Assembly: GCF_024345835.1 (NCBI RefSeq)
Contig: NZ_JAGQBW010000001.1
Coordinates: 186,001 to 250,000 of the forward strand
Reading direction: 5' to 3'
DNA length: 64,000 nt
DNA from: Synechococcus sp. HJ21-Hayes
GTDB lineage: Bacteria > Cyanobacteriota > Cyanobacteriia > PCC-6307 > Cyanobiaceae
The translations under genes and the position numbers were made by a program. A model generated the notes under the pieces. It made no database searches. It saw only the letters and a program-made list of their open reading frames with translations, and was not told where the DNA came from. Below, piece by piece: positions 1 to 64,000 of the stretch (within the stretch, counting starts at the first letter, position 1; each line of letters begins with the position of its first letter).

Positions 1-396
1 GCCGTGAGCCTGCATGCTCCCGATCAGCGGTTGCGGGAAGAACTGATCCCAACGGCCCATGCCTACCCCATTGAGGCCCTCCTGGAAGATTGCCGCCGCT
101 ACGTGGCCATCACCGGCCGACGGGTGAGTTTTGAGTACATCCTGCTAGGTGGTCTCAACGACCAGCCCCGCCATGCGGCGGCCCTGGCCCAGTTGCTGCG
201 CGGCTTCCAGAGCCATGTGAACCTCATCCCGTACAACCCGATCGAGGAGGAGGAGTTCCAGCGTCCCGGCCCTGGCGCCGTGGAAGCCTTCCGCCGGGCC
301 CTGCAGGACAGGCATGTGGCTGTGAGTGTCCGAGCCAGTCGTGGCTTGGATGCCGACGCCGCCTGCGGCCAGTTGCGCCGCCGCCTGGAGGACTGA
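1..396 (+). CDS. rlmN: 23S rRNA A2503 methyltransferase RlmN, C-terminal part (cut by window edge)
   Basis: This is the last 131 codons of a radical-SAM RNA methyltransferase; the reading frame is already open at base 1, so the cluster-binding N-terminal half lies outside the window. Family hallmarks are SLHAPDQ near the start, LIPYNP in the middle, and DAACGQL close to the C-terminus. The Cys in DAACGQL matches the methyl-carrying Cys of E. coli RlmN (Cys355). RlmN methylates C2 of A2503 in 23S rRNA and also some tRNAs, in the cytoplasm. The gene converges on the downstream permease with 28 bases between their ends. Confidence 0.93.
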
Positions 397-424
397 TCCC
401 TGAGATCAGCGGCCGTGCCCTGGT

Positions 425-1711
425 TCAGGTGGCGTCCCGAGCGGGATCAAAGGTGCCCCGGGGCTCCTGTTCGCTCCATGGGGCCAAGCGGACCAGCAGC
501 AGGAAGGCGGGAATGGCGGCGGCGGCGGTGAGCAGGAAAAAGACGGGCCAGCCCGCCTGTTCGGCCAGCACTCCGGCCGGGGCCGAGAGGATGGAGCGGC
601 TCATGGCATACACCCCCGAGAGCAGGGCGTACTGGGTGGCGGAGAAGCGGGGATTGCACAGGCCCATCAGCAGGGCCACGAACACGGCGCCCACCATGCC
701 GCCCGTGAGGTTCTCCAGACTCACGGCAATGATCAGTCCGGCAAAGCCTCCACCGAACTGGGCCAGGGCCCAGTAGCTGAGGTTGCCGGCGGCTCCCGCC
801 AGGGCGAATAGCCACAGGGAGCGGTTCATCCCCAGGCGGGTGAACAGTACGCCGCCCAGCACGGTGCCCGCCATGGTGGCGGCGATGGCCCAGCCCCCCT
901 GCACCAGGCCGATGTCGGCATCGCTGAAGCCCTGCAGCTTCAGGAAGGGGATGGCCATGGCGCTGAGCAGGCCATCGGGCCAGCGGTAGAGCAGCACCAG
1001 CAGCAGGAGCTGCCAGGTGCGATTGGGGCCCGCCCGGAACAGGAATTCCCGCGCGGGCCCCAGCACTGCCTGGCGCAGGCTGGTGACCGGGTGCTGCACC
1101 GGCGCCAAGGCGGGTGCCATGAGGGTGAAGGGCACCACGGCCGCCACCAGGGCTGCGGCGGCGAGCAGGGCCACCGGCCAGCCGAATCGCCCGGCCAGCA
1201 CGAAGCCGCCGGCCCCCACCGCCAACATGGCGGCTCTGTAGCCCAGGGCCGCGGCGGCCGCTCCGGCCCCCCGTTCCTGCTCCGGCAGCAGGTCGGTGCG
1301 GTAAGCATCCACGGCAATGTCCTGCGTGGCGCTGCATACCGCCAGAACCAGGGCGGCGATGCCGATGGCGCTGATGCTGGCGGGATCCGTGCTGGGCCGT
1401 AGCAGGGCCATGGCGGCAATCACCGCCACCAGCAACAGCTGCATCACCAACAGCCAACCCCGGCGCCGATCCGGCCAGGTGATCGGCCAGCGATCCAGCA
1501 GCGGTGCCCAGAAGAGCTTGAGGGTGTATGGCAGCTCAGCCAGGGGAATCAGCCCGATCAGCGCCAAGGGCACACCGCTGGCGGTGAGCCAGCCCTGCAA
1601 CAGCTTGCTGCCCACCATCAGCGGCGCACCACTGGCCACGCCCTCGGCGGTGACGGCCGTGAGGCGCCTCCAGGTGCCGGCTTTCTCGGCGGCCTGCGGA
1701 CCCATGAACAC
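425..1711 (-). CDS. AmpG-like MFS permease (PAT family)
   Basis: A 428-residue, very hydrophobic protein with about 12 predicted membrane segments. The N-terminal pattern (GLIPLAELPYTLKLFWAPLLDRW) and the ATQDIAVDAYRTDLL stretch are typical of the AmpG/acetyl-CoA transporter branch of the major facilitator superfamily. AmpG imports muropeptides in Gram-negative bacteria; substrate here is inferred only from the family, and cyanobacterial members are untested as far as I know. It runs against rlmN and away from the small membrane protein gene. The first Met is followed shortly by a good permease N-terminus, so I kept it as the start. Confidence 0.8.
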   Translation of the reverse strand: MFMGPQAAEKAGTWRRLTAVTAEGVASGAPLMVGSKLLQGWLTASGVPLALIGLIPLAELPYTLKLFWAPLLDRWPITWPDRRRGWLLVMQLLLVAVIAAMALLRPSTDPASISAIGIAALVLAVCSATQDIAVDAYRTDLLPEQERGAGAAAAALGYRAAMLAVGAGGFVLAGRFGWPVALLAAAALVAAVVPFTLMAPALAPVQHPVTSLRQAVLGPAREFLFRAGPNRTWQLLLLVLLYRWPDGLLSAMAIPFLKLQGFSDADIGLVQGGWAIAATMAGTVLGGVLFTRLGMNRSLWLFALAGAAGNLSYWALAQFGGGFAGLIIAVSLENLTGGMVGAVFVALLMGLCNPRFSATQYALLSGVYAMSRSILSAPAGVLAEQAGWPVFFLLTAAAAIPAFLLLVRLAPWSEQEPRGTFDPARDAT

Positions 1712-1816
1712 GACTCGACTGGGCGAAGACTAGGGACCTTGGATTAGGGGGCCTGAATCCAGGCTGATCGACCATCAGAATGGTTTCCATAGCCTGGGGC
1801 GCCGAGCCCATTCGCC

Positions 1817-1942
1817 GTGCAGTTTTTTCGTTCAACCCTGTTGCCGGCAGCCATCGTGGTGCTGTTCGGTCTGGCCCTGTTCGCGGTGAGTGCCCGCATC
1901 TGGTTGCCGGGCGATATGGCCGCCCCCGCCCCGATCAGTTGA
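1817..1942 (+). CDS. Small single-pass membrane protein, 41 residues
   Basis: Starts with GTG and reads a charged N-terminus (QFFRS), a membrane helix of about 20 residues (LLPAAIVVLFGLALFAV), then a polar tail with SARIWLPGDM and a proline/alanine end. The length, helix and conserved-looking tail resemble small membrane proteins annotated as hypothetical in picocyanobacteria. The gene lies between the permease promoter region and the HEAT-repeat gene, same strand as the latter, with 67 bases between them. No function can be given. The start is the only reasonable one in frame. Confidence 0.6.
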   Translation: MQFFRSTLLPAAIVVLFGLALFAVSARIWLPGDMAAPAPIS

Positions 1943-2009
1943 GCCGCCCGTTGCGCCGCACGCCCAGCTCAGCGAGAGCCCTGCAGCGGCTGGCTTTTAC
2001 GATCGCCCC

Positions 2010-2810
2010 ATGACTGGCCCGTTCCCCGAGTTCTCCCAAAGTCCGGCCGAGTTGGCGCTGGATCCGGAGATGCTCGCCAACGAGCTGGCCGAGGAGCTGC
2101 TGGGCGACCCCCTCGACGATCTCGATGCCCTGGAGGCCGAGCAGGCCGATGTGGCAGCTGAGTGCGATCTCGGGCTGCAGTTGCTCCAAGGCGGCCATGA
2201 CGAGCGCATGCAGGGGCTGCGCATCTTCTGCGAGCACCGCGATCCCCGCGCGGCGACCCAGCTCTTGCCGTTGCTCGAGGCCAGCTGTCCGATCCTGCGC
2301 ATGAGTGCGGTGTACGCCCTGGGGCGGAATCCGGATCTGCAGGCAGTGTCGCCGTTGCTGGCCCTGCTCCAGAACGACAGCAATGGCTATGTGCGCAAGG
2401 CTGTGGCCTGGAGCCTCAGCAGCTACCCCGATGCCCCGGTGATGAACCCGCTGATCCGGGCCCTGGAAACGGACATCGCGGCGGTGAGGCTCTGGGCCGC
2501 CAGTTCCTTGGCCGATGCCGGTGCCACGGGCCTGGCCAAGGCGGATCAAGCGGCCGGTCGACTGCTGCAGGCCCTGCGCATCGACAGCGAGCCCGTGGTG
2601 CGCAGCAACAGCGCCTGGTCGCTGGGGCGCCTCTATGGCGATCTGGTGGAGCCTCGCCAGAAGGAGGTGGTGGAGGCCTTGCTGGGGGCCTTGCTCCACG
2701 ACACCGACATGGCGGTCCGGGACGAGGCCCGCTTGGCCCTGGAGCAACTGGAGGATCCCCTGGTGCTGGAGCGGCTTCAGACCCTCGTGGATGAGGGGCT
2801 GTTGGCGTAG
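2010..2810 (+). CDS. HEAT-repeat protein
   Basis: 266 residues. After an acidic N-terminal region (about 1-50), the rest is a series of alpha-helical HEAT repeats with the usual A-V-x-A/S-L-x and D/N-x-x-V-R spacing (for example NDSNGYVRKAVAWSL and DTDMAVRDEARLALEQL). HEAT solenoids are protein-protein scaffolds; in cyanobacteria some act as phycobilin lyases or chaperones, but I see no lyase-specific motif that would allow that call. An upstream extension of the frame exists but is proline-rich and not protein-like, so I start at the ATG giving MTGPFPEF. The next three genes on the same strand may be cotranscribed. Confidence 0.85.
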   Translation: MTGPFPEFSQSPAELALDPEMLANELAEELLGDPLDDLDALEAEQADVAAECDLGLQLLQGGHDERMQGLRIFCEHRDPRAATQLLPLLEASCPILRMSAVYALGRNPDLQAVSPLLALLQNDSNGYVRKAVAWSLSSYPDAPVMNPLIRALETDIAAVRLWAASSLADAGATGLAKADQAAGRLLQALRIDSEPVVRSNSAWSLGRLYGDLVEPRQKEVVEALLGALLHDTDMAVRDEARLALEQLEDPLVLERLQTLVDEGLLA

Positions 2811-2869
2811 GCCAGCCAGCCTCTGGTGAACCCGGCTAGCATCACCTCACCTTCCTTCCGCCGTCTGGG

Positions 2870-3082
2870 ATGGCCCAGCAATCCATCCGCTTTCGCATTC
2901 GGCCCGACGGCCGCGTTGAGGAGCTGGTGGAAGGCGTTCAGGGCAGCGGCTGCGAGCAGCTCACCGAACGCATCGAAGCCAGGCTCGGCACTGTGCAACA
3001 GCGCCAGTCGACGTCCGACGCCTTTGCGGCGCCAACCTCGGCGGTGACGCCTGAGCAGACCCTCTCCACCTCGGTTTCCTGA
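2870..3082 (+). CDS. DUF2997 protein
   Basis: 70 residues. The beginning (IRFRIRPDGRVEELVEGVQGSGC) is the DUF2997 signature: a short beta-hairpin protein found in cyanobacteria and usually encoded next to Ycf35 (DUF1257), as here. Its TGA overlaps the ATG of the Ycf35 gene by one base (TGATG), so translation is probably coupled. The C-terminal third is Ser/Thr/Ala-rich and looks disordered. The molecular function is not known to me. Confidence 0.85.
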   Translation: MAQQSIRFRIRPDGRVEELVEGVQGSGCEQLTERIEARLGTVQQRQSTSDAFAAPTSAVTPEQTLSTSVS

Positions 3083-3474
3083 TGTCGCACTTCAGCACCG
3101 TCAAGACGGAATTGCGTGACCGCGCTGCCCTGATGGAGGCCCTGCGGGATCTTGGCCATCAACCCAGCGATGGCGAGCATCCCGTGCGCGGCTACCGCGG
3201 CCAAACCGTGGTGGCCGATTTGGCCATCGCCTCCAGCGAGGGCACCAACCTGGGCTTCCGCTGGAATGAGCTCAGCGGCAGCTACGAGCTGGTGACTGAT
3301 CTGGATCTGTGGAAGCAGCCCATCCCGGTGGAGCGCTTCCTTGCCAAGCTCACCCAGCAGTACGCCCTGCGCAGCATCCTGGCAGCCTCGGTTCAGGAGG
3401 GGTTCCAGGTGACTGAACAGCGCCAGGCCACCGATGGCAGCATTGAACTGGTGGTGACCCGCTGGGACGGATGA
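3082..3474 (+). CDS. ycf35: Ycf35 / DUF1257 protein
   Basis: 130 residues beginning MSHFSTVKTELRD, the family start. The body has the characteristic DLAI, LGFRWN and YELVTDLDLW segments and ends ELVVTRWDG. Ycf35 is kept in cyanobacteria and in red-algal plastid genomes; its role is not established. The one-base overlap with DUF2997 and the ferredoxin gene 22 bases downstream suggest a small conserved operon that may involve redox chemistry (inference from the neighbours only). Confidence 0.92.
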   Translation: MSHFSTVKTELRDRAALMEALRDLGHQPSDGEHPVRGYRGQTVVADLAIASSEGTNLGFRWNELSGSYELVTDLDLWKQPIPVERFLAKLTQQYALRSILAASVQEGFQVTEQRQATDGSIELVVTRWDG

Positions 3475-3496
3475 TCCCAGTGCTGGGAGGTGTGCG

Positions 3497-3892
3497 GTGA
3501 GTGCCGATCCCTCACTGGCCTTTTCGACGGCTGCCGCGGCTCCACCCCGGGCCAGTGGTTTCGAACCCCTCCTGGGGGGAGCGCTGCGCCAGAAGGCTGT
3601 CTGGGTGGATGAACCCGTGTGCATCGGATGCCGCTACTGCGCCCACGTGGCCGGCCACACCTTTGTGGTGGAGGAGTCGTGGGGGCGTTCCCGTGCCATT
3701 CGTCAGGACGGCGACAGCACCGAGACCATCCAGGAAGCGATCGACACCTGCCCAGTGGATTGCATCCATTGGGTGAGTTACGAGGAGCTGCCCGCCCTTG
3801 AGGAACAGTGCCGCTCCCAGGAGCTGCTGCCCCTCGGGCTTCCCAGCTCCAGCCGTCCCAGGCGCACCCTGCCGCGGCGAGATCCCGCTTGA
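3497..3892 (+). CDS. [4Fe-4S] ferredoxin, 131 residues
   Basis: GTG start. One ferredoxin cluster motif is visible: Cys42, Cys45, Cys48 in CIGCRYC and Cys85 in CPVDC, enough for one [4Fe-4S] cluster; Cys89 is additional. About 30 residues precede the fold, and a basic Arg/Pro-rich tail of about 25 residues follows (SSSRPRRTLPRRDPA). It resembles cyanobacterial single-cluster ferredoxins sometimes fused to J-domains, but no J-domain is present here. The stop overlaps the start of the aldo-keto reductase gene (TGATG), so the two are likely translated together and the ferredoxin may be its redox partner (inference). Confidence 0.88.
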   Translation: MSADPSLAFSTAAAAPPRASGFEPLLGGALRQKAVWVDEPVCIGCRYCAHVAGHTFVVEESWGRSRAIRQDGDSTETIQEAIDTCPVDCIHWVSYEELPALEEQCRSQELLPLGLPSSSRPRRTLPRRDPA

Positions 3893-5103
3893 TGCTCCCC
3901 ACTCGCCGCTTTGGCCGCACCGAACTGCCGATGCCCGTGCTCTCCCTCGGGGGCATGCGCTTTCAGCAGAGCTGGAGTGATCTGCCGCCCTCAGAGATCA
4001 CGGACCACAGCCAGGCGAACCTCAGGGCCACCCTCGAGTTGGCCGTTGCAGCGGGGTTTCACCACATCGAAACGGCCCGTCACTACGGCAGTTCCGAGCG
4101 TCAGCTGGGCTGGTTGTTCCCCGAGGTGCCAGATCCGCAGCGGATCCTGCAGACCAAGGTGCCTCCCCAGGCCGATCCGGAGGCCTTCGAGGCGGAGCTG
4201 GCCCTGAGTTTCGAGCGCCTAGGCCTGGGCAACGGCTCCGGGCGGGTGGATTTGCTGGCCATCCATGGAATCAACCTGCCGGAGCACCTGGAGCACACCC
4301 TGCGGCCAGGAGGCTGCCTGGAGGTGGTGCGCCGCTGGCAGGCAGCTGGGCGGATCGGTGCGGTGGGCTTTTCAACCCACGGCAGCCTGCCCCTGATCCT
4401 GGCGGCGATCGATAGCGACGCCTTTGACTACATCAACCTGCACTGGTATTTCATTCGCCAGGACAACCGTGCGGCGATCGATGCCGCCATCGCCCATGAT
4501 ATGGGCGTGTTTGTGATCAGCCCCACGGACAAGGGCGGCCACCTGCATAACCCCTCGTCAAAACTGCTGCAGCTCTGCGCGCCGCTGCACCCGATCGTGT
4601 TCAACGATCTGTTCTGCCTGTCGGCAGCTGGGATCCACACCATCAGTGTGGGGGCGGCCCGGCCCTCGGATCTCCACTTGCATCTGCAAGCGGTGGAGCT
4701 GTTGCCCCAGGCCGAAGCACTACTGCCTCCGATCCTGGAGCGGTTGGAGCAGGCCCGTTGCGAGGCCCTGGGGGAGGCCTGGCTCAGCACCTGGAGTGAA
4801 GGGTTGCCGGCTTGGCAGGACACCCCGGGGCAGATGAACCTGGCCACCCTGCTGTGGCTCCATAACCTGCTGGAAGCCTGGGACCTGCAGAGCTATGCCA
4901 AGGCCCGTTACGGCCTGCTGGGGGCTGGCAGCCACTGGTTTCCGGGCGCCAATGCCGATGCCCTCGACGCCAGCGTGAGCGAGGCGGAGCTCCTGGCGGT
5001 GTTGGCAGCGAGCCCATGGTGTCACCGGATTCCGGCCGTTCTTCGGGACTTGCGCTCCCGCATCGGTGGCCAGCCCAGTCAGCGGCTGATGACGGGGAGC
5101 TAA
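3892..5103 (+). CDS. Aldo/keto reductase family protein
   Basis: 403 residues. A TIM-barrel reductase: N-terminus RRFGRTELPMPVLSLGGMRF, an IETARHYGSSE segment holding the catalytic Tyr, QTKVPP with the catalytic Lys, and LLAIHGIN with the catalytic His. The usual Asp of the tetrad is Glu here (HIETA). Relatives of this branch often carry a C-terminal [4Fe-4S] domain; here the C-terminal 100 residues are present but lack a cysteine cluster. The start at the ATG overlapping the ferredoxin stop gives a typical N-terminus. The frame is open farther upstream inside the ferredoxin gene, but that reading is not family-like. Substrate is unknown. Confidence 0.82.
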   Translation: MLPTRRFGRTELPMPVLSLGGMRFQQSWSDLPPSEITDHSQANLRATLELAVAAGFHHIETARHYGSSERQLGWLFPEVPDPQRILQTKVPPQADPEAFEAELALSFERLGLGNGSGRVDLLAIHGINLPEHLEHTLRPGGCLEVVRRWQAAGRIGAVGFSTHGSLPLILAAIDSDAFDYINLHWYFIRQDNRAAIDAAIAHDMGVFVISPTDKGGHLHNPSSKLLQLCAPLHPIVFNDLFCLSAAGIHTISVGAARPSDLHLHLQAVELLPQAEALLPPILERLEQARCEALGEAWLSTWSEGLPAWQDTPGQMNLATLLWLHNLLEAWDLQSYAKARYGLLGAGSHWFPGANADALDASVSEAELLAVLAASPWCHRIPAVLRDLRSRIGGQPSQRLMTGS

Positions 5104-5118
5104 TTCTGCGTCTGCCAC

Positions 5119-5931
5119 TCAGCTGGCTCGCGCAGCTCCGAGGGGGAATTTGCTGGGGATCCCCACCGCCCGCGGATAGGTGCGGGGGCAGGGTTCATTG
5201 GCGCTCAGCGCCAGAGCAGTGCGCACGCCCCGGCCGCCAGGAAGCTCCCGCTGTTGCTGGCGGCTGATGCGGGCCTTTAGGGGCAGCAGGGCTCGTTCCA
5301 GCTCCTGTTGATCGCTGCCTGTCCACTGGCCCCGGTAGAGCAGCGCTTCGCCCTGGGGGGCCAGCAGGGGCACCAGATATTCCGCCACCACCGGGGCTGC
5401 CGCCACCGCCCGGGCCATGGCTAGGTGGTAGTGGCCGCGGCAGCGCTTCTGGTGGCCCGTGAGTTCTACGCGCTCGCAGCGCAGCTCCACCCGCTCGCCC
5501 AGCCCTAGAGCCTCGGCCATGGCCTGGACGGCCTGGGTCTTGCGGCCCACCGAATCCACCAGCGTCAGTTGGGCATTGGGCAGGGCAATCGCCACTGCCA
5601 GGCCGGGGAACCCACCGCCCGTGCCCACATCGATGCAGCGCAGTGCCGCCTCTGGCGTGCTCCGCAGCAGCGGTAGCAGCGGCCAGAGGCTGTCCATCAC
5701 CTGGGCGATCCAGAAGTCCTCTCCCTCTACCAGGCGGGTGAGGTTGAGGCGGCTGTTCCACTCGCGCAGGTGCTGTTGAAGCTGGATCAGCTGCTCGAGC
5801 TGGCCTGGGCTGGGACGCCAGCCCAGCGCCTCCCAGAGGGCGTCGCTGGGGGTGGCAAAAGGGGTGGCGGACTCCGGTGCGACTGGCATCCCCTGGGGCG
5901 GCATGGGCAAGATCTCTAGGATCCCGCACAC
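5119..5931 (-). CDS. rsmG: 16S rRNA (guanine527-N7)-methyltransferase RsmG
   Basis: 270 residues. SAM-binding motif [16 protein letters not shown], followed by [21 protein letters not shown] and a conserved MARAVA segment, all typical of RsmG (GidB), which methylates N7 of G527 in 16S rRNA in the small subunit. Three Met codons lie at residues 1, 10 and 15; family length is about 210-250, so the true start may be one of the internal ones (for example MPVAPES). The gene converges on the aldo-keto reductase and diverges from the J-domain gene, whose start lies only a few bases upstream. Confidence 0.93.
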
Positions 5932-5945
5932 CCGGTACCGCCTCG

Positions 5946-6488
5946 GTGGGAGCTGCCAACCAGTCCGCCAGCCATTACGCCTTGCTGGGCCTAAGCCCCC
6001 AGGCCACGGGGCCTGAGCTGCGCCAGGCCTTTCGCAGCCTCAGCAAGCGCTATCACCCAGATACCACCACATTGCCGGAGGCGGAGGCCCAGGAGGCTTT
6101 TCGTCTGCTGCAGCAGGCCTATCTCACCCTCAGCGATCCCGAGCGTCGCCGTGTCTACGACGCCAGCCTGCTGGTGGTTCAGCCGGTGCGGACGCTGTCG
6201 CCCTCGGTGCGCCTGAGCACCCAGCCAGCCCCGGTGCGGCGGGCCTTATCTGGCGGCGAGTGGTTGGCCCTGCTGTTGTTAGCCCTGGCGGTGGTGTTCA
6301 GCTTGGTGCTGGGGGTGGGGCTGGCCTGGGCGCGCGGGGCCGAATTCGTGCGGGTGCCGAGCTGGTGGCCGCCTGCCGGGCAGACTGCCCAACCTCTAGG
6401 CGTTGCCCTCGCGGATGTCTCCTCTGCCACCCCCCCAGGCGCCGCTCTACAACCATCCGCTGGCGGCGTTGGAGCAGTGGCTGAGTGA
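5946..6488 (+). CDS. Membrane-anchored J-domain protein
   Basis: 180 residues, GTG start. Residues about 8-75 form a J-domain ([26 protein letters not shown] with the HPD triad, RRRVYDAS). A hydrophobic segment ([23 protein letters not shown]) follows at about residues 100-125, then a short Pro/Ala-rich tail. The HPD triad implies it stimulates the ATPase of an Hsp70 (DnaK), probably at a membrane. Its 3' end overlaps the DUF3143 gene by 74 bases. The frame is open upstream but that stretch lies in the rsmG start region and is not J-protein-like, so I chose the GTG before [10 protein letters not shown]. Confidence 0.85.
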
Positions 6489-6696
6489 CCTTGGGGCTGT
6501 GCAGCGTTCCGCCAACTCCTGCCTTTGGCACCTGACCCGCAGCGGTTGGACCGCCGAGATAGAGCTGGACATCGAGGAGATCAGCGTGCGCTGGCAGGCC
6601 AGTTCGACCAGCGTGGGACTAGCAACGGTGGAGCGCCACTTCCCCTATGCATTCAGCCGCGCCGATGTGGAGGCAGCGATTCTGGCCGGGCCCTAG
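6415..6696 (+). CDS. DUF3143 protein
   Basis: 93 residues. [22 protein letters not shown], a central IELDIEEISVRW strand, and the end PYAFSRADVEAAILAGP are diagnostic of DUF3143, a cyanobacteria-specific family of unknown function. The ATG giving MSPLPPPQ lies inside the J-domain gene, so the two genes overlap by 74 bases in different frames. The pairing of a J-protein with DUF3143 hints at a shared task, which is inference only. Confidence 0.87.
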   Translation: MSPLPPPQAPLYNHPLAALEQWLSDLGAVQRSANSCLWHLTRSGWTAEIELDIEEISVRWQASSTSVGLATVERHFPYAFSRADVEAAILAGP

Positions 6697-6711
6697 CTCC
6701 CTGCCCTGGGC

Positions 6712-6901
6712 ATGATGCAGGGCAGGTGAAGCGTGCCATGGATCGCTCCCGTCACCACTGCGGCTCGAGGCCCGGGGCTGGAATGCCTCCCAGATCGAGC
6801 AGATCCACGATCAGATGCGCCAGGGGTGGCCCCTGCCCTTCGCGGAAAACAACGTGGCGTTGTTGTCGGGGCATTGTCCCCTGAAGGCTCGCCGGCACTA
6901 G
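6712..6901 (+). pseudogene. Frame-broken small gene (or one-base sequencing error)
   Basis: A frame without any ATG, GTG or TTG start reads RLEARGWNASQIEQIHDQ, then MRQGWPLPFAENNV and ALLSGHCPLKARRH before TAG. Its composition looks like a soluble protein, not GC-rich noise. A start with plausible lead-in, ATG at 6738 (MDRSRHH), lies in another frame; restoring one base near 6754-6760 would fuse them into a protein of about 54 residues. I do not recognise the family. Its TAG overlaps the stop of the opposing small gene. It could also be noise with a chance open frame. Confidence 0.4.
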
Positions 6902-7062
6902 AGCTTGCGCTTGCACAACTCGCTCTGCTCTTCGCTGCTGGTGGAGAAGGGGCCGCAACTGAACCAGCGGACCATCGATAGTTCGATGTCTGTGAACACC
7001 ACAAGGATCCCGGCACACAGGGCGGCAACGGCGCCGCTGATCAGCAGGTTGGACGTTTTCAT
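6898..7062 (-). CDS. Small membrane peptide, 54 residues
   Basis: ATG start giving MKTSNLLISGAVAAL, one membrane helix (about residues 6-23), then a polar part with two Cys (FSCGPF and ELCKRKL) that would face outside if the helix is a signal anchor or uncleaved signal peptide. The strand pattern (hydrophobic helix, two Cys, acidic SSEEQSE) suggests a genuine protein. It sits just upstream of the convergent broken gene's end and beside bioD, three bases from the bioD stop, probably as the last member of the biotin transcript. Function unknown. Confidence 0.6.
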   Translation of the reverse strand: MKTSNLLISGAVAALCAGILVVFTDIELSMVRWFSCGPFSTSSEEQSELCKRKL

Positions 7063-7718
7063 GCGTTGAGCTTATGGGCGAGCTCCTGCTCCTGCCACTG
7101 CTGGGCCAGGGTGCTGCGGTTGATGGTGGCCAAGGGCGGTAGGCAGGCCAGCACTGGGGTGCCCGTGAGCCGCTCCAGGGTGGCGGTGTTGTTGGCGTGG
7201 AAGGGCCCATTCAGCACAAGCCCCACCAGGGGGATCCCACGGTGCCGCAGGGCCTCCACCGACAGGAGCGTGTGGTTGAGGGTGCCCAGGCCGCTGCGGG
7301 CCACCAAGAGCACCGGAAGTCCCCAGCGTTGCACCTGATCGATCTGCAGCAGGTCGAGGCGCAGGGGTACCAGCAGCCCGCCGGCGGTCTCCACCACCAG
7401 TGGTCCCGCCACCGCCGGCAGGGCCAAGCGCTCGGGATCCAGAGGCTGACCGGGATGCTCGGGATCCCCGCTCTCCAGTGCGGCGGCCCAGTGGGGCGAG
7501 GCCGGAGCCCGGTAGCGATAGGCCTCTGGCAGCAGCCGTTCGGCGGGGAGCCCTAACCAGCGCTGCACCTGCTCGCGGTCGCCGCCGCCCTCCAGGCCGC
7601 ATTGCACGGGTTTCCAATAGGTGGCCCCCAGCCCCTGCACCAGCCAGGCACTCACGAGGGTCTTGCCCACATCGGTGTCCGTGCCGCACACCACCAGCTG
7701 TGGCGATGGTTTGCTCAT
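7059..7718 (-). CDS. bioD: Dethiobiotin synthase BioD
   Basis: 219 residues. N-terminal P-loop GTDTDVGKT and YWKPVQCG are the family signatures, followed by PLVVETAGGLLVPL and the substrate-site GLVLNG. BioD uses ATP and CO2 to close the ureido ring of 7,8-diaminopelargonic acid in the cytoplasm. The start overlaps the bioC stop (ATGA), so translation is coupled. No bioA (or other DAPA-forming gene) is seen in the window next to this cluster. Confidence 0.95.
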   Translation of the reverse strand: MSKPSPQLVVCGTDTDVGKTLVSAWLVQGLGATYWKPVQCGLEGGGDREQVQRWLGLPAERLLPEAYRYRAPASPHWAAALESGDPEHPGQPLDPERLALPAVAGPLVVETAGGLLVPLRLDLLQIDQVQRWGLPVLLVARSGLGTLNHTLLSVEALRHRGIPLVGLVLNGPFHANNTATLERLTGTPVLACLPPLATINRSTLAQQWQEQELAHKLNA

Positions 7719-8491
7719 CGTTTGCGGCCCAGCATCAGCAGCACCTGCCAGTCTGGTTGCGGTCTGCTGACAGTGGGCCAATGGGCCAGTAGCTGCCGCA
7801 GTTGCGTGGGCCTCAGGGGTGCCTTGCGGCTGGCCTGGGCGCCGATGGCCTTCATCTGGCGTAGGAACGTCAGGCCGTCCTGGCTGGGGCGGCTGAAGTG
7901 CAGCAGCCGGCAGCGGTGGAGCGTGAGTTCCTGGCGGGCCACGGCCTCCAGGCTGGCGGCGTCCGGCAGCCCCAGGCCCGTGAAGGGCACCCCGGCGCCG
8001 GAGGCGGCGGCCCGCCAGGGGGCAAAGCTGCCTGCCGTTGGCACCGCCACGGCTAGCCAACCGCCCGGTTGCAGCTGTTGGCACCAGCGCTGGAGTTCCC
8101 GTTCGGGCTGCTGCAGCCACTGCAGGGCGAAGTTGGAGGCCAGCAGCGCCGCTTGATCCAGCTGGGAGGGCAGCCCCCGCTCCAGATCCCACTGCAGGGA
8201 GGGGCCTGGGGCTCGGCTGATGCCCTGGGCCAGGAGTTCCGGGCAGTTATCCAGCCGCAGCAGCTCCAGGCCTGGGCGCTGCTGGGCGATGGCACGGGCC
8301 AGGAGCCCGGAACCGGCGCCCAGATCGGCGCAGGGCCCGTTGGGTAGGGCCAGGTTGCGGCACAGGTGGGCCAGCCGCCAGGCCACGGCGGCCTGCAGCA
8401 GGGCCCCTTGGTCGTAGTGGGCTGCCTGGCGCCCGAAGCACCGGCGCACCTGGTGGCTGAAGCCTGCCGGAGGGGATTCAGGGGTACGCAT
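7715..8491 (-). CDS. bioC: Malonyl-ACP O-methyltransferase BioC
   Basis: 258 residues. Class I SAM methyltransferase: ADLGAGSGLLARAIA (motif I), LLRLDNCPELL, LLASNFALQWLQQPERELQRW and QPGGWLAVAVPTAGS. The ASNFALQW motif and its place between the esterase and bioD identify BioC, which methylates malonyl-ACP to start pimelate synthesis. The start ATG giving MRTPESPPAGF overlaps the end of the esterase gene by 14 bases; the frame is open 17 codons farther upstream but that part is Cys/Trp-rich noise. Confidence 0.9.
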   Translation of the reverse strand: MRTPESPPAGFSHQVRRCFGRQAAHYDQGALLQAAVAWRLAHLCRNLALPNGPCADLGAGSGLLARAIAQQRPGLELLRLDNCPELLAQGISRAPGPSLQWDLERGLPSQLDQAALLASNFALQWLQQPERELQRWCQQLQPGGWLAVAVPTAGSFAPWRAAASGAGVPFTGLGLPDAASLEAVARQELTLHRCRLLHFSRPSQDGLTFLRQMKAIGAQASRKAPLRPTQLRQLLAHWPTVSRPQPDWQVLLMLGRKR

Positions 8492-9170
8492 GCGCCACCC
8501 AGTCCAGCACCGCCGCGGGCAGGTCTGGCAGCAGCAGGGCATGGCCTCCCCCCTGGCGTTGCCACACCGTGGCCTGGGGCAGGGCGGCCCGCAGCAGGGT
8601 GCGGCTGGCGGGATCCACGATCAGGTCGTCGTCCGCTTCCACCACCAGCACCCGGGCCTCGCGGGGAAAGCCTGGTGGCAGGCCGCCGGTGGCCTGCAGC
8701 AGGGCCAGGTCTCTTAGCAGCAGCCGGCAGCCCTCGGGGGGGATCCCGTCGTTGAGGGGGCCCGGCGGCAAGTGGCCCACGGGATGAGGGGCTGCCACCT
8801 GCTGGAAGAACTCCCGCAGCATCGGTTCCTGTTGCCCGCTCTCCAGCTTGGTGGCCATGGCCTGTAGGGCCTTGCTCAGTCGGCGGCCACAACGGCCCGG
8901 TGGCAGGAACTGCCCGAAGCTGGCCAGCAGCACCACGGTCGTGGCCCGTTCCAGCAGGGCGGCTGGCAGCAGATGGGGCCCGAGGGAATGGGCCAGCACC
9001 ACCCGTTGGCTGGTGTCGGGGTCCCATGTGGGGTCGTGGCGCAGCTGGCGGCCATAGCCACGCTCGCCGGTGCTGAAGCGCCACCCCCTGGCGCTGGCGA
9101 GGGCGTTCCAGGGTTGCCAGCCGCGATGGTCCCCGGCCCAGCCATGCATGGCGATCAGTTGGGTCGTCAT
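8478..9170 (-). CDS. bioK: Pimeloyl-ACP methyl ester esterase, probably BioK type
   Basis: 230 residues, alpha/beta hydrolase. The catalytic Ser is in VLAHSLGPH, the acid in VVEADDDLIVD, and the His in GGGHALLLPDL. Its location between bioF and bioC marks it as the carboxylesterase that ends pimeloyl-ACP synthesis. From established knowledge, picocyanobacteria use BioK in this role in place of BioH; the assignment rests on genome context rather than a diagnostic motif, and BioG/BioH/BioK are hard to tell apart by eye. The Ser elbow is AHSLG rather than GxSxG. The start overlaps the bioF stop (ATGA). Confidence 0.75.
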   Translation of the reverse strand: MTTQLIAMHGWAGDHRGWQPWNALASARGWRFSTGERGYGRQLRHDPTWDPDTSQRVVLAHSLGPHLLPAALLERATTVVLLASFGQFLPPGRCGRRLSKALQAMATKLESGQQEPMLREFFQQVAAPHPVGHLPPGPLNDGIPPEGCRLLLRDLALLQATGGLPPGFPREARVLVVEADDDLIVDPASRTLLRAALPQATVWQRQGGGHALLLPDLPAAVLDWVAHAYP

Positions 9171-10396
9171 GGCTTCACAGCGAGGGCCGCCAGCAGCCGT
9201 TTCAGGCTGCCGCCGGGGAGGTCGTGGCGCAGCACCAGCCGGAGCCGGGCCGTACCCTCGGGCACCGTGGGAGGCCGGATGGCCACGCTCAGCAGCCCTG
9301 CCCGTTCCAGCTGCTGCTGGAAGGTCAGAGCCCTCGCGTCGCTGCCCACCTGCAGCGACAGGATCGGTCCTGTGCCGGGGGGGCGGGGCCAGTCGGCCTG
9401 CTCCAGGCCATCGCGCCAGCGCTCGGCACGCTCGAGCAGGGCGTGGCCCCGTTGTGGTTCCGCCTGGATGGTCTGCAGAGCAGCCATGGCGGCGGCGGCC
9501 AGCGGGGGCGCCAGGGCCGTGGTGTAGCGAAACGGCCCCGAATACTGCAGTAGCCAGTCGGCCACTAGGGCCGGACCCGCCAGGAAGGCCCCACCGCTGC
9601 CAAAGGCCTTGCCGAAGGTGCCGCTCACCAGCTGCACTCCCTCCACCCCATGGCCCAGGCCGCGGCCGCCCGGGCCCAGCACCCCCAGCGCATGGGCCTC
9701 ATCGAGCAGCAGGGCCGCGCCATGGCGTTGGCACAGCGCGGCGAGGGCGGCCGTATCCGGGGAGCTGCCCTCCATGGAGAACAGGCTTTCGCTCATCACC
9801 AGCAGGCGCCGCTGCGGTGCTTCCGCCCGGCAGCGCTGTAGGCGCTGGGCGAGGTCATGGAGGTCGTTGTGGGCGAAGCGCTGCAGGCGAGCACCGGTGG
9901 CCTGCACGCCCACCAGCAGGGAGTGGTGGATCAGGCGGTCGGCGAGCACCAGGCTGTGGCGATCGGCCAGGGCGGCTACCGCCGCCAGGTTGGCCTGAAA
10001 GCCACTCGGGAACAGCAGTACCCGCTCCCGGCCCAGCCAGTGGGCCAGCGCCTGCTCCAGGGCGGCATGCACGGGCCGGCTGCCGCTCACCAGCCGCGAG
10101 GCGCCGGCACCCACCCCCTCCAGGGCCATGGCCATGGAAGCTGCGGCCTGGAGCTGGGGATGGCAGGCCAGGCCTAGGTAGTCGTTGCTGGCCAGATCCA
10201 GCAGCGCCCCCCCGGTGGCTGGGCTCAGGCCTCCAGGGCCGCTGGGTGCAAAGGTGCGCAGGGTTCGTCGGCGCTCCGGCGGCAGGGCGGCCAGATCGGC
10301 AGCCAGGGGGGCCAGGGGATCGCCGTTTACCGCCCTCGCCAAGCCCAGTCCAGCTCTTGACACCCAGTCTGCCCGCTCCTCATAGGATTGGGCCAT
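9167..10396 (-). CDS. bioF: 8-amino-7-oxononanoate synthase BioF
   Basis: 409 residues, PLP-dependent fold type I. Visible signatures: LASNDYLGLACHP, GAGASRLVSGSRPVHAALE, LLDEAHALGVLGP and the Lys in SGTFGKAFGSGGAF that binds PLP. It condenses pimeloyl-ACP with alanine, first dedicated step of ring assembly. Head of the bioF-bioK-bioC-bioD operon. The chosen ATG shares two bases with the ATG of the divergent helicase; a GTG at 10363 is an alternative start that would separate them. No clear Shine-Dalgarno precedes either. Confidence 0.92.
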   Translation of the reverse strand: MAQSYEERADWVSRAGLGLARAVNGDPLAPLAADLAALPPERRRTLRTFAPSGPGGLSPATGGALLDLASNDYLGLACHPQLQAAASMAMALEGVGAGASRLVSGSRPVHAALEQALAHWLGRERVLLFPSGFQANLAAVAALADRHSLVLADRLIHHSLLVGVQATGARLQRFAHNDLHDLAQRLQRCRAEAPQRRLLVMSESLFSMEGSSPDTAALAALCQRHGAALLLDEAHALGVLGPGGRGLGHGVEGVQLVSGTFGKAFGSGGAFLAGPALVADWLLQYSGPFRYTTALAPPLAAAAMAALQTIQAEPQRGHALLERAERWRDGLEQADWPRPPGTGPILSLQVGSDARALTFQQQLERAGLLSVAIRPPTVPEGTARLRLVLRHDLPGGSLKRLLAALAVKP

Positions 10397-13223
10397 GCCC
10401 GATCGCCGCACCCAGCCCGACAGCGGGCCCCTTCCAGCTGGAGTGCAGCCCGTCGCTGAGGTGTCACCCACTGCAGAGGTGCCGCCCCTCGATCAGCTTT
10501 TCCCCTTTCCGCTCGACGACTTTCAACTCGAGGCCATCGATGCCCTGAACCAGGGCCATTCCGTGGTGGTGAGTGCTCCCACGGGTTCCGGTAAGACGCT
10601 GGTGGGCGAGTACGCCATTCATCGCGCCCTAGCCCATGGCCAGAAGGTTTTTTACACCACGCCCCTCAAGGCCCTCTCCAACCAGAAGCTGCGCGATTTC
10701 CGCGAGCAATTTGGAGCCGAGCGGGTTGGACTGATGACTGGTGATCTCACGGTGAACCGTGAGGCCTCGGTGGTGGTAATGACCACCGAGATCTTCCGCA
10801 ACATGTTGTATGCGGAGGCCGATCAGGGCGATGACCCCCTGGCGGATGTGGAGGCGGTGGTACTCGACGAGTGCCATTACATGAATGATTCCCAGCGCGG
10901 CACGGTGTGGGAGGAATCGATCATTCACTGCCCGCCACCGGTGCAGATGGTGGCGCTTTCGGCCACGGTGGCGAATGCCGGGCAGCTCACCGATTGGATC
11001 GAGCGGGTGCATGGCCCCACGCGGCTGGTGCTGAGCGATTTTCGGCCGGTGCCGCTCCAGTTCAGCTTCTGCAGTGCCAAGGGCCTGCATCCGCTGCTGA
11101 ATGAGGAGGGCACCGGCCTCCACCCCAACTGCAAGGTGTGGCGCGCCCCCAAGGGCAGCAAGCGCAAGGGACCGAAAACCCCCAAGCCCCCCCAGCCGGA
11201 GGCCCCGCCCCTGGGCTTTGTGGTGGCCCAGATGGCTGAGCGGGACATGCTGCCGGCCATCTATTTCATCTTCAGCCGCCGGGGTTGCGACAAGGCCGTG
11301 CGGGATCTGGGCAAGGTATGCCTGGTGAATCCGGAGGAGCAGGCCCGTATCCGTGTCCGCCTGGAGGCCTTTGTGGCCGCCACGCCCGAGGCCGTGCGCG
11401 AGGGGGGCCACGATGATGCCCTGCTGCGCGGCATCGCCGCTCACCACGCCGGGGTGCTCCCGGCCTGGAAAGAACTGATTGAGGAGCTGTTCCAGCAGGG
11501 GCTGGTGAAGGTGGTATTCGCCACCGAAACCCTGGCCGCCGGCATCAACATGCCGGCCCGCAGCACCGTGATTTCAGCGCTCTCCAAGCGCACTGAGCGC
11601 GGCCACCGGCCCCTAATGGGCAGCGAGTTCCTGCAGATGGCGGGCCGGGCCGGCCGCCGCGGCCTCGATTCCCAGGGCTATGTGGTGACGGTGCAGAGCC
11701 GCTTTGAAGGGGTGCGGGAGGCGGGTCAGCTGGCCACCAGCCCCGCTGATCCGCTGGTGAGCCAGTTCACCCCCAGCTACGGCATGGTGTTGAACCTGCT
11801 GCAGCGCTACGAACTGGCCAAGGCCAGGGAGTTGGTGGAGCGCAGCTTCGGCCGCTACCTGGCCACCCTCGATCTGGTGGAGGACGAGGCCCGCATTGCC
11901 GAACTGCGTGAGCAGCTCAGCCATTTGGCTGATACCGCGGAGGAGGTGGCCTGGGACGACTTCGAGGACTACGAGAAGCAGCGGGGCCGGCTGCGGGAGG
12001 AACGCCGCATCCAGCGGATCCTGCAGCAGCAGGCCGAGGAAACGCTCGCCCATGAGCTCACCCTGGCGCTTCGCTTTGCCAGCGAGGGCACCCTGGTGAG
12101 CCTCAAGGCCCCGATCCTGCGGGGCCGTGTGACCCCGGCGGTGATCGTGGAGAAGGTGGAGGGCCCAGGTCAGTTCCCCCTGCTGCTCTGCCTCACCGAT
12201 GAGAACGTGTGGGTGCTGGTGCCCTGCGGCGCTGTGGTGAGCCTGCACGCCGAGCTCAGCTGCCTGCAGGTGAGCAGTATCCCCGCCCCCGAGCTGCATC
12301 GGGCCGGGGAGCTGCGCCACGGTGATCAGGCCAGTGGTGGCCTGGCCCTGGCGGTGGCTTCCATGGCCCGCCGCCACGACATGGTGACCCCGCAATACGA
12401 CCTGGCCGGGGAAGTGCAGGCCCAGGCCCACTTGGTGCGGGAGCTGGAGATGGCCCTGGAGCTGCACCCAGCCCACGGGGCTGGGGATCGCAAGAAGCTC
12501 AAGAAACAGCGCTTCCGCATGGAGGAGTTGGAGGCCGAGATCGAGGAGCGGCAGCGGATCCTGCACTTCCGCGCCAACCGCCATTGGGAGACATTCCTAG
12601 CCCTGATCGAGATCCTGCGCTTCTTCGGTTGCCTCGATGGTGAGGAGGGCCTCGATCCCACGGAGATTGGTCGCACCGTGGCCGCCCTGCGTGGCGACAA
12701 CGAGCTCTGGCTGGGGCTGGCCCTGATGAGCGGCCACCTCGATGAGCTGGAGCCAGCGGATCTGGCGGCGGTGCTGGAGGCCATCTCCACTGAGGTGAAT
12801 CGCCCCGACCTGTGGAGTGCCTATCCGCCGCCGCCGGCTGCAGAAGAAGCCATGCACGACCTGCGCGGCATCCGCCGGGAGCTGCTGCGCCAGCAGGAGC
12901 GGGCCAGTGTGGTGATGCCGGTTTGGTACGAGCTGGAGCTGATGGGGTTGGTCCACGCCTGGGCCAAGGGCGTGAGCTGGAACGATCTGATCGCCAACAC
13001 CTCGCTCGATGAGGGCGATGTGGTGCGGATCATGCGCCGCACCGTGGATCTGCTGGCCCAGATCCCCTACGCCGAAGCCATCACGGAACAGCTGCGCGGC
13101 AACGCCCGGGCAGCCCTCAAGGCCATCAACCGCTTCCCTGTGTGCGAGCCCATCGATCAGCTCGCCGGTGGTGGTGGCCCCCTGAACCCCGCCACGGAGC
13201 GCAACCTCCCTGGCGGGGTCTGA
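10395..13223 (+). CDS. Ski2/Mtr4-like DEAD/DEAH RNA helicase
   Basis: 942 residues. Motifs in order: Walker [30 protein letters not shown]-like box [13 protein letters not shown] ([10 protein letters not shown]), then in domain 2 [27 protein letters not shown] and [17 protein letters not shown]-terminal DSHCT-type helical region follows (about residues 750-900). This is the Ski2-like superfamily 2 type; in bacteria its role is presumably RNA unwinding in ribosome assembly or decay (family inference). An AGGA Shine-Dalgarno lies about 7 bases before the ATG, supporting this start. It runs directly into rlmH with 16 bases between. Confidence 0.92.
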
Positions 13224-13239
13224 GCACCAGCCCCCAGCT

Positions 13240-13677
13240 GTGATCAATCCCTCCCGGATCCGGATCCTTGCGGTGGGCAAGGTGCGCAAGAGCTGGGTGC
13301 AGGAGGGGGTGGCCCTCTACCTCAAGCGGCTGCCGGGATTGGTCGTCACCGAGCTCAGGGACTCCACCATGGCCAAGGAGGCCGAGGTGATCGCCGCTGC
13401 TCTGCGACCCGATGAGCGGCTTGTGTTGCTCACGGAAGAGGGCACCACCTACAACTCCGTGGCCTTCGCCCAGCAGCTCCGCGATTCCGGCTCGGCGCGA
13501 CTGGCCTTTGTGATCGGCGGAGCCGAGGGGCTGGATCCGGCGCTCAAGGCCAGGGCCAACTGGCGCCTAAGCCTCTCGCCGATGACGTTCCCCCATGAGC
13601 TTGCCCGCCTGCTGCTGCTCGAGCAGCTCTATCGGGCCAGCTCGATCCTCCAGGGCGGGCCTTATCACAAGGCCTAG
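13240..13677 (+). CDS. rlmH: 23S rRNA pseudouridine1915 N3-methyltransferase RlmH
   Basis: 145 residues, GTG start. SPOUT methyltransferase: N-terminal [18 protein letters not shown], knot segment [12 protein letters not shown] and C-terminal [17 protein letters not shown]. It methylates Psi1915 of helix 69 in the 70S ribosome. The C-terminus is GGPYHKA, as expected for full-length members. It follows the helicase by 16 bases and is likely cotranscribed. The stop codon lies in a perfect ten-base tandem repeat. Confidence 0.95.
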
Positions 13678-13688
13678 GAAGGCCTAGG
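13669..13688. repeat. Ten-base tandem duplication across the rlmH stop codon
   Basis: AAGGCCTAGG is present twice back to back. The first copy carries the last sense codons and TAG of rlmH; the second lies just after. The unit contains the palindromes AGGCCT and CCTAGG. It probably arose by slippage and does not alter the protein. Confidence 0.85.
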
Positions 13689-13960
13689 GATGAATCGGTT
13701 GGACGAGGTGAGAAGGTGCCCCCCCTCACCCCGGTCCCCGTTGGCTGCCCCATAGAGAGACAGACAGCGCGGAGACAACCTCTGTCTACCCAGGGGGCTG
13801 GGGCTGGCGGGCCGGGCGGCGGATGTTGGGCTTCACTGCCGTGATGGCGGTGGGATGGTGCTGCATTTGGCCGGGTGGGCTGCTGGTGGCGTCACCGTTC
13901 GGGGGTTGGACGCCCCGCCCTTAGGGATGTCTTGCCTGCCCCAGACGTCGATCGGAGCGC
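13678..13960. other. Spacer between rlmH and the PEBP-family gene, no firm gene
   Basis: About 280 bases without a convincing gene. It has GGTGAG and CTCACC arms around a C-rich loop near 13707-13730 that could fold but lack a T-run, and AGACAG/CTGTCT arms near 13765-13795. A 33-codon ATG frame (13823-13924) reads a hydrophobic, Trp/Gly-rich peptide; I judge it too weak to call. No tRNA or other known RNA fold was seen. Confidence 0.5.
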
Positions 13961-14452
13961 ATGTCGAGCAGTAACGGCTCCTTCCATCTGGAGTCCCCGG
14001 CCTTTGCGGATGGCGCCATGATCCCTGCCATCCACAGCGCCGATGGCCTGGATCTCTCGCCACCCTTGCGCTGGAGCGGCGCGCCGCTCCATACCCAGAG
14101 CTTTTCGCTGATCGTTGAGGATCCCGATGCCCCGGGGGGCACCTGGGTGCACTGGGTGCTGTTCAACATCCCTGGGGAGGTGCACGGCTTACCCGCAGGC
14201 TTGGACCGCTCGCCCGAGTTGGCCAACGGCGCCCGCCACGGCGGCTGCTGGGGCGTGGATCAGTGTCACCGCATCGGCTATCAGGGGCCCGAGCCCCCGC
14301 CCGGGCAGGCTCATCGCTACGTGTTCGCGCTGACAGCCCTTGATGCCGCCTTGGATCTGGCGCCGGCCGTGACGCCAGGGGAGCTGCGGGAAGCCATGCG
14401 GGGGCATGAATTGGCCACGGCCCAGCTCACGGGCCTCTATGCCCGGGAGTGA
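13961..14452 (+). CDS. YbhB/YbcL-type phosphatidylethanolamine-binding (PEBP) family protein
   Basis: 163 residues, in the Raf-kinase-inhibitor-like bacterial branch of PEBPs. Signatures: SPAFADGAMIPAIHS near the start, LSPPLRWSG, LIVEDPDAPGGTWVHWVLFNIP with the DPDAP ligand-loop motif, then GPEPPPGQAHRYVF. Family proteins bind anionic phospho-ligands; cellular role in bacteria is uncertain. No signal peptide, so cytoplasmic. It converges on purB with 18 bases between ends. Confidence 0.92.
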   Translation: MSSSNGSFHLESPAFADGAMIPAIHSADGLDLSPPLRWSGAPLHTQSFSLIVEDPDAPGGTWVHWVLFNIPGEVHGLPAGLDRSPELANGARHGGCWGVDQCHRIGYQGPEPPPGQAHRYVFALTALDAALDLAPAVTPGELREAMRGHELATAQLTGLYARE

Positions 14453-14470
14453 GGACCGCCGGGCTTCAGT

Positions 14471-15766
14471 TCAGATCCGCAGCCGCTGCCAGATCACATC
14501 CAGGTTCTCCTGGTGCAGGTCGGTGGAGAAGCAGTCGGCCAGCTGCTCGGCGCTGAGGCGGCTGGTCACGTCGGCGTCGGCCTCGAGATTGGCGCGGAAG
14601 TTACCCCCCTCGGTGTTCCAGGCGGTGTGAGCGTTGCGTTGCACGATCCGATAGGCCTCCTCGCGGTTCAGCCCGGTGTCCACGAGGGCCAGCAGCACCC
14701 GCTGGCTGAACACCACACCGCCGTACACATTCATATTGCGGGCCATGTTGTCGGGGTAGACCCCCAGGCCCTTCACCACGTCCGTCATCTCCCGCAGCAT
14801 GAAGTGCAGGGTCACGGAACAGTCGGGCAGCATCATGCGCTCCACGGAGCTGTGGCTGATGTCACGCTCGTGCCAGAGGGCGCAGTTCTCCAGGGCGGCC
14901 ACCACGTAGCTGCGCAGCACGCGGGCCAGGCCGCCGATGCGCTCACTGCGGATCGGGTTGCGCTTGTGGGGCATGGCCGAGCTGCCCTTCTGACCCTTGG
15001 CGAAGTTCTCCTCCACCTCGAGTACATCCGTGCGCTGCAGGTTTCGGATCTCGGTGGAGAAGCGCTCTAGGGCGGCGCCCACTAGGGCAAGCGTCTGGAT
15101 GTATTCGGCGTGGCGATCGCGGGAGATCACCTGGGTGCTGGCCGTATCCGGCTCCAGGCCGAGCTTGGCGCAGGCGATGGCCTCCACCTGGGGATCTGTG
15201 TTGGCATAGGTGCCCATGGCACCGGAGATCTGGCCCACGCTCACCATGCGCTCGAGCCGGTCCAGTCGTTCCTGGTTGCGCACCACCTCCGCGAGCCAGC
15301 CGGCCACCTTGAAGCCGAAGGTGATCGGTTCGCCATGGATGGCGTGGGAGCGGCCGATCATCACGGTGCCCCTGTGCTCCCGGGCCAGCACCCGCAGGGC
15401 TTCGGCCAGCTTGTCGAGCTCGATCCGCAGCAGCTGTACGGAGGCCTTCATCTGCAGGGCGATGCCCGTGTCCAGCACGTCCGAGCTGGTCATGCCCACA
15501 TGGATGTAGCGCCCCGCATCGCCCACGTGCTCGTTCACGTTGGTGAGGAAGGCGATCACGTCGTGGCGCACCTCGGCCTCGATCTCGAGGATGCGCTCCA
15601 CGCTGAAGGAGGCCTTCTCCTTGATGGTGGCCACGGCGTCGGCAGGTACCCGGCCCAGTTCGCAGTTGGCTTCGGTGGCGGCGATCTCCACATCCAGCCA
15701 GCTCTGGAATTTGGCCTGTTCGCTCCAGATGGCGCCCATCTCGGGCAGGGTGTAACGCTCGATCAA
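14471..15766 (-). CDS. purB: Adenylosuccinate lyase PurB
   Basis: 431 residues. Fumarase/aspartase superfamily signature SSAMPHKRNP (about residues 263-272) contains the catalytic Ser loop; other markers are MIERYTLPEMGAIWSEQ at the N-terminus and HVGMTSSDVLDTGIALQ. PurB splits SAICAR and adenylosuccinate to release fumarate, acting twice in purine synthesis. Length and ends match the bacterial family. The 75-residue gene is upstream on the same strand. Confidence 0.97.
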   Translation of the reverse strand: MIERYTLPEMGAIWSEQAKFQSWLDVEIAATEANCELGRVPADAVATIKEKASFSVERILEIEAEVRHDVIAFLTNVNEHVGDAGRYIHVGMTSSDVLDTGIALQMKASVQLLRIELDKLAEALRVLAREHRGTVMIGRSHAIHGEPITFGFKVAGWLAEVVRNQERLDRLERMVSVGQISGAMGTYANTDPQVEAIACAKLGLEPDTASTQVISRDRHAEYIQTLALVGAALERFSTEIRNLQRTDVLEVEENFAKGQKGSSAMPHKRNPIRSERIGGLARVLRSYVVAALENCALWHERDISHSSVERMMLPDCSVTLHFMLREMTDVVKGLGVYPDNMARNMNVYGGVVFSQRVLLALVDTGLNREEAYRIVQRNAHTAWNTEGGNFRANLEADADVTSRLSAEQLADCFSTDLHQENLDVIWQRLRI

Positions 15767-15826
15767 GGCCGCGCCTGGCTCACATCCAGACCAATGTATG
15801 GGGCAGCCTGTGGCCTCCCCGCAGCC

Positions 15827-16054
15827 TTAGCCCCAGGCCGTGAGTTTGCGGTGGTTCACTTCCCAGTGCACCAGCGGGCCCCAGGTCTGCTGGCGCACCC
15901 AGCAGCGGCCGCCGCGGCAGTGGATCAGTTGAAAGGGAGGCAGATCGGCCGGCTGGTTGCGCAGTTTCACGAAACTGCCGGGGCGGAGCAGCTCCAGCAC
16001 GTTGCTGCCGCGATGCCGTTGGTTCTGGGTGGTGGTCTGGGAGCAGGGAGCCAT
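15827..16054 (-). CDS. Hypothetical protein, 75 residues, start beside a C10 run
   Basis: Reads MAPCSQTTTQNQRHRG then VLELLRPGSFVKLRNQPADL, PPFQLIHCRGGRCWVRQQTW and GPLVHWEVNHRKLTAW. The alternation of hydrophobic and aromatic residues suggests a compact beta-sheet protein with SH3-like character (LRPGSFVKL ... CWVRQQ), typical of small regulatory or RNA-contacting proteins in this group; I do not recognise a named family. Its ATG is preceded by ten consecutive C bases on its own strand, with no Shine-Dalgarno. The frame stays open about 70 codons farther upstream, but that part is Gln/Pro-rich and runs into the tlyA start. Confidence 0.6.
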   Translation of the reverse strand: MAPCSQTTTQNQRHRGSNVLELLRPGSFVKLRNQPADLPPFQLIHCRGGRCWVRQQTWGPLVHWEVNHRKLTAWG

Positions 16055-16192
16055 GGGGGGGGGGATGTCCCTGAGCTGGAAGCAATCCTCTGCCGGGTTT
16101 TCCGGCCGGGCAGAACTCGCACCAGTTTTGTTCGGTTTCCCCTGTGTTTGTATGACGACAGGGCGCCGGATCGCCTGCCGCCCGGAGGGGCC

Positions 16193-17026
16193 ATGGGCCG
16201 CAAGCAACGACTGGATCTGCACCTGGTGGAACGGGGCTTGGCCGCCAGCCGCCAGCAGGCCCAGCAACTGATCCGTGCCGGGAAGGTTCGATCAGGCGAC
16301 AAGGTGCTCGATAAGCCCGGCCTGGATGTGCAGCCCGAGATTGAGCTGCAGGTGGAGCAGCCGGCACGGTTTGTGTCTCGCGGTGGCGAGAAGCTGATCG
16401 CGGCCCTGGAGGCCTTCCCCATTGCCCTGGCGGAGCGGGTCTGCCTTGATGGCGGCATCTCCACCGGTGGCTTCACCGACTGCCTGCTCCAGCACGGGGC
16501 CAGCCGCGTCTACGGCATTGATGTGGGCTATGGCCAGACGGCCTGGAGCCTGCGTACGGATCCGCGCCTGGTGCTCAAGGAGCGCACCAACCTGCGGCAC
16601 CTCACCCCTGACGAGCTCTATGGCGCGGCTGATCCCTGGCCGGATCTGGCGGTGGCGGATGTGTCGTTCATCCGGCTGGCCCTGGTGCTGCCGGCCCTGG
16701 GGCGGCTGCTGCAGGCGGAGCGCCGTGAGGCGCTGCTGCTGGTGAAGCCCCAGTTCGAGGTGGGTAAGGAGCGGGTGGGGAAGGGTGGCGTGGTGCGCGA
16801 TCCCCTGGCCCACGCCGACGCCATCGAGGGGGTGATGGCGGCGGCGGCCCTGGAGGGCTGGTGGGCCTGCGGGGTGGTGGCCTCCCCCATCACCGGGCCG
16901 GCAGGCAACCACGAATACCTGCTGTGGCTGCGCAGCGGCACCTGGCCCACCCACACAAAAGCCGCCGAGCAGCCCCCCACGGAGGAGGCCATTCGGCGGC
17001 TGGTGCGGGCCACACTGGGCTCCTGA
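16193..17026 (+). CDS. tlyA: TlyA-family RNA 2'-O-methyltransferase
   Basis: 277 residues. An S4 RNA-binding domain (residues about 4-65: [20 protein letters not shown] and [11 protein letters not shown]) is followed by an FtsJ-like SAM domain with [23 protein letters not shown] and [11 protein letters not shown]. Characterised TlyA proteins methylate cytidines in 16S and/or 23S rRNA; the long form here carries both domains. GGAGG sits at optimal distance before the ATG, which settles the start although the same frame is open for more than 1 kb upstream, antisense to purB. It converges on glnB. Confidence 0.93.
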
Positions 17027-17027
17027 T

Positions 17028-17447
<420 letters not shown>

Positions 17448-17534
17448 TTAGGCCTCAGGTTTGATGGTGCCGGTGTGGCTGTTGCTACCGGCGATCGGCT
17501 GCGTAGCATCCGCTCATCACCCCATCTCCCCTCC

Positions 17535-17948
17535 ATGAGCACCGGCAGTGCCGCCGCCCAGACCCAGACCCCCCTCTATGGCGAGCGGGCTATTGCGGAG
17601 GCGGAGCTGATCTGTTTCGACAACCCCAGGCCGGGCCGGGCCTATGAGGTGTCGATCACCCTGCCGGAATTCACCTGCAAGTGCCCGTTTTCGGGTTACC
17701 CGGATTTCGCCACGTTGCGGCTGATCTATCAGCCTGGCCCGCGCGTGATGGAACTCAAGGCGATCAAGCTCTATGTGAACAGCTATCGCGAGCGTTCCAT
17801 CTCCCACGAGGAGGTAACCAACCGCATTCTCGACGACTTCGTGGCTTCCTGCCAGCCCGTGTGGATGCAGCTGGAGGCCGATTTCAACCCGCGGGGCAAC
17901 GTGCATACCGTGATCCGCGCCAGCCACGGCACCCGCCTGCCCTGCTGA
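17535..17948 (+). CDS. queF: NADPH-dependent preQ0 reductase QueF
   Basis: 137 residues, short (YkvM-type) QueF. Catalytic Cys50 and Asp57 lie in [35 protein letters not shown] is the substrate-binding motif. It reduces 7-cyano-7-deazaguanine to preQ1 for queuosine tRNA modification. The ATG giving MSTGSAAAQ fits family length; the frame is open upstream through the glnB promoter region but is not conserved in character. Its stop abuts the stop of the convergent ccs1 gene with no bases between. Confidence 0.95.
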
Positions 17949-19250
17949 TCAGCGGGGCAGCTCCGCCAGCAATTGCGGCAGCTCCTGGGAAAAGGCGGTG
18001 AGGTTGCGGTTGCAGAGGCCGCCCACGTGCAGCTTTTGGTGTTCGGGCTCGGCGATTGCCCACAGCTGGCGGGTGGCCACGAGGCTCAGGGCTCCTCCAG
18101 CCAGGGCAATGGCAAAGCCGGCGTACACCAGGGGAACGCCCGGGTCCCGCTTGAGCAGGATGCCGCTGGCGGGCACCACTCCGGCGATCCGCAGCGGGAT
18201 TCCCTCGATGGTTACGGGGGCGCCGCCAGGCATCAGGCTGCCAATCTCCTGGGCATCAGCGGAGTAGGCAGTCACCGGGCCCTGTTCGCTGGAGAGGGCG
18301 AGCAGCACGGGATTGCTGCCATCGGGACGGGTGGGCAGCACGATCCCCCACACCTGCTCCCCCAGCTGGGGGAAGCTCTGCAGGGGCAGTTGCAGGATGG
18401 GGCTCTTGCCCAGCTGCAGCTCGATGGCCGCCAGGGCCCAGTCGGCCTGGTAAAGGGTCATGCCCCGGTAACGCAGCGGGTGGTTCACGCTGATCTCGCG
18501 GCTCTCTTCAGGGCTGCTCTCCGTGCTGCTGGCAGTGTTGCCTGGGCCGGAAATCAGTTTGAGCTGGGAGCGGAATTGTTCGGGCCGGCCGGCGGGATCC
18601 CGCTCGATGCCAAAGGTTTCCAGGGCCACGGTCACCTGGGTGTCTCCGCGGCTGTTGAGCAGCTCCAGTTCATTGCCGGGAGCGAGATAGCGCTCGAGTC
18701 GCTGGCCTCCCAGGGATCCCCACGAGGCCCCCACCATCAGCACCACCAAGCCCGCGTGCACCAGCAGGGGGCCAACCCTGCCGCTCACCCCCTTCCGGGC
18801 CGCCAGGCGACCCGAGTGGCTCTGCAGCTGCCAGCCCTGGGAGGCCAACTGTTGCTCCAGCTTGTGCAGGCTGCTGCCGGCATCGCTGCACTCGAGCGTT
18901 TCAGCCAGTGTGAGCTTGCTGAGCTGCCTGGGTGACCTGTAGTCGATCCAGCGCAGCGCCGCCATAAGGGCAGGCCACTGGCGTCGCCAGCTGCAGAGGA
19001 TCAGCGCTAGGCCCAGCCAGGCCAACAGGGCCAGGAACCAGCTGCTGGAGTACACGTGATCCAGCTGCAACGCCAGGATCGCATCGCCCCGCAGCAGCCC
19101 CAACCAAGGGGTGGCGTCGTAGACGCGGTGATAGAGGTCGGCGCTCTCCTTCTGGGGCACCAGGGTGCCCAGGCCGCTGGCGATGGCGATGATCACCAGT
19201 AGGCCAATGGCCACGCGCAGATCGGAGATCCAGGCAAACAGACGTTTCAT
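17949..19250 (-). CDS. ccs1: Cytochrome c biogenesis protein Ccs1 (ResB family)
   Basis: 433 residues. Three N-terminal membrane segments (about 8-30, 70-92 and 165-185), a large lumenal/periplasmic domain and a C-terminal membrane segment, as in Ccs1/CcsB. Marks include [24 protein letters not shown] at the N-terminus and FNHPLRYRG-like [17 protein letters not shown]. With CcsA it forms the System II heme lyase that attaches heme to apocytochromes such as cytochrome f and c6. It follows ccdA by seven bases and is the last gene of the ftsW-ccdA-ccs1 run. Confidence 0.93.
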
Positions 19251-19257
19251 TCAGCCT

Positions 19258-19974
19258 TCAGGTCCACTGGGCCAGCAGGGTGAGCCCGCCGGTGATGAGC
19301 AGCACCACACCACTGATGGGAGGCACCCACTGTCCCAGGGCACGCAGGGCTAGCAGCCGCGGCATCCAGGCTGCAACAGTGCCGGCCAACAGGAGCGGCA
19401 TCACCTGGCCGGTGGCGAAGCAGGTGAGCAGTGCCATACCGGCCAGGGGATTGCCGGCCTGGGCGATCCAGGCCAGCAGCACCGCCAGCACCGGGGTGGT
19501 GCAGGGAGAGGCCGCGAGGCCAAAGGCCAGGCCGGCCGCCAGGGGCGCCAGGGGCGCTGGCACCTTCTGCCGCCACTGGTTGGGATCGGGGCCTGCAGGC
19601 AGGGGCAGCCGCAGCAAACCAAGCAGGTTGAGCCCCATCACCACCGCCAGGATGGCCACAAGGGTTGGGATCAGCCCTGGCACCTGGCCGTAGAGGTGCC
19701 CCAACCAGCCACTGGCCAGGCCCAGCAGCACCAACGAGGCCACGATGCCGCCGCTGAAGCTGAGGCTGCGAAGCCAGGGCCGGGTGTTGTCGGTATCGAA
19801 GCCTGCCAGGTAGGCCAGGGTCACGGGCAACAGCGAGAGGGAGCAGGGCCCAAGGCTGGTGAGCAGTCCGCCGGCAAACACCAGCCCGAGGGTGAAGGGT
19901 CCGGGCTGGGCCAGGGAGCTGCGCAGAAGCTCTTCGCTGGTGCGGGCCCAATCCGCCAGTGCCAGAGCGGACAT
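19258..19974 (-). CDS. ccdA: Thiol-disulfide transporter CcdA
   Basis: 238 residues with about six membrane segments. The two redox Cys are in SLGPCSLSLLP and AASPCTTPVL, the paired motifs of the short DsbD/CcdA family. CcdA carries reducing equivalents across the membrane to keep apocytochrome CXXCH cysteines reduced; ccs1 lies directly downstream, the usual partner. Confidence 0.95.
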   Translation of the reverse strand: MSALALADWARTSEELLRSSLAQPGPFTLGLVFAGGLLTSLGPCSLSLLPVTLAYLAGFDTDNTRPWLRSLSFSGGIVASLVLLGLASGWLGHLYGQVPGLIPTLVAILAVVMGLNLLGLLRLPLPAGPDPNQWRQKVPAPLAPLAAGLAFGLAASPCTTPVLAVLLAWIAQAGNPLAGMALLTCFATGQVMPLLLAGTVAAWMPRLLALRALGQWVPPISGVVLLITGGLTLLAQWT

Positions 19975-19999
19975 GCTGGGATTCAGCCGCGCAATCGGC

Positions 20000-21199
20000 T
20001 CAGCCTATCGGGGCGCTCCGGCGGCCAGCGGCCTCCCGCCGGTCTCGCCGGGGCCGCAGGGGCTCCAGCCCGGCCCCCTCGAGGGAGCAGCGGATCAACA
20101 GTCCAGCCGTGAGCAGGCTCGAGAGCAGGGAGTTGCCGCCGTAGCTGATCATCGGCAGGGGCAGGCCTGTGGTGGGCATGGCTCCACTGGCCACGGCGAT
20201 GTTGAGGATCGATTGACCCACCAATAGGGTGGTGCAACCGATGGCCAGCAGCCGCTGCTGATTGCTGCGGCAGCTCAGAGCCACCCGCAAACCCACATAG
20301 CCGAACAACACCAGGAACAAGAGCAACACCACCGAGCCCACATAGCCGAACTCCTCGGCAAACACCGCGAAGATGAAGTCGGTGCTCTGGATCGGCAGAT
20401 ATTGCAGTTTCTGGGTGGATAGCCCAAAGCCCTCGCCCCAGAATCCCCCGGAGCCGATGGCCAGGAGGCTCTGCACCAGCTGGTAGCCATCCCCCTGGGC
20501 GTCGGTCCAGGGGTTGAGGAACGAGGTGACGCGGATGCGCTGGTACTCGTTGATGGCGATGCTGCCGACACCCACAGCCGCGCCAGCGGCGGCGGTGCCG
20601 AGCATGGCCACCATGGGCAGGCCGGAGGCCAGGGCCATCAGCCACAGCAGCAGCCCGCACAGGGCAGCGGTGCTGAGGTTGGGCTGTTTGAGGATCAGGC
20701 CCAGCACCACGGCGAACACCCCAAGCCAGATCAGCTTCTGATCGGCTGAGATCCGCTTCCAGTGGGAGAACAGCGCTGCCCCTTGGAGCACCAGAAAGGG
20801 CTTGATCAGTTCCGTGGGCTGGATCTGTACGGGGCCGATCACCAACCAGCGGCTGGCACCGTTCACGGTGCTGCCGATCACGAGGGTCAGAGCCACCAGC
20901 ACCGCCCCGATCAACAGCGCTGGAGCCGCGAGCCGCAACCAGCGCCGCAGGTTGATGCGCAGCCCGAGATAAAGGAGGCCCCAGCTGGCCACTAGCCAAA
21001 TGGCCTGACGCTTCAGGTAGTAACTGGGATCGCCCATCTCCCGGGCGGCCACCCACCAGCTGGCGGAGCCCAGCACCACCAGGCCCAACAGGCACCAGAG
21101 CGCCACCATGCCGAGCAGCAGGCGCGCTTCCGCCGGCCACTGGGCGAAGGGCACGGGCAGAAAACCCTTGGTCTGGGCAGTGGCTTTGGCCAAGGGCAT
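20000..21199 (-). CDS. ftsW: Peptidoglycan glycosyltransferase FtsW (SEDS family)
   Basis: 399 residues, about ten membrane segments. SEDS signatures: YYLKRQAIWLVASWGLLYLGLRI, ASRWLVIGPVQIQPTELIKP, LKQPNLSTAALC and GLPLPMISYGGNSLLSSL. SEDS proteins polymerise glycan strands at the septum (FtsW) or side wall (RodA); the length and short N-terminus favour FtsW but the two cannot be told apart safely by eye. The C-terminal tail is Arg-rich. It heads the run with ccdA, 25 bases away. Confidence 0.88.
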   Translation of the reverse strand: MPLAKATAQTKGFLPVPFAQWPAEARLLLGMVALWCLLGLVVLGSASWWVAAREMGDPSYYLKRQAIWLVASWGLLYLGLRINLRRWLRLAAPALLIGAVLVALTLVIGSTVNGASRWLVIGPVQIQPTELIKPFLVLQGAALFSHWKRISADQKLIWLGVFAVVLGLILKQPNLSTAALCGLLLWLMALASGLPMVAMLGTAAAGAAVGVGSIAINEYQRIRVTSFLNPWTDAQGDGYQLVQSLLAIGSGGFWGEGFGLSTQKLQYLPIQSTDFIFAVFAEEFGYVGSVVLLLFLVLFGYVGLRVALSCRSNQQRLLAIGCTTLLVGQSILNIAVASGAMPTTGLPLPMISYGGNSLLSSLLTAGLLIRCSLEGAGLEPLRPRRDRREAAGRRSAPIG

Positions 21200-21275
21200 G
21201 GGCTAATGAAGGACTGAGTTTCTCGTATTTGTTGGAGACCCGCCAATGGCTGGGCGCCAGTTCTGGGCATCAATA

Positions 21276-21302
21276 ACAAAAAAGCCCGGCCGAAGCCGGG
21301 CT
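21276..21302 (-). terminator. Intrinsic terminator of the apcABC transcript
   Basis: On the minus strand an eight-base-pair stem AGCCCGGC/GCCGGGCT closes a TTCG tetraloop and is followed by six T residues. It lies 47 bases past the apcC stop. A textbook Rho-independent terminator. Confidence 0.93.
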
Positions 21303-21348
21303 GATCGATGGAGAGACGGCAGCGACAGGGCTGACAGTGACGGATGGT

Positions 21349-21549
21349 TCAGTTACCGACGTTCACCTGACGGCGACCGGTGACCAGTTCAACCTTCAGG
21401 ATCTTGCCGCCCTGCTTCATGATTCGCTGCTGCTCAGCAAACCAGCTTTCGAAGGGCACCCACTTGGTGAAGAAGGTGTTCTGCAGCTCGCGTTGAGAAC
21501 GGGTTTTCTCAGGGCAGGGGATGCAGGCCGTGACTTTGAACAGGCGCAT
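21349..21549 (-). CDS. apcC: Allophycocyanin core linker ApcC (7.8 kDa)
   Basis: 66 residues beginning MRLFKVTACIPC, with TRSQRELQNTFFTKWVP and GRRQVNV at the end: the small core linker (CpcD-like fold) that caps the allophycocyanin trimers of the phycobilisome core. The upstream frame extension runs through apcB and is discarded. Last gene of the operon, 34 bases after apcB, followed by a strong terminator. Confidence 0.97.
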   Translation of the reverse strand: MRLFKVTACIPCPEKTRSQRELQNTFFTKWVPFESWFAEQQRIMKQGGKILKVELVTGRRQVNVGN

Positions 21550-21583
21550 GGGAGTGATCCGCAGGGTGTGCCAGGGGCAGGGA

Positions 21584-22072
21584 TCAGTTACCCAGGCCGG
21601 AGCTGATGTAGTCGAAGTACACGCCCATTTCGCGGCCAGCATCCGGTCCCACGAGGGAGGCAGTGGCTTCCTTCATAGCCTGGATCGACTGCACGGTTGC
21701 ACCGATGGGTACGCCCAGGGAGTTGTAGGTCTCCTTGAGGCCATTCAGCACACGCTCGTCAAGGATCGAGGTGTCACCGGCCAGCATGGCGTAGGTGGCG
21801 TAACGGAGGTAGTAGTCCAGGTCGCGGATGCAAGCTGCATAGCGACGGGTGGTGTACATGTTGCCGCCCGGACGGGTGATGTCCGAGTACAGCAGCGACT
21901 TGGCAACCGCTTCCTTGATGATCGCGGAGGCATTGGCGCTGATGGTCGCGGCGGCACGCACGCGCAGCTCACCGCTGGCGAAGTACTGCTCCAGACGGCC
22001 CATGGAGGAGCTGTCCAGATACAGGCCTTGAACGTCGGCCTGATTGATGACGTTGGTGATGGCGTCTTGCAT
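21584..22072 (-). CDS. apcB: Allophycocyanin beta subunit ApcB
   Basis: 162 residues. The phycocyanobilin-binding Cys81 is in [20 protein letters not shown], and Asn71, the residue that is usually gamma-N-methylated, is in [11 protein letters not shown]. The sequence is close to canonical ApcB along its length, with a C-terminus one or two residues longer (SSGLGN). It pairs with ApcA to make allophycocyanin trimers at the phycobilisome core. Confidence 0.98.
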
Positions 22073-22113
22073 GGAACCTGATCGAAGAGGCGTTGGTTAG
22101 AGAGGAAGCAACC

Positions 22114-22599
22114 TCAGGAGAGGGCGCCGACGACGTAGTCGAAGTAGAAGCCAGCCTCTTCGGCGTCAGCGCCGGTGAGCAGGCTTGTGGCGGCGTTCTT
22201 CATCTCGCGCACGGCTTCGGCCATGGCTTCGAGGGGAGTACCCAGGGAGCGGTACATCTCCTTGGCACCGATGATGCCGATTTCCTCGATCGGGGTTACA
22301 TCACCCGCGATGATTCCGTAGGTCACCAGGCGCAGGTAGTAATCCATGTCGCGCAGGCAGGACGCGGTCATTTCCTCGCCGTAGGCGTTGCCGCCGGGGG
22401 AGATGACGTCGGGGCGCTTCTGGAAGAGAGCGCCGCCAGCGGTCTTGACAATGCGCTCACGGCTCTCGCTCAGAACCTGGGCGACACGCAGACGACGCTG
22501 ACCGCCACTGACGAAAGCCTTGATCTGGTCGAGTTCGCCAGGGCTCAGGTAGCGGGCTTCGGCGTCCGCGTTGATGATCGAGTTGGAGACGATGCTCAT
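22114..22599 (-). CDS. apcA: Allophycocyanin alpha subunit ApcA
   Basis: 161 residues, canonical from [23 protein letters not shown] to the end [11 protein letters not shown]. Phycocyanobilin Cys81 is in [14 protein letters not shown]. It forms the allophycocyanin monomer with ApcB, collecting energy from the rods and passing it to ApcE and the photosystems. The gene has a very long leader, about 290 bases, and its own promoter after the apcE terminator. Confidence 0.98.
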
Positions 22600-22888
22600 G
22601 CAGTTCTGCCTCGAAACAAGCGGTCGCCAGAATGGTGACCGATATCCGGTGGGTAAGGGGGGGACACCCTCAGTGGTCCGTTGAGCAGGTGACTGCGGCG
22701 GGGCCGGCCTGCCACGCGGATCACCTGCTGCCAGGTGGCCTGCTTGGACGGGCGACTGAAGGAGGCGACAGCAGTGCTGATCGCCGAGTCATTCTGTGGC
22801 AGCGCCCCGCGAGCTTCCCTGGCCTGGTAACAGTTCTTCACGGCGCTCGGAATCGGCAAACCCCTTTGCTGGCAAAGGCTTTGGGCTG
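22600..22888 (-). other. Long apcA leader
   Basis: The predicted transcript start near 22887 leaves about 290 untranslated bases before apcA. A frame starting with TTG spans 22859 to 22596 and ends in an ATGA overlap with apcA, but it lacks an ATG, is Ser/Arg/Pro-rich and is probably chance. A GAGG lies 9-12 bases before the apcA ATG and can serve as Shine-Dalgarno. Apart from the 5' hairpin described separately I see no known riboswitch. Confidence 0.5.
22863..22878 (-). promoter_or_regulatory. Perfect inverted repeat at the 5' end of the apcA leader
   Basis: CCTTTGC and GCAAAGG are separated by two bases. If the predicted transcript start is right, the element begins about 10 bases into the RNA, where it could form a 5' stabilising hairpin. 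It could equally be a DNA operator just downstream of the start site. Confidence 0.5.
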
Positions 22889-22893
22889 TGTTG

Positions 22894-22923
22894 TGAATAC
22901 GCGGGAGTCGTCTCAGTTGTTAA
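22894..22923 (-). promoter_or_regulatory. Predicted sigma70-type promoter of apcABC
   Basis: TTAACA (five of six matches to TTGACA) and TATTCA (four of six matches to TATAAT) are separated by 18 bases, pointing toward apcA. The -35 is inside the perfect palindrome TTGTTAACAA at 22917-22926. The position, between the apcE terminator and apcA, is right for an independent apcABC promoter. Confidence 0.55.
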
Positions 22924-22992
22924 CAATCTGGTGGCTTGATTCCGCCCTGGAGAAGGCTCGAAGCGATCGATTCTTTGTGTCTAGCTGTTGCA

Positions 22993-23025
22993 AATAAAAG
23001 CCCCTGGCCGTTAGGCCAGGGGCTT
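22993..23025 (-). terminator. Intrinsic terminator after apcE
   Basis: Stem of 12 base pairs, AAGCCCCTGGCC/GGCCAGGGGCTT with loop GTTA in plus orientation; on the minus strand it is followed by TTTTATTT. It begins 28 bases after the apcE stop and should separate apcE from apcABC, allowing different levels. Confidence 0.92.
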
Positions 23026-23052
23026 TGGTTGCCCATGAACGCAGGCGGCAGC

Positions 23053-26000
23053 TCAGATGGCGCCGCGATTGGGCGGGATCAGGGCGGCGTTGCCGCCGTA
23101 GAGAGCCGCGGTGCGATTCACCGTGGTGAGCGGAATGCCATCGCTGGTGGCCATGCCCTTGAGGTGGGGCACGGTGTCCCGGCCAAAGCTCTCGGCATAC
23201 TCCTGGCCATTGAGGATGGCCTCGAGGGCGGCCCGCTGGCCCTCGTTGGAGCGGGTGGCCAGGAAGCGGCTGGTTTCTTCCGGTTGGGCGGCTCGGCCAA
23301 GCAGAGCCAAGTAGGCGGCGGATGCGGCCCGGAGCGGTGCCATGCGATTGAGCCGTCGGTTGAACAGCTCGCTGCCGGCCACCTTGGCCACGAAATCGGC
23401 CACCATCAGCTCGCCATTGCGGAGCTGGGATTCGGCATCCACCAGCCGCTCTGAGGCCAGGGGCTGACGCCCCAGCAGTTGGCGGTACACCGCCTCAATG
23501 GCCTGGGTTTGCTCGGCGGGGCTGGCTGCCATGGCCAGCTTCAGCACACTGCCAAGGCTCCTGCGCTTGCTGAAGCCCTGCAGGTTGCCGGCTCGTAGAG
23601 CTTTGGCCATGGCGGCACCGGGTTGTTCCGCGAAGGCCCCCGCGCCAGTGGACAGGCTGGCGCTCCACCCACCGCTGATGGTGGGTGCGCTGCGGAAGGC
23701 GGCTGGTGCAGTTGTCGGTGCGGTGATCGTGGCGCCTGATCTCCAGGGGGCCGCCAGGCCACCGCCGGGTTGCCAGCGGGGGGCACTCCAGCGCCGCTCG
23801 GGAGCGGGAGGCACCTGAACCGAACCCGGCCCCTGCTGAAGGCCGTCTTGGGGGGCAAGGGTTTGGCCACCGGTGAGGGTTGCACTCCAACCGCCGCGCA
23901 CCACCGAGGCTTTGGCGGGCAGGTTGCGGGGGGTGAGGCTGCCCGCGTAGCGGATCTCATTGCCAGGGGCCACATCGGGGCGCTGACGGGGGGTGAGATC
24001 GGCATAGGCCGCTGCGTTGAAGGTCCGCTTGAGGGCGGGAACGCGGCGGGTGCTCAGGTCAGTCGGGGTGATGAACCGCTCATAGGGAACGGTGTCTTCG
24101 CCGAAGCTCTCGCTGTATTCGCGGCTGTTCAGCATGGCGTCCACCACCCCGTAGAAGCCCTTGCGGGCGGCCACGTCGAAGTAGGCATCGATCTCCCAGC
24201 GTCCGAAGGTGGGACGGCCGAGCAGGCGCCGGTGCATCACCTCGATGGCTTTGCAGATGTAGAGCCCACTCCAGTAGCGGCGGCGGAATGCGTCGCTGCG
24301 GGCCACTTGGCGCACGAACTCCCGCAGGTTGAGGTCGCCGTTTTCGAGTTTGATCTCCTCCACCTTGTTGTGCTCACCGGCATAGCCGGTGTTGCCGAGA
24401 ACCTGCACATAGACGGCGCGGATCACGCGCTGGGTGCTGGCTTCGGTGTTGCGCACACTGGGCTGTCCGCCGCGGCGGGGCACGGAGGCGCCACCGGTGG
24501 CGATCTGCTCCAGCCTCACCACCTTCGGCCCCACCTTGCGGGGAGTGGAGGCACGGAACTGGGGGCTATTCATCTGGCCCGGCTGGCGCATGCCGTTGCC
24601 CACCAAGATGCGGCGGCTGTCGTAGCCGAAGGGGGCCGGGCGGGTGGCCACATTGGCCGTGCCTGAGGGGAAGATGGCGCCGTAGTTCAGGCCCAGCGGA
24701 TCGTTGCCGCCGCCGTAGGGGTGCTGGTCGGCAAAGGGCTGGCGGTAGCTCGCGTAAAGGGTGACGTACTGGGGGGCACCTTCAAAGGGAGCGCTGAATC
24801 GGAACAGCTTGCGGTGGCTACCCCAGCCCGCACTCTCCTGGGCCTCTTCGCCCAAGTCGCGCAGGTAGGGCACCGTTTCTTCCCCGAACACCTGGGCGTA
24901 TTCCATGGTGTTGATCAGGGCATCCACTAGGCCCTTGAGGCCCTGGGCGCTCACGATGTCGAAGTAGCGGGTGAACTCCTCCTTGGAACTCAGCCCGCGC
25001 CCCAGGAAGTGGCGGAAGGCCAGTTCCACAGCCCGGCTGTTGGAGAAGCGGCCATAGAACTGCTGGCGATATTCCTTGCTATGCCCAAGGGCGCGGATGA
25101 ACTCCCGCATGGAGATGTCACCCTGGCGCACCTGGGTGGCTTCCACGGGGCACACCACCTGGCTGTAGCCCTTGACGATGTCGCGCTCGAATACCTGGCG
25201 GTAAGCAGCACGCACCACCTCCGCCTTCTGGGCGCCGCTCATACCCGGCTTCATGTTGAAGCGCTGGGCTTTGCCCTGGGCTCCCAGGGCGTAGATAGCG
25301 GGGAGCTGCAGGCCCTGGCTCTCGGGGTTGCCCAGGCGCTGGCGGGCCGAGGGGGTGGGAACGTCGAGTTCCTTGATCAGCACGTTGAAGCTGTCGATCA
25401 GCAGCTGACGGGCTTCCGGAAGATCCTTGATCAGCTCCGCGGCGGCTGCACGCATTTCCTGCAGGGCCACGTTGGTGGCTGCCAGGGAACAGCCCTTCTC
25501 GAGCACGTCCCGCAGGCCACGGGTATTCACGGCGAGGATGCTGGGATCGCCGGCCACCACCGCGTAGCCCACGTAGCGCAGGAACCAGGCCAGGTCGCGG
25601 ATCGACTTCTTCATCCGCTCGGTGCCGTAGCGGGCCACCGAAATCGGATTGAAGCCCGTTGGGAGAACCACACGGACGTCGGCATCGCCGCCGGCACCTT
25701 CCAGGAGCCGGGTGAGCACATTGCCGGACTTGCTGCTGCCGGCTGCACCGGCAAAGGTCTGCACGGACCGCTGGAAGGCGGCCTGATCGGCGGCCAGCGG
25801 GGTGGCGCCAGGGGCGCTCACCGGCGTCAGGGGCGCGTCCAGGTAGGAGAGCGGAGTGCCACCCACAAAAATGCGGTTGGCGGCCCTGGCCACGATCGCC
25901 TCGGCGTTGGCCGAGAGGCGACGGGCGGCCTCGAGACGCAGCTGGCCGCTTTGGAAGAAGTTGACGAGCGTGTTGAGCTCGCCGCCATCGGGGAATCGAT

Positions 26001-26094
26001 CCTGCTGTTCCGCCTGACGGACGCTGGAAAGCGGCAGGGTGTCAAAGCGCTGGGGTGCAACCCTGCTGCTGCCGCTGCTGGCGGTCACAGTCAT
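23053..26094 (-). CDS. apcE: Phycobilisome core-membrane linker ApcE (L-CM)
   Basis: 1013 residues. The N-terminal phycobiliprotein-like domain (about 18-240) has a loop insertion near 78-150 and the chromophore Cys202 in EKGCSLAATNV. Three linker (REP) domains follow, at about 290-405, 552-665 and 860-972, each with the ...REF...S..YR..F... and FGEDTVPY type motifs, joined by Pro/Gly/Ser-rich arms. Three repeats predict a three-cylinder core. ApcE anchors the phycobilisome to the thylakoid and is a terminal energy emitter. The start at MTVTASSGSS matches the family; a longer upstream frame is discarded. It is the first gene of the apcE-apcA-apcB-apcC locus. Confidence 0.97.
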   Translation of the reverse strand: MTVTASSGSSRVAPQRFDTLPLSSVRQAEQQDRFPDGGELNTLVNFFQSGQLRLEAARRLSANAEAIVARAANRIFVGGTPLSYLDAPLTPVSAPGATPLAADQAAFQRSVQTFAGAAGSSKSGNVLTRLLEGAGGDADVRVVLPTGFNPISVARYGTERMKKSIRDLAWFLRYVGYAVVAGDPSILAVNTRGLRDVLEKGCSLAATNVALQEMRAAAAELIKDLPEARQLLIDSFNVLIKELDVPTPSARQRLGNPESQGLQLPAIYALGAQGKAQRFNMKPGMSGAQKAEVVRAAYRQVFERDIVKGYSQVVCPVEATQVRQGDISMREFIRALGHSKEYRQQFYGRFSNSRAVELAFRHFLGRGLSSKEEFTRYFDIVSAQGLKGLVDALINTMEYAQVFGEETVPYLRDLGEEAQESAGWGSHRKLFRFSAPFEGAPQYVTLYASYRQPFADQHPYGGGNDPLGLNYGAIFPSGTANVATRPAPFGYDSRRILVGNGMRQPGQMNSPQFRASTPRKVGPKVVRLEQIATGGASVPRRGGQPSVRNTEASTQRVIRAVYVQVLGNTGYAGEHNKVEEIKLENGDLNLREFVRQVARSDAFRRRYWSGLYICKAIEVMHRRLLGRPTFGRWEIDAYFDVAARKGFYGVVDAMLNSREYSESFGEDTVPYERFITPTDLSTRRVPALKRTFNAAAYADLTPRQRPDVAPGNEIRYAGSLTPRNLPAKASVVRGGWSATLTGGQTLAPQDGLQQGPGSVQVPPAPERRWSAPRWQPGGGLAAPWRSGATITAPTTAPAAFRSAPTISGGWSASLSTGAGAFAEQPGAAMAKALRAGNLQGFSKRRSLGSVLKLAMAASPAEQTQAIEAVYRQLLGRQPLASERLVDAESQLRNGELMVADFVAKVAGSELFNRRLNRMAPLRAASAAYLALLGRAAQPEETSRFLATRSNEGQRAALEAILNGQEYAESFGRDTVPHLKGMATSDGIPLTTVNRTAALYGGNAALIPPNRGAI

Positions 26095-26270
26095 TGAGGA
26101 GAGCGAACCGGGCCAAGGCACGTTACGGCTGGCCCTCTGGCCTCCCGGCAGCCCATGAACAAATGTTTGCAGCCTGATGGGATTGGGCCGCCGCCAGCGG
26201 GGGTGGCCATGAAAAGCTCAGCCGTTCAGGCCCCCCTTCAGGCCTGGCGCCGCTTGTCTTCCGTCGCTCC

Positions 26271-27491
26271 ATGACCCAGGCCCCAGCCGATGCCGCCACG
26301 CCGGTGGTGAGCGCCTTCTACGACCGTTTTCCCTATCCCGGTGATCCCCTCCAGGACGGCCCCCCGCCTGGATACAACTGGCGCTGGTGTGTCGATACGG
26401 CCTATGCCGCCTGTACGGGTGGCTTGCCGGTCCCTGCTGGTGCGGACCAGCCCCTACGCATCCTCGATGCGGGCTGCGGTACTGGAGTGAGTACCGATTA
26501 CCTGGCCCACCTCAATCCCGGTGCCGAGATCCTGGCGGTGGACATCTCGCCCGGCACCCTGGAGGTGGCCCGCGAGCGGCTGCGCCGCTCCGGTGGTGGG
26601 CGCCAGGCCAGCGTGCGGCTGGAGAACCGCAGCCTGCTGGAGCTGGAGGGCGAGGGCCCCTTCGACTACATCAACTCGGTGGGGGTGCTGCACCACCTGC
26701 GCGAACCGGAAGCTGGTCTCCAGGCTCTGGCTGCGCTGTTGAAACCCGGTGGCCTGCTGCACCTGTTCCTCTACGCCGATGGGGGGCGCTGGGAGATTCA
26801 TCGCACCCAACGGGCGCTCAGCGCCATGGGTGTGGGCACCGGCGAGCAGGGGCTGCGGCTGGGCCGGCAACTGTTCGCGGAGTTGCCAGAGCACAACCGG
26901 CTGCGCCGGAACCACGAGCAGCGTTGGGCGATCGACTGTGCCGCCGATGCGAACTTCGCAGACATGTATCTCCATCCCCAGGAGACCAGCTACAACCTCG
27001 AGCGGCTGTTCGCCTTTGTGGACTCTGCTGACCTGCAGTTCGCCGGCTTCTCCAATCCGAAGGTGTGGGATCCCAGCCGTCTGCTGTGCGGCGAGTTGCT
27101 GGAGCGGGCCCAGGCTCTGCCCAGCCGGGCCCAGTGGCAACTGGTGGAAGATCTCGACCCCGACATCAGCCACTTCGAGTTCTTCCTGTCCAAGGGGGAC
27201 TTGCCGCGCCACGACTGGGCTGATACTCCCCAGTTGCTGGCGGCAACCGGGGAGCGCAACCGCTGCCTCTGGGGTTGGCCCGGTGCGGCCCTACTCGATT
27301 CCGATATGGCCCCCCTGGACCTGAGCGCCGATGGCCTGGCCCTGATGCAATCTCTCGAGCTTGCTCCAGCAGGAACGCCCCTGGCCGCGCTGCCGTTGGG
27401 CTGGGAATCGGCCCGGATCGTTGCTGTGGCAAGGGAACTGCAGGGGGCGCAGGTTCTACTGCTTCGCCCCCCTGGTGGCAAGGCTGCGTGA
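26271..27491 (+). CDS. Class I SAM-dependent methyltransferase
   Basis: 406 residues. Motif I ILDAGCGTGVSTDYLA, acidic AVDISPGTLEVARERL, and NSVGVLHHLREP with KPGGLLHLFLYA. N-terminal YDRFPYPG and the C-terminal 150 residues (with DPDISHFEFFLSKGD) are family extensions common in cyanobacterial proteins of this type, which I know only as uncharacterised methyltransferases. It diverges from apcE across about 176 bases and abuts the ATP synthase operon: its TGA overlaps a possible GTG start of atp1. Confidence 0.85.
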   Translation: MTQAPADAATPVVSAFYDRFPYPGDPLQDGPPPGYNWRWCVDTAYAACTGGLPVPAGADQPLRILDAGCGTGVSTDYLAHLNPGAEILAVDISPGTLEVARERLRRSGGGRQASVRLENRSLLELEGEGPFDYINSVGVLHHLREPEAGLQALAALLKPGGLLHLFLYADGGRWEIHRTQRALSAMGVGTGEQGLRLGRQLFAELPEHNRLRRNHEQRWAIDCAADANFADMYLHPQETSYNLERLFAFVDSADLQFAGFSNPKVWDPSRLLCGELLERAQALPSRAQWQLVEDLDPDISHFEFFLSKGDLPRHDWADTPQLLAATGERNRCLWGWPGAALLDSDMAPLDLSADGLALMQSLELAPAGTPLAALPLGWESARIVAVARELQGAQVLLLRPPGGKAA

Positions 27492-27541
27492 TAGATTCCG
27501 CGCGCCTTTTCAGAGCCTCGGCGCGTTTGCAGGCCTCACCC

Positions 27542-27988
27542 GTGAACCCCCCTGAAACTGATCCCCTCGAGGGGGTTGAGATCGAGGCGGAGAGCGGTGT
27601 TGAAGCTTCCATCAGCCCCGATTCGGCTCTGAAACCCCCGTCGTCTGGTTCGCCCGACGACTACGCGCAGCTTCAGCGGCGCCTGATCCTGGCCACTCTG
27701 ATCGTCTCCGCCCTGGCGGTGTCCATCACGGCCCTGGTCTTCAGCCTCCATACGGCCGCCAGCCTGCTGGTGGGCGCCTTGGGCGGAGTGCTCTATCTGC
27801 GGCTTCTCGCCCGCAGTGTTGGCAAGCTCGGCAATGGCTCGAAGAAGGTCGGCAAGACCCAGCTGCTCGTCCCAGTGGTGCTTGTGCTGGCGGGAGCCCG
27901 AATCCCCCAGCTCGATCTGTTGCCGGCTCTGCTCGGCTTCCTGCTCTACAAGCCCGCTCTGATTCTCCAGGCCTTTTCCGAGACCTGA
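27542..27988 (+). CDS. ATP synthase protein I (Atp1/AtpI)
   Basis: 148 residues from the GTG giving NPPETDPLEGVE. An acidic, Ser/Pro-rich N-terminus (about 1-50) is followed by four membrane segments in two hairpins (LILATLIVSALAVSITALVFSL, AASLLVGALGGVLYLRLL, LLVPVVLVLAGARI, LLPALLGFLLYK). This is the small membrane protein that opens cyanobacterial ATP synthase operons and assists assembly of the c-ring. A GTG at 27488, overlapping the methyltransferase stop, is an alternative start that adds 18 residues. The a-subunit gene follows after 60 bases. Confidence 0.85.
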   Translation: MNPPETDPLEGVEIEAESGVEASISPDSALKPPSSGSPDDYAQLQRRLILATLIVSALAVSITALVFSLHTAASLLVGALGGVLYLRLLARSVGKLGNGSKKVGKTQLLVPVVLVLAGARIPQLDLLPALLGFLLYKPALILQAFSET

Positions 27989-28048
27989 GCTCCGGCCTCG
28001 CCGGTTTCCCCTCAACCGTCGCTCCTGCGACACCGAACTTCCAGCCAG

Positions 28049-28777
28049 ATGGTTCCCTTGCCACTTGCTCTTCCCTTTGCCGAACTGGAGGTGGGTCAAC
28101 ACCTCTACTGGCAGCTCGGGAATCTGAAGATCCACGGCCAGGTGTTCCTGAGCTCCTGGGTCGTGATCGGTGCCCTGCTGGCCCTCGTGGTGGTGGGTAC
28201 CCGCAAGATGGAGCGGGATCCCCGTGGTGTCCAGAATCTTCTGGAATTCCTCTGGGATTACATCCGCGATCTTGCCCGCGAGCAGATCGGTGAGAAGGCC
28301 TACCGCGACTGGCTCCCCTTTATCGGCACGTTGCTGCTGTTCATCTTTGTGAGCAACTGGGGTGGCGCTCTGGTGCCCTGGAAGCTGATTCATCTGCCCA
28401 ACGGTGAGCTCGGGGCTCCCACAGCAGATATCAACACCACGGTGGCCCTGGCTCTGCTGGTGTCGCTCTCCTACTTCTACGCAGGTTTGAGCCGTAAGGG
28501 ATTCCGGTACTTCGAGTACTACGTGGAGCCCACCCCGATCATGCTCCCGTTCAAAATCATCGAGGATTTTACCAAGCCGCTCTCGCTGTCTTTCCGTCTG
28601 TTCGGCAACATCCTTGCGGACGAATTGGTGGTGGGTGTGCTGGCCTTCCTGGTGCCCTTGTTCGTTCCCCTTCCGGCCATGTTCCTGGGCCTGTTCACCA
28701 GCGCCATCCAGGCCCTGATCTTTGCCACCCTCGCCGGTAACTACATCGGTGAAGCGGTGCACGAAGAGCACCACTGA
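28049..28777 (+). CDS. atpB: ATP synthase F0 subunit a
   Basis: 242 residues, five membrane helices. The essential Arg of the proton path is in [16 protein letters not shown], followed by the conserved family end [17 protein letters not shown]. It forms the half-channels next to the c-ring in the thylakoid/plasma membrane. Second gene of the operon; a stem-loop lies in the space before the c subunit gene. Confidence 0.97.
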
Positions 28778-28785
28778 CCCACTGA

Positions 28786-29193
<408 letters not shown>

Positions 29194-29212
29194 TCGCGAA
29201 CGGAGGTGAGTG

Positions 29213-29241
29213 GGGGCCGACCACCAATGGTGGTCAGCCCC
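29213..29241 (+). promoter_or_regulatory. Strong hairpin after the c-subunit gene
   Basis: Twelve base pairs with one C/A mismatch, GGGGCCGACCACC against GGTGGTCAGCCCC, loop AAT, starting 20 bases after the c-subunit stop. No T-run follows. Likely a 3' stabiliser of the c-subunit message or a partial terminator within the operon. Confidence 0.6.
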
Positions 29242-29325
29242 TTCCCACATCCCAGCCCTTCCTGCTTTTTGGCCGCTTGACGGCCCTCCGGACTACCCCG
29301 GATCACCCGCCCGCACCCCCGCCTC

Positions 29326-29787
29326 ATGACCAGCTGGCTACTGCTAGGTGCAACGGAGGGAGGTCTGTTTGACCTCGATGCCACCCTGCCGCTGATGGCG
29401 GTGCAGGTGGTGCTCCTCACCTTCATTCTCAATGCCCTGTTCTTCCGTCCCGTTGGTCGGGTCGTGGAAGAGCGTGAGGGCTACATCACCACCAGCCGTG
29501 CCGAGGCCAAGCAGAAGCTTGCCCAGGTTGAGCGTCTTGAGGCGGACCTCAAGGAACAGCTCAAGGATGCCCGCGTGGCAACCCAGAAGCTGATTCTCGA
29601 AGCGGAGCAGGATTCCGACAAGCTCTACCGCGAAGCTCTGGCAGCTGCTACGGCAGACGCCAACGCCACCCGGGAGCAGGCCCGGCGTGAGATCGACGCC
29701 CAACGGGAGTCGGCCCTCAGTCAGCTCAAGGGTGATGCCGACAAGCTCGGTGACCTGATCGTCAACCGTCTGCTGGCTGCCAAATGA
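29326..29787 (+). CDS. atpF2: ATP synthase F0 subunit b'
   Basis: 153 residues. One N-terminal membrane helix ([20 protein letters not shown]) and a long charged coiled-coil, with [15 protein letters not shown] after the helix, as in the photosynthetic b' subunit. With b it makes the peripheral stalk. Its ATGA overlap with the b gene means coupled translation and equal amounts. Confidence 0.95.
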
Positions 29788-30301
29788 ATTTCCCCTCGAT
29801 CCTGGCCTCGCACGGTGGTTTCGGGCTGAACCTGAACCTGTTCGAGACCAACATCATCAACCTGGCGATTGTCATCTTCGCCCTCTACAAATTCCTTCCC
29901 AATTTCCTGGGTGGAATTCTGGAGCGGCGTCGCGCTGGCATCCTTGCCGACCTCAAAGACGCCGAAGAGCGTCTGGCAGCCGCCACCAGCTCCCTTGCCC
30001 AGGCCCAGAGCGATCTGGCCGCAGCCCAGCAGAAGGCCGATCAGATCCGTATAGATGGCAAGGCCCGTGCCGAAGCCATCCGCTTGGACAGCGAGATGCG
30101 CACTATCGAGGAGATGGCCCGTCTCAAGCAGGGTGCCACTGCCGACCTCAATGCTGAGGCCGCACGGGTGAGCAACCAGCTGCGCCGGGAAGCTGCCCGT
30201 CTTGCCATCGAGAAGGCCCTGGCGACCCTGCCCGGCAAGCTCGACGACAAGGCTCAGGCCCAGTTGGTGAATCAGTCCATCCAAAACCTGGGGAACGCCT
30301 G

Positions 30302-30302
<1 letters not shown>
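29784..30302 (+). CDS. atpF: ATP synthase F0 subunit b
   Basis: 172 residues. N-terminal helix ([22 protein letters not shown]), [18 protein letters not shown] and a coiled-coil rich in Ala/Glu/Arg. Partner of b' in the peripheral stalk that binds delta and alpha at the top of F1. Its stop overlaps the start of the delta gene by one base (TGATG). Confidence 0.96.
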
Positions 30303-32420
<2,118 letters not shown>

Positions 32421-32450
32421 TCCTGACGGTTAACCCAGAGATCCGATTCC

Positions 32451-33404
32451 ATGGCGAACCTCAAGGACATCCGCGACCGAATCAGTTCGGTCAAGAACAC
32501 CCGCAAGATCACCGAGGCCATGCGCCTGGTGGCCGCAGCGAAGGTGCGCCGAGCTCAGGAACAGGTGCTGCGTAGCCGCCCCTTTGCTGACCGTCTGGCC
32601 CGCGTACTGGAGAATCTTCAGTCGCGCATGCGCTTCGAAGATGCCGATGCTCCCCTGCTGGAGGATCGCGACGTTCGTACCATCACCCTGCTCGCCGTGA
32701 CCGGCGACCGCGGCTTGTGCGGTGGCTACAACGCCAACATCATCAAGCGCACGGAATTGCGCGTGGCCGAGCTCAAGGGCCAGGGCTACGACGTGGATCT
32801 GGTGTTGATTGGCCGCAAGGCGATCACCTACTTCCAGAATCGCGCCAGCCTTTACAAGATTCGCGCCACCTTCACCGGTCTGGAGCAGGTGCCCAACGCC
32901 TCTGAAGCGGCTGAAATCGCCAACGAGGTGCTGGCCGAGTTCATCTCCGCCAGCACGGATCGCGTAGAGATTATCTTCACCAAGTTCATCAACCTGGTGA
33001 GCTCGAAGCCCGTGATCCAAACCCTTTTGCCTCTGGATCCTCAGGGTATTGCTATTCCTGACGACGAGATTTTCCGTCTCACTACCCGGGACGGTCAACT
33101 AGGTGTGGAAACCGGCAAGGTGCAGAACCAGCAACCGGCTCTTCCCTCTGATTTGGTGTTCGAGCAGAGCCCCGAGCAACTGCTCAATGCCTTGCTGCCC
33201 CTCTATCTGCAGAACCAATTGCTGCGTTCTTTGCAGGAAGCTGCCGCTTCTGAGCTGGCCAGCCGGATGACCGCCATGAACAACGCCAGCGATAACGCTA
33301 AGGCCTTGGCAAAGTCGCTCACCCTCGACTACAACAAGGCCCGCCAGGCCGCCATTACCCAGGAGATCCTGGAAGTGGTGGGCGGTGCGGCTGCCATGGC
33401 CTGA
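32451..33404 (+). CDS. atpG: ATP synthase F1 subunit gamma
   Basis: 317 residues. N-terminal [35 protein letters not shown] and C-terminal helix with [13 protein letters not shown] form the central shaft. A segment at about residues 197-240, between two halves of the fold, is the insertion characteristic of cyanobacterial/plastid gamma, involved in inhibiting ATP hydrolysis; the plastid-specific redox Cys pair is absent. Last gene of this operon; beta and epsilon are encoded about 20 kb away. Confidence 0.97.
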
Positions 33405-33681
33405 GCCTTTACCGTCTCACGCCTCATCGAGCCCTGGTTCCTGTGGATTTCCTGTGCCCATCGCACAAGAGCCACCTGGACTGGGGTTTTGTGCTGTGGA
33501 CCCTGGCCACGGCGGGTCTATTGCGGCGTTCGCCAACGGCACACCCCCGTGACCGCTGCCGGCACCGCCATTCAGGTCCTGATGGTGCACCTCTCGGCCG
33601 TAGTGGCTAAGTAGCGAGCCGCTGAGGTTGCAGGCTGGGGAGATACCCGCCTTGCGGCTCTCCCCTGCTCCGCGCCTTCCG
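33405..33681. other. Spacer after the ATP synthase operon, no firm gene
   Basis: About 277 bases. A GTG frame begins VDFLCPSHKSHLDW and has one hydrophobic run (GFVLWTLATAGLL) but then turns Arg/His/Pro-rich; another carries VDPGHGG by chance. GCACAA and TTGTGC arms near 33456-33484 are too far apart to be a clear terminator. I see no gene that can be supported. Confidence 0.5.
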
Positions 33682-34422
33682 ATGGACAGCACCAACTCCG
33701 TCCAGCTGAGGCTGGAGCCGTTGTTTCCCCTGGCCCTGGCCCGGGTGCAGTTGCGCCCGGATCCCTGGGATTCGGCGATCCTCATGCAGGAGGTATTGAG
33801 CCTCCGCGGTGACGCCGAAGGTAATCCGGAGCCCGGTTGCGCCTGGACAGGCGATCTCAACGGCATCTGGCAGCTGCACCGCCAGGAGCCTTTCCAGTGG
33901 TTGCGCCACCAGGTGGAACAGCAGGCCTGGCTCTATCTCGAGGCCCTTGGCTTCGAGTCGGCTCGCATCGCCCTACACATCCAACGCTCCTGGCCCGTGG
34001 TGAGCGACGTGGGCCAGGTGGTGGGGCGCCATCACCATCCCAATGCCCACCTCAGTGCGATCTATTACCTCAATGGCGATGGATCGGGTCGCAGTGGTTG
34101 CCTGCGCCTCTTCCCGCGCCAGCAGGCCAATGAGCTGGTGCCGGGGTTGGCGGTGGGCCATGGGGGGCCGCTCCGGCCGGATACCCCCGCCGCCCAGCTC
34201 TGGAATGCCCCCTGGCTGGATGTGGCGCCGCAGGCCGGCTTGTTGGTGCTGTTCCCCGCCAGCACCGACCACGCCGTGACGGCCAATGAGGACGCAGACG
34301 AGGTGCGCCTCTCGGTGGCCTTTGATCTGGCCCTTACGGCACCCCTAGCCCAGGCCGATGACCCTGCTCCTCCGGAGTATCTGGCGCCCCATCCGGCCCA
34401 GTGGACAACCCTCGACGTCTGA
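33682..34422 (+). CDS. Putative 2OG-Fe(II) oxygenase
   Basis: 246 residues. A double-stranded beta-helix protein of the PF13759 type: RHHHPNAHLSAIYYLNG holds the first iron ligands, PASTDHAVTAN the distal His, and ADEVRLSVAFDL the 2-oxoglutarate-binding Arg. Such proteins are widespread in marine picocyanobacteria and phages; substrates are unknown. The ATG at MDSTNSVQL is preferred because the upstream extension is not conserved in character. Confidence 0.85.
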   Translation: MDSTNSVQLRLEPLFPLALARVQLRPDPWDSAILMQEVLSLRGDAEGNPEPGCAWTGDLNGIWQLHRQEPFQWLRHQVEQQAWLYLEALGFESARIALHIQRSWPVVSDVGQVVGRHHHPNAHLSAIYYLNGDGSGRSGCLRLFPRQQANELVPGLAVGHGGPLRPDTPAAQLWNAPWLDVAPQAGLLVLFPASTDHAVTANEDADEVRLSVAFDLALTAPLAQADDPAPPEYLAPHPAQWTTLDV

Positions 34423-34464
34423 CCACCAGCCGTCCGCGAAGATGGGAGGCCCTTTGCCCCAGCC

Positions 34465-34788
34465 ATGAGCGAAACCTTCACCGTTGTCGCTGAACTGAAC
34501 GGCACGCCGCACACCTTCACCTGCCGCGCCGATCAGACCGTGCTGGCGGCGGCTGAGGCCGCCGGGGTGGATCTGCCCAGTTCTTGCTGTTCGGGTGTGT
34601 GCACCACCTGCGCGGCGCGGGTCACCGAGGGCAGCGTGCATCAACCGGATGCCATGGGCGTGCGGGCCGATCTGCAGGAGCAGGGGTTCACCCTGCTGTG
34701 CGTGGCGTTTCCCCTCAGCAACCTGAAGCTGGTGGCGGGGCAGGAAGACGCCCTCTACGAGGCCCAGTTCGGCCAATTCCAGAAGTGA
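34465..34788 (+). CDS. Plant-type [2Fe-2S] ferredoxin
   Basis: 107 residues. Cys41, Cys46, Cys49 and Cys79 match the C-x4-C-x2-C-x29-C pattern of plant-type ferredoxins (SSCCSGVCTTCAAR ... FTLLCVAF). Acidic surface and length fit a soluble electron carrier; the end is slightly longer than PetF (C-terminal EAQFGQFQK). It may carry electrons from photosystem I or serve a dedicated enzyme. Its stop overlaps the next small gene (GTGA). Confidence 0.93.
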   Translation: MSETFTVVAELNGTPHTFTCRADQTVLAAAEAAGVDLPSSCCSGVCTTCAARVTEGSVHQPDAMGVRADLQEQGFTLLCVAFPLSNLKLVAGQEDALYEAQFGQFQK

Positions 34789-34988
34789 GCCGCCCGGCTG
34801 CCACGTTGCAGCCCGTCAGCCTGCGGATGAGCCGGGCTGCCGGCCCCCTGCTGCCCCAGATCGAGGCGGCCCTGGCCTGTCACGGCCAGCCGCTGCGCTG
34901 GGCCGTCACCGCTGTGGAGCCGCCAGCCGATCCCATGGCTGGCCTGGCGGGATCGCTGCTCACGATTGAAGCGGTGGTTCTCGCATGA
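34785..34988 (+). CDS. Small conserved-type protein between ferredoxin and DUF3326
   Basis: 67 residues, GTG start overlapping the ferredoxin stop and stop overlapping the DUF3326 start (ATGA), so all three are translationally coupled. Sequence: RPAATLQPVSLRMSRAAG, IEAALACHGQPLRWAVTAVE and LTIEAVVLA; reads like a small alpha/beta protein. An internal Met (residue 15) is an alternative start. Function unknown; the tight coupling argues it is real. Confidence 0.65.
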   Translation: MSRPAATLQPVSLRMSRAAGPLLPQIEAALACHGQPLRWAVTAVEPPADPMAGLAGSLLTIEAVVLA

Positions 34989-36034
34989 CGGCGGCCAGGC
35001 CCCTGCCCACCCTGTTGGTGATTCCCACCGGGATCGGTTGCGCCATCGGTGGTTATGCCGGCGACGCCCTGCCCTCGGCCCGGGTGCTGGCGGCGGCCAG
35101 TGGCTGCCTGATCACCCATCCCAACGTGATGAATGGGGCGGCTCTCTATTGGAGTGATCCCCGCATCCACTATGTGGAGGGTTCGGCCCTGGATCGCTTC
35201 GCCTCCGGGGCGATTGCCCTGCGGTCGGTGCGCCGCCAGCGGGTGGGGCTGCTGCTCGATGCCGGCATCGAGGAGGAGTTGCGCTGGCGCCATCTGCAGG
35301 TGGCGGATGGCTGCCGGGCCAGCCTGGGCCTCGAGATTGGTCCGGTGGTCTGCACCGATGAGCCGCTTGAGGTCAGTCTGAGCCAGGGCGCCAGTGGGGC
35401 GAGCTGGGGCCGGTTGGGTCGCCCCGATGCCCTGCTGCGAGCTGGCCACCAGCTCAAGGCGGCTGGCGCCACCGCCATCGCGGTGGTGGCCCGCTTCCCA
35501 GAGGATCCCACCAGTGAGGCCCTGGCCGCCTACCGCCAGGGCTCTGGGGTGGATGTCCTGGCCGGTGCCGAGGCGGTGATCAGCCACCTGCTCAGCCGGG
35601 AGCTGGGGCTTCCCTGCGCCCATGCTCCGGCCCTCAGCCCCTTGCCGCTCGACCCAGGCCTGGACCCGCGCGCGGCCGGTGAGGAATTGGGCTACACGTT
35701 TCTGGCCTGTGTGTTGGTGGGCCTGAGTCGGGCGCCGGATCTGGTGCCGCTGCCGCTGGGCGGCGGTGCCGCTGATTGTCTCCAGGTGGCGGATCTGGGT
35801 GCTGTGGTGGCTCCCGCCGGGGCCCTCGGGGGGGCGGCCGTGCTGGCGTGCGCAGATCGGGGCATCCCCCTGATTGCGGTGCATAACCCCTCGGTGCTCA
35901 ACGTGTCGGCGGAGGCGCTGGGATTGCCGGTGCTGAAGGCGGTCAGCTATGCGGAGGCCGCCGGTTTGCTCGTGGCGCTGCGGGAGGGCATCAGCCCGGC
36001 CGCTCTGTGCCGTCCCCTGCCGCCGTTGGTCTGA
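34985..36034 (+). CDS. DUF3326 protein
   Basis: 349 residues. LLVIPTGIGCAIGGYAGDALP at the start, THPNVMNGAALYW, GLEIGPVVCTD and VAPAGALGGAAVLAC are features of DUF3326, a family of cyanobacteria and plants without known function. A Rossmann-like alternation of strands and helices is apparent. Coupled to the small gene upstream; a YchJ-type gene follows after three bases. Confidence 0.87.
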   Translation: MTAARPLPTLLVIPTGIGCAIGGYAGDALPSARVLAAASGCLITHPNVMNGAALYWSDPRIHYVEGSALDRFASGAIALRSVRRQRVGLLLDAGIEEELRWRHLQVADGCRASLGLEIGPVVCTDEPLEVSLSQGASGASWGRLGRPDALLRAGHQLKAAGATAIAVVARFPEDPTSEALAAYRQGSGVDVLAGAEAVISHLLSRELGLPCAHAPALSPLPLDPGLDPRAAGEELGYTFLACVLVGLSRAPDLVPLPLGGGAADCLQVADLGAVVAPAGALGGAAVLACADRGIPLIAVHNPSVLNVSAEALGLPVLKAVSYAEAAGLLVALREGISPAALCRPLPPLV

Positions 36035-36037
36035 GCG

Positions 36038-36445
36038 ATGGAACAGCCCTGTCCCTGTGGGGGCCTCAGCTATGGCTCCTGTTGCAGCCCCCTGCACCGC
36101 GGCCTGCTGCAGGCCACCACGGCCGAGCAGCTGATGCGCTCGCGCTATGCGGCCTATGCCCTGGGGGAGGTGGAGTATCTGCTCACGACCCACCCCTCGC
36201 CGGAACCCCTGGCGCGCCGCCGCCGTGCCCTGCAGGCCAGCCTCATGCAGGTGCGCTGGCGCCGGCTGGAGATCCTTGAGGTCACCGCCGGCGGCCCGGA
36301 CGACACCACTGGCACTGTGACCTTCGCGGCTCACTACGTCGCCGCGGACCAGATCGGGGTGATGCGGGAGTGCTCCCGTTTCGGGCGGGAAGGCCAGTGC
36401 CCCGATGGTCGCTGGCTCTATCTGGAGGCTCTGGAGCTCTCTTGA
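36038..36445 (+). CDS. YchJ-family SEC-C motif protein
   Basis: 135 residues. The N-terminal zinc motif CPCGGLSYGSCCSPLHRG and LMRSRYAAYALGEVEYLLTTHP define the YchJ (UPF0225) family, an NTF2-like fold with a SEC-C zinc-binding motif. Role unknown. It starts three bases after the DUF3326 stop, likely the end of the same transcript, and converges on ald. Confidence 0.9.
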   Translation: MEQPCPCGGLSYGSCCSPLHRGLLQATTAEQLMRSRYAAYALGEVEYLLTTHPSPEPLARRRRALQASLMQVRWRRLEILEVTAGGPDDTTGTVTFAAHYVAADQIGVMRECSRFGREGQCPDGRWLYLEALELS

Positions 36446-36466
36446 AGCCGGCGATCCTTGGGCCGC

Positions 36467-37600
36467 TCAGTGCAGGCAGGCCATGGGATGGCGGTTGGGC
36501 AGCCCCAGGGCCTTGGCGACGCCGGGGTGGCACACCGAGCCATTGATCGTGTTGAGACCGGACACGAGCTCAGGCCGCTCGGTGACGGCCTCCACCAGCC
36601 CCCGCCCCGCGATCGCCAGGATGTAGGGCAAGGTGACACTCACCAGCGCCTCGGTTGAGGTGAAAGGCACAGCCCCCGGCATGTTGCCAACGGCGTAGTG
36701 CTGTACCCCGTGGATGGTGAGCACCGGATCCGTGTGGGTGGTCTCCCGGCTGGTGGCGATGCAGCCGCCCTGGTCAATGGCCACGTCCACAATCACCGAT
36801 CCGGGTTGCATCTGCTGCACCAACGCCTCCTCCACCAGGGTGGGGGCCCTGTCTCCTGGCAGCAGCACCGCGCCGATCAGCAGATCGGCGCTGGGCAGCA
36901 GGCGCTCCAGCAGGCCGCGGCTGCTCACCAGGCTCACCAGCCGACCACGGCGGTCGCTCTCCAGCCGGCGCAGGCGCTGGGGGGAGTGGTCCAGTAGAAA
37001 CACCTCCGCATCCATGGCGGCCGCCACCCGGGCGGCGTTCCAGCCCACCGTGCCGGCCCCCAGCACCACCACCCGCGCTGGCCGCACCCCGGTGCAGCCT
37101 CCCATCAGCACCCCGCGACCACCGTGGGGCTTCTCCAGCAAATGGGCCCCCACCTGGGCGGCCAGTCGCCCGGCGATCTCACTCATGGGCGCCAGCAGCG
37201 GCAGGCTGTTGTCGTCGAGCTGGACAGTTTCGTAGGCGATGGCCGTGGTGCCGGCAGTTAGCAGCGCGCGGCCCACCTGCGGGTAGGCGGCCAGATGCAG
37301 GTAGGTGAACAGCACCAGGTCGGGGCGGAGGAAGGCGAATTCCTCCGATTGGGGTTCCTTTACCTTCACCACGAGGTGGGCGGCCCAGGCGTCCTCCCGG
37401 TCCACAAGGCTCGCCCCGGCCGCCTGGAAGGCCTGGTCGTCGATCCCGGCGCCGGCGCCGGCGCCGGCCTGCACCCGCACCGCAAAGCCATGGCTCACCA
37501 GTTCCCTGACGCCATCGGGGGTGAGGGCCACCCGCTGTTCATCGCGTTTGATCTCGGTGGGTACCCCGATGCTGGCGATCGGGGCCACGGGGCCCGCCAT
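36467..37600 (-). CDS. ald: Alanine dehydrogenase Ald
   Basis: 377 residues. [19 protein letters not shown] at the start, the nucleotide fold [17 protein letters not shown] (around residue 180), [15 protein letters not shown] and [10 protein letters not shown] are family marks. It interconverts pyruvate and alanine with NAD(H) and ammonia. The start at [10 protein letters not shown] matches the family; the frame is open 26 codons upstream. A short GGCGCC microsatellite encodes a (Gly-Ala) run at about residues 45-52. Confidence 0.93.
37446..37470. repeat. CGGCGC microsatellite within ald
   Basis: Four imperfect-edge copies of the six-base unit CGGCGC, coding an Ala-Gly run in Ald. Length is a multiple of three, so copy-number change would keep frame. 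Confidence 0.7.
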
Positions 37601-37661
37601 GGTTGCGCTCTCGATGCCCCCACCATGGCCACGGCCTGGAGGCGGCGCCAGTACGCCGTTC

Positions 37662-39362
37662 TCAGGCGCCGCTGGCAATCGGCATGCGCCAGCCGCTGCC
37701 GAAGGCGCGGTTGCTCACCTTCAGCAGTGGGGCCGCCTGGCGCCGCTTGAACTCGGCGCGCTGCAGCAGTTGGTGTATCCGTTGGGCGAGGGCGGCATCC
37801 GTGCCGCTGGCGATGAGTTCCTCGGGGCTGCGCAGTTCTTCGATCAACGCCTTGAGCAGGGGGTCCAGCACGGCGTAGTCGGGCAGAGAGTCGCTATCGC
37901 GCTGGTCTGGGCGCAGTTCGGCGCTGGGGGGTTTGGTGCGGATGGCACTGCCCACCAGTTCGCCCGTGCAGGGCAGGCCCAGGTGTTGGCGGCAGCCGGC
38001 AGCAGCTGCTGAATCGATCCAGGCGCAGAGGCGAAATACCGTGGTTTTGTAGAGGTCGCCGATCACGGCCAGCCCGCCGTTCATGTCGCCATAGAGGGTG
38101 CAATACCCCACCGCCAGTTCGGATTTGTTGCCGGTGGAGAGCAGCAGCTGTCCCTGCTGGTTGGCTACGGCCATCAGAAGGGTGCCGCGGATACGCGATT
38201 GCAGATTTTCGGCGGTGAGGCCGCTGGGCGCACCCTCTAGGGGAGCCATGAGGGCGGCATCAAAACTCGCCATTAGCGGGGCGATCGGCACCGTCTGGGT
38301 GGTGATGCCGAGTCGATCGGCGAGCGCTAGGGCATCGCTGATCGAGCCGCCGGAGCTCCAGGGCGAGGGCATCAGCAGGCCATGCACGTTCTCCGGACCC
38401 AGGGCCGCCGCGGCGATCACGGCCACCAGGGCGGAATCGATGCCGCCACTCAGGCCCAGCAGGGCCTTGCGGAAGCCGCACTTGCGGGCGTAGTCCCGCA
38501 CTCCCAGCACCAGTGTTCGCAGCAGCAGGTCGTCGTTCGAGGGAAGAGGAAAGCCCGTGCCTCGGCCGCCGGCTGTCACGGCGGCCGAGGCATTCCAGCA
38601 GGCCAGGGCGGTCTCGGCCCAGGGCAGTTGGGCCGCAATGGAGCCCGTGGCGTCCATCACGAAACTGCCGCCGTCAAACACCAGCTCGTCGTTGCCTCCC
38701 ACCTGGTTCACGTACACCACGCCGCAGCCCAGCCGCCGGGCCGCGGCGGCCACCAGATCGCGGCGTTGCTGGCCCTTGCCCTGGGCATAGGGCGAGGCCG
38801 AGAGGTTGATCAACAGATCGGGCTGTAGCGGCTGGAGGTCGCCGATGGGATCGGAGCCCGCCAGCCGCTGTCCCTGGAGGCTGTGGTCCACCCAGAGGTC
38901 TTCGCAGATGGTGAGCCCCAGGCGCCAGGAGCGTCCGCCGCGCTCCAGCTGCAGCAGGCAGGGCTGATCGGCCGGGCGGAAGTAGCGCCGCTCATCGAAC
39001 ACGTCGTAACTGGGCAGCAGTCGTTTGCGTGCCACCACCCGCCACTGGCCTGGTTCCACCAGGGCGGCGGCATTGAACAGGTTGGGCTGCTGCTCCCAGG
39101 GGGTCTGCTCGCTCACCCCCAGCAGCAGTCTGAGGCCCGCCGGCAGCTCGGCCGCCAGCTGATCCAGTACCTGCTGCTGCAGGAGTCGTAGGGAGGGTCG
39201 CAGCAGCAGGTCACGGGCCGGGTAGCCCCACAGGGCCAGCTCCGCGGCCACCACCAGCTCGGCGCCCTGGGCGGCGGCCTGATGGCACGCCGCCAGCAGC
39301 CGTTGCCCGTTACCCCGCAGGTCCCCCACCAGGGGGTTCATCTGAGCCAGGGCAACACGCAT
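37662..39362 (-). CDS. nadE: Glutamine-dependent NAD+ synthetase NadE
   Basis: 566 residues. An N-terminal nitrilase-type glutaminase domain (Glu in AELALWGYPARDLLL, Lys in ARKRLLPSYDVFDE, Cys in LTICEDLWVD) is followed by the synthetase domain with P-loop LLGLSGGIDSALV and STGNKSELAVGY. It converts nicotinate adenine dinucleotide to NAD. Start overlaps the nadD stop by one base (TGATG), which settles the start. Two consecutive NAD-biosynthetic genes. Confidence 0.96.
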   Translation of the reverse strand: MRVALAQMNPLVGDLRGNGQRLLAACHQAAAQGAELVVAAELALWGYPARDLLLRPSLRLLQQQVLDQLAAELPAGLRLLLGVSEQTPWEQQPNLFNAAALVEPGQWRVVARKRLLPSYDVFDERRYFRPADQPCLLQLERGGRSWRLGLTICEDLWVDHSLQGQRLAGSDPIGDLQPLQPDLLINLSASPYAQGKGQQRRDLVAAAARRLGCGVVYVNQVGGNDELVFDGGSFVMDATGSIAAQLPWAETALACWNASAAVTAGGRGTGFPLPSNDDLLLRTLVLGVRDYARKCGFRKALLGLSGGIDSALVAVIAAAALGPENVHGLLMPSPWSSGGSISDALALADRLGITTQTVPIAPLMASFDAALMAPLEGAPSGLTAENLQSRIRGTLLMAVANQQGQLLLSTGNKSELAVGYCTLYGDMNGGLAVIGDLYKTTVFRLCAWIDSAAAAGCRQHLGLPCTGELVGSAIRTKPPSAELRPDQRDSDSLPDYAVLDPLLKALIEELRSPEELIASGTDAALAQRIHQLLQRAEFKRRQAAPLLKVSNRAFGSGWRMPIASGA

Positions 39363-39964
39363 CAGGGCTGGGGGGAGGCGGGCTTGTGCCCGAGGCCGTA
39401 GAGATTGTGCTTGAGCAGTTCCGGCCACAGGGCCGCTGGCACCAGCTCCGGGCTGGGCTGTTGGCGGATGGCGGAACTGGCCGTGGCGGGCACGGGCAGC
39501 TCAAGCACCTCCGCCTGCCCCCCCAGCTGCTGCAGCTGCTCGAGATCCCCAGGCTCAAGGGGCCAGCCCTGGCGCGGCACCACCGCTAGTTGGCACCGGG
39601 CCAGTAGCTCCGAGGCCCTGTACCAACTCGGGATCTGTGGAGCCAGATCGCTGCCCACCACGAACACCAGTGGCTGATTGGGCCAGAGCGCCGCTGCGCG
39701 ATCCAGGGTGTCGAGGGCCCGGGGGCTGCTCAGCCGCTGCTCGAGCACCACGCGGGGATCATCCAGGTCGTCCACCACCGCCTGCAGCAGTGCCGCCCGC
39801 AGCGTTAGGGGGGCGCCGTGCTGTTTGCAGGGGTTGTCGCTGGCCCAGGTGGCCACTTGCCCGTAGCGGCGGGCCAGGCCGGCCAGCAGTGCCCGGTGGC
39901 CGGGGGTGGGGGGATCGGCACTGGTGCCGAACAGGGCCAGGCTGCGGGCCGATGGCGCGCTCAT
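39362..39964 (-). CDS. nadD: Nicotinate-nucleotide adenylyltransferase NadD
   Basis: 200 residues. Nucleotidyl transferase signature LFGTSADPPTPGHRALL; further PLVFVVGSDLAPQIPSWYRA and the C-terminal TASSAIRQQPSPELVP (the ISSTxIR analogue). It adenylates nicotinate mononucleotide, one step before NadE. Start overlaps the GTPase stop (ATGA). Confidence 0.93.
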   Translation of the reverse strand: MSAPSARSLALFGTSADPPTPGHRALLAGLARRYGQVATWASDNPCKQHGAPLTLRAALLQAVVDDLDDPRVVLEQRLSSPRALDTLDRAAALWPNQPLVFVVGSDLAPQIPSWYRASELLARCQLAVVPRQGWPLEPGDLEQLQQLGGQAEVLELPVPATASSAIRQQPSPELVPAALWPELLKHNLYGLGHKPASPQP

Positions 39965-41310
39965 GGCAGCAGGATTTGCACGGCCGCCGGTATGGGTTCG
40001 CGGCTCTGCCACTGCTGCAGCCAGGCGCGCACCTGCGGATCCTGCTGGGCCAGGCGCCTGAGTAGGGAGGCCGGGTGCCGCCCGCCCCGCTGCGCGCTGC
40101 GCAGCAATTCGGCGGCGGCCAGTTTTCCGGTGAGCCGGGTGGTGTGCACCGCCAGGGCGGCCTGGGCCAGAGCCACTGGCGCGGCGGGAGCCAGGCTCAG
40201 CCCGGCACTGAGGGGGGCCGCCAGCAGCAGCAGCTGACGGATGCCCCCCAGCAGTAGCTGAATGCCTAGTTGGGTGCCCCCCAGCAGGGCGTTCTGGGCC
40301 GAGAGCCTGCCCAGTAGCTGGCGGGCGCCGGCACCGCCCATCGGCAGGCCGTAGAGCTGGCAGAGCTGTAGCACCAGGGCCGTGTCCAGGGCTAAGCCGC
40401 CGGCGAGATCCAGCAGCATCAGGGGGTTGGCGGCCACGCCGGTGGCCTTGAGGGCGGCAAAGCGGCCGATCAGGCCCTGGGCTGCGGCACGGCCCTGGCG
40501 CAGGCGCCAGCGCTGCAGCAACTGGGTGAAGCGGTCTGCGGCCCGCAGACCGTTCAGCCCCAGCAGTAGCTCACCGCTGCTGGCGAGCAGGGCGGTGAGG
40601 GCCTGGCGCAGGGGCTCAATCTGTGGAGGCAAGCGCTCGCTGCGTACGCGCCCATCGGCCAGCCATTGGGCCTGGCGCGGGGCTGAGGCCACGGCTAGCA
40701 GCTTCAGCGCTCGGGCAGTGGCAGGCAGGCGGCGGCGAATGCTCCCCATCAGTGCGTCGCGCTCGTCCTGCGGCCAGCAGTCGAGGCGGTTGAGCACCAG
40801 CAGCACCGGTTTGCCCCCCGCCAGGAGCTGTTCCAGGGCTTCCGCTTCCGGGGTGGTGAGGTCGCCATCGAGCACCAGCAGCACCAGATCGGCCCCCAGG
40901 GCCACCCGCGCCGCCAGTCGCTGCCGGGCCCTGGCGGCGATCTCGTCGATGCCGGGGGTGTCCACCAGCTCCACGGCCCTCAGGCCAGGGATGGTCACAG
41001 GCCAGGCGGCCCGCTCCTGGGTGCGGGTGCAGCCGTGGGCCACATCGGTGGCAAAGGTGGACTGGCCCAGTAGGGCATTGAGCAGGCTGGATTTGCCCAC
41101 GCCCACCCGGCCGAATACGGCCACCCGTAGGCGGCGCTGGTCGAGGGCCTGGAGTTGTCGATCGAGGGCTTGCAGCTCCGGGGCGAGCACGGCCCGTTCG
41201 CGCGCGCTCAGCGCCAGTTCGGAGCGCCACTGCGCCAGTAGCAGCTCGCAGCGCTGGGCTGCAGAGGGCGCGGTGGCGGTCATGGCGGCAGCGGGGTCAC
41301 CGGCCCTCAT
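39961..41310 (-). CDS. Era-like GTPase with C-terminal membrane domain (DUF697 type)
   Basis: 449 residues (422 from the alternative ATG at 41283). G1 GRVGVGKSSLLNALLG, G3 ELVDTPGID and G4 LVLNRLDCW show an Era/TrmE-type GTPase; the C-terminal part (about 260-400) is hydrophobic with several helices (LMLLDLAGGLALDTALVLQL, IQLLLGGIRQLLLLAAPL), as in DUF697 proteins. Probably membrane-associated. Encoded just upstream of nadD and nadE with coupled ends; no direct NAD link is known to me. Confidence 0.87.
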   Translation of the reverse strand: MRAGDPAAAMTATAPSAAQRCELLLAQWRSELALSARERAVLAPELQALDRQLQALDQRRLRVAVFGRVGVGKSSLLNALLGQSTFATDVAHGCTRTQERAAWPVTIPGLRAVELVDTPGIDEIAARARQRLAARVALGADLVLLVLDGDLTTPEAEALEQLLAGGKPVLLVLNRLDCWPQDERDALMGSIRRRLPATARALKLLAVASAPRQAQWLADGRVRSERLPPQIEPLRQALTALLASSGELLLGLNGLRAADRFTQLLQRWRLRQGRAAAQGLIGRFAALKATGVAANPLMLLDLAGGLALDTALVLQLCQLYGLPMGGAGARQLLGRLSAQNALLGGTQLGIQLLLGGIRQLLLLAAPLSAGLSLAPAAPVALAQAALAVHTTRLTGKLAAAELLRSAQRGGRHPASLLRRLAQQDPQVRAWLQQWQSREPIPAAVQILLP

Positions 41311-41356
41311 TTAATCGGCTGTGCCATCGTCGCGCTCAGCCCCTGCGCCGGAGCCC

Positions 41357-42679
41357 ATGCTGATCGGTCCCGAGATCTATGCCGCGCGCCGTGCTCGCTT
41401 CCTGGAGGCCCTTGGCGGCGCAGCGGCGGTGATTCCGGCGGCGCCCCTGGCCACCCACCACGCTGATTGCGAATGGCCCTTTCGCCAGAACAGTGATTTC
41501 TGGTATCTCACCGGCTTCGATGAGCCCGATGCCGTGGCCCTGTTCCTGCCCCACCGGCCGGAGGGGGAACGCTTTGTGCTGTTTGTGCAGCCCAAGGAGC
41601 CCAGTGCCGAGGTGTGGACTGGTTTCCGTTGGGGCTGTGAGGGGGCGGTGACCCAGTTCGGCGCCGACCTGGCCCATCCACACGCGGAGCTGCCCCAGCT
41701 CCTGGCCGACTACCTCAAGGGCGCTGAGGGCATTGCCTTCCGGGTGGGGCGTCACCCCGAGGTGGAGCCCTTGGTGCTGCAGGCCTGGGCGGCTCAGCTG
41801 GATCGTGCCCCCCGCAGTGGTGTGGCGGCCCTGGGGCTCGTGGCGCCCTGCCCGCTGCTGCATGAGTTACGCCTGCGCAAGGCGCCTGAGGAGCTGGTGC
41901 GCCTGCGCGAAGCGGCGCGGATCTCGGCGGAGGCCCATGAGCTGGCCCGCCAGGTGGCGCGGCCAGGGCTGAATGAGCGCCAGGTGCAGGCCGTGATCGA
42001 GCAGCACTTTCTGGAGCAGGGGGCCCGGGGACCCGCCTATGGCTCGATCGTCGCGGGTGGGGATAACGCCTGCGTGCTGCACTACACCGCCAACAGCGCC
42101 GTGCTGAACGATGGCGACCTGCTGCTGATCGATGCGGGTTGCTCCCTGGGCGACTACTACAACGGCGACATCACCCGCACCTTCCCGATCAACGGCCGCT
42201 TCACCGGTGAACAGCGGGCCCTCTACGAGCTGGTGCTCGCGGCCCAGGAAGCGGCGGTGGCGGCGGTGGCTCCGGGCCACACGGCCGAGGGCGTGCATGA
42301 CACGGCCGTGCGGGTGCTGGTGGAGGGGCTGTTGGATCTGGGCCTGTTGGCCGGCTCGGTGGATGGGGTGATCGAGCAGGGGGCCTACCGCCATCTCTAT
42401 ATGCATCGCACCGGTCACTGGCTGGGCCTCGATGTGCACGATGTGGGCGCTTACCGCCTGGGTGAGCACCCTGTGGCCTTGGAGCCGGGCATGGTGCTGA
42501 CGGTGGAGCCTGGCCTCTATGTGAGCGATCGCCTGCCCGTGCCCGAGGGCCAGCCCGCCATTGCCGAGCGCTGGAAGGGCATTGGCATTCGGATTGAGGA
42601 CGACGTGGCCGTGACCGACCGCGGCTATGAGACCCTCACAGCCGCGGCCTTGAAGACGCCGGCGGCGCTCGAGCGCTGA
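41357..42679 (+). CDS. pepP: Xaa-Pro aminopeptidase PepP
   Basis: 440 residues. Pita-bread fold: N-terminal domain with FRQNSDFWYLTGFDEPDA, then the metal-binding set: Asp in LLIDAGCSLGDYYNGDITR, His in HRTGHWLGLDVHD, Glu in VEPGLYV and Glu in GIRIEDDV. It releases N-terminal residues next to proline. The ATG at MLIGPEIYAAR has GGAG at good distance; an upstream GTG at 41321 would add 12 residues. Confidence 0.95.
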   Translation: MLIGPEIYAARRARFLEALGGAAAVIPAAPLATHHADCEWPFRQNSDFWYLTGFDEPDAVALFLPHRPEGERFVLFVQPKEPSAEVWTGFRWGCEGAVTQFGADLAHPHAELPQLLADYLKGAEGIAFRVGRHPEVEPLVLQAWAAQLDRAPRSGVAALGLVAPCPLLHELRLRKAPEELVRLREAARISAEAHELARQVARPGLNERQVQAVIEQHFLEQGARGPAYGSIVAGGDNACVLHYTANSAVLNDGDLLLIDAGCSLGDYYNGDITRTFPINGRFTGEQRALYELVLAAQEAAVAAVAPGHTAEGVHDTAVRVLVEGLLDLGLLAGSVDGVIEQGAYRHLYMHRTGHWLGLDVHDVGAYRLGEHPVALEPGMVLTVEPGLYVSDRLPVPEGQPAIAERWKGIGIRIEDDVAVTDRGYETLTAAALKTPAALER

Positions 42680-42683
42680 GGGC

Positions 42684-43475
42684 TCAGCTCTCCTCCAGGG
42701 CTTGCTCCAAGGCCACCAGCACCTGGCTGGTGGCGGGGATCACCACGTCGGCACCGGCCTGGTGCAGCTGCTGCTCGTAGTGCCAGCGCGCCTCTTCCTG
42801 GCCCTGGGCCTGGAGGTGAGGGGGAGCCACGGCCAGGCTCAGGAAGCGCTGTTCGGGCTGCTGCTCGCGGGCGCGTTGCACGGTGAGTACGTCGGCCACG
42901 GTGTCGCCCAGGTAGGCCACTGGTGCAGTGCCCAGCCCTAGGCCGCCGGCGAGCTCCGCCGCCAGGCGCAGCAATCCAGTGGGATCGGGTTTATCGGGGG
43001 CATCCCCCATGGCGATCAGGGGTGGATTGGCCAGGCCCAGCCGGGCTTCCAGTACGAAGCGCGCCGATGGCGGCTCGGCGCCGCTCACGAAGCCCCAGTC
43101 CACCCCGGCACCCGTGAGGGCCTCAAAGAAGGGGCGCTCCACCAACAGGGGCTCATGGCCGATGAACCCTTGCCAGCTGGCTGGATTGCCCTCGGGGTCG
43201 CCGCCGAAATAGAAGCCGTTGAACACCTCCACCAGGGCCTCGAGGGGCGGCAATGAACTCTGGCCTATCCGCCGCAGCAGTTCCAGGGAGGCCTCCCAGT
43301 CGTTGTTCCAGCAGCCCTCGGCCTTGAGATGGTCGATCGTCTCTGGATTAGGCCGCGCGGCGCTGTAGTGATGCACCGTCTCCACGATGGCCCGGCGGTA
43401 GCTGCCGCCCACGTCCCTGATCACGCCATCGATATCGAACAGCAGGATGGCTCTAGGTTTCAGGGGTGGGGCCAC
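42684..43475 (-). CDS. HAD-superfamily phosphatase
   Basis: 263 residues. Motif I LFDIDGVIRD with the nucleophile Asp, cap domain region, WGFVSGAEPPSARFVLE (motif II) and YLGDTVADVLTVQRA (motif IV). Matches a cyanobacterial/archaeal HAD-IA subfamily of unknown substrate. It converges on pepP with four bases between ends. Confidence 0.87.
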   Translation of the reverse strand: MAPPLKPRAILLFDIDGVIRDVGGSYRRAIVETVHHYSAARPNPETIDHLKAEGCWNNDWEASLELLRRIGQSSLPPLEALVEVFNGFYFGGDPEGNPASWQGFIGHEPLLVERPFFEALTGAGVDWGFVSGAEPPSARFVLEARLGLANPPLIAMGDAPDKPDPTGLLRLAAELAGGLGLGTAPVAYLGDTVADVLTVQRAREQQPEQRFLSLAVAPPHLQAQGQEEARWHYEQQLHQAGADVVIPATSQVLVALEQALEES

Positions 43476-43506
43476 GGCGGCTGGTAGGTTAGTTGTTTGT
43501 GATTAA

Positions 43507-43989
<483 letters not shown>

Positions 43990-44009
43990 ATCGGCGTCTC
44001 CCCAGGTTC

Positions 44010-44035
44010 AGCGCCCCAGTAGGGGCGCTTTTTTT
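44010..44035 (+). terminator. Intrinsic terminator after PSRP-3
   Basis: AGCGCCCC and GGGGCGCT form an eight-base-pair stem around AGTA, followed by seven T residues. It lies 21 bases after the stop. Confidence 0.94.
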
Positions 44036-44059
44036 GTCTGTATCGACGCGTTGCCTGCC

Positions 44060-44875
44060 ATGGCCCACTTCTACCAGCGCAGTTGGTTGCTGGGTGCTCT
44101 CAGCGGTGCCATATCCGTGGCGGTGCTGGGGGGAGCCGCGCTGTGCGGGATGCGTTGGTGGTGGCAGCCCTCAACGGGCGCTGTCGTCCCCGACCCGGTG
44201 TTCATCCCGGCGGCCCAGCTCTCGCCGGATGAGCTCAGCTCCTGTGCGCGGGGGCTTGGTTTGAATCCGGAATTGGCGGCTCTCGCGGATCCCACCAATT
44301 TCGGCGAGCGGCAGCGCCGGGATTGGCGCGGCCGCCCCCTGCCCCATCAGCCCAGCCTGATCGTGCTGCACGAGACCGTGATGGATCAGGCCAGCACCCT
44401 CAACCTGTTCCGCACTCCCCACCCGGCAGATGCCGATCAGGTGAGTTACCACCTTGTGATTGGACCCAATGGGGATCGTCACCGCGTGGTGCCCGATGCC
44501 AACCGTGCCTACGGCGCCGGGCAATCGGCCTTTGGCGATTTCACCCTGCAGGCCAAGCCCAGTAGCCGTGGTTCGGTCAACAACATTGCGCTCCACGTCA
44601 GCTTGGTCACGCCTGCCGATGGTCGTGGGGCCGACACCAGCGACGGCCATTCCGGTTACACGCCTGAGCAATACCGTGCACTGGCCTCCCAGGTTCTGCT
44701 GTGGCAGCACCGTTACGGCATCCCCATGAGTCGGGTCACCAGCCATGCGGCCATCGACCGCAGCCACAGCCGCTATGACCCGCGCAGTTTCCGTTGGGAT
44801 CGCTTTGATCAGGCCTATGCCAAGGCTGTGGTCAGTTGCGGGGCTTCACCACCTGGCCGAACGCACTGGCGGTGA
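44060..44875 (+). CDS. N-acetylmuramoyl-L-alanine amidase (Amidase_2), membrane-anchored
   Basis: 271 residues. A membrane anchor/signal segment at about residues 8-31 precedes the amidase domain: zinc ligands in LIVLHETV and in SHAAIDRSHSRYDP, with DQVSYHLVIGPNGDRHRVVPD between. Cleaves the amide between MurNAc and L-Ala in the periplasm. The last 44 bases overlap the convergent 305-residue gene. Next door to a cluster that includes a peptidoglycan synthase. Confidence 0.9.
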   Translation: MAHFYQRSWLLGALSGAISVAVLGGAALCGMRWWWQPSTGAVVPDPVFIPAAQLSPDELSSCARGLGLNPELAALADPTNFGERQRRDWRGRPLPHQPSLIVLHETVMDQASTLNLFRTPHPADADQVSYHLVIGPNGDRHRVVPDANRAYGAGQSAFGDFTLQAKPSSRGSVNNIALHVSLVTPADGRGADTSDGHSGYTPEQYRALASQVLLWQHRYGIPMSRVTSHAAIDRSHSRYDPRSFRWDRFDQAYAKAVVSCGASPPGRTHWR

Positions 44876-45749
44876 TCACGGCAGGAGACGCGCCAGTATC
44901 CACGCTGAAGTTGCGGGTTTCACTCTGGCTGCTGCCATCCGGGTAGAGGAAGGTCACCACCCCCTTCAGGTTCACGGTGGAGCCTGTTCGGTTGGTCTCC
45001 CGCAGGTCGGCCACGCTCACCCGCTCGAATTGCTCGAAGAAGCTGGGATCGAACTGATCGGCGGCCGCGGCGCCAAACAGCTGGCGTGCCGCTTCGCTAT
45101 TGCGGCTTGAGAGTGCGCTGTAGAGCTGCTGCACGGTGGTGATGGCTAGATCCACCGCTGCTGGATCCAGGGGCTGTTCGAGGTCTGGTGCCGGCGGCGG
45201 CAGGGCGCTTTCCCTGGGCTGTTCGCGCAGCGCTGGAGCCTCCTGGAGGGGGGTGCCCCCGGTTGGAGGGGCGAGGGCCTGCTGCTGGCGACTGAGCAGC
45301 AGCAGCCACATGAGCCCCCCTACCACGCCCACCAGCAGCACGCCGGCGATGAAGCTGAGCACGGCGACGAGACCGCGGCTGCTGCCGGCGCTGGGGGCTA
45401 AGGCTGCGCTGACTGTCGCTGTGGCTGTGCTGCCTTCACCGAGATTCAGCAGTCCGCTCACCACTGCCGCCATCCGCTGGCAGATGGCGGGGGCGAACAG
45501 CTCCTGCAGCTCCTGGTTCAGGCGTAATTGCAGGCGAGCATCAGCCTCCAGGGCTGGGGTCTGACCCACGGCGTGGCTGAAGGCGGGGGTGAGCACCAGA
45601 TACTTCAGTGCCGGTAACAGGTTGCTCTGCGACTCACCGCAGAAATCCCCCACGAGGGCCTGTAGGCGCCTGCCATCGCTGAATTGGCCCCGTTGCAGGT
45701 CGGCCAGGATCTGCCGGCGCAGGTTGGCTCCGAGCTGGTAGTCGTTCAT
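44832..45749 (-). CDS. Single-pass membrane protein of the TerY-P-like cluster, 305 residues
   Basis: N-terminal soluble helical domain (about 1-102; QLGANLRRQILADLQRGQFS, LQALVGDFCGESQSNLLPAL), a membrane segment at about 127-153, a Pro-rich linker (160-195), and a C-terminal domain of about 100 residues that looks NTF2/IMS-like (TTVQQLYSALSSRNSEAAR ... LKGVVTFLYPDGSSQSETRNF). The start codon overlaps the stop of the PP2C gene (ATGA), so it is the last gene of that unit. The role is unknown; the topology suggests it links cytoplasmic signalling to a periplasmic domain (inference). Confidence 0.8.
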   Translation of the reverse strand: MNDYQLGANLRRQILADLQRGQFSDGRRLQALVGDFCGESQSNLLPALKYLVLTPAFSHAVGQTPALEADARLQLRLNQELQELFAPAICQRMAAVVSGLLNLGEGSTATATVSAALAPSAGSSRGLVAVLSFIAGVLLVGVVGGLMWLLLLSRQQQALAPPTGGTPLQEAPALREQPRESALPPPAPDLEQPLDPAAVDLAITTVQQLYSALSSRNSEAARQLFGAAAADQFDPSFFEQFERVSVADLRETNRTGSTVNLKGVVTFLYPDGSSQSETRNFSVDTGASPAVITASAFGQVVKPRN

Positions 45750-47056
45750 GGGGCTGACGGCGGCTGAATGGACGCATTCCCGGCTGCTGGCATCTTGGCC
45801 GCTGCCGCACGGCGCTGCTTCCATTGCTGATCAAGGGCGCTCAGCAACGCTGGGCAGGCGTTCAGCTCCACCAGTGCTGGGGTGATGGCTGGGCTGGCAG
45901 TCGCGGGCACGGGCCAACTCGCCGCGATCACGGCCCCCAAGGGATCCAGCGTCGCTTGCTGGATCAAGGTCTGCCGCTGGCGTTGGCCTTGCAGCAGCTG
46001 GTCGAACTGGGCCTGCCGTTGGCTGAGGGCACTCGGGATGCGATCTGGGCTGGCGCACAACCGCTGCACCTCGGCGCTCAGGCTGGTCGCGGGAGACGCG
46101 GCCGGCTTCGGTGCTGTGATCCAGCGTTGCCACGGCTGCAGCCACCAAAGCCCGGTTCCCAGGGCCGCGGCCCCGATGCCCAGGAGTATCAGCAGGGCCA
46201 CCGGCCGGCGTTGTGGCGGCACGGGGAGCGGGGGAGGGTTGGCGAGTGCTCCCCAGCGGCCGATCGCCACGGACACATCGTCACCGCTGCCCTGGCTGGT
46301 GATCTGCGCGAGCGCCGTGTCCAGCTCATCCCGTTGACGCAGTTCCGCCAGGTGATGGCCCAGGGCCAGAAAGTCGCCATCGGTGGTGCACGATTTGCGG
46401 ACGCCATCGGTGCTCAGCACGAGGGCGAAGGGGGCGCTCCCCGGCGTGAGGGGATGCAGGGCCGCCCGCTGGGCGCACAGGGATGCGGCGCCGCCCATGC
46501 AGAGGCTGGCGGTGGCTTCTCCGCTGGCGCAGATGTCCTGTTCCTCGCTGATCAGGTCCAGGTTGCCGTCAGCGGTTCTGCGCACCAGGTCCCAGTCGCC
46601 CAGGCCCGTGTGGCCCCACCACTCCGGTGCCAGCAGCACCACCCCCAGCGTGCAGCCGTAGGTGAGCGGCGAGAACGGCTGATCGCCGCTCTCAGGCCGC
46701 TGGCGCCAGTGGCCCGCGGCCGCCTCCAACCACGCGGCCTGAATCGTTGCGGGCAGTGCGCCCGCCAGCAGCTCCAGCCAGTGGCGCTGGTCCGTGAGTG
46801 GGTGCTGCTGCAGGGCCCGCTCCACCGCCAGAACTGCCTGGTCGCAGGCCAGTTGGCTGCCCACGTCGCTGAGCCAGTAGCGCTCGCCGCCATGGCCATC
46901 GGCCACGGCCATCAGCTGCACCGTCGTGCCGCCCGGACCCAGCAGGGAGCAGGCCACGGAGGCGTCCTGGCAGGGCTTGCCCAGGCGCCGGTGGGCGGCT
47001 CCGATCACCGTGCAGCACTGGGGTGTGTCCCAGCTGCCCGTGAGCGCCCCGGTCAC
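45746..47056 (-). CDS. PP2C-type protein phosphatase with membrane segment
   Basis: 436 residues, GTG start overlapping the VWA stop (GTGA). PP2C metal ligands are visible: Asp31 in CQDASV, Asp53/His55 in ADGHGG, Asp217 in STDGV and Asp259-Asp260 in GSGDDVS. A membrane helix at about 285-306 follows the catalytic domain, and a Gln/Ala/Pro-rich part of 130 residues ends the protein. It would reverse phosphorylation by the adjacent kinase. N-terminal VIGAAHRRLGKPCQD is typical of the TerY-P phosphatases. Confidence 0.88.
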   Translation of the reverse strand: MTGALTGSWDTPQCCTVIGAAHRRLGKPCQDASVACSLLGPGGTTVQLMAVADGHGGERYWLSDVGSQLACDQAVLAVERALQQHPLTDQRHWLELLAGALPATIQAAWLEAAAGHWRQRPESGDQPFSPLTYGCTLGVVLLAPEWWGHTGLGDWDLVRRTADGNLDLISEEQDICASGEATASLCMGGAASLCAQRAALHPLTPGSAPFALVLSTDGVRKSCTTDGDFLALGHHLAELRQRDELDTALAQITSQGSGDDVSVAIGRWGALANPPPLPVPPQRRPVALLILLGIGAAALGTGLWWLQPWQRWITAPKPAASPATSLSAEVQRLCASPDRIPSALSQRQAQFDQLLQGQRQRQTLIQQATLDPLGAVIAASWPVPATASPAITPALVELNACPALLSALDQQWKQRRAAAAKMPAAGNASIQPPSAP

Positions 47057-47832
47057 CACACCAGTGGGCCGACGTCGTCGGTGGGATCCATGAGCGTGGG
47101 CGGCAGGTCCGGCAGGGGGATGTTGCCGTCCCGGCTGGAGCCGGCTATCCGGCTGGTGGGCATGGAGGCAGCACCCACCACGGCGGTGGAGGCCCACTGG
47201 ATGTATTGAGCCAGGGCTGTGGCATTGCTGGCTTGTAGGGGTCGCCGCGGCGATTTGCCCATGCCTCGAGGCATCTGACCGCTGGCACCTGGTACCTCCC
47301 CTGCCGGCAGGTTGGCCAGGGGGTCGGGGCCGATGAACTGTTGCAGCACCTCCAGATCGGCGTCATGCCCCATGGCGATCGCCAGTCGCACGGCCTTCTG
47401 GGCCCAGGGTTGGCACATCAGGGCCCCCAGGCCTGCCGAGAAGTCGTCGGTGGGCTGGCCGTCCGAGATCAGCACCAGCACCGGCGGGAGGGCCCGCTCC
47501 TCCATCGGTGGCGATTGCATCTGACCCGCCACCAGCTCCAGGGCTTCGCCCATGGCGGTGATGCCGCCGGCCTGGAGGTCGCGCCACTCCAGTTGGTCCA
47601 CCGGCGTGGGCTCGGCCAGGTGCCAGTTGGCCCGGTCGGCGAAGCTCACCGCCCGCACCAGCACTCGGGCCTCGGGATTCTGGCGCGCCACCTCGGCCAT
47701 GCCTGGCAGCGACTGACGAATCGCCTGGTTGAGGGCCTGCATCTTGCCCTGGGCCGCCATGGAGCCGGAGCAATCACAGAGATAGATGAAATGCAGGGGC
47801 CGGTTGCTGAGCCGAACGTTGGGGAAGGGCAT
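47053..47832 (-). CDS. TerY-like VWA domain protein
   Basis: 259 residues. The metal-ion-dependent adhesion site DCSGSM (Asp20, Ser22, Ser24) is followed by a Thr in GGITAMGEAL and the Asp in LISDGQPTDD, a full MIDAS. The family TerY has this short VWA architecture; it sits between a kinase and a PP2C phosphatase, as in TerY-P triads. The C-terminal 80 residues are Pro/Gly/Ser-rich and disordered, possibly a phosphorylation target. Its start lies six bases after the kinase stop. Confidence 0.87.
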   Translation of the reverse strand: MPFPNVRLSNRPLHFIYLCDCSGSMAAQGKMQALNQAIRQSLPGMAEVARQNPEARVLVRAVSFADRANWHLAEPTPVDQLEWRDLQAGGITAMGEALELVAGQMQSPPMEERALPPVLVLISDGQPTDDFSAGLGALMCQPWAQKAVRLAIAMGHDADLEVLQQFIGPDPLANLPAGEVPGASGQMPRGMGKSPRRPLQASNATALAQYIQWASTAVVGAASMPTSRIAGSSRDGNIPLPDLPPTLMDPTDDVGPLVW

Positions 47833-47838
47833 GGTGGG

Positions 47839-49170
47839 TTAGCGGATCACCTCCACCGGGCCGGCAGCGGTGCGGAGACGTTGCAGGGCCGAGAGGTTAC
47901 AGGTTTTGCCAGGGGGCACGGTTACCCTCTGGCCGTCGCTGAGTTCGGCGCTCCAGGGGGCACCGCTGAGGTTGGTGAGGCCCAGGATGGCGGTATCCGT
48001 GGGGTGTGCCACCACCTGGGCCAGGGGATGGTGCAGGTCGTGGCTAAGCAGGGGATCGAAGTGGTGCGGCTGCAGGCTGTTGTCGGCCGCGGCGGCCACC
48101 CGGCCTGCGGGCGTCTGCAGCATCACGGCGGTGGGCAGGGCACTGCCGCAGGCCCAGCAGCGTCCAGGGGTGCCCGGTTCCGGAAAGTTTTCCTGCTGGC
48201 AGTGGGGGCACAGCACCCGCTGGTCCAGGCACTGGGCGATGGCCTGCATCCATTGGCCTGTGAGGGCCCGGCGGTTGGGCTGGTGCAGGCCACTGCAGAA
48301 GGTTTGCTCAAACAGGGCCTTCAGCCGTTCCGGGTAGATGGGCCAGGTGATCAGTGCGGCAGCGTGTTCGATGGGGTCGGGGCGATTGCGGGGATCCTGG
48401 GGATCGAAGATGAATACCGGGTCTTCGCCGTAGAGGCGGCGGCGGGCAGGTTCATCCAGGCAGCGGATCGCCAGCTCCAGTTGCCCCTTGAGTGGATCGT
48501 GGCGGGTCAGCAGCCGGAAGATCAGCACGGCCAGGGAGAAGAGATCGCTGCTGGCTCCCGGCCTGGCCTTCCCCAGCAGGATCTCGGGGGCCATGAATCC
48601 GGGGGTTCCCAGCACGCTGCCGAGATCGCGGCCGTCCACGTCCACGTTGTCGTTGTCGCAGATCAGTACCCGGCCGCTGGCGGGCTCCAGGAACAGGTTG
48701 CCTAGGGAGATGTCCTTGTAGCAGAGCCCTTTGAGGTGCAGCTCGTGGAAGCTGGTCGCTAGGAAGAAGCTGGCCCGCAGCACGTTCCGCAGGCTGATCT
48801 CCAGGTTGCCGGCTGCATGGACATGGGCCCCGATGAACCCAGGGGGGCGCAGGGCCATCAGATAGCCGAAGCCAACCTCGGCCAGCTGGATCTGCTGGCG
48901 GGCTTCAGGGGTAGGCCGCAGCAGGGCGATTGGCCAGAGGAAATCGCCATTGGGAGCCCCCAGGCGAATGCTCTCCCCCAGCCGGTGCTCCAGGTGAGGG
49001 TCGCGGGCGATGCAGGCCGGGAAATACCACTTCAGAGCTAGCTGTTCGCCTCCGATTGCCACCGCGTACACCTGGCCCTGGGTGCCGCCCCCCAGGCCTC
49101 CCTGGATCTGAATCGGTTCCTTGAGGCCTTCGAAGCGAAGCGTGGCACCCTCCGGCAGGATCCAGGTCAT
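47839..49170 (-). CDS. Ser/Thr protein kinase with C-terminal zinc ribbon
   Basis: 443 residues. Kinase domain about 15-300: Gly loop GGTQGQVY, Lys47 in ALKWYF, catalytic YKDISLGNLFL with Asp153 and Asn158, DND (residues 172-174) at the place of DFG, and GTPGFMAPEILLG. A zinc ribbon (Cys321, 324, 338, 341) follows, then a C-terminal domain of about 80 residues with beta-strand character (TNLSGAPWSAELSDGQRV, VPPGKTCNL). Kinase + zinc ribbon is the TerY-P kinase layout. The start overlaps the FHA gene's stop (ATGA). The DND replaces the usual Phe-Gly but keeps the metal-binding Asp. Confidence 0.87.
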   Translation of the reverse strand: MTWILPEGATLRFEGLKEPIQIQGGLGGGTQGQVYAVAIGGEQLALKWYFPACIARDPHLEHRLGESIRLGAPNGDFLWPIALLRPTPEARQQIQLAEVGFGYLMALRPPGFIGAHVHAAGNLEISLRNVLRASFFLATSFHELHLKGLCYKDISLGNLFLEPASGRVLICDNDNVDVDGRDLGSVLGTPGFMAPEILLGKARPGASSDLFSLAVLIFRLLTRHDPLKGQLELAIRCLDEPARRRLYGEDPVFIFDPQDPRNRPDPIEHAAALITWPIYPERLKALFEQTFCSGLHQPNRRALTGQWMQAIAQCLDQRVLCPHCQQENFPEPGTPGRCWACGSALPTAVMLQTPAGRVAAAADNSLQPHHFDPLLSHDLHHPLAQVVAHPTDTAILGLTNLSGAPWSAELSDGQRVTVPPGKTCNLSALQRLRTAAGPVEVIR

Positions 49171-49853
49171 GGCTGGGGGCGGCCGGCCTGCTCGATGACC
49201 TTGCGGATGCCGTTGCGGTGAGCCAGGGCGGTGAGTCGATTGGCGAAGCTGTGGCGCATGGCTTGGCCGTCCCGCAGCACCACCACCAGGGTGTGCTGCT
49301 TGCGTGAGCCCAGCAGAATCCAGCCCACCAGGGCCGCGATTTCCAGGGGCCAGAACAGCAGCGGAAACGGCAGCAGCAGCAGCCCCCCTAAGCAGAGAAG
49401 CAGCCACCAGCTGAAGATGTGGGGATAGAGGGGCTGGCTGCGCACTACGGCGGAGCGGATCTGATCCACCGCGAGCGTGCAGCCTTCAAAGTCGATCGAT
49501 CCGGCCGTTGGCGAGGGGGCCTGACGCGTGGCTGGCTTGGGGGCCGTCAGCTGGAACACGAGCACCGGCCCTTGGCGCCCCAGCTGGATTTCATCGCCAT
49601 CGGCCACGGGCCGGCACTGGTGAATCTGCTGACCCTCCAGGTAAGTGCCGTCCTGGCTTTGCCAGTCGCACACCACCCAGCCGTGGCTGCGGGAATGGCG
49701 CACCACGGCATGGTGATCCGAGACGCCTGCGCTGCTCGCCAGGCACAGCTGGTTGCCCTTGGCCTTGCCGATGGTGAGGGGTATGGCGGCATCGAGGGAC
49801 GCCACCTTGGCGGTGTCGCTGCGCAGCACCAGCTGCGCCTGGATCGGGCTCAT
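49167..49853 (-). CDS. FHA domain protein with C-terminal membrane segments
   Basis: 228 residues. FHA fold about 24-100: IPLTIGKAKGNQLCL, VSDHHAVVRH, DWQSQDGTYLEGQQI. The canonical Arg after the Gly (usually GR) is Lys (GK). Two membrane segments follow at about 146-181 and a basic tail. FHA domains bind phosphothreonine; the membrane tail suggests it brings a phosphoprotein to the membrane. Between two small genes with ATGA overlaps on both sides. Confidence 0.85.
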   Translation of the reverse strand: MSPIQAQLVLRSDTAKVASLDAAIPLTIGKAKGNQLCLASSAGVSDHHAVVRHSRSHGWVVCDWQSQDGTYLEGQQIHQCRPVADGDEIQLGRQGPVLVFQLTAPKPATRQAPSPTAGSIDFEGCTLAVDQIRSAVVRSQPLYPHIFSWWLLLCLGGLLLLPFPLLFWPLEIAALVGWILLGSRKQHTLVVVLRDGQAMRHSFANRLTALAHRNGIRKVIEQAGRPQP

Positions 49854-50125
49854 GGATCCCCCTTGCGCCGCCGCCACCAAAGGCGCCAGTCATCGCGCAG
49901 ATCGGCCCACCAGCCGCCATCGCCCTCCCGTAACGCCACCACCCGGCCAGGGAACAGCAAGGCCTTACTGGCCAAGGCCAGGGCGATCAGCACCATCGCC
50001 AGCAGCACCCAGCCCGGGATGGCTCCCACCCAGGTGGCGGCGAAGAAGGCGCGGGTGGCGTACACGCCAATGGTGAGCGCCAGCCACAGCCGGAAAGGTT
50101 CCCAGGGGTCCCGCTGGCGCTGCAC
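49850..50125 (-). CDS. Small membrane protein at the head of the TerY-P-like cluster
   Basis: 91 residues, GTG start. Two membrane segments (about 13-33 and 36-58) followed by a charged, Trp-rich tail (WWADLRDDWRLWWRRRKGDP). No family recognised. First gene of the six-gene minus-strand unit; the divergent PBP starts 31 bases away, so both promoters must share or overlap that space. Confidence 0.7.
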   Translation of the reverse strand: MQRQRDPWEPFRLWLALTIGVYATRAFFAATWVGAIPGWVLLAMVLIALALASKALLFPGRVVALREGDGGWWADLRDDWRLWWRRRKGDP

Positions 50126-50156
50126 CGAAGGGGAAGGGGGTTGCTGGCTCTAGCCT

Positions 50157-52436
50157 ATGGCCGGGCCGATGAAGATGCCGCTGCACCGCCTCACCTCCAC
50201 GCTGGCCAGCTCGGACGTCCGCCAGGCCTGGCGCCAGTTCGCTGCGGCGTGCCTGCAGGGGCCCTGGCGCCGTCGCCCAGCCGCCATCCGGGCTGCGTGG
50301 ATGTCGCTGCGCCATCGGGAGGCTCGGCTGGAACTGTGGTCCGCAGGCCAGAAGCTGCACGACCTAACCCTCGAAAACCGGCGCTACCGCATCGGCCGTG
50401 ATCCCGCCTGTGAGCTGCCCGTGGAGGCACTGGGGCTGAGCCGGGTGCACGCCATCCTCGAGAAGCCACGCGATGCCGATCGCGACTTCACCCTGGAGGA
50501 TTTCAATTCCGCCAATGGTCTGTTTCATCGCGACCGGCGCATTCGCGCTATCCAGCTGCGCGATGGCGATGCCATTCAGTTCGGCTCGCCGCTGAAGGGT
50601 GAAGCGCCTGTGCTGCGCTACATCCACCCTCGTAGCGCCCTAGAGCAGGCTGTCCATCTGCTCGGTCTGGCGGCGCTGGCGGGCTCGGGCCTGCTGGTGA
50701 GCGGCATGCTGCTGGCCGCCAGCATCGGCGGCGGCTCCAAGATCCGTGCCATCGCCGGTCCGGTGAAGATCTACGCGGCCAACGGGCAGCAGATCGATGC
50801 CAAGGAGGGTTCGGCCACGGCCCTGCCCACCCTGCAGGCTTATCCGCGGCACCTGCGCCAGGCCCTGCTGGCCTCAGAGGAGGCACGGTTCGGCTGGAAC
50901 AGCGGGCTTGATTTGTTCGGCACCCTGCGCTCGGCCCTGCTGGGCAGTGGCGGTGGCAGTGGCCTCACCCAGCAGGTGGCGCGCCTCTATTACCCAGATG
51001 TGGGCCGCGATGTGAGCCTCACCCGCAAGGTGCGGGAGCTGTGGGTGGCGCTCCAGTTGGAGGTGGGCTTCAGCAAGAACCAGATCCTCAAGATGTATCT
51101 GGATCGGGCCTATCTGGGGCTTGGCACCGAGGGCTTTGAGCAGGCCTCACGCCTCTATTTCCACAAGTCTGCCGCTGATCTGGATGTGGCCCAGGCGGCT
51201 TTCCTGGTGGGTCTGCTGCCCAGTCCCAATGGCTATAGCCCCTGCAACCGCGAGGATCCCGAGGCTGGCCGTGACCGCCGCAATTTGGTGCTCAAGCTGA
51301 TGCATGAGCAGGGCTATCTGAGTGATCAGGCCCTGATCGATGCCCGGCGCCGGCCGCTTAACATCGATGCCTCGGCTTGCCGGGAAACCATTTTCTCCAG
51401 CTATCCGTTCTTCAGCGACTACGTCCGCGGCGAGTTGGAGGGCACCCGCTTCGGCCTCAACCTCTCCGAGCAGGAGGCCGGGGGAAACTACATGGTGGTG
51501 AGCACGATCGATCCCCGGATGCAGCAGTTGGCGCAGCAGCAACTGCAGCGTTTTCTGGAGGGGCCGGCGGCTTCCGTGGGGCTCACCCAGGGGGCCCTGA
51601 TCTCGCTCCAGATCGAGAGCGGCGACATCCTCGCCTACGTGGGTGGCGGCGACTATTCGCGCTCCAGCTTCGATCGGGTGCAGGCCCTGCGCCAGCCGGG
51701 CTCCACCTTCAAGTTGTTTCCCTTCCTGGCGGCTCTCGAGTCTGGGGTGAAGCCCAGTGATCCGATCTCCTGCGCCCCCTTCAGCTATGTGGCCGGCTGT
51801 CGCCACGGGGCCGGTAGCGTCAGCGTGGCCGATGGTTTTGCCCTCTCGGAAAACGTGGTGGCCCTGCGGCTGTCGGAGAAGGCCGGCTTCAACCAGGTGG
51901 TGCGCAAGGCCCGCCAGCTGGGTATCAGCACTCCCCTGGATGCCGATGCCAGTGCCATGCTCGGCGGCCGGGAAACCTACCTCTACGAGATGGCGCGTGC
52001 TTATGCGGTGGTGGCCAATGGCGGCCGTTCCGTGCCCATGCACGGCGTCGACAAGATCTACGACCTCGGTGTCTGTCAGTCGATCCTCAGCCTCAGCACC
52101 TGCCCGGAGCGCGGCATCACCACTCCCATTGGCGAAACTCCGCGCCAACTGATCAGCCCCGAGGTGGCAGCGAGTCTCGATGGGCTCCTGGCGGGGGTGG
52201 TGCAACGAGGCACCGGCAAGCCCGCGGCGGTGGTGGCGGATGCCCGCGGCAAGACTGGCACCACCAACAACGGGGTGGATGTGCTCTTCATCGGCTATTC
52301 CCCGGCTATGAAGATCCTCACCGCGATCTGGATGGGCAATGACGACAATCGCCCGGCTGAGGCGGCTAGTGGTGCCTTGGTGGCGGAGCTGTGGGGCCGC
52401 TACATGCAGGCTGTGGCTGCGGCGTCAGCCGGCTGA
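50157..52436 (+). CDS. Bifunctional class A penicillin-binding protein with N-terminal FHA domain
   Basis: 759 residues. FHA domain about 58-146 (YRIGRDPACELPVEALGLSR ... SANGLF), membrane anchor about 164-190, GT51 glycosyltransferase with SEEARFGWNSGLDLFG (catalytic Glu near 241-242) and GSGLTQQVARLYY, then transpeptidase with Ser516-Thr-Phe-Lys519, Ser564-Glu-Asn566 and Lys699-Thr-Gly701. It polymerises and crosslinks peptidoglycan in the periplasm while the FHA faces the cytosol and could read a phosphothreonine. ATG alternatives lie at 50169 and 50175. Divergent from the kinase/phosphatase cluster by 31 bases. Confidence 0.9.
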   Translation: MAGPMKMPLHRLTSTLASSDVRQAWRQFAAACLQGPWRRRPAAIRAAWMSLRHREARLELWSAGQKLHDLTLENRRYRIGRDPACELPVEALGLSRVHAILEKPRDADRDFTLEDFNSANGLFHRDRRIRAIQLRDGDAIQFGSPLKGEAPVLRYIHPRSALEQAVHLLGLAALAGSGLLVSGMLLAASIGGGSKIRAIAGPVKIYAANGQQIDAKEGSATALPTLQAYPRHLRQALLASEEARFGWNSGLDLFGTLRSALLGSGGGSGLTQQVARLYYPDVGRDVSLTRKVRELWVALQLEVGFSKNQILKMYLDRAYLGLGTEGFEQASRLYFHKSAADLDVAQAAFLVGLLPSPNGYSPCNREDPEAGRDRRNLVLKLMHEQGYLSDQALIDARRRPLNIDASACRETIFSSYPFFSDYVRGELEGTRFGLNLSEQEAGGNYMVVSTIDPRMQQLAQQQLQRFLEGPAASVGLTQGALISLQIESGDILAYVGGGDYSRSSFDRVQALRQPGSTFKLFPFLAALESGVKPSDPISCAPFSYVAGCRHGAGSVSVADGFALSENVVALRLSEKAGFNQVVRKARQLGISTPLDADASAMLGGRETYLYEMARAYAVVANGGRSVPMHGVDKIYDLGVCQSILSLSTCPERGITTPIGETPRQLISPEVAASLDGLLAGVVQRGTGKPAAVVADARGKTGTTNNGVDVLFIGYSPAMKILTAIWMGNDDNRPAEAASGALVAELWGRYMQAVAAASAG

Positions 52437-53528
52437 CGCCTTCAGCAAGTTCTGGCCCCAGCTGATCAGGCCCCACAACACGCCCAGTACGAAACCCCAC
52501 CACCACTGGCAGCAGAGCAGGCGCTCCAGGGGGCCACTGGCATCGGCATTGTCCTGACGGGGTAGCTGCCAGCCCAGTTGCAGGGCCCCGTATACCATGA
52601 GCAGCACCCAGGCAGGAATGGCGATTGGCCCCACGTTGAAGCTGAGCTGCCGCCAGTGCAGCATGCTCAGGCTTGCGCCCAGGGCGATGAGTGCGCTGAT
52701 GGATCCTGAGGCGCCCGACCAGGTTCTTGCTATGGCGAAGCGCTGGGCCATGACGGTGGAGAGCGTCAGGGTGGCCAGGGCTGTGAGGCTGTAGCGCAGC
52801 ACCACATCGCCCAGCTGCAGGGCTGAAGAGCCCAGCAGGATCAGCAGGGCCACCAGGTTCACCGCTGCCTCGGCTCTATTGGCATGCACCCATGGAGCCG
52901 CTAGCCAGCGCCAGGCCTGCCTGGGGTCACCAGCGGATTGCTCGTTGAGAATCCAGCTCCTCCGCCACCGTTTCAGCGGCCCCAGGGCCAGGGCCTGCAG
53001 CAGGCCCAGCACAACCACCAGCACTACGCCGCCGCTCCAGCCCAGGCCTTCAAACAGTTCGCGATCCAGCTCGCGGCTGGCCCAGCTGAGCACCAGGGCT
53101 CCCCCTGCCGCAAGGCCCAGGCCTGGGGCGAAGGGCCTCAGCTCCTGGACGATGCCTTCCCATCGCCGGGTCGCCCGCGTGGGTTTGGGCATGGGGGTGG
53201 GCTGGGCTGGCTGCCGCGGTATGGCCACGCCCGTGGCGGCTTCCAGCAGGTTGAGCAGTTCCTGCAGTACGGCGGGGGCGTAGGTGCTGGCGAGCTGCTC
53301 AGCCAGGCTGGTGAGGGCCGAGCGCTGGGCGGCGCCTTTCTGGTGCAGAGCCTGGAGCAGCAGGCGTTGGCTAGCGAGATCCCGAACCGGCCCCTTCAGG
53401 CTGTCGTCAGCTCCAAGGGCATCTACCAGGCGATTGCCCAGAGCCTGGCCGCTCTCGAGCCCAGCGCCGCCTCCCTCCAGCCAGCTCTTGAGCTGGAGTC
53501 CCAGCCGTTGCCCGGTGCCCTTCACCAC
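52425..53528 (-). CDS. Rhomboid-like membrane protein, probable pseudoprotease
   Basis: 367 residues, GTG start (two in tandem). A soluble helical N-terminus of about 125 residues precedes six or seven membrane segments. The rhomboid core is suggested by WLAAPWVHANRAEAAVNLVA (L4/TM2-like) and WSGASGSISALIALGA with the nucleophile-type Ser274 in GASG. The sixth segment reads CQWWWGFVLGVLWG where active rhomboids have AHxxGxxxG: the catalytic His is Trp342. I infer an inactive rhomboid. Converges on the PBP gene with a 12-base overlap. Confidence 0.65.
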   Translation of the reverse strand: MVKGTGQRLGLQLKSWLEGGGAGLESGQALGNRLVDALGADDSLKGPVRDLASQRLLLQALHQKGAAQRSALTSLAEQLASTYAPAVLQELLNLLEAATGVAIPRQPAQPTPMPKPTRATRRWEGIVQELRPFAPGLGLAAGGALVLSWASRELDRELFEGLGWSGGVVLVVVLGLLQALALGPLKRWRRSWILNEQSAGDPRQAWRWLAAPWVHANRAEAAVNLVALLILLGSSALQLGDVVLRYSLTALATLTLSTVMAQRFAIARTWSGASGSISALIALGASLSMLHWRQLSFNVGPIAIPAWVLLMVYGALQLGWQLPRQDNADASGPLERLLCCQWWWGFVLGVLWGLISWGQNLLKASAG

Positions 53529-53586
53529 TGGCTGTTGTGCGCCATTGCTCGCGAATCTATCGATGGGCTCGGCAGCGTTCTCACGA

Positions 53587-53613
53587 AGAACCCCCTGGCC
53601 AGAGACCAGGGGG
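53587..53613 (-). terminator. Probable terminator of the atpDC transcript
   Basis: CCCCCTGG and CCAGGGGG make an eight-base-pair stem with a seven-base loop; on the minus strand it is followed by TTCTT, a short T-rich stretch. 36 bases past the epsilon stop. Confidence 0.6.
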
Positions 53614-53648
53614 CAAGGACTGCGTGGGTCGGTGCTTCGATCGTGGAA

Positions 53649-54056
53649 TCAGTTGGCCTTGGTGGCCTGCAGGCGAGCGCGAGCGCGGGCTAGCTCTTGC
53701 TGGGCCTTCACCTTCTCGGTGCTGGGGGCTTGGCCTTCGAACTTGGCAGCGGCACCCTTGGCTGTTTCCAGCTCCTGGGCAGCTGATTCGGCGTTGATGG
53801 CCGAACCAAGCTCGGCGCCGTTCACCAGCACCGTCACCTCGTCGGATTCCACTTCGGCAAAACCGCCGAGTAGGGCAATCGCTTTCCAGCCACCAGCATC
53901 ACGGACCCGCAGCACGCCCGTATCCAGGGCGGTGAGTAGGGACACGTGGCCGGGCAGGATGCCGAGCTGACCGGTGGTGCTGGGCAGGATCACTTCGTCG
54001 GCATTGCCGTCGAAGACGCTCTGGTCAGGAGCGAGGATGCGAAGAGTCAAGGACAT
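53649..54056 (-). CDS. atpC: ATP synthase F1 subunit epsilon
   Basis: 135 residues. SLTLRILAPDQSVFDGNADEVILPSTTGQLGILPGH is the N-terminal beta-sandwich, and the C-terminal two-helix part carries an Ala/Glu/Arg-rich sequence (KVKAQQELARARARLQA). Part of the rotor and an inhibitor of hydrolysis. Five bases after the beta gene, the usual cyanobacterial atpD-atpC pair. Confidence 0.97.
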   Translation of the reverse strand: MSLTLRILAPDQSVFDGNADEVILPSTTGQLGILPGHVSLLTALDTGVLRVRDAGGWKAIALLGGFAEVESDEVTVLVNGAELGSAINAESAAQELETAKGAAAKFEGQAPSTEKVKAQQELARARARLQATKAN

Positions 54057-54061
54057 CAGGA

Positions 54062-55582
<1,521 letters not shown>

Positions 55583-55605
55583 TTACCACTGCGCCTGTCG
55601 TCAGG

Positions 55606-55624
55606 GGACCGGCCCCGCCGGTCC
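55606..55624. repeat. Perfect inverted repeat in the atpD/groES spacer
   Basis: GGACCGGC and GCCGGTCC flank three C bases. It could be a DNA operator for the atpD promoter or form a hairpin in the atpD leader, being about 85-100 bases before the atpD start. Confidence 0.45.
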
Positions 55625-55710
55625 GTTCAGCCCTGTTCGGTTCCGCGCCACCGCGAGTTCGGTCAACCGCCCCGGCAGCACCTTGCCCGGGGGGTGGCCG
55701 CCCCCATAGG

Positions 55711-55737
55711 TTGGCACTCAAGGCACGCGAGTGCTAA
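55711..55737 (+). promoter_or_regulatory. CIRCE operator of groESL (HrcA site)
   Basis: TTGGCACTC-N9-GAGTGCTAA, one mismatch from the CIRCE consensus TTAGCACTC-N9-GAGTGCTAA, about 80 bases before groES. HrcA binds CIRCE to repress groESL until heat stress. Confidence 0.93.
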
Positions 55738-55817
55738 CTCGTTGCCAACTGTGGCGTCATTGGCGCCATGCCAATGGTTTCGCAACCTGGTTTCGCAACC
55801 CTCATCGCAATCCATCC

Positions 55818-56129
55818 ATGGCTGCTGTTTCCCTCAGCGTTTCCACCGTCAAGCCCCTCGGCGACCGCATCTTCATCAAGGTCTCCGAGTCTGAAGAAAA
55901 AACCGCCGGCGGCATCCTGCTGCCCGACACCGCCAAGGAAAAGCCCCAGGTGGGTGAGGTGGTGCAGATCGGCCCTGGCAAGCGCAACGACGACGGCACC
56001 CGTCAGGCTCCTGAAGTGAGCATCGGCGACAAGGTGCTGTACAGCAAGTACGCCGGTACCGACATCAAGCTCGGCAGCGACGAGTACGTGCTGCTCTCCG
56101 AGAAGGACATCCTGGCCGTCGTCAACTGA
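55818..56129 (+). CDS. groES: Co-chaperonin GroES
   Basis: 103 residues. [33 protein letters not shown] with the mobile loop, [17 protein letters not shown] and DILAVVN are canonical. It caps GroEL. The ATG giving [10 protein letters not shown] is chosen; an upstream frame overlaps CIRCE. groEL follows after 57 bases under the same CIRCE-controlled promoter. Confidence 0.98.
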
Positions 56130-56159
56130 CGCGCAGCGCCCAGGTTTTTAGTTCATTGA

Positions 56160-57821
<1,662 letters not shown>

Positions 57822-57867
57822 TCGCATGATGGGGGCCTTCGCGGTCCCTCTCCATCATGTGCAGTGA

Positions 57868-57900
57868 GGGCAGAAGGGTTTTCCTTCTGCCCTTTTTTGT
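57868..57900 (+). terminator. Intrinsic terminator after groEL
   Basis: GGGCAGAAGG and CCTTCTGCCC form a ten-base-pair stem with a five-base loop, followed by TTTTTT. It lies 46 bases past the groEL stop. Confidence 0.95.
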
Positions 57901-57943
57901 TGTCCGTACACCCAACCTGGCCCATTTGTCCCAGCTGTATCGG

Positions 57944-57949
57944 TTGACA
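57944..57949 (+). promoter_or_regulatory. Possible -35 element upstream of amt
   Basis: Perfect TTGACA. No good -10 is at 17 bases; the NtcA box starts 18 bases on. May be part of a promoter overlapped by NtcA, or chance. Confidence 0.35.
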
Positions 57950-57967
57950 CCCTGAAATGCTCTTTTG

Positions 57968-57981
57968 GTAGCAACGGCTAC
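57968..57981 (+). promoter_or_regulatory. NtcA-binding site upstream of amt
   Basis: GTA-GCAACGGC-TAC fits the NtcA consensus GTA-N8-TAC exactly, immediately upstream of the ammonium transporter gene. NtcA is the cyanobacterial nitrogen regulator and activates amt genes when 2-oxoglutarate is high. It lies only 14-26 bases before the possible start codons, closer than the usual activator geometry. Confidence 0.75.
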
Positions 57982-57995
57982 CAACTAGAGGTCCC

Positions 57996-59303
57996 TTGGT
58001 CTTCAGGGTGGCATCTGCCTTTGACTTAGCTGTGCCGCTGCTGTTTGCAACTGATCTGGCACTTCGCAGTGCCAATAACGGCTTTGTGCTGGTGAGTGCG
58101 GCTCTGGTGCTGATGATGACGCCAGCACTGGCCCTTTTTTATGCGGGCTTTGTGCGTAGCCGCAACGTGCTCAACACCATGGTGATGAGTTTCACCGCCA
58201 TGGCCTTGGTGAGTGTGCTCTGGGTGTTGTTCGGCTACAGCCTGGCCTTCTCTCCCGGCAGCGGTCCCCTGGCTCCGTTCATCGGCGGGTTGCAGTGGGC
58301 GGGCCTTAGCAATTGGTCGGCTCCCTATGGCGATGGTCAACTCAGCCATGGAGCGGTGGCCCTGTTCCAGGCCACCTTCGCGATCATCACGCCGGCCTTG
58401 ATTTCCGGTGCGGTGGTGGAGCGGATGCATTTCCGCGCCTGGATGGTGTTCCTGCTGCTCTGGAGCACCTTCATTTATCTGCCCCTGGCTCACATGGTGT
58501 GGGGCCCAGATGGGTTCCTGGGCAGCTCCGGCCTCGGTGCCATCGACTTCGCCGGTGGCCTGGTGGTGGAGCTGGCCTCCGGTGTGGCCGCCGCCGTTGC
58601 CGCCCTAGTGGTGGGCCGGCGCCGCAGTGTCGGCACGGGCCATGCCGCCCCACCCCATAACGTGCCCTTCATCCTTCTGGGGGCAGGCCTGCTCTGGTTC
58701 GGCTGGTTTGGCTTCAACGGTGGCAGTGGCCTGGTGGCCGGCAATCTGGCCTCCCTGGCCTGCCTCACCACCAACACCGCTGCTGCTGCTGCGGCCCTGG
58801 GCTGGATGCTGTTGGAAACCTGGCAGCGCGGCAAGCCCACCGCGGTGGGTGTGGCCACTGGTGCGGTGGCCGGCTTGGTGGCGATTACCCCAGCGGCCGG
58901 CTATGTGAGCCCTCTGGCGGCTGTGTTGATCGGCTTTGCGGCAGCCCTGGTGTGCAGCTATGCCCTGCAACTCAAGAACCGCTGGCGTCTTGACGACAGC
59001 CTCGATGTGCTGCCGGTGCATGGCGTGGCCGGGTTGCTCGGCACTCTGCTCACGGGCGTGTTCACGTTGAAAAGCCTCAATCCCGCTGGTGCCGACGGAC
59101 TGCTGGTGGGCCAGGCCGGCCAGCTCTGGATTCAGCTCAAGGCCGCAGGGTTCACGATCCTGTTTGTTGGAGTGGGCACGTTCGTGATCCTTCGACTGAT
59201 TCGCATGGTGATGCCCCTGCGGGTGAACGACATTCAGGAACAGCAGGGCCTCGATATCAATGCCCACGGCGAAGAGGCCTATAACGGCGAATTCACCGGT
59301 TAA
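57996..59303 (+). CDS. amt: Ammonium transporter Amt
   Basis: 435 residues from the TTG start, or 431 from GTG at 58008. Eleven membrane segments; ANNGFVLVSAALVLMMTPALALFYAGFVRSRN, the conserved D in the IDFAGG region (GLGAIDFAGGLVVEL), WFGWFGFNGGSGL and DDSLDVLPVHGVAGLLG (second pore His). It imports ammonium or methylammonium. AGAGG precedes the TTG by four bases. The NtcA box is so near that a later GTG (58032) as real start is possible. Converges with msrB, sharing four bases. Confidence 0.93.
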   Translation: MVFRVASAFDLAVPLLFATDLALRSANNGFVLVSAALVLMMTPALALFYAGFVRSRNVLNTMVMSFTAMALVSVLWVLFGYSLAFSPGSGPLAPFIGGLQWAGLSNWSAPYGDGQLSHGAVALFQATFAIITPALISGAVVERMHFRAWMVFLLLWSTFIYLPLAHMVWGPDGFLGSSGLGAIDFAGGLVVELASGVAAAVAALVVGRRRSVGTGHAAPPHNVPFILLGAGLLWFGWFGFNGGSGLVAGNLASLACLTTNTAAAAAALGWMLLETWQRGKPTAVGVATGAVAGLVAITPAAGYVSPLAAVLIGFAAALVCSYALQLKNRWRLDDSLDVLPVHGVAGLLGTLLTGVFTLKSLNPAGADGLLVGQAGQLWIQLKAAGFTILFVGVGTFVILRLIRMVMPLRVNDIQEQQGLDINAHGEEAYNGEFTG

Positions 59304-59779
59304 TCAGGGATGAATTTGAGGGCTACGCCGTTGTTGCAGTAGCGCTTGCCGGTGGGTTTGGGGCCGTCGTCGAACACGTGCCCCTGGTGGCCGCCGCAGC
59401 GGCGGCAGTGGTATTCCGTGCGGGGCACGATCAGCTTGAAATCCAGCTTGGTTACCACCGCCTTGGGCAGGGGTTGCCAGAAGCTGGGCCAACCGGTGCC
59501 GCTCTCGTATTTGGCCTTGGAGCTGAACAGGGGCAAGTTGCAGCCTGCGCAGGCAAACGTGCCTGGCCGCTTCTCATTGTTCAGCGCACTGGAGAAGGGG
59601 CGTTCGGTGCCCTCTTGGCGCAGCACGTTGTAAGCGGCCGGGCTGAGGCGCTTCTTCCACTCCGCCTCACTCAGTTGCCACGCTGGATCCGCGGCCTTTG
59701 AGGCCGCTTCAGCCGCGCGGCCACCCATCACCGGAGAGAACAGAGCCCCCAGGGTTGCTAGCAAGCCACGACGGGTCAT
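59300..59779 (-). CDS. msrB: Methionine-R-sulfoxide reductase MsrB, exported form
   Basis: 159 residues. N-terminal MTRRGLLATLGALFSPVMGG looks like a (Tat-type, two Arg) signal peptide; the catalytic domain has zinc Cys in FACAGC and CRRCGGHQG, SGTGWPSFW, and the catalytic RYCNNGVAL. It reduces methionine-R-sulfoxide; with the signal it would act in the periplasm or lumen. An alternative upstream start is nine codons away. The secG gene is just upstream on the same strand. Confidence 0.92.
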   Translation of the reverse strand: MTRRGLLATLGALFSPVMGGRAAEAASKAADPAWQLSEAEWKKRLSPAAYNVLRQEGTERPFSSALNNEKRPGTFACAGCNLPLFSSKAKYESGTGWPSFWQPLPKAVVTKLDFKLIVPRTEYHCRRCGGHQGHVFDDGPKPTGKRYCNNGVALKFIPD

Positions 59780-59780
59780 T

Positions 59781-60017
59781 TCAGAAGCCCTTGAGCCAGC
59801 CGGCACTCAAGGCGGTGGCCAGACCCAGGAAGATGGCCAGCAAGGTCCAGCTGATGCGGTTCAGCGTGGCCTCGGCACTGCGGGCGCTGCTAAACATCGA
59901 GCCGCCGCTGCTGGCCAGGCCGCCCATGCCGTCGCCTTTGGGGCTGTGCAACAGCACGCTGATCACCAGCAGCATGCCGCTGCCCAGCCAGATCCAGGTG
60001 AAAATGGTTTGAATCAT
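59781..60017 (-). CDS. secG: Preprotein translocase subunit SecG
   Basis: 78 residues. Two membrane helices (IFTWIWLGSGMLLVISVLLH and SWTLLAIFLGLATALSAGWL) with the SPKGDGMGGLASSGGSMF loop, the SecG hallmark. Part of SecYEG. One base from the msrB start, so the three downstream genes may be cotranscribed with gpmI. Confidence 0.94.
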   Translation of the reverse strand: MIQTIFTWIWLGSGMLLVISVLLHSPKGDGMGGLASSGGSMFSSARSAEATLNRISWTLLAIFLGLATALSAGWLKGF

Positions 60018-60047
60018 GGCGGCAGCCTAGGGGGTGGTCAGGGGAGC

Positions 60048-61709
60048 TCAGACCCCCAGGGTCTGGGGGATGCGGTTGGGTACGGCGGGGCTGCCGGCGG
60101 GAACGATCAGGGTCTGGCCGGTCATCCGGGTCGGCTGGGGCAGGCCCAGGATTTCCAGCAAGGTGGGAGCGATGTCGGCCAGGCCTCCACCCTCGCGGAG
60201 CTGCACGGCGTTGCCATGGCCCGGCAGTTTGCGTTTCTCGCCCTCCACCAGAATCACCGGCACGGGGTTGGTGGTGTGGGCGGTCCAGGGGCGGCCATCG
60301 GGGCCTTCCATCATCTCGGCATTGCCGTGGTCAGCGGTCACTAGGAGGGTGCCGCCCATGCGGTTGGTGGCCTCCAGCAAACGACCAACACTGCGATCCA
60401 CGGTGGCAATGGCCTCCATGGTGGGGCCCATCTGACCGGTGTGCCCCACCATGTCCGGGTTGGCGTAGTTGATCACCACCAGGGAATAGATCCCCTTGTT
60501 GATGGCGCTGATGCAGTCCTCGGTGAGTTGCTCGGCTGACATGGCCGGGGCCTCGTCGTAGGTGGCCACGCGGGGGGATGGCACCAGATGGCGGTCTTCG
60601 CCGGGATAGGGCTGCTCGATGCCACCGTTCATGAAATAGGTGACATGCGGATATTTTTCGGTTTCAGCCGTGCGGAATTGACGCAGGCCCGATTCGGACA
60701 CCACCTGGCCCAGCAGGCCATCGAGGGATTCCGGCGGGAATGCCACGGCCACGGGGAGGCCGGCCTCGTACTGGGTGAAGGTGACCACCTGCAGCCCCTG
60801 GATGCGGGTGCGCTCGAAGCTGTCGAACTCCGGCAGCACCAGAGCGCGCACCAGCTGCCGCACTCGGTCGGGACGGAAGTTGAAGCAGATCAGGCCATCG
60901 CCACTGCTGATCTGACCTGGGGCCAGACGAGTGGGTTCGATGAACTCATCGGTGACCGCCTCGGCGTAGGAGGCATCCAGCACCTCTTGGGGGCTGAGGG
61001 CTGTGACCTCTCCCGTTTCGGTGAGGAGGCGGTAGGCCTTTTCAGTGCGTTCCCAGCGGTTGTCCCGGTCCATCGACCAGTAGCGCCCGCAGATGGTGCT
61101 GATCCGACCAACCCCAGCCGCGGCGATCTGCTGCTCGATCGTGGCCAGAAACCGCGGGGCACTTTGGGTTGGGGTGTCACGCCCGTCGGTGACCACGTGG
61201 ATGCAGACATCCTTCAGTCCTCGGCCGGCGGCCCAGTGCAACAGGCCCCCCAGGTGATCCACGTGGCTGTGGACGCCGCCATCGGAACACAGGCCGATCA
61301 GATGCAGCGTTCTGCCACTGGCTAGCAATTGGTCCGCGAGGGCATTGATGGCTGGGTTGTCGGCAATGCTGCCGTCGCGCACGGCCTGGCCGATCCGCAC
61401 CAGTTCCTGGCGGATGACCCGACCGGCACCGATCGTGAGATGGCCCACCTCCGAGTTGCCCATCTGGTTGTCGGGCAGGCCCACCTCCCCACCGCTGGCC
61501 TGGATCAGGGTGTGGGGGTAGGCGTGCCAGAGGGCATCCATCACCGGCGTCTCGGCCGAGCGGATGGCGTTGTGGGCATCGTCGTGGCGGTAACCCCAGC
61601 CGTCGAGGATGCAGAGAACGACGGGTGAAACGGGGTTGCGAGTGGAGAAAGCACCGCTCGAGGGACCGGCGCTATTGGATTCACGATCAGAGGACGGAAT
61701 TGTTGTCAC
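60048..61709 (-). CDS. gpmI: 2,3-bisphosphoglycerate-independent phosphoglycerate mutase GpmI
   Basis: 553 residues, GTG start at [10 protein letters not shown]. Mn-binding signatures: [19 protein letters not shown] with the phospho-Ser, [12 protein letters not shown] and VTADHGNAE. It interconverts 3- and 2-phosphoglycerate in glycolysis/gluconeogenesis. The usual N-terminus begins near NPVSPVVL; about 25 extra residues are Ser-rich. An upstream ATG extension of 22 residues also exists. Confidence 0.93.
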
Positions 61710-61895
61710 CCCTTCTTTCCTGCTCTTCTCTGCAACGCGCGCTCCCTCTAACTTACCTCCCCCCCCAGACGGCACCTCTCTGGAGCCTGGTTGCGTCAGC
61801 TTTTGTCGACACGGGGATCAGCCTTGCCTGGGTGAGAGCTTTGGGTGTCGAGCTGATCGATGATCCCCAGTACCATCACGCCCCGGCTCGCTGTC

Positions 61896-62435
61896 ATGTC
61901 TGCCAATCGCGTGGAGATTCTTTCGGCCCAGGAACTGAGCCGAACTCTCAACCGACTGGCATCCCAGGTCCTGGAGAGCGTGGCTGACAGCCGTGAGCTG
62001 CTGTTGCTCGGGATCCCCACCCGTGGGGTGGCCCTAGCCCAGGTGCTCGCCGCCAAGCTGGAAGTGCTGTGCGGCCATCCGGTGGATCAGGGCAGCCTGG
62101 ATCCCACCTTCCACCGCGACGATCTCGATCGGGTTGGCACGCGTCTGTCGGCCCCCACAGAGCTACCCACCGCCGTGGACGGCCGGGAGGTGGTGTTGGT
62201 GGACGACGTGATCTTCACGGGACGCACCGTGCGGGCGGCTTTGGAAGCCTTGCAGGCCTGGGGGCGTCCGCATCGGGTGACCTTGTTGGCGATGGTGGAC
62301 CGCGGCCATCGTGAACTGCCGATTCAGCCCGATTTCTGCGGGCGGGTGGTGCCCACGAGCCGCCAGGAAGTGATTGCCCTCTGCCTTCAGGCCATTGATG
62401 GCGAGGAGGGGGTGTTCCTGCTCAAGGGGGAATAG
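61896..62435 (+). CDS. pyrR: PyrR bifunctional regulator / uracil phosphoribosyltransferase
   Basis: 179 residues. PRPP-binding VLVDDVIFTGRTVRAAL and SRELLLLGIPTRGVALAQ are PyrR marks; C-terminal RQEVIALCLQA. In Gram-positive bacteria PyrR controls the pyr operon by attenuation; in cyanobacteria it likely acts mainly as UPRTase. The ATG giving MSANRVEIL fits family length; a longer start 12 codons upstream also exists. Confidence 0.92.
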   Translation: MSANRVEILSAQELSRTLNRLASQVLESVADSRELLLLGIPTRGVALAQVLAAKLEVLCGHPVDQGSLDPTFHRDDLDRVGTRLSAPTELPTAVDGREVVLVDDVIFTGRTVRAALEALQAWGRPHRVTLLAMVDRGHRELPIQPDFCGRVVPTSRQEVIALCLQAIDGEEGVFLLKGE

Positions 62436-62438
62436 CGC

Positions 62439-62660
62439 TCAGGCCACCGCCTCAAGTTCATCGGAGCGGAAGTGGGCCCGGAACCGGCCAAAGGCCACGA
62501 TCACCGGCAGGGTGGGGCTGATGGTGCGACCCTTGTAGTCGTTCAGCACCTGGAACACCTCTCCCTGCTGGCCCTGGAGATCAAAGGCCTTGCCGCGGTG
62601 CTCGGGATGGTGGAACACCACCACGCTCTGGCAAACCCTCACCTGATCTCCCGTTTGCAT
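62439..62660 (-). CDS. ftrV: Ferredoxin-thioredoxin reductase variable chain FtrV
   Basis: 73 residues. GDQVRVCQSVVVFHHPEHRGKAFDL, GRTISPTLPVIVAFGR and AHFRSDELEAV are diagnostic. SH3-like beta-barrel partner of the catalytic FtrC, passing electrons from ferredoxin to thioredoxin in the light. Ends three bases from the convergent pyrR stop. Confidence 0.96.
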   Translation of the reverse strand: MQTGDQVRVCQSVVVFHHPEHRGKAFDLQGQQGEVFQVLNDYKGRTISPTLPVIVAFGRFRAHFRSDELEAVA

Positions 62661-62700
62661 GAAGAGCGTGGCGCAAGTGGAGCCATCTTGTCACGGGCCC

Positions 62701-63534
62701 TCAGCGGCGGCAGGCACTTTCCGGGCCGGCTTCCACCACCTTGCCGCCCAGGTCGCGGCAGGCGGAGGTGAAGGCCTTCCAGTCGTCCATGCCCTGGGCG
62801 ATCTTCTGGTTCACCAGGGCATCGAGCTGATCGGCCGGCACGTTCGACTCGAGCTCACCCCCATGGGAATTGTGTTGCCGCTCATCGGCGCTGCGCAGGC
62901 CCTCGATGCCCTTGGTGACCTGCTGGCGTTGGGCCTGGGTGTGGCGCTTCCACCAGGGGTGATCGATGCGGTTGAGCGCATCCAAGGCTTCCCACCAGCG
63001 CTGCTGGGCGATCAGTGCCACCGCCCGTTCCTTCTGGAGCTTGTTGCGGTTCCAGCTCTCGCGCAGGTTGTCGCCGAGGGCTGTGCCCTCGGCATTGCGA
63101 TCGGCATGGAGGTTGGCCAGTACCTTCAGAGCGCCGCTGAGATCTCCCTGGGCATAGAGCTGCAGGGCCCGGGCCTCCAGCTCTTGTTGCCACGCCACCA
63201 GCAGCCGTTGATCCCCGGCGCTGCTGGCTCCGGAGTTCACCAGTTGCAGCTGCAAGCGCAGGGCCTCGGCCCATTGCCCCTGGCGCCAGAGCTCGGTGGC
63301 CTTGAGGCGACGGCAGCGGCCCTGTTCCATCGGTGCCTTGCCCCCCAGCCATCGCAGGGCCGCCAGCTGTTCGCTAAAGCGCAGGCAGTCGTCCAGCCGC
63401 CCGGCCTGGGCGGCCCGTTCCAGCTGGTTGGGCAGTTGCTTCTCCCACCAGTAGGCCGCCCCTACGCCCCCTGCCACCAGGCCAAGGGTGATCACCAGCC
63501 AGAAGCGCGGGAGCCGGTGCCGGCGGATGGCCAA
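62701..63534 (-). CDS. Hypothetical membrane-anchored protein, TPR-like
   Basis: 277 residues. Signal anchor at about 10-30 (FWLVITLGLVAGGVGAAYWW) followed by a helical region with repeats that resemble TPR/Sel1 (QGQWAEALRLQLQLVN, QGDLSGALKVLANLH, QQRWWEALDALNRIDH). The C-terminal DQLDALVNQKIAQGMDDW and CRDLGGKVVEAGPESACRR have two Cys. Unknown function; likely periplasmic scaffold. Next gene upstream is the partial one. Confidence 0.7.
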   Translation of the reverse strand: MAIRRHRLPRFWLVITLGLVAGGVGAAYWWEKQLPNQLERAAQAGRLDDCLRFSEQLAALRWLGGKAPMEQGRCRRLKATELWRQGQWAEALRLQLQLVNSGASSAGDQRLLVAWQQELEARALQLYAQGDLSGALKVLANLHADRNAEGTALGDNLRESWNRNKLQKERAVALIAQQRWWEALDALNRIDHPWWKRHTQAQRQQVTKGIEGLRSADERQHNSHGGELESNVPADQLDALVNQKIAQGMDDWKAFTSACRDLGGKVVEAGPESACRR

Positions 63535-63648
63535 GGAAGGAGGGTGCTGATGGGCCCTGTTCTATGGATTGATGGGCCCAGCTTCACGGGTTCAGGGGCA
63601 GCGCCTGTGGCGTCCACTGCAGGGCCGGCAACACCAAGCCACCTGGCT

Positions 63649-64000
63649 TCAGCGCACGGGGCCGAGGACCTGGACCGGTAGGGCCTGGCCCGTGGCCAGG
63701 TCGTCGCCCTCCAGCACCAGCTCCCCAGTGGCCTGGATGTTGAAGCGCAGCCGCAGGCGATCCTGGCCTTGCTGGCCCGGGGGATCCAGCTGTAACGGCT
63801 TGGGTTGCTGCTCCCAGGGGCACACCGCGGCCATGCCGGCGGGCCGGCGCCGTAGCCGCGGCAGCCCATCCACGAACACCACTTCGCTGCGCTCTTCATC
63901 GCTGGGTTCCCCCAGCACCAACTCCAGGGCCTCCTGGTGTTCACGGCTGCAGGCCAGCACCAGTTCCAAGGGACGTTCACTGGGCCAGGCCTGTCCCGCC
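63649..64000 (-). CDS. C-terminal part of an unrecognised protein (possible Hsp70-family tail), cut by window edge
   Basis: About 117 residues, continuing past base 64000. Reads WPSERPLELVLACSREHQEA, LELVLGEP, SEVVFVDGLPRL, then CPWEQQPKPLQLDPPGQQG, LRLRFNIQATGELVLEGDDL and VQVLGPVR. The alternating strands and PLELVL/LRLRF patterns resemble the beta-sandwich substrate-binding end of Hsp70-like proteins in picocyanobacteria, but I cannot confirm it from this fragment. No internal start is required because the frame is open to the edge. Confidence 0.55.
   Translation of the reverse strand, partial: AGQAWPSERPLELVLACSREHQEALELVLGEPSDEERSEVVFVDGLPRLRRRPAGMAAVCPWEQQPKPLQLDPPGQQGQDRLRLRFNIQATGELVLEGDDLATGQALPVQVLGPVR

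Follow-up and report, generated by a model that had tools for sequence, protein, structure and literature searches.

The question raised by this locus is whether a set of phosphosignalling genes controls the cell-wall synthase encoded divergently beside it. To our knowledge, little is known about the regulation of peptidoglycan synthesis in picocyanobacteria. On balance, we lean towards reading the locus, found in a 64,000-nucleotide stretch of Synechococcus sp. HJ21-Hayes (hereafter the window), as a phosphosignalling cassette of TerY-P type, dedicated to one specialised enzyme of peptidoglycan synthesis.

Layout of the locus and its signalling triad

According to open reading frames and Pfam matches, the minus strand carries an operon of 6 genes, and the other strand a divergent gene for a class A penicillin-binding protein (PBP) with an FHA domain, referred to as FHA-PBP1 (Table 1). 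Pfam E-values are 2e-12 and 5e-14 for the two FHA domains, 9e-43 for Transgly, and 7e-21 for Transpeptidase. The gene overlaps reported in an earlier note on this DNA stand, with 4 of the 5 operon junctions being 4-bp ATGA/GTGA overlaps and the kinase and VWA genes separated by a 6-bp gap. Its 31-bp spacing between the divergent genes agrees with the gene calls; the first ~20 codons of the PBP are, however, poorly conserved in the orthologue alignment, which makes the PBP start, and hence this spacing, uncertain.

Table 1. Genes, domains, and motifs of the locus (positions in the window)
Feature	Position	Strand	Remarks
91-aa small membrane protein	49850..50125	-	GTG start; operon gene 1; conserved 'RDPW.PFR' N-terminus; hydrophobic segments
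FHA-TM protein	49167..49853	-	FHA aa 1-103; strand-rich DUF6232-like domain with TM hairpin aa 119-224
Soluble Hanks-type Ser/Thr kinase, C-terminal zinc ribbon	47839..49170	-	ATG start; Pkinase E 7e-12
Zinc ribbon CPHC...CWAC of kinase	48148..48210	-	C..C-C..C pattern
VWA protein, intact MIDAS (DCSGS, T, SDG)	47053..47832	-	Pfam VWA E 2e-5 to 4e-5
PP2C phosphatase, TM, C-terminal tail with two cysteines	45746..47056	-	GTG start; PP2C_2 E 2.7e-22
305-aa single-pass protein	44832..45749	-	Six-helix N-domain, TM, NTF2-like C-terminal domain
FHA-PBP1, class A penicillin-binding protein, N-terminal FHA	50157..52436	+	FHA, Transgly, Transpeptidase
FHA domain of PBP	50385..50585	+	pThr-contact residues in GRDP, SRVH, S-A-N-G
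Glycosyltransferase motif I EEARFGWNSG	50877..50906	+	Canonical EDxxFxxHxG; H->N fixed
Glycosyltransferase motif II GGSGLTQQ	50952..50975	+	Canonical G(A/G)STLTQQ; T->G fixed
Gap between divergent start codons, 31 bp	50126..50156	.	From gene calls

The VWA, PP2C, and Ser/Thr kinase genes are adjacent, as in the TerY-P triad of a TerY-like VWA protein, a PP2C phosphatase, and a zinc-ribbon kinase (PMC11090510, after Anantharaman et al. 2012). The G-loop, LALK, YKD..GN, DND, and APE motifs of the kinase are conserved in 55 orthologues, its C..C-C..C zinc ribbon is present in 55/55 cyanobacterial relatives as well as the majority of distant ones, and no TM segment was found in the kinase of the window. 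The DCSGS motif of the VWA protein is kept in 52/52 orthologues, and the catalytic Asp motifs of the PP2C are likewise conserved. Compared with the CoCoNuT-type TerY-P proteins of a Raoultella plasmid, the kinase matches at 30% over 241 aa with collinear zinc ribbons, and the VWA protein at 36% identity over 162 aa (E 4e-29); the PP2C matches its TerY-P counterpart weakly (E 9e-4). Adjacency, zinc ribbon, and homology to known TerY-P proteins thus uphold the triad identity proposed in the earlier note, and, judging by sequence, the three genes are members of the TerY-P triad class.

The same note held that the triad had lost its Ter partners, which is not supported: TerD was detected in 0 of the 8 cassette or triad genomes tested, and no Ter gene occurs in the neighbourhoods of relatives that were read. 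A Ter operon remnant was rejected on the absence of TerD from these genomes. Unlike the TerY-P triad, with which it shares the three adjacent protein types, the locus also holds the FHA-class A PBP, the FHA-DUF6232 membrane protein, and the 91-aa membrane protein, and its PP2C is mostly membrane-anchored, the membrane tail being absent in Prochlorococcus L036/L039 and in L093. The targets of TerY-P triads are only hypothesised (PMC11090510); here the triad comes with one obvious candidate output, a PBP bearing its own predicted phosphothreonine reader.

FHA-PBP1 and the membrane proteins

As for the FHA domain of FHA-PBP1, on whose phosphopeptide binding the earlier note had staked its proposal, the Arg, Ser, and Asn contacts of phosphothreonine are unchanged in 51/51 orthologues and give no sign of the loss of binding that would have told against that proposal. 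The protein also carries the class A signature, i.e., the Glu residues of motifs I and III and the SxxK, SxN, and KTG motifs, including in the alignment to E. coli PBP1b, and its transpeptidase is intact. Two canonical residues, the motif I His and the motif II Thr, are missing in contrast: all 51 FHA-PBP1 sequences have Asn and Gly, numbered N248 and G269, whereas the other cyanobacterial class A PBPs aligned have His (51/51) and Thr or Ser (51/51), respectively. No open-access paper on the role of PBP1b His240/Thr267 was found by residue number; a preprint (PMC12154710) deals with the motif I residues Glu and Asp. In the tree, FHA-PBP1 forms a single clade of its own with support 100/100; FHA-PBP2 rows L142, L143, and L150, which earlier gave an aberrant long branch and are probably in the wrong frame, were left out. 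FHA-PBP1 is thus classified as a paralogue distinct from the ordinary cyanobacterial FHA-PBP. FHA-PBP2 of the same genome (C23, L004:3532-5739) shares its domain order, 42% identity, and the FHA residues, but has canonical glycosyltransferase motifs and is present across other cyanobacterial families. No triad gene was seen among the ORFs listed around it.

The FHA-TM protein is modelled by AlphaFold2 with pLDDT of 89, and the model superposes on the FHA domains of GarA and EmbR (VIA-align Z 16, 97-98 residues, rmsd 1.7-1.8); 11/31 members match DUF6232 (best E 3.4e-4). This stand-alone FHA domain has K, S, and D at the phosphothreonine-contact positions (R->K and N->D, 2/3 changed), and only 22/53 relatives have SANGT at the Asn position. 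Lacking the Arg/Ser/Asn contact set, it is degenerate in this genome. The loss of contacts is most marked in this window. A hydrophobic TM segment is found in 52/52 orthologues of the 91-aa protein, to which no Pfam family could be assigned. For the C-domain of the 305-aa protein (model pLDDT 77.5), the best structural match is E. faecium PBP5 at its NTF2-like domain, with an rmsd of 2.5 across 109 residues and Z 12.5. According to the locus comparison, the 305-aa protein is accessory, as it was not recovered in all lineages. Its N-domain resembles that of the rhomboid at 53528-52425, which was rejected as a cassette member because loci outside the atpD neighbourhood do not have it. The amidase at 44051-44875 (+) was rejected as a wall partner, G244 (contig L092) being the sole other genome in which it was recovered next to the cassette.

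Distribution and joint transfer

The kinase is present in 47 of 251 Cyanobiaceae genomes and FHA-PBP1 adjoins it in 45 of these, the other two belonging to one Prochlorococcus genus. Six core genes are collinear, with the same order and strands, in 49 of 55 kinase loci; of the rest, four run off the end of a contig, which leaves just two with a true difference. Since 49/55 homologous loci share this arrangement, the linkage is not due to chance, and together with gene calls and Pfam it confirms the six minus-strand genes and divergent FHA-PBP described in the earlier note. FHA-PBP1 without the kinase was found neither in the 251-genome search, where absence is soft because 5/7 kinase genomes initially scored negative do carry FHA-PBP1, nor in 16 genomes with GT51 proteins fully listed. 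Among the latter, nine have both genes, six have neither, and Prochlorococcus G029 has the kinase and no FHA-PBP1. The triad also persists without FHA-PBP1 in Prochlorococcus L036/L039 and can therefore have other outputs; in the distant triads L056-L084, tblastn gave no FHA-PBP1 match.

Most loci lie at one place, within atpD-rhomboid...PSRP3 surroundings, and inheritance of the cassette is mostly vertical. Once, however, it has moved as a whole between genera. In G101, FHA-PBP1 and the kinase both nest with Vulcanococcus L031 (support 100/98), whereas the second FHA-PBP of this genome groups with that of congener G034. The G101 cassette occupies a ~20.3-kb island that extends from tRNA-Arg to a 49-bp repeat of the end of this tRNA, with an adjacent integrase, and the island site is empty in congeners G034 and G123. 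Because both genes are foreign, share one island, and meet an empty site in two congeners, the set was transferred together. The separation of FHA-PBP and triad in most relatives, which the earlier note had named as evidence against itself, is thus not what the family displays. Trypsin-like genes occur in the G101 island and in the Prochlorococcus loci, a point against a dedicated cassette.

Proposed switch, rival explanations, and precedents

In the dedicated cassette that we favour, the soluble zinc-ribbon kinase would use the MIDAS-VWA protein as a scaffold and phosphorylate a threonine on a membrane partner, for which the 91-aa, FHA-TM, and 305-aa proteins are candidates. The membrane-anchored PP2C would strip the phosphate; sensing of the envelope may fall to the PP2C tail at the C-terminus and to the NTF2-like domain in the 305-aa protein. 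On the PBP, the FHA domain would read the phosphothreonine, and the enzyme would thereby be placed or activated at the site. We infer the phospho-switch itself, the activities of kinase and phosphatase, binding of phosphothreonine by FHA, the direction in which regulation works, and the topology of the membrane proteins. More tentatively, a TerY-P module, a type hitherto known from stress and restriction settings, might have been wired directly into peptidoglycan synthesis, its output being read by the FHA domain of a class A PBP with a permanently altered glycosyltransferase site; this would make a transferable phospho-gated switch with sensing on the phosphatase side and not by a PASTA kinase.

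A shared promoter region may be all that joins the divergent genes, which speaks against a dedicated cassette. The PBP might then read phosphoproteins of other kinases, with the triad and FHA-TM protein controlling something else. Besides those of the cassette, the genome indeed carries seven Pkinase matches and one PP2C, which could supply or erase the phospho-signal, and FHA-PBP2 keeps its FHA domain with no triad gene in the listed surrounding ORFs. Such a division of roles nevertheless seems unlikely, given that none of the genomes searched yielded FHA-PBP1 in the absence of the kinase, and that the two moved together. We give still less credence to the idea that the cassette is a mobile TerY-P module for stress or phage defence, with FHA-PBP as an envelope effector and not a growth regulator. 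TerY-P triads do occur with restriction systems, and phage defence is known for a TerY-P-like module (PMC11090510); some plasmids carry CoCoNuT-type triads, and the G101 cassette sits in a tRNA-Arg island with an integrase. The mostly vertical inheritance beside atpD and PSRP3, however, argues against defence, as do the conserved PBP motifs, which do not point to a killing effector, and PADLOC, whose matches are generic kinases only, so that a listed defence system was rejected. As for chance neighbours, i.e., conserved synteny of a young clade with no functional link, the shared surroundings of most loci mean that many copies are not independent. The six genes are kept, however, in the different neighbourhoods of L041-L046, L085, L087, and the G101 island, and with joint transfer already weakening it this explanation appears very improbable.

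The favoured reading has a precedent in the actinobacterial pstP-rodA-pbpA-pknA-pknB-fhaA-fhaB locus, which links phosphatase, kinase, FHA, and PBP and controls wall growth (PMC6554272). Both loci unite a Ser/Thr kinase, a PP2C, a phosphothreonine-reading FHA domain, and a PBP. The actinobacterial one, however, has a transmembrane PASTA kinase, a separate FHA protein, and PbpA beside RodA, whereas the present one combines a soluble zinc-ribbon kinase and its VWA partner with an FHA domain that forms part of a class A PBP; neither a PASTA kinase nor RodA was found among the ten proteins scanned with Pfam. Calling this an undescribed wall-control system, as the earlier note did, is hence overstated as to kind, while the gene set stands as a new variant. 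No report of a kinase-regulated FHA-PBP in cyanobacteria was found in the open-access literature, and the fixed, transferable gene set suggests a previously undescribed cell-wall growth switch in picocyanobacteria. In the T6SS, PpkA-PppA-Fha (kinase, PP2C, and FHA) turns an envelope machine on and off posttranslationally; here, in contrast, no T6SS part is annotated in the scanned stretch, and the output would be a wall synthase. The seven genes make two questions testable, namely what a TerY-P kinase has as its substrate and whether FHA can gate a class A PBP. The fixed change in the glycosyltransferase motifs poses a biochemical question, for which the canonical FHA-PBP2 provides a clear control in the same cell.

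Cassette composition and distribution

According to ORF coordinates and domain matches, the earlier note correctly described six minus-strand genes divergent from a class A penicillin-binding protein with its own FHA domain (FHA-PBP1). The minus-strand genes overlap by 4 bp at four junctions, with a 6-bp spacer between kinase and VWA genes. The amidase gene (Amidase_2) converges on the 305-aa gene, overlapping its end by 44 bp, and G244 (locus L092) is the only other genome in which it was found next to these genes. The rhomboid-family gene is convergent with FHA-PBP1 (12-bp overlap at its 3' end).

Features of the cassette, its flanks and the island of a relative
Feature	Position	Strand
91-aa membrane protein	50125-49850	minus
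FHA-TM protein	49853-49167	minus
Kinase	49170-47839	minus
VWA protein	47832-47053	minus
PP2C	47056-45746	minus
305-aa protein	45749-44832	minus
FHA-PBP1	50157-52436	plus
Rhomboid-family gene	52425-53528	minus
N-acetylmuramoyl-L-alanine amidase gene	44051-44875	plus
G101 island, ~20 kb, tRNA-Arg	G101:C1:1388149-1408484 (L093 with L170/L171)	

The kinase is present in 47 of 251 Cyanobiaceae genomes, and the neighbourhood comparison proposed earlier upholds its companionship with FHA-PBP1, which adjoins it in 45 of these 47. A first-pass search of the 251 genomes reported FHA-PBP1 (E<=1e-200) in 40 of the 47 and in none of the kinase-less genomes; these negatives are soft, since locus reading in the seven initially negative kinase genomes recovered five adjacent copies that had escaped it. 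A cleaner test is the full GT51 listing of 16 genomes, in which FHA-PBP1 occurs in nine with the kinase and in none of six without it, while Prochlorococcus G029 has the kinase, a single GT51 protein and no FHA-PBP1. Among 339 genomes of the phylum, kinase and FHA-PBP1 are confined to Cyanobiaceae. The six core genes (all except the 305-aa gene) keep one order and orientation at 49 of 55 homologous loci; four others run into a contig end, and the remaining two, from Prochlorococcus, have kinase, VWA and PP2C only. Roughly half of the loci have a detectable 305-aa gene.

The altered synthase and its putative control

In the FHA-PBP tree, FHA-PBP1 forms a single clade (support 100/100) adjoining the family's ordinary paralogue, FHA-PBP2 (90/88, not conclusive), so it probably arose by duplication within the family. 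Its transpeptidase motifs are intact, both catalytic glutamates of the glycosyltransferase are kept, and the phosphothreonine-site Arg, Ser and Asn of its FHA domain are retained in 51/51 orthologues. In the glycosyltransferase, however, Asn replaces His (motif I) and Gly replaces Thr (motif II) in 51/51, and Glu replaces Asp (motif I) in 29/51; these positions, which align with His240, Thr267 and Asp234 of E. coli PBP1b, are His, Thr/Ser and Asp in 51 other cyanobacterial class A PBPs.

The kinase lacks TM segments and keeps all main motifs, its zinc ribbon being found in 55/55 relatives; the MIDAS of the VWA protein and the catalytic aspartates of PP2C are also kept. Most PP2C members carry a C-terminal membrane tail with two cysteines, which is missing in the Prochlorococcus proteins without FHA-PBP1 and in relative G101. 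In the FHA-TM protein model (pLDDT 89), the FHA domain is followed by a strand-rich domain into which a TM hairpin is inserted, and 11 of 31 members match DUF6232. Because its phosphothreonine contacts vary among relatives, with two of three replaced in the window, the PBP's FHA is the likelier phosphothreonine reader. The third and only other FHA domain of the genome belongs to FHA-PBP2 on contig C23, whose neighbours, from ORF translations, are presumably BioY and signal peptidase II.

Most likely, the cassette is a PP2C-reversed switch: the kinase-VWA pair would phosphorylate threonine on a membrane partner, PP2C would remove the phosphate, and binding of the phosphothreonine by FHA-PBP1 would localise or activate the synthase. 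Gene content and order, co-inheritance, a single joint transfer and conserved motifs are established here, whereas all enzymatic and binding steps are inferred, as are the sensor and whether regulation is positive or negative. With eight Pkinase and three PP2C_2 matches in the genome, the triad of kinase, VWA and PP2C is not the cell's sole phosphosignalling.

The 305-aa protein has a predicted six-helix domain, a TM segment and an NTF2-like domain. In the fold comparison, the NTF2-like domain of E. faecium PBP5 scores highest (Z 12.5, 109 residues, rmsd 2.5), a likeness that is only suggestive, since designed and unrelated NTF2 folds reach Z 12.1. In other lineages, proteins that combine the N-domain of the 305-aa protein with a different C-terminal portion are encoded close to the cassette (L087:13533-14780, L093:13128-14303, L043/L088). 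The first ~110 aa of the rhomboid-family protein resemble the six-helix domain of the 305-aa family.

Joint transfer

Most loci share an atpD-rhomboid...PSRP3 neighbourhood and thus do not count as independent cases. In L041-L046, L085 and L087, these surroundings are partly or wholly missing, yet the cassette is retained. The strongest case for an independent context is G101 (genus g34), since nothing matching the kinase turned up in its congeners G034, G075 and G123. Its FHA-PBP1 and kinase each nest with Vulcanococcus L031 (100/98 in both trees), and its FHA-PBP2 pairs with G034 (100/100). The cassette lies inside a ~20.3-kb stretch, running from tRNA-Arg(TCT), adjoined by an integrase-like gene (phrog_1, 1e-10), to 49 bp that duplicate the end of the tRNA, and not present at the corresponding site in G034 and G123. 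The FHA-PBP therefore arrived together with the signalling genes.

Next to the G101 cassette are several trypsin-like (Trypsin_2) genes, a trypsin-TPR protein and a COP23 gene. Prochlorococcus triads without FHA-PBP (L039:5043-12705, L036) lie between related trypsin-TPR genes, L039 also having a DUF2939 gene; does the same triad have a different output there?

Relation to known systems

The proposed TerY-P assignment (PMC11090510) holds for kinase, VWA and PP2C by adjacency, the zinc ribbon and homology to a CoCoNuT-type triad. They do not form a Ter operon, TerD being absent from 8 cassette or triad genomes. As for the suggested undescribed wall-control system, the TerY-P/FHA-PBP1 cassette and its altered synthase appear new, and no papers on the cassette were found in the open-access literature. 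FHA-PBP fusion as such, however, is common in cyanobacteria, and the functional idea of a single locus uniting a kinase with a phosphatase, an FHA and a PBP is already known from Actinobacteria (PMC6554272), although with different parts and wiring. Matches to the window's kinase and VWA protein occur on >2,000 plasmids, mostly from Enterobacterales; on a Raoultella plasmid (L177:4112-13068), a CoCoNuT-type operon combines a DUF1887 CARF protein with TerY-P genes.
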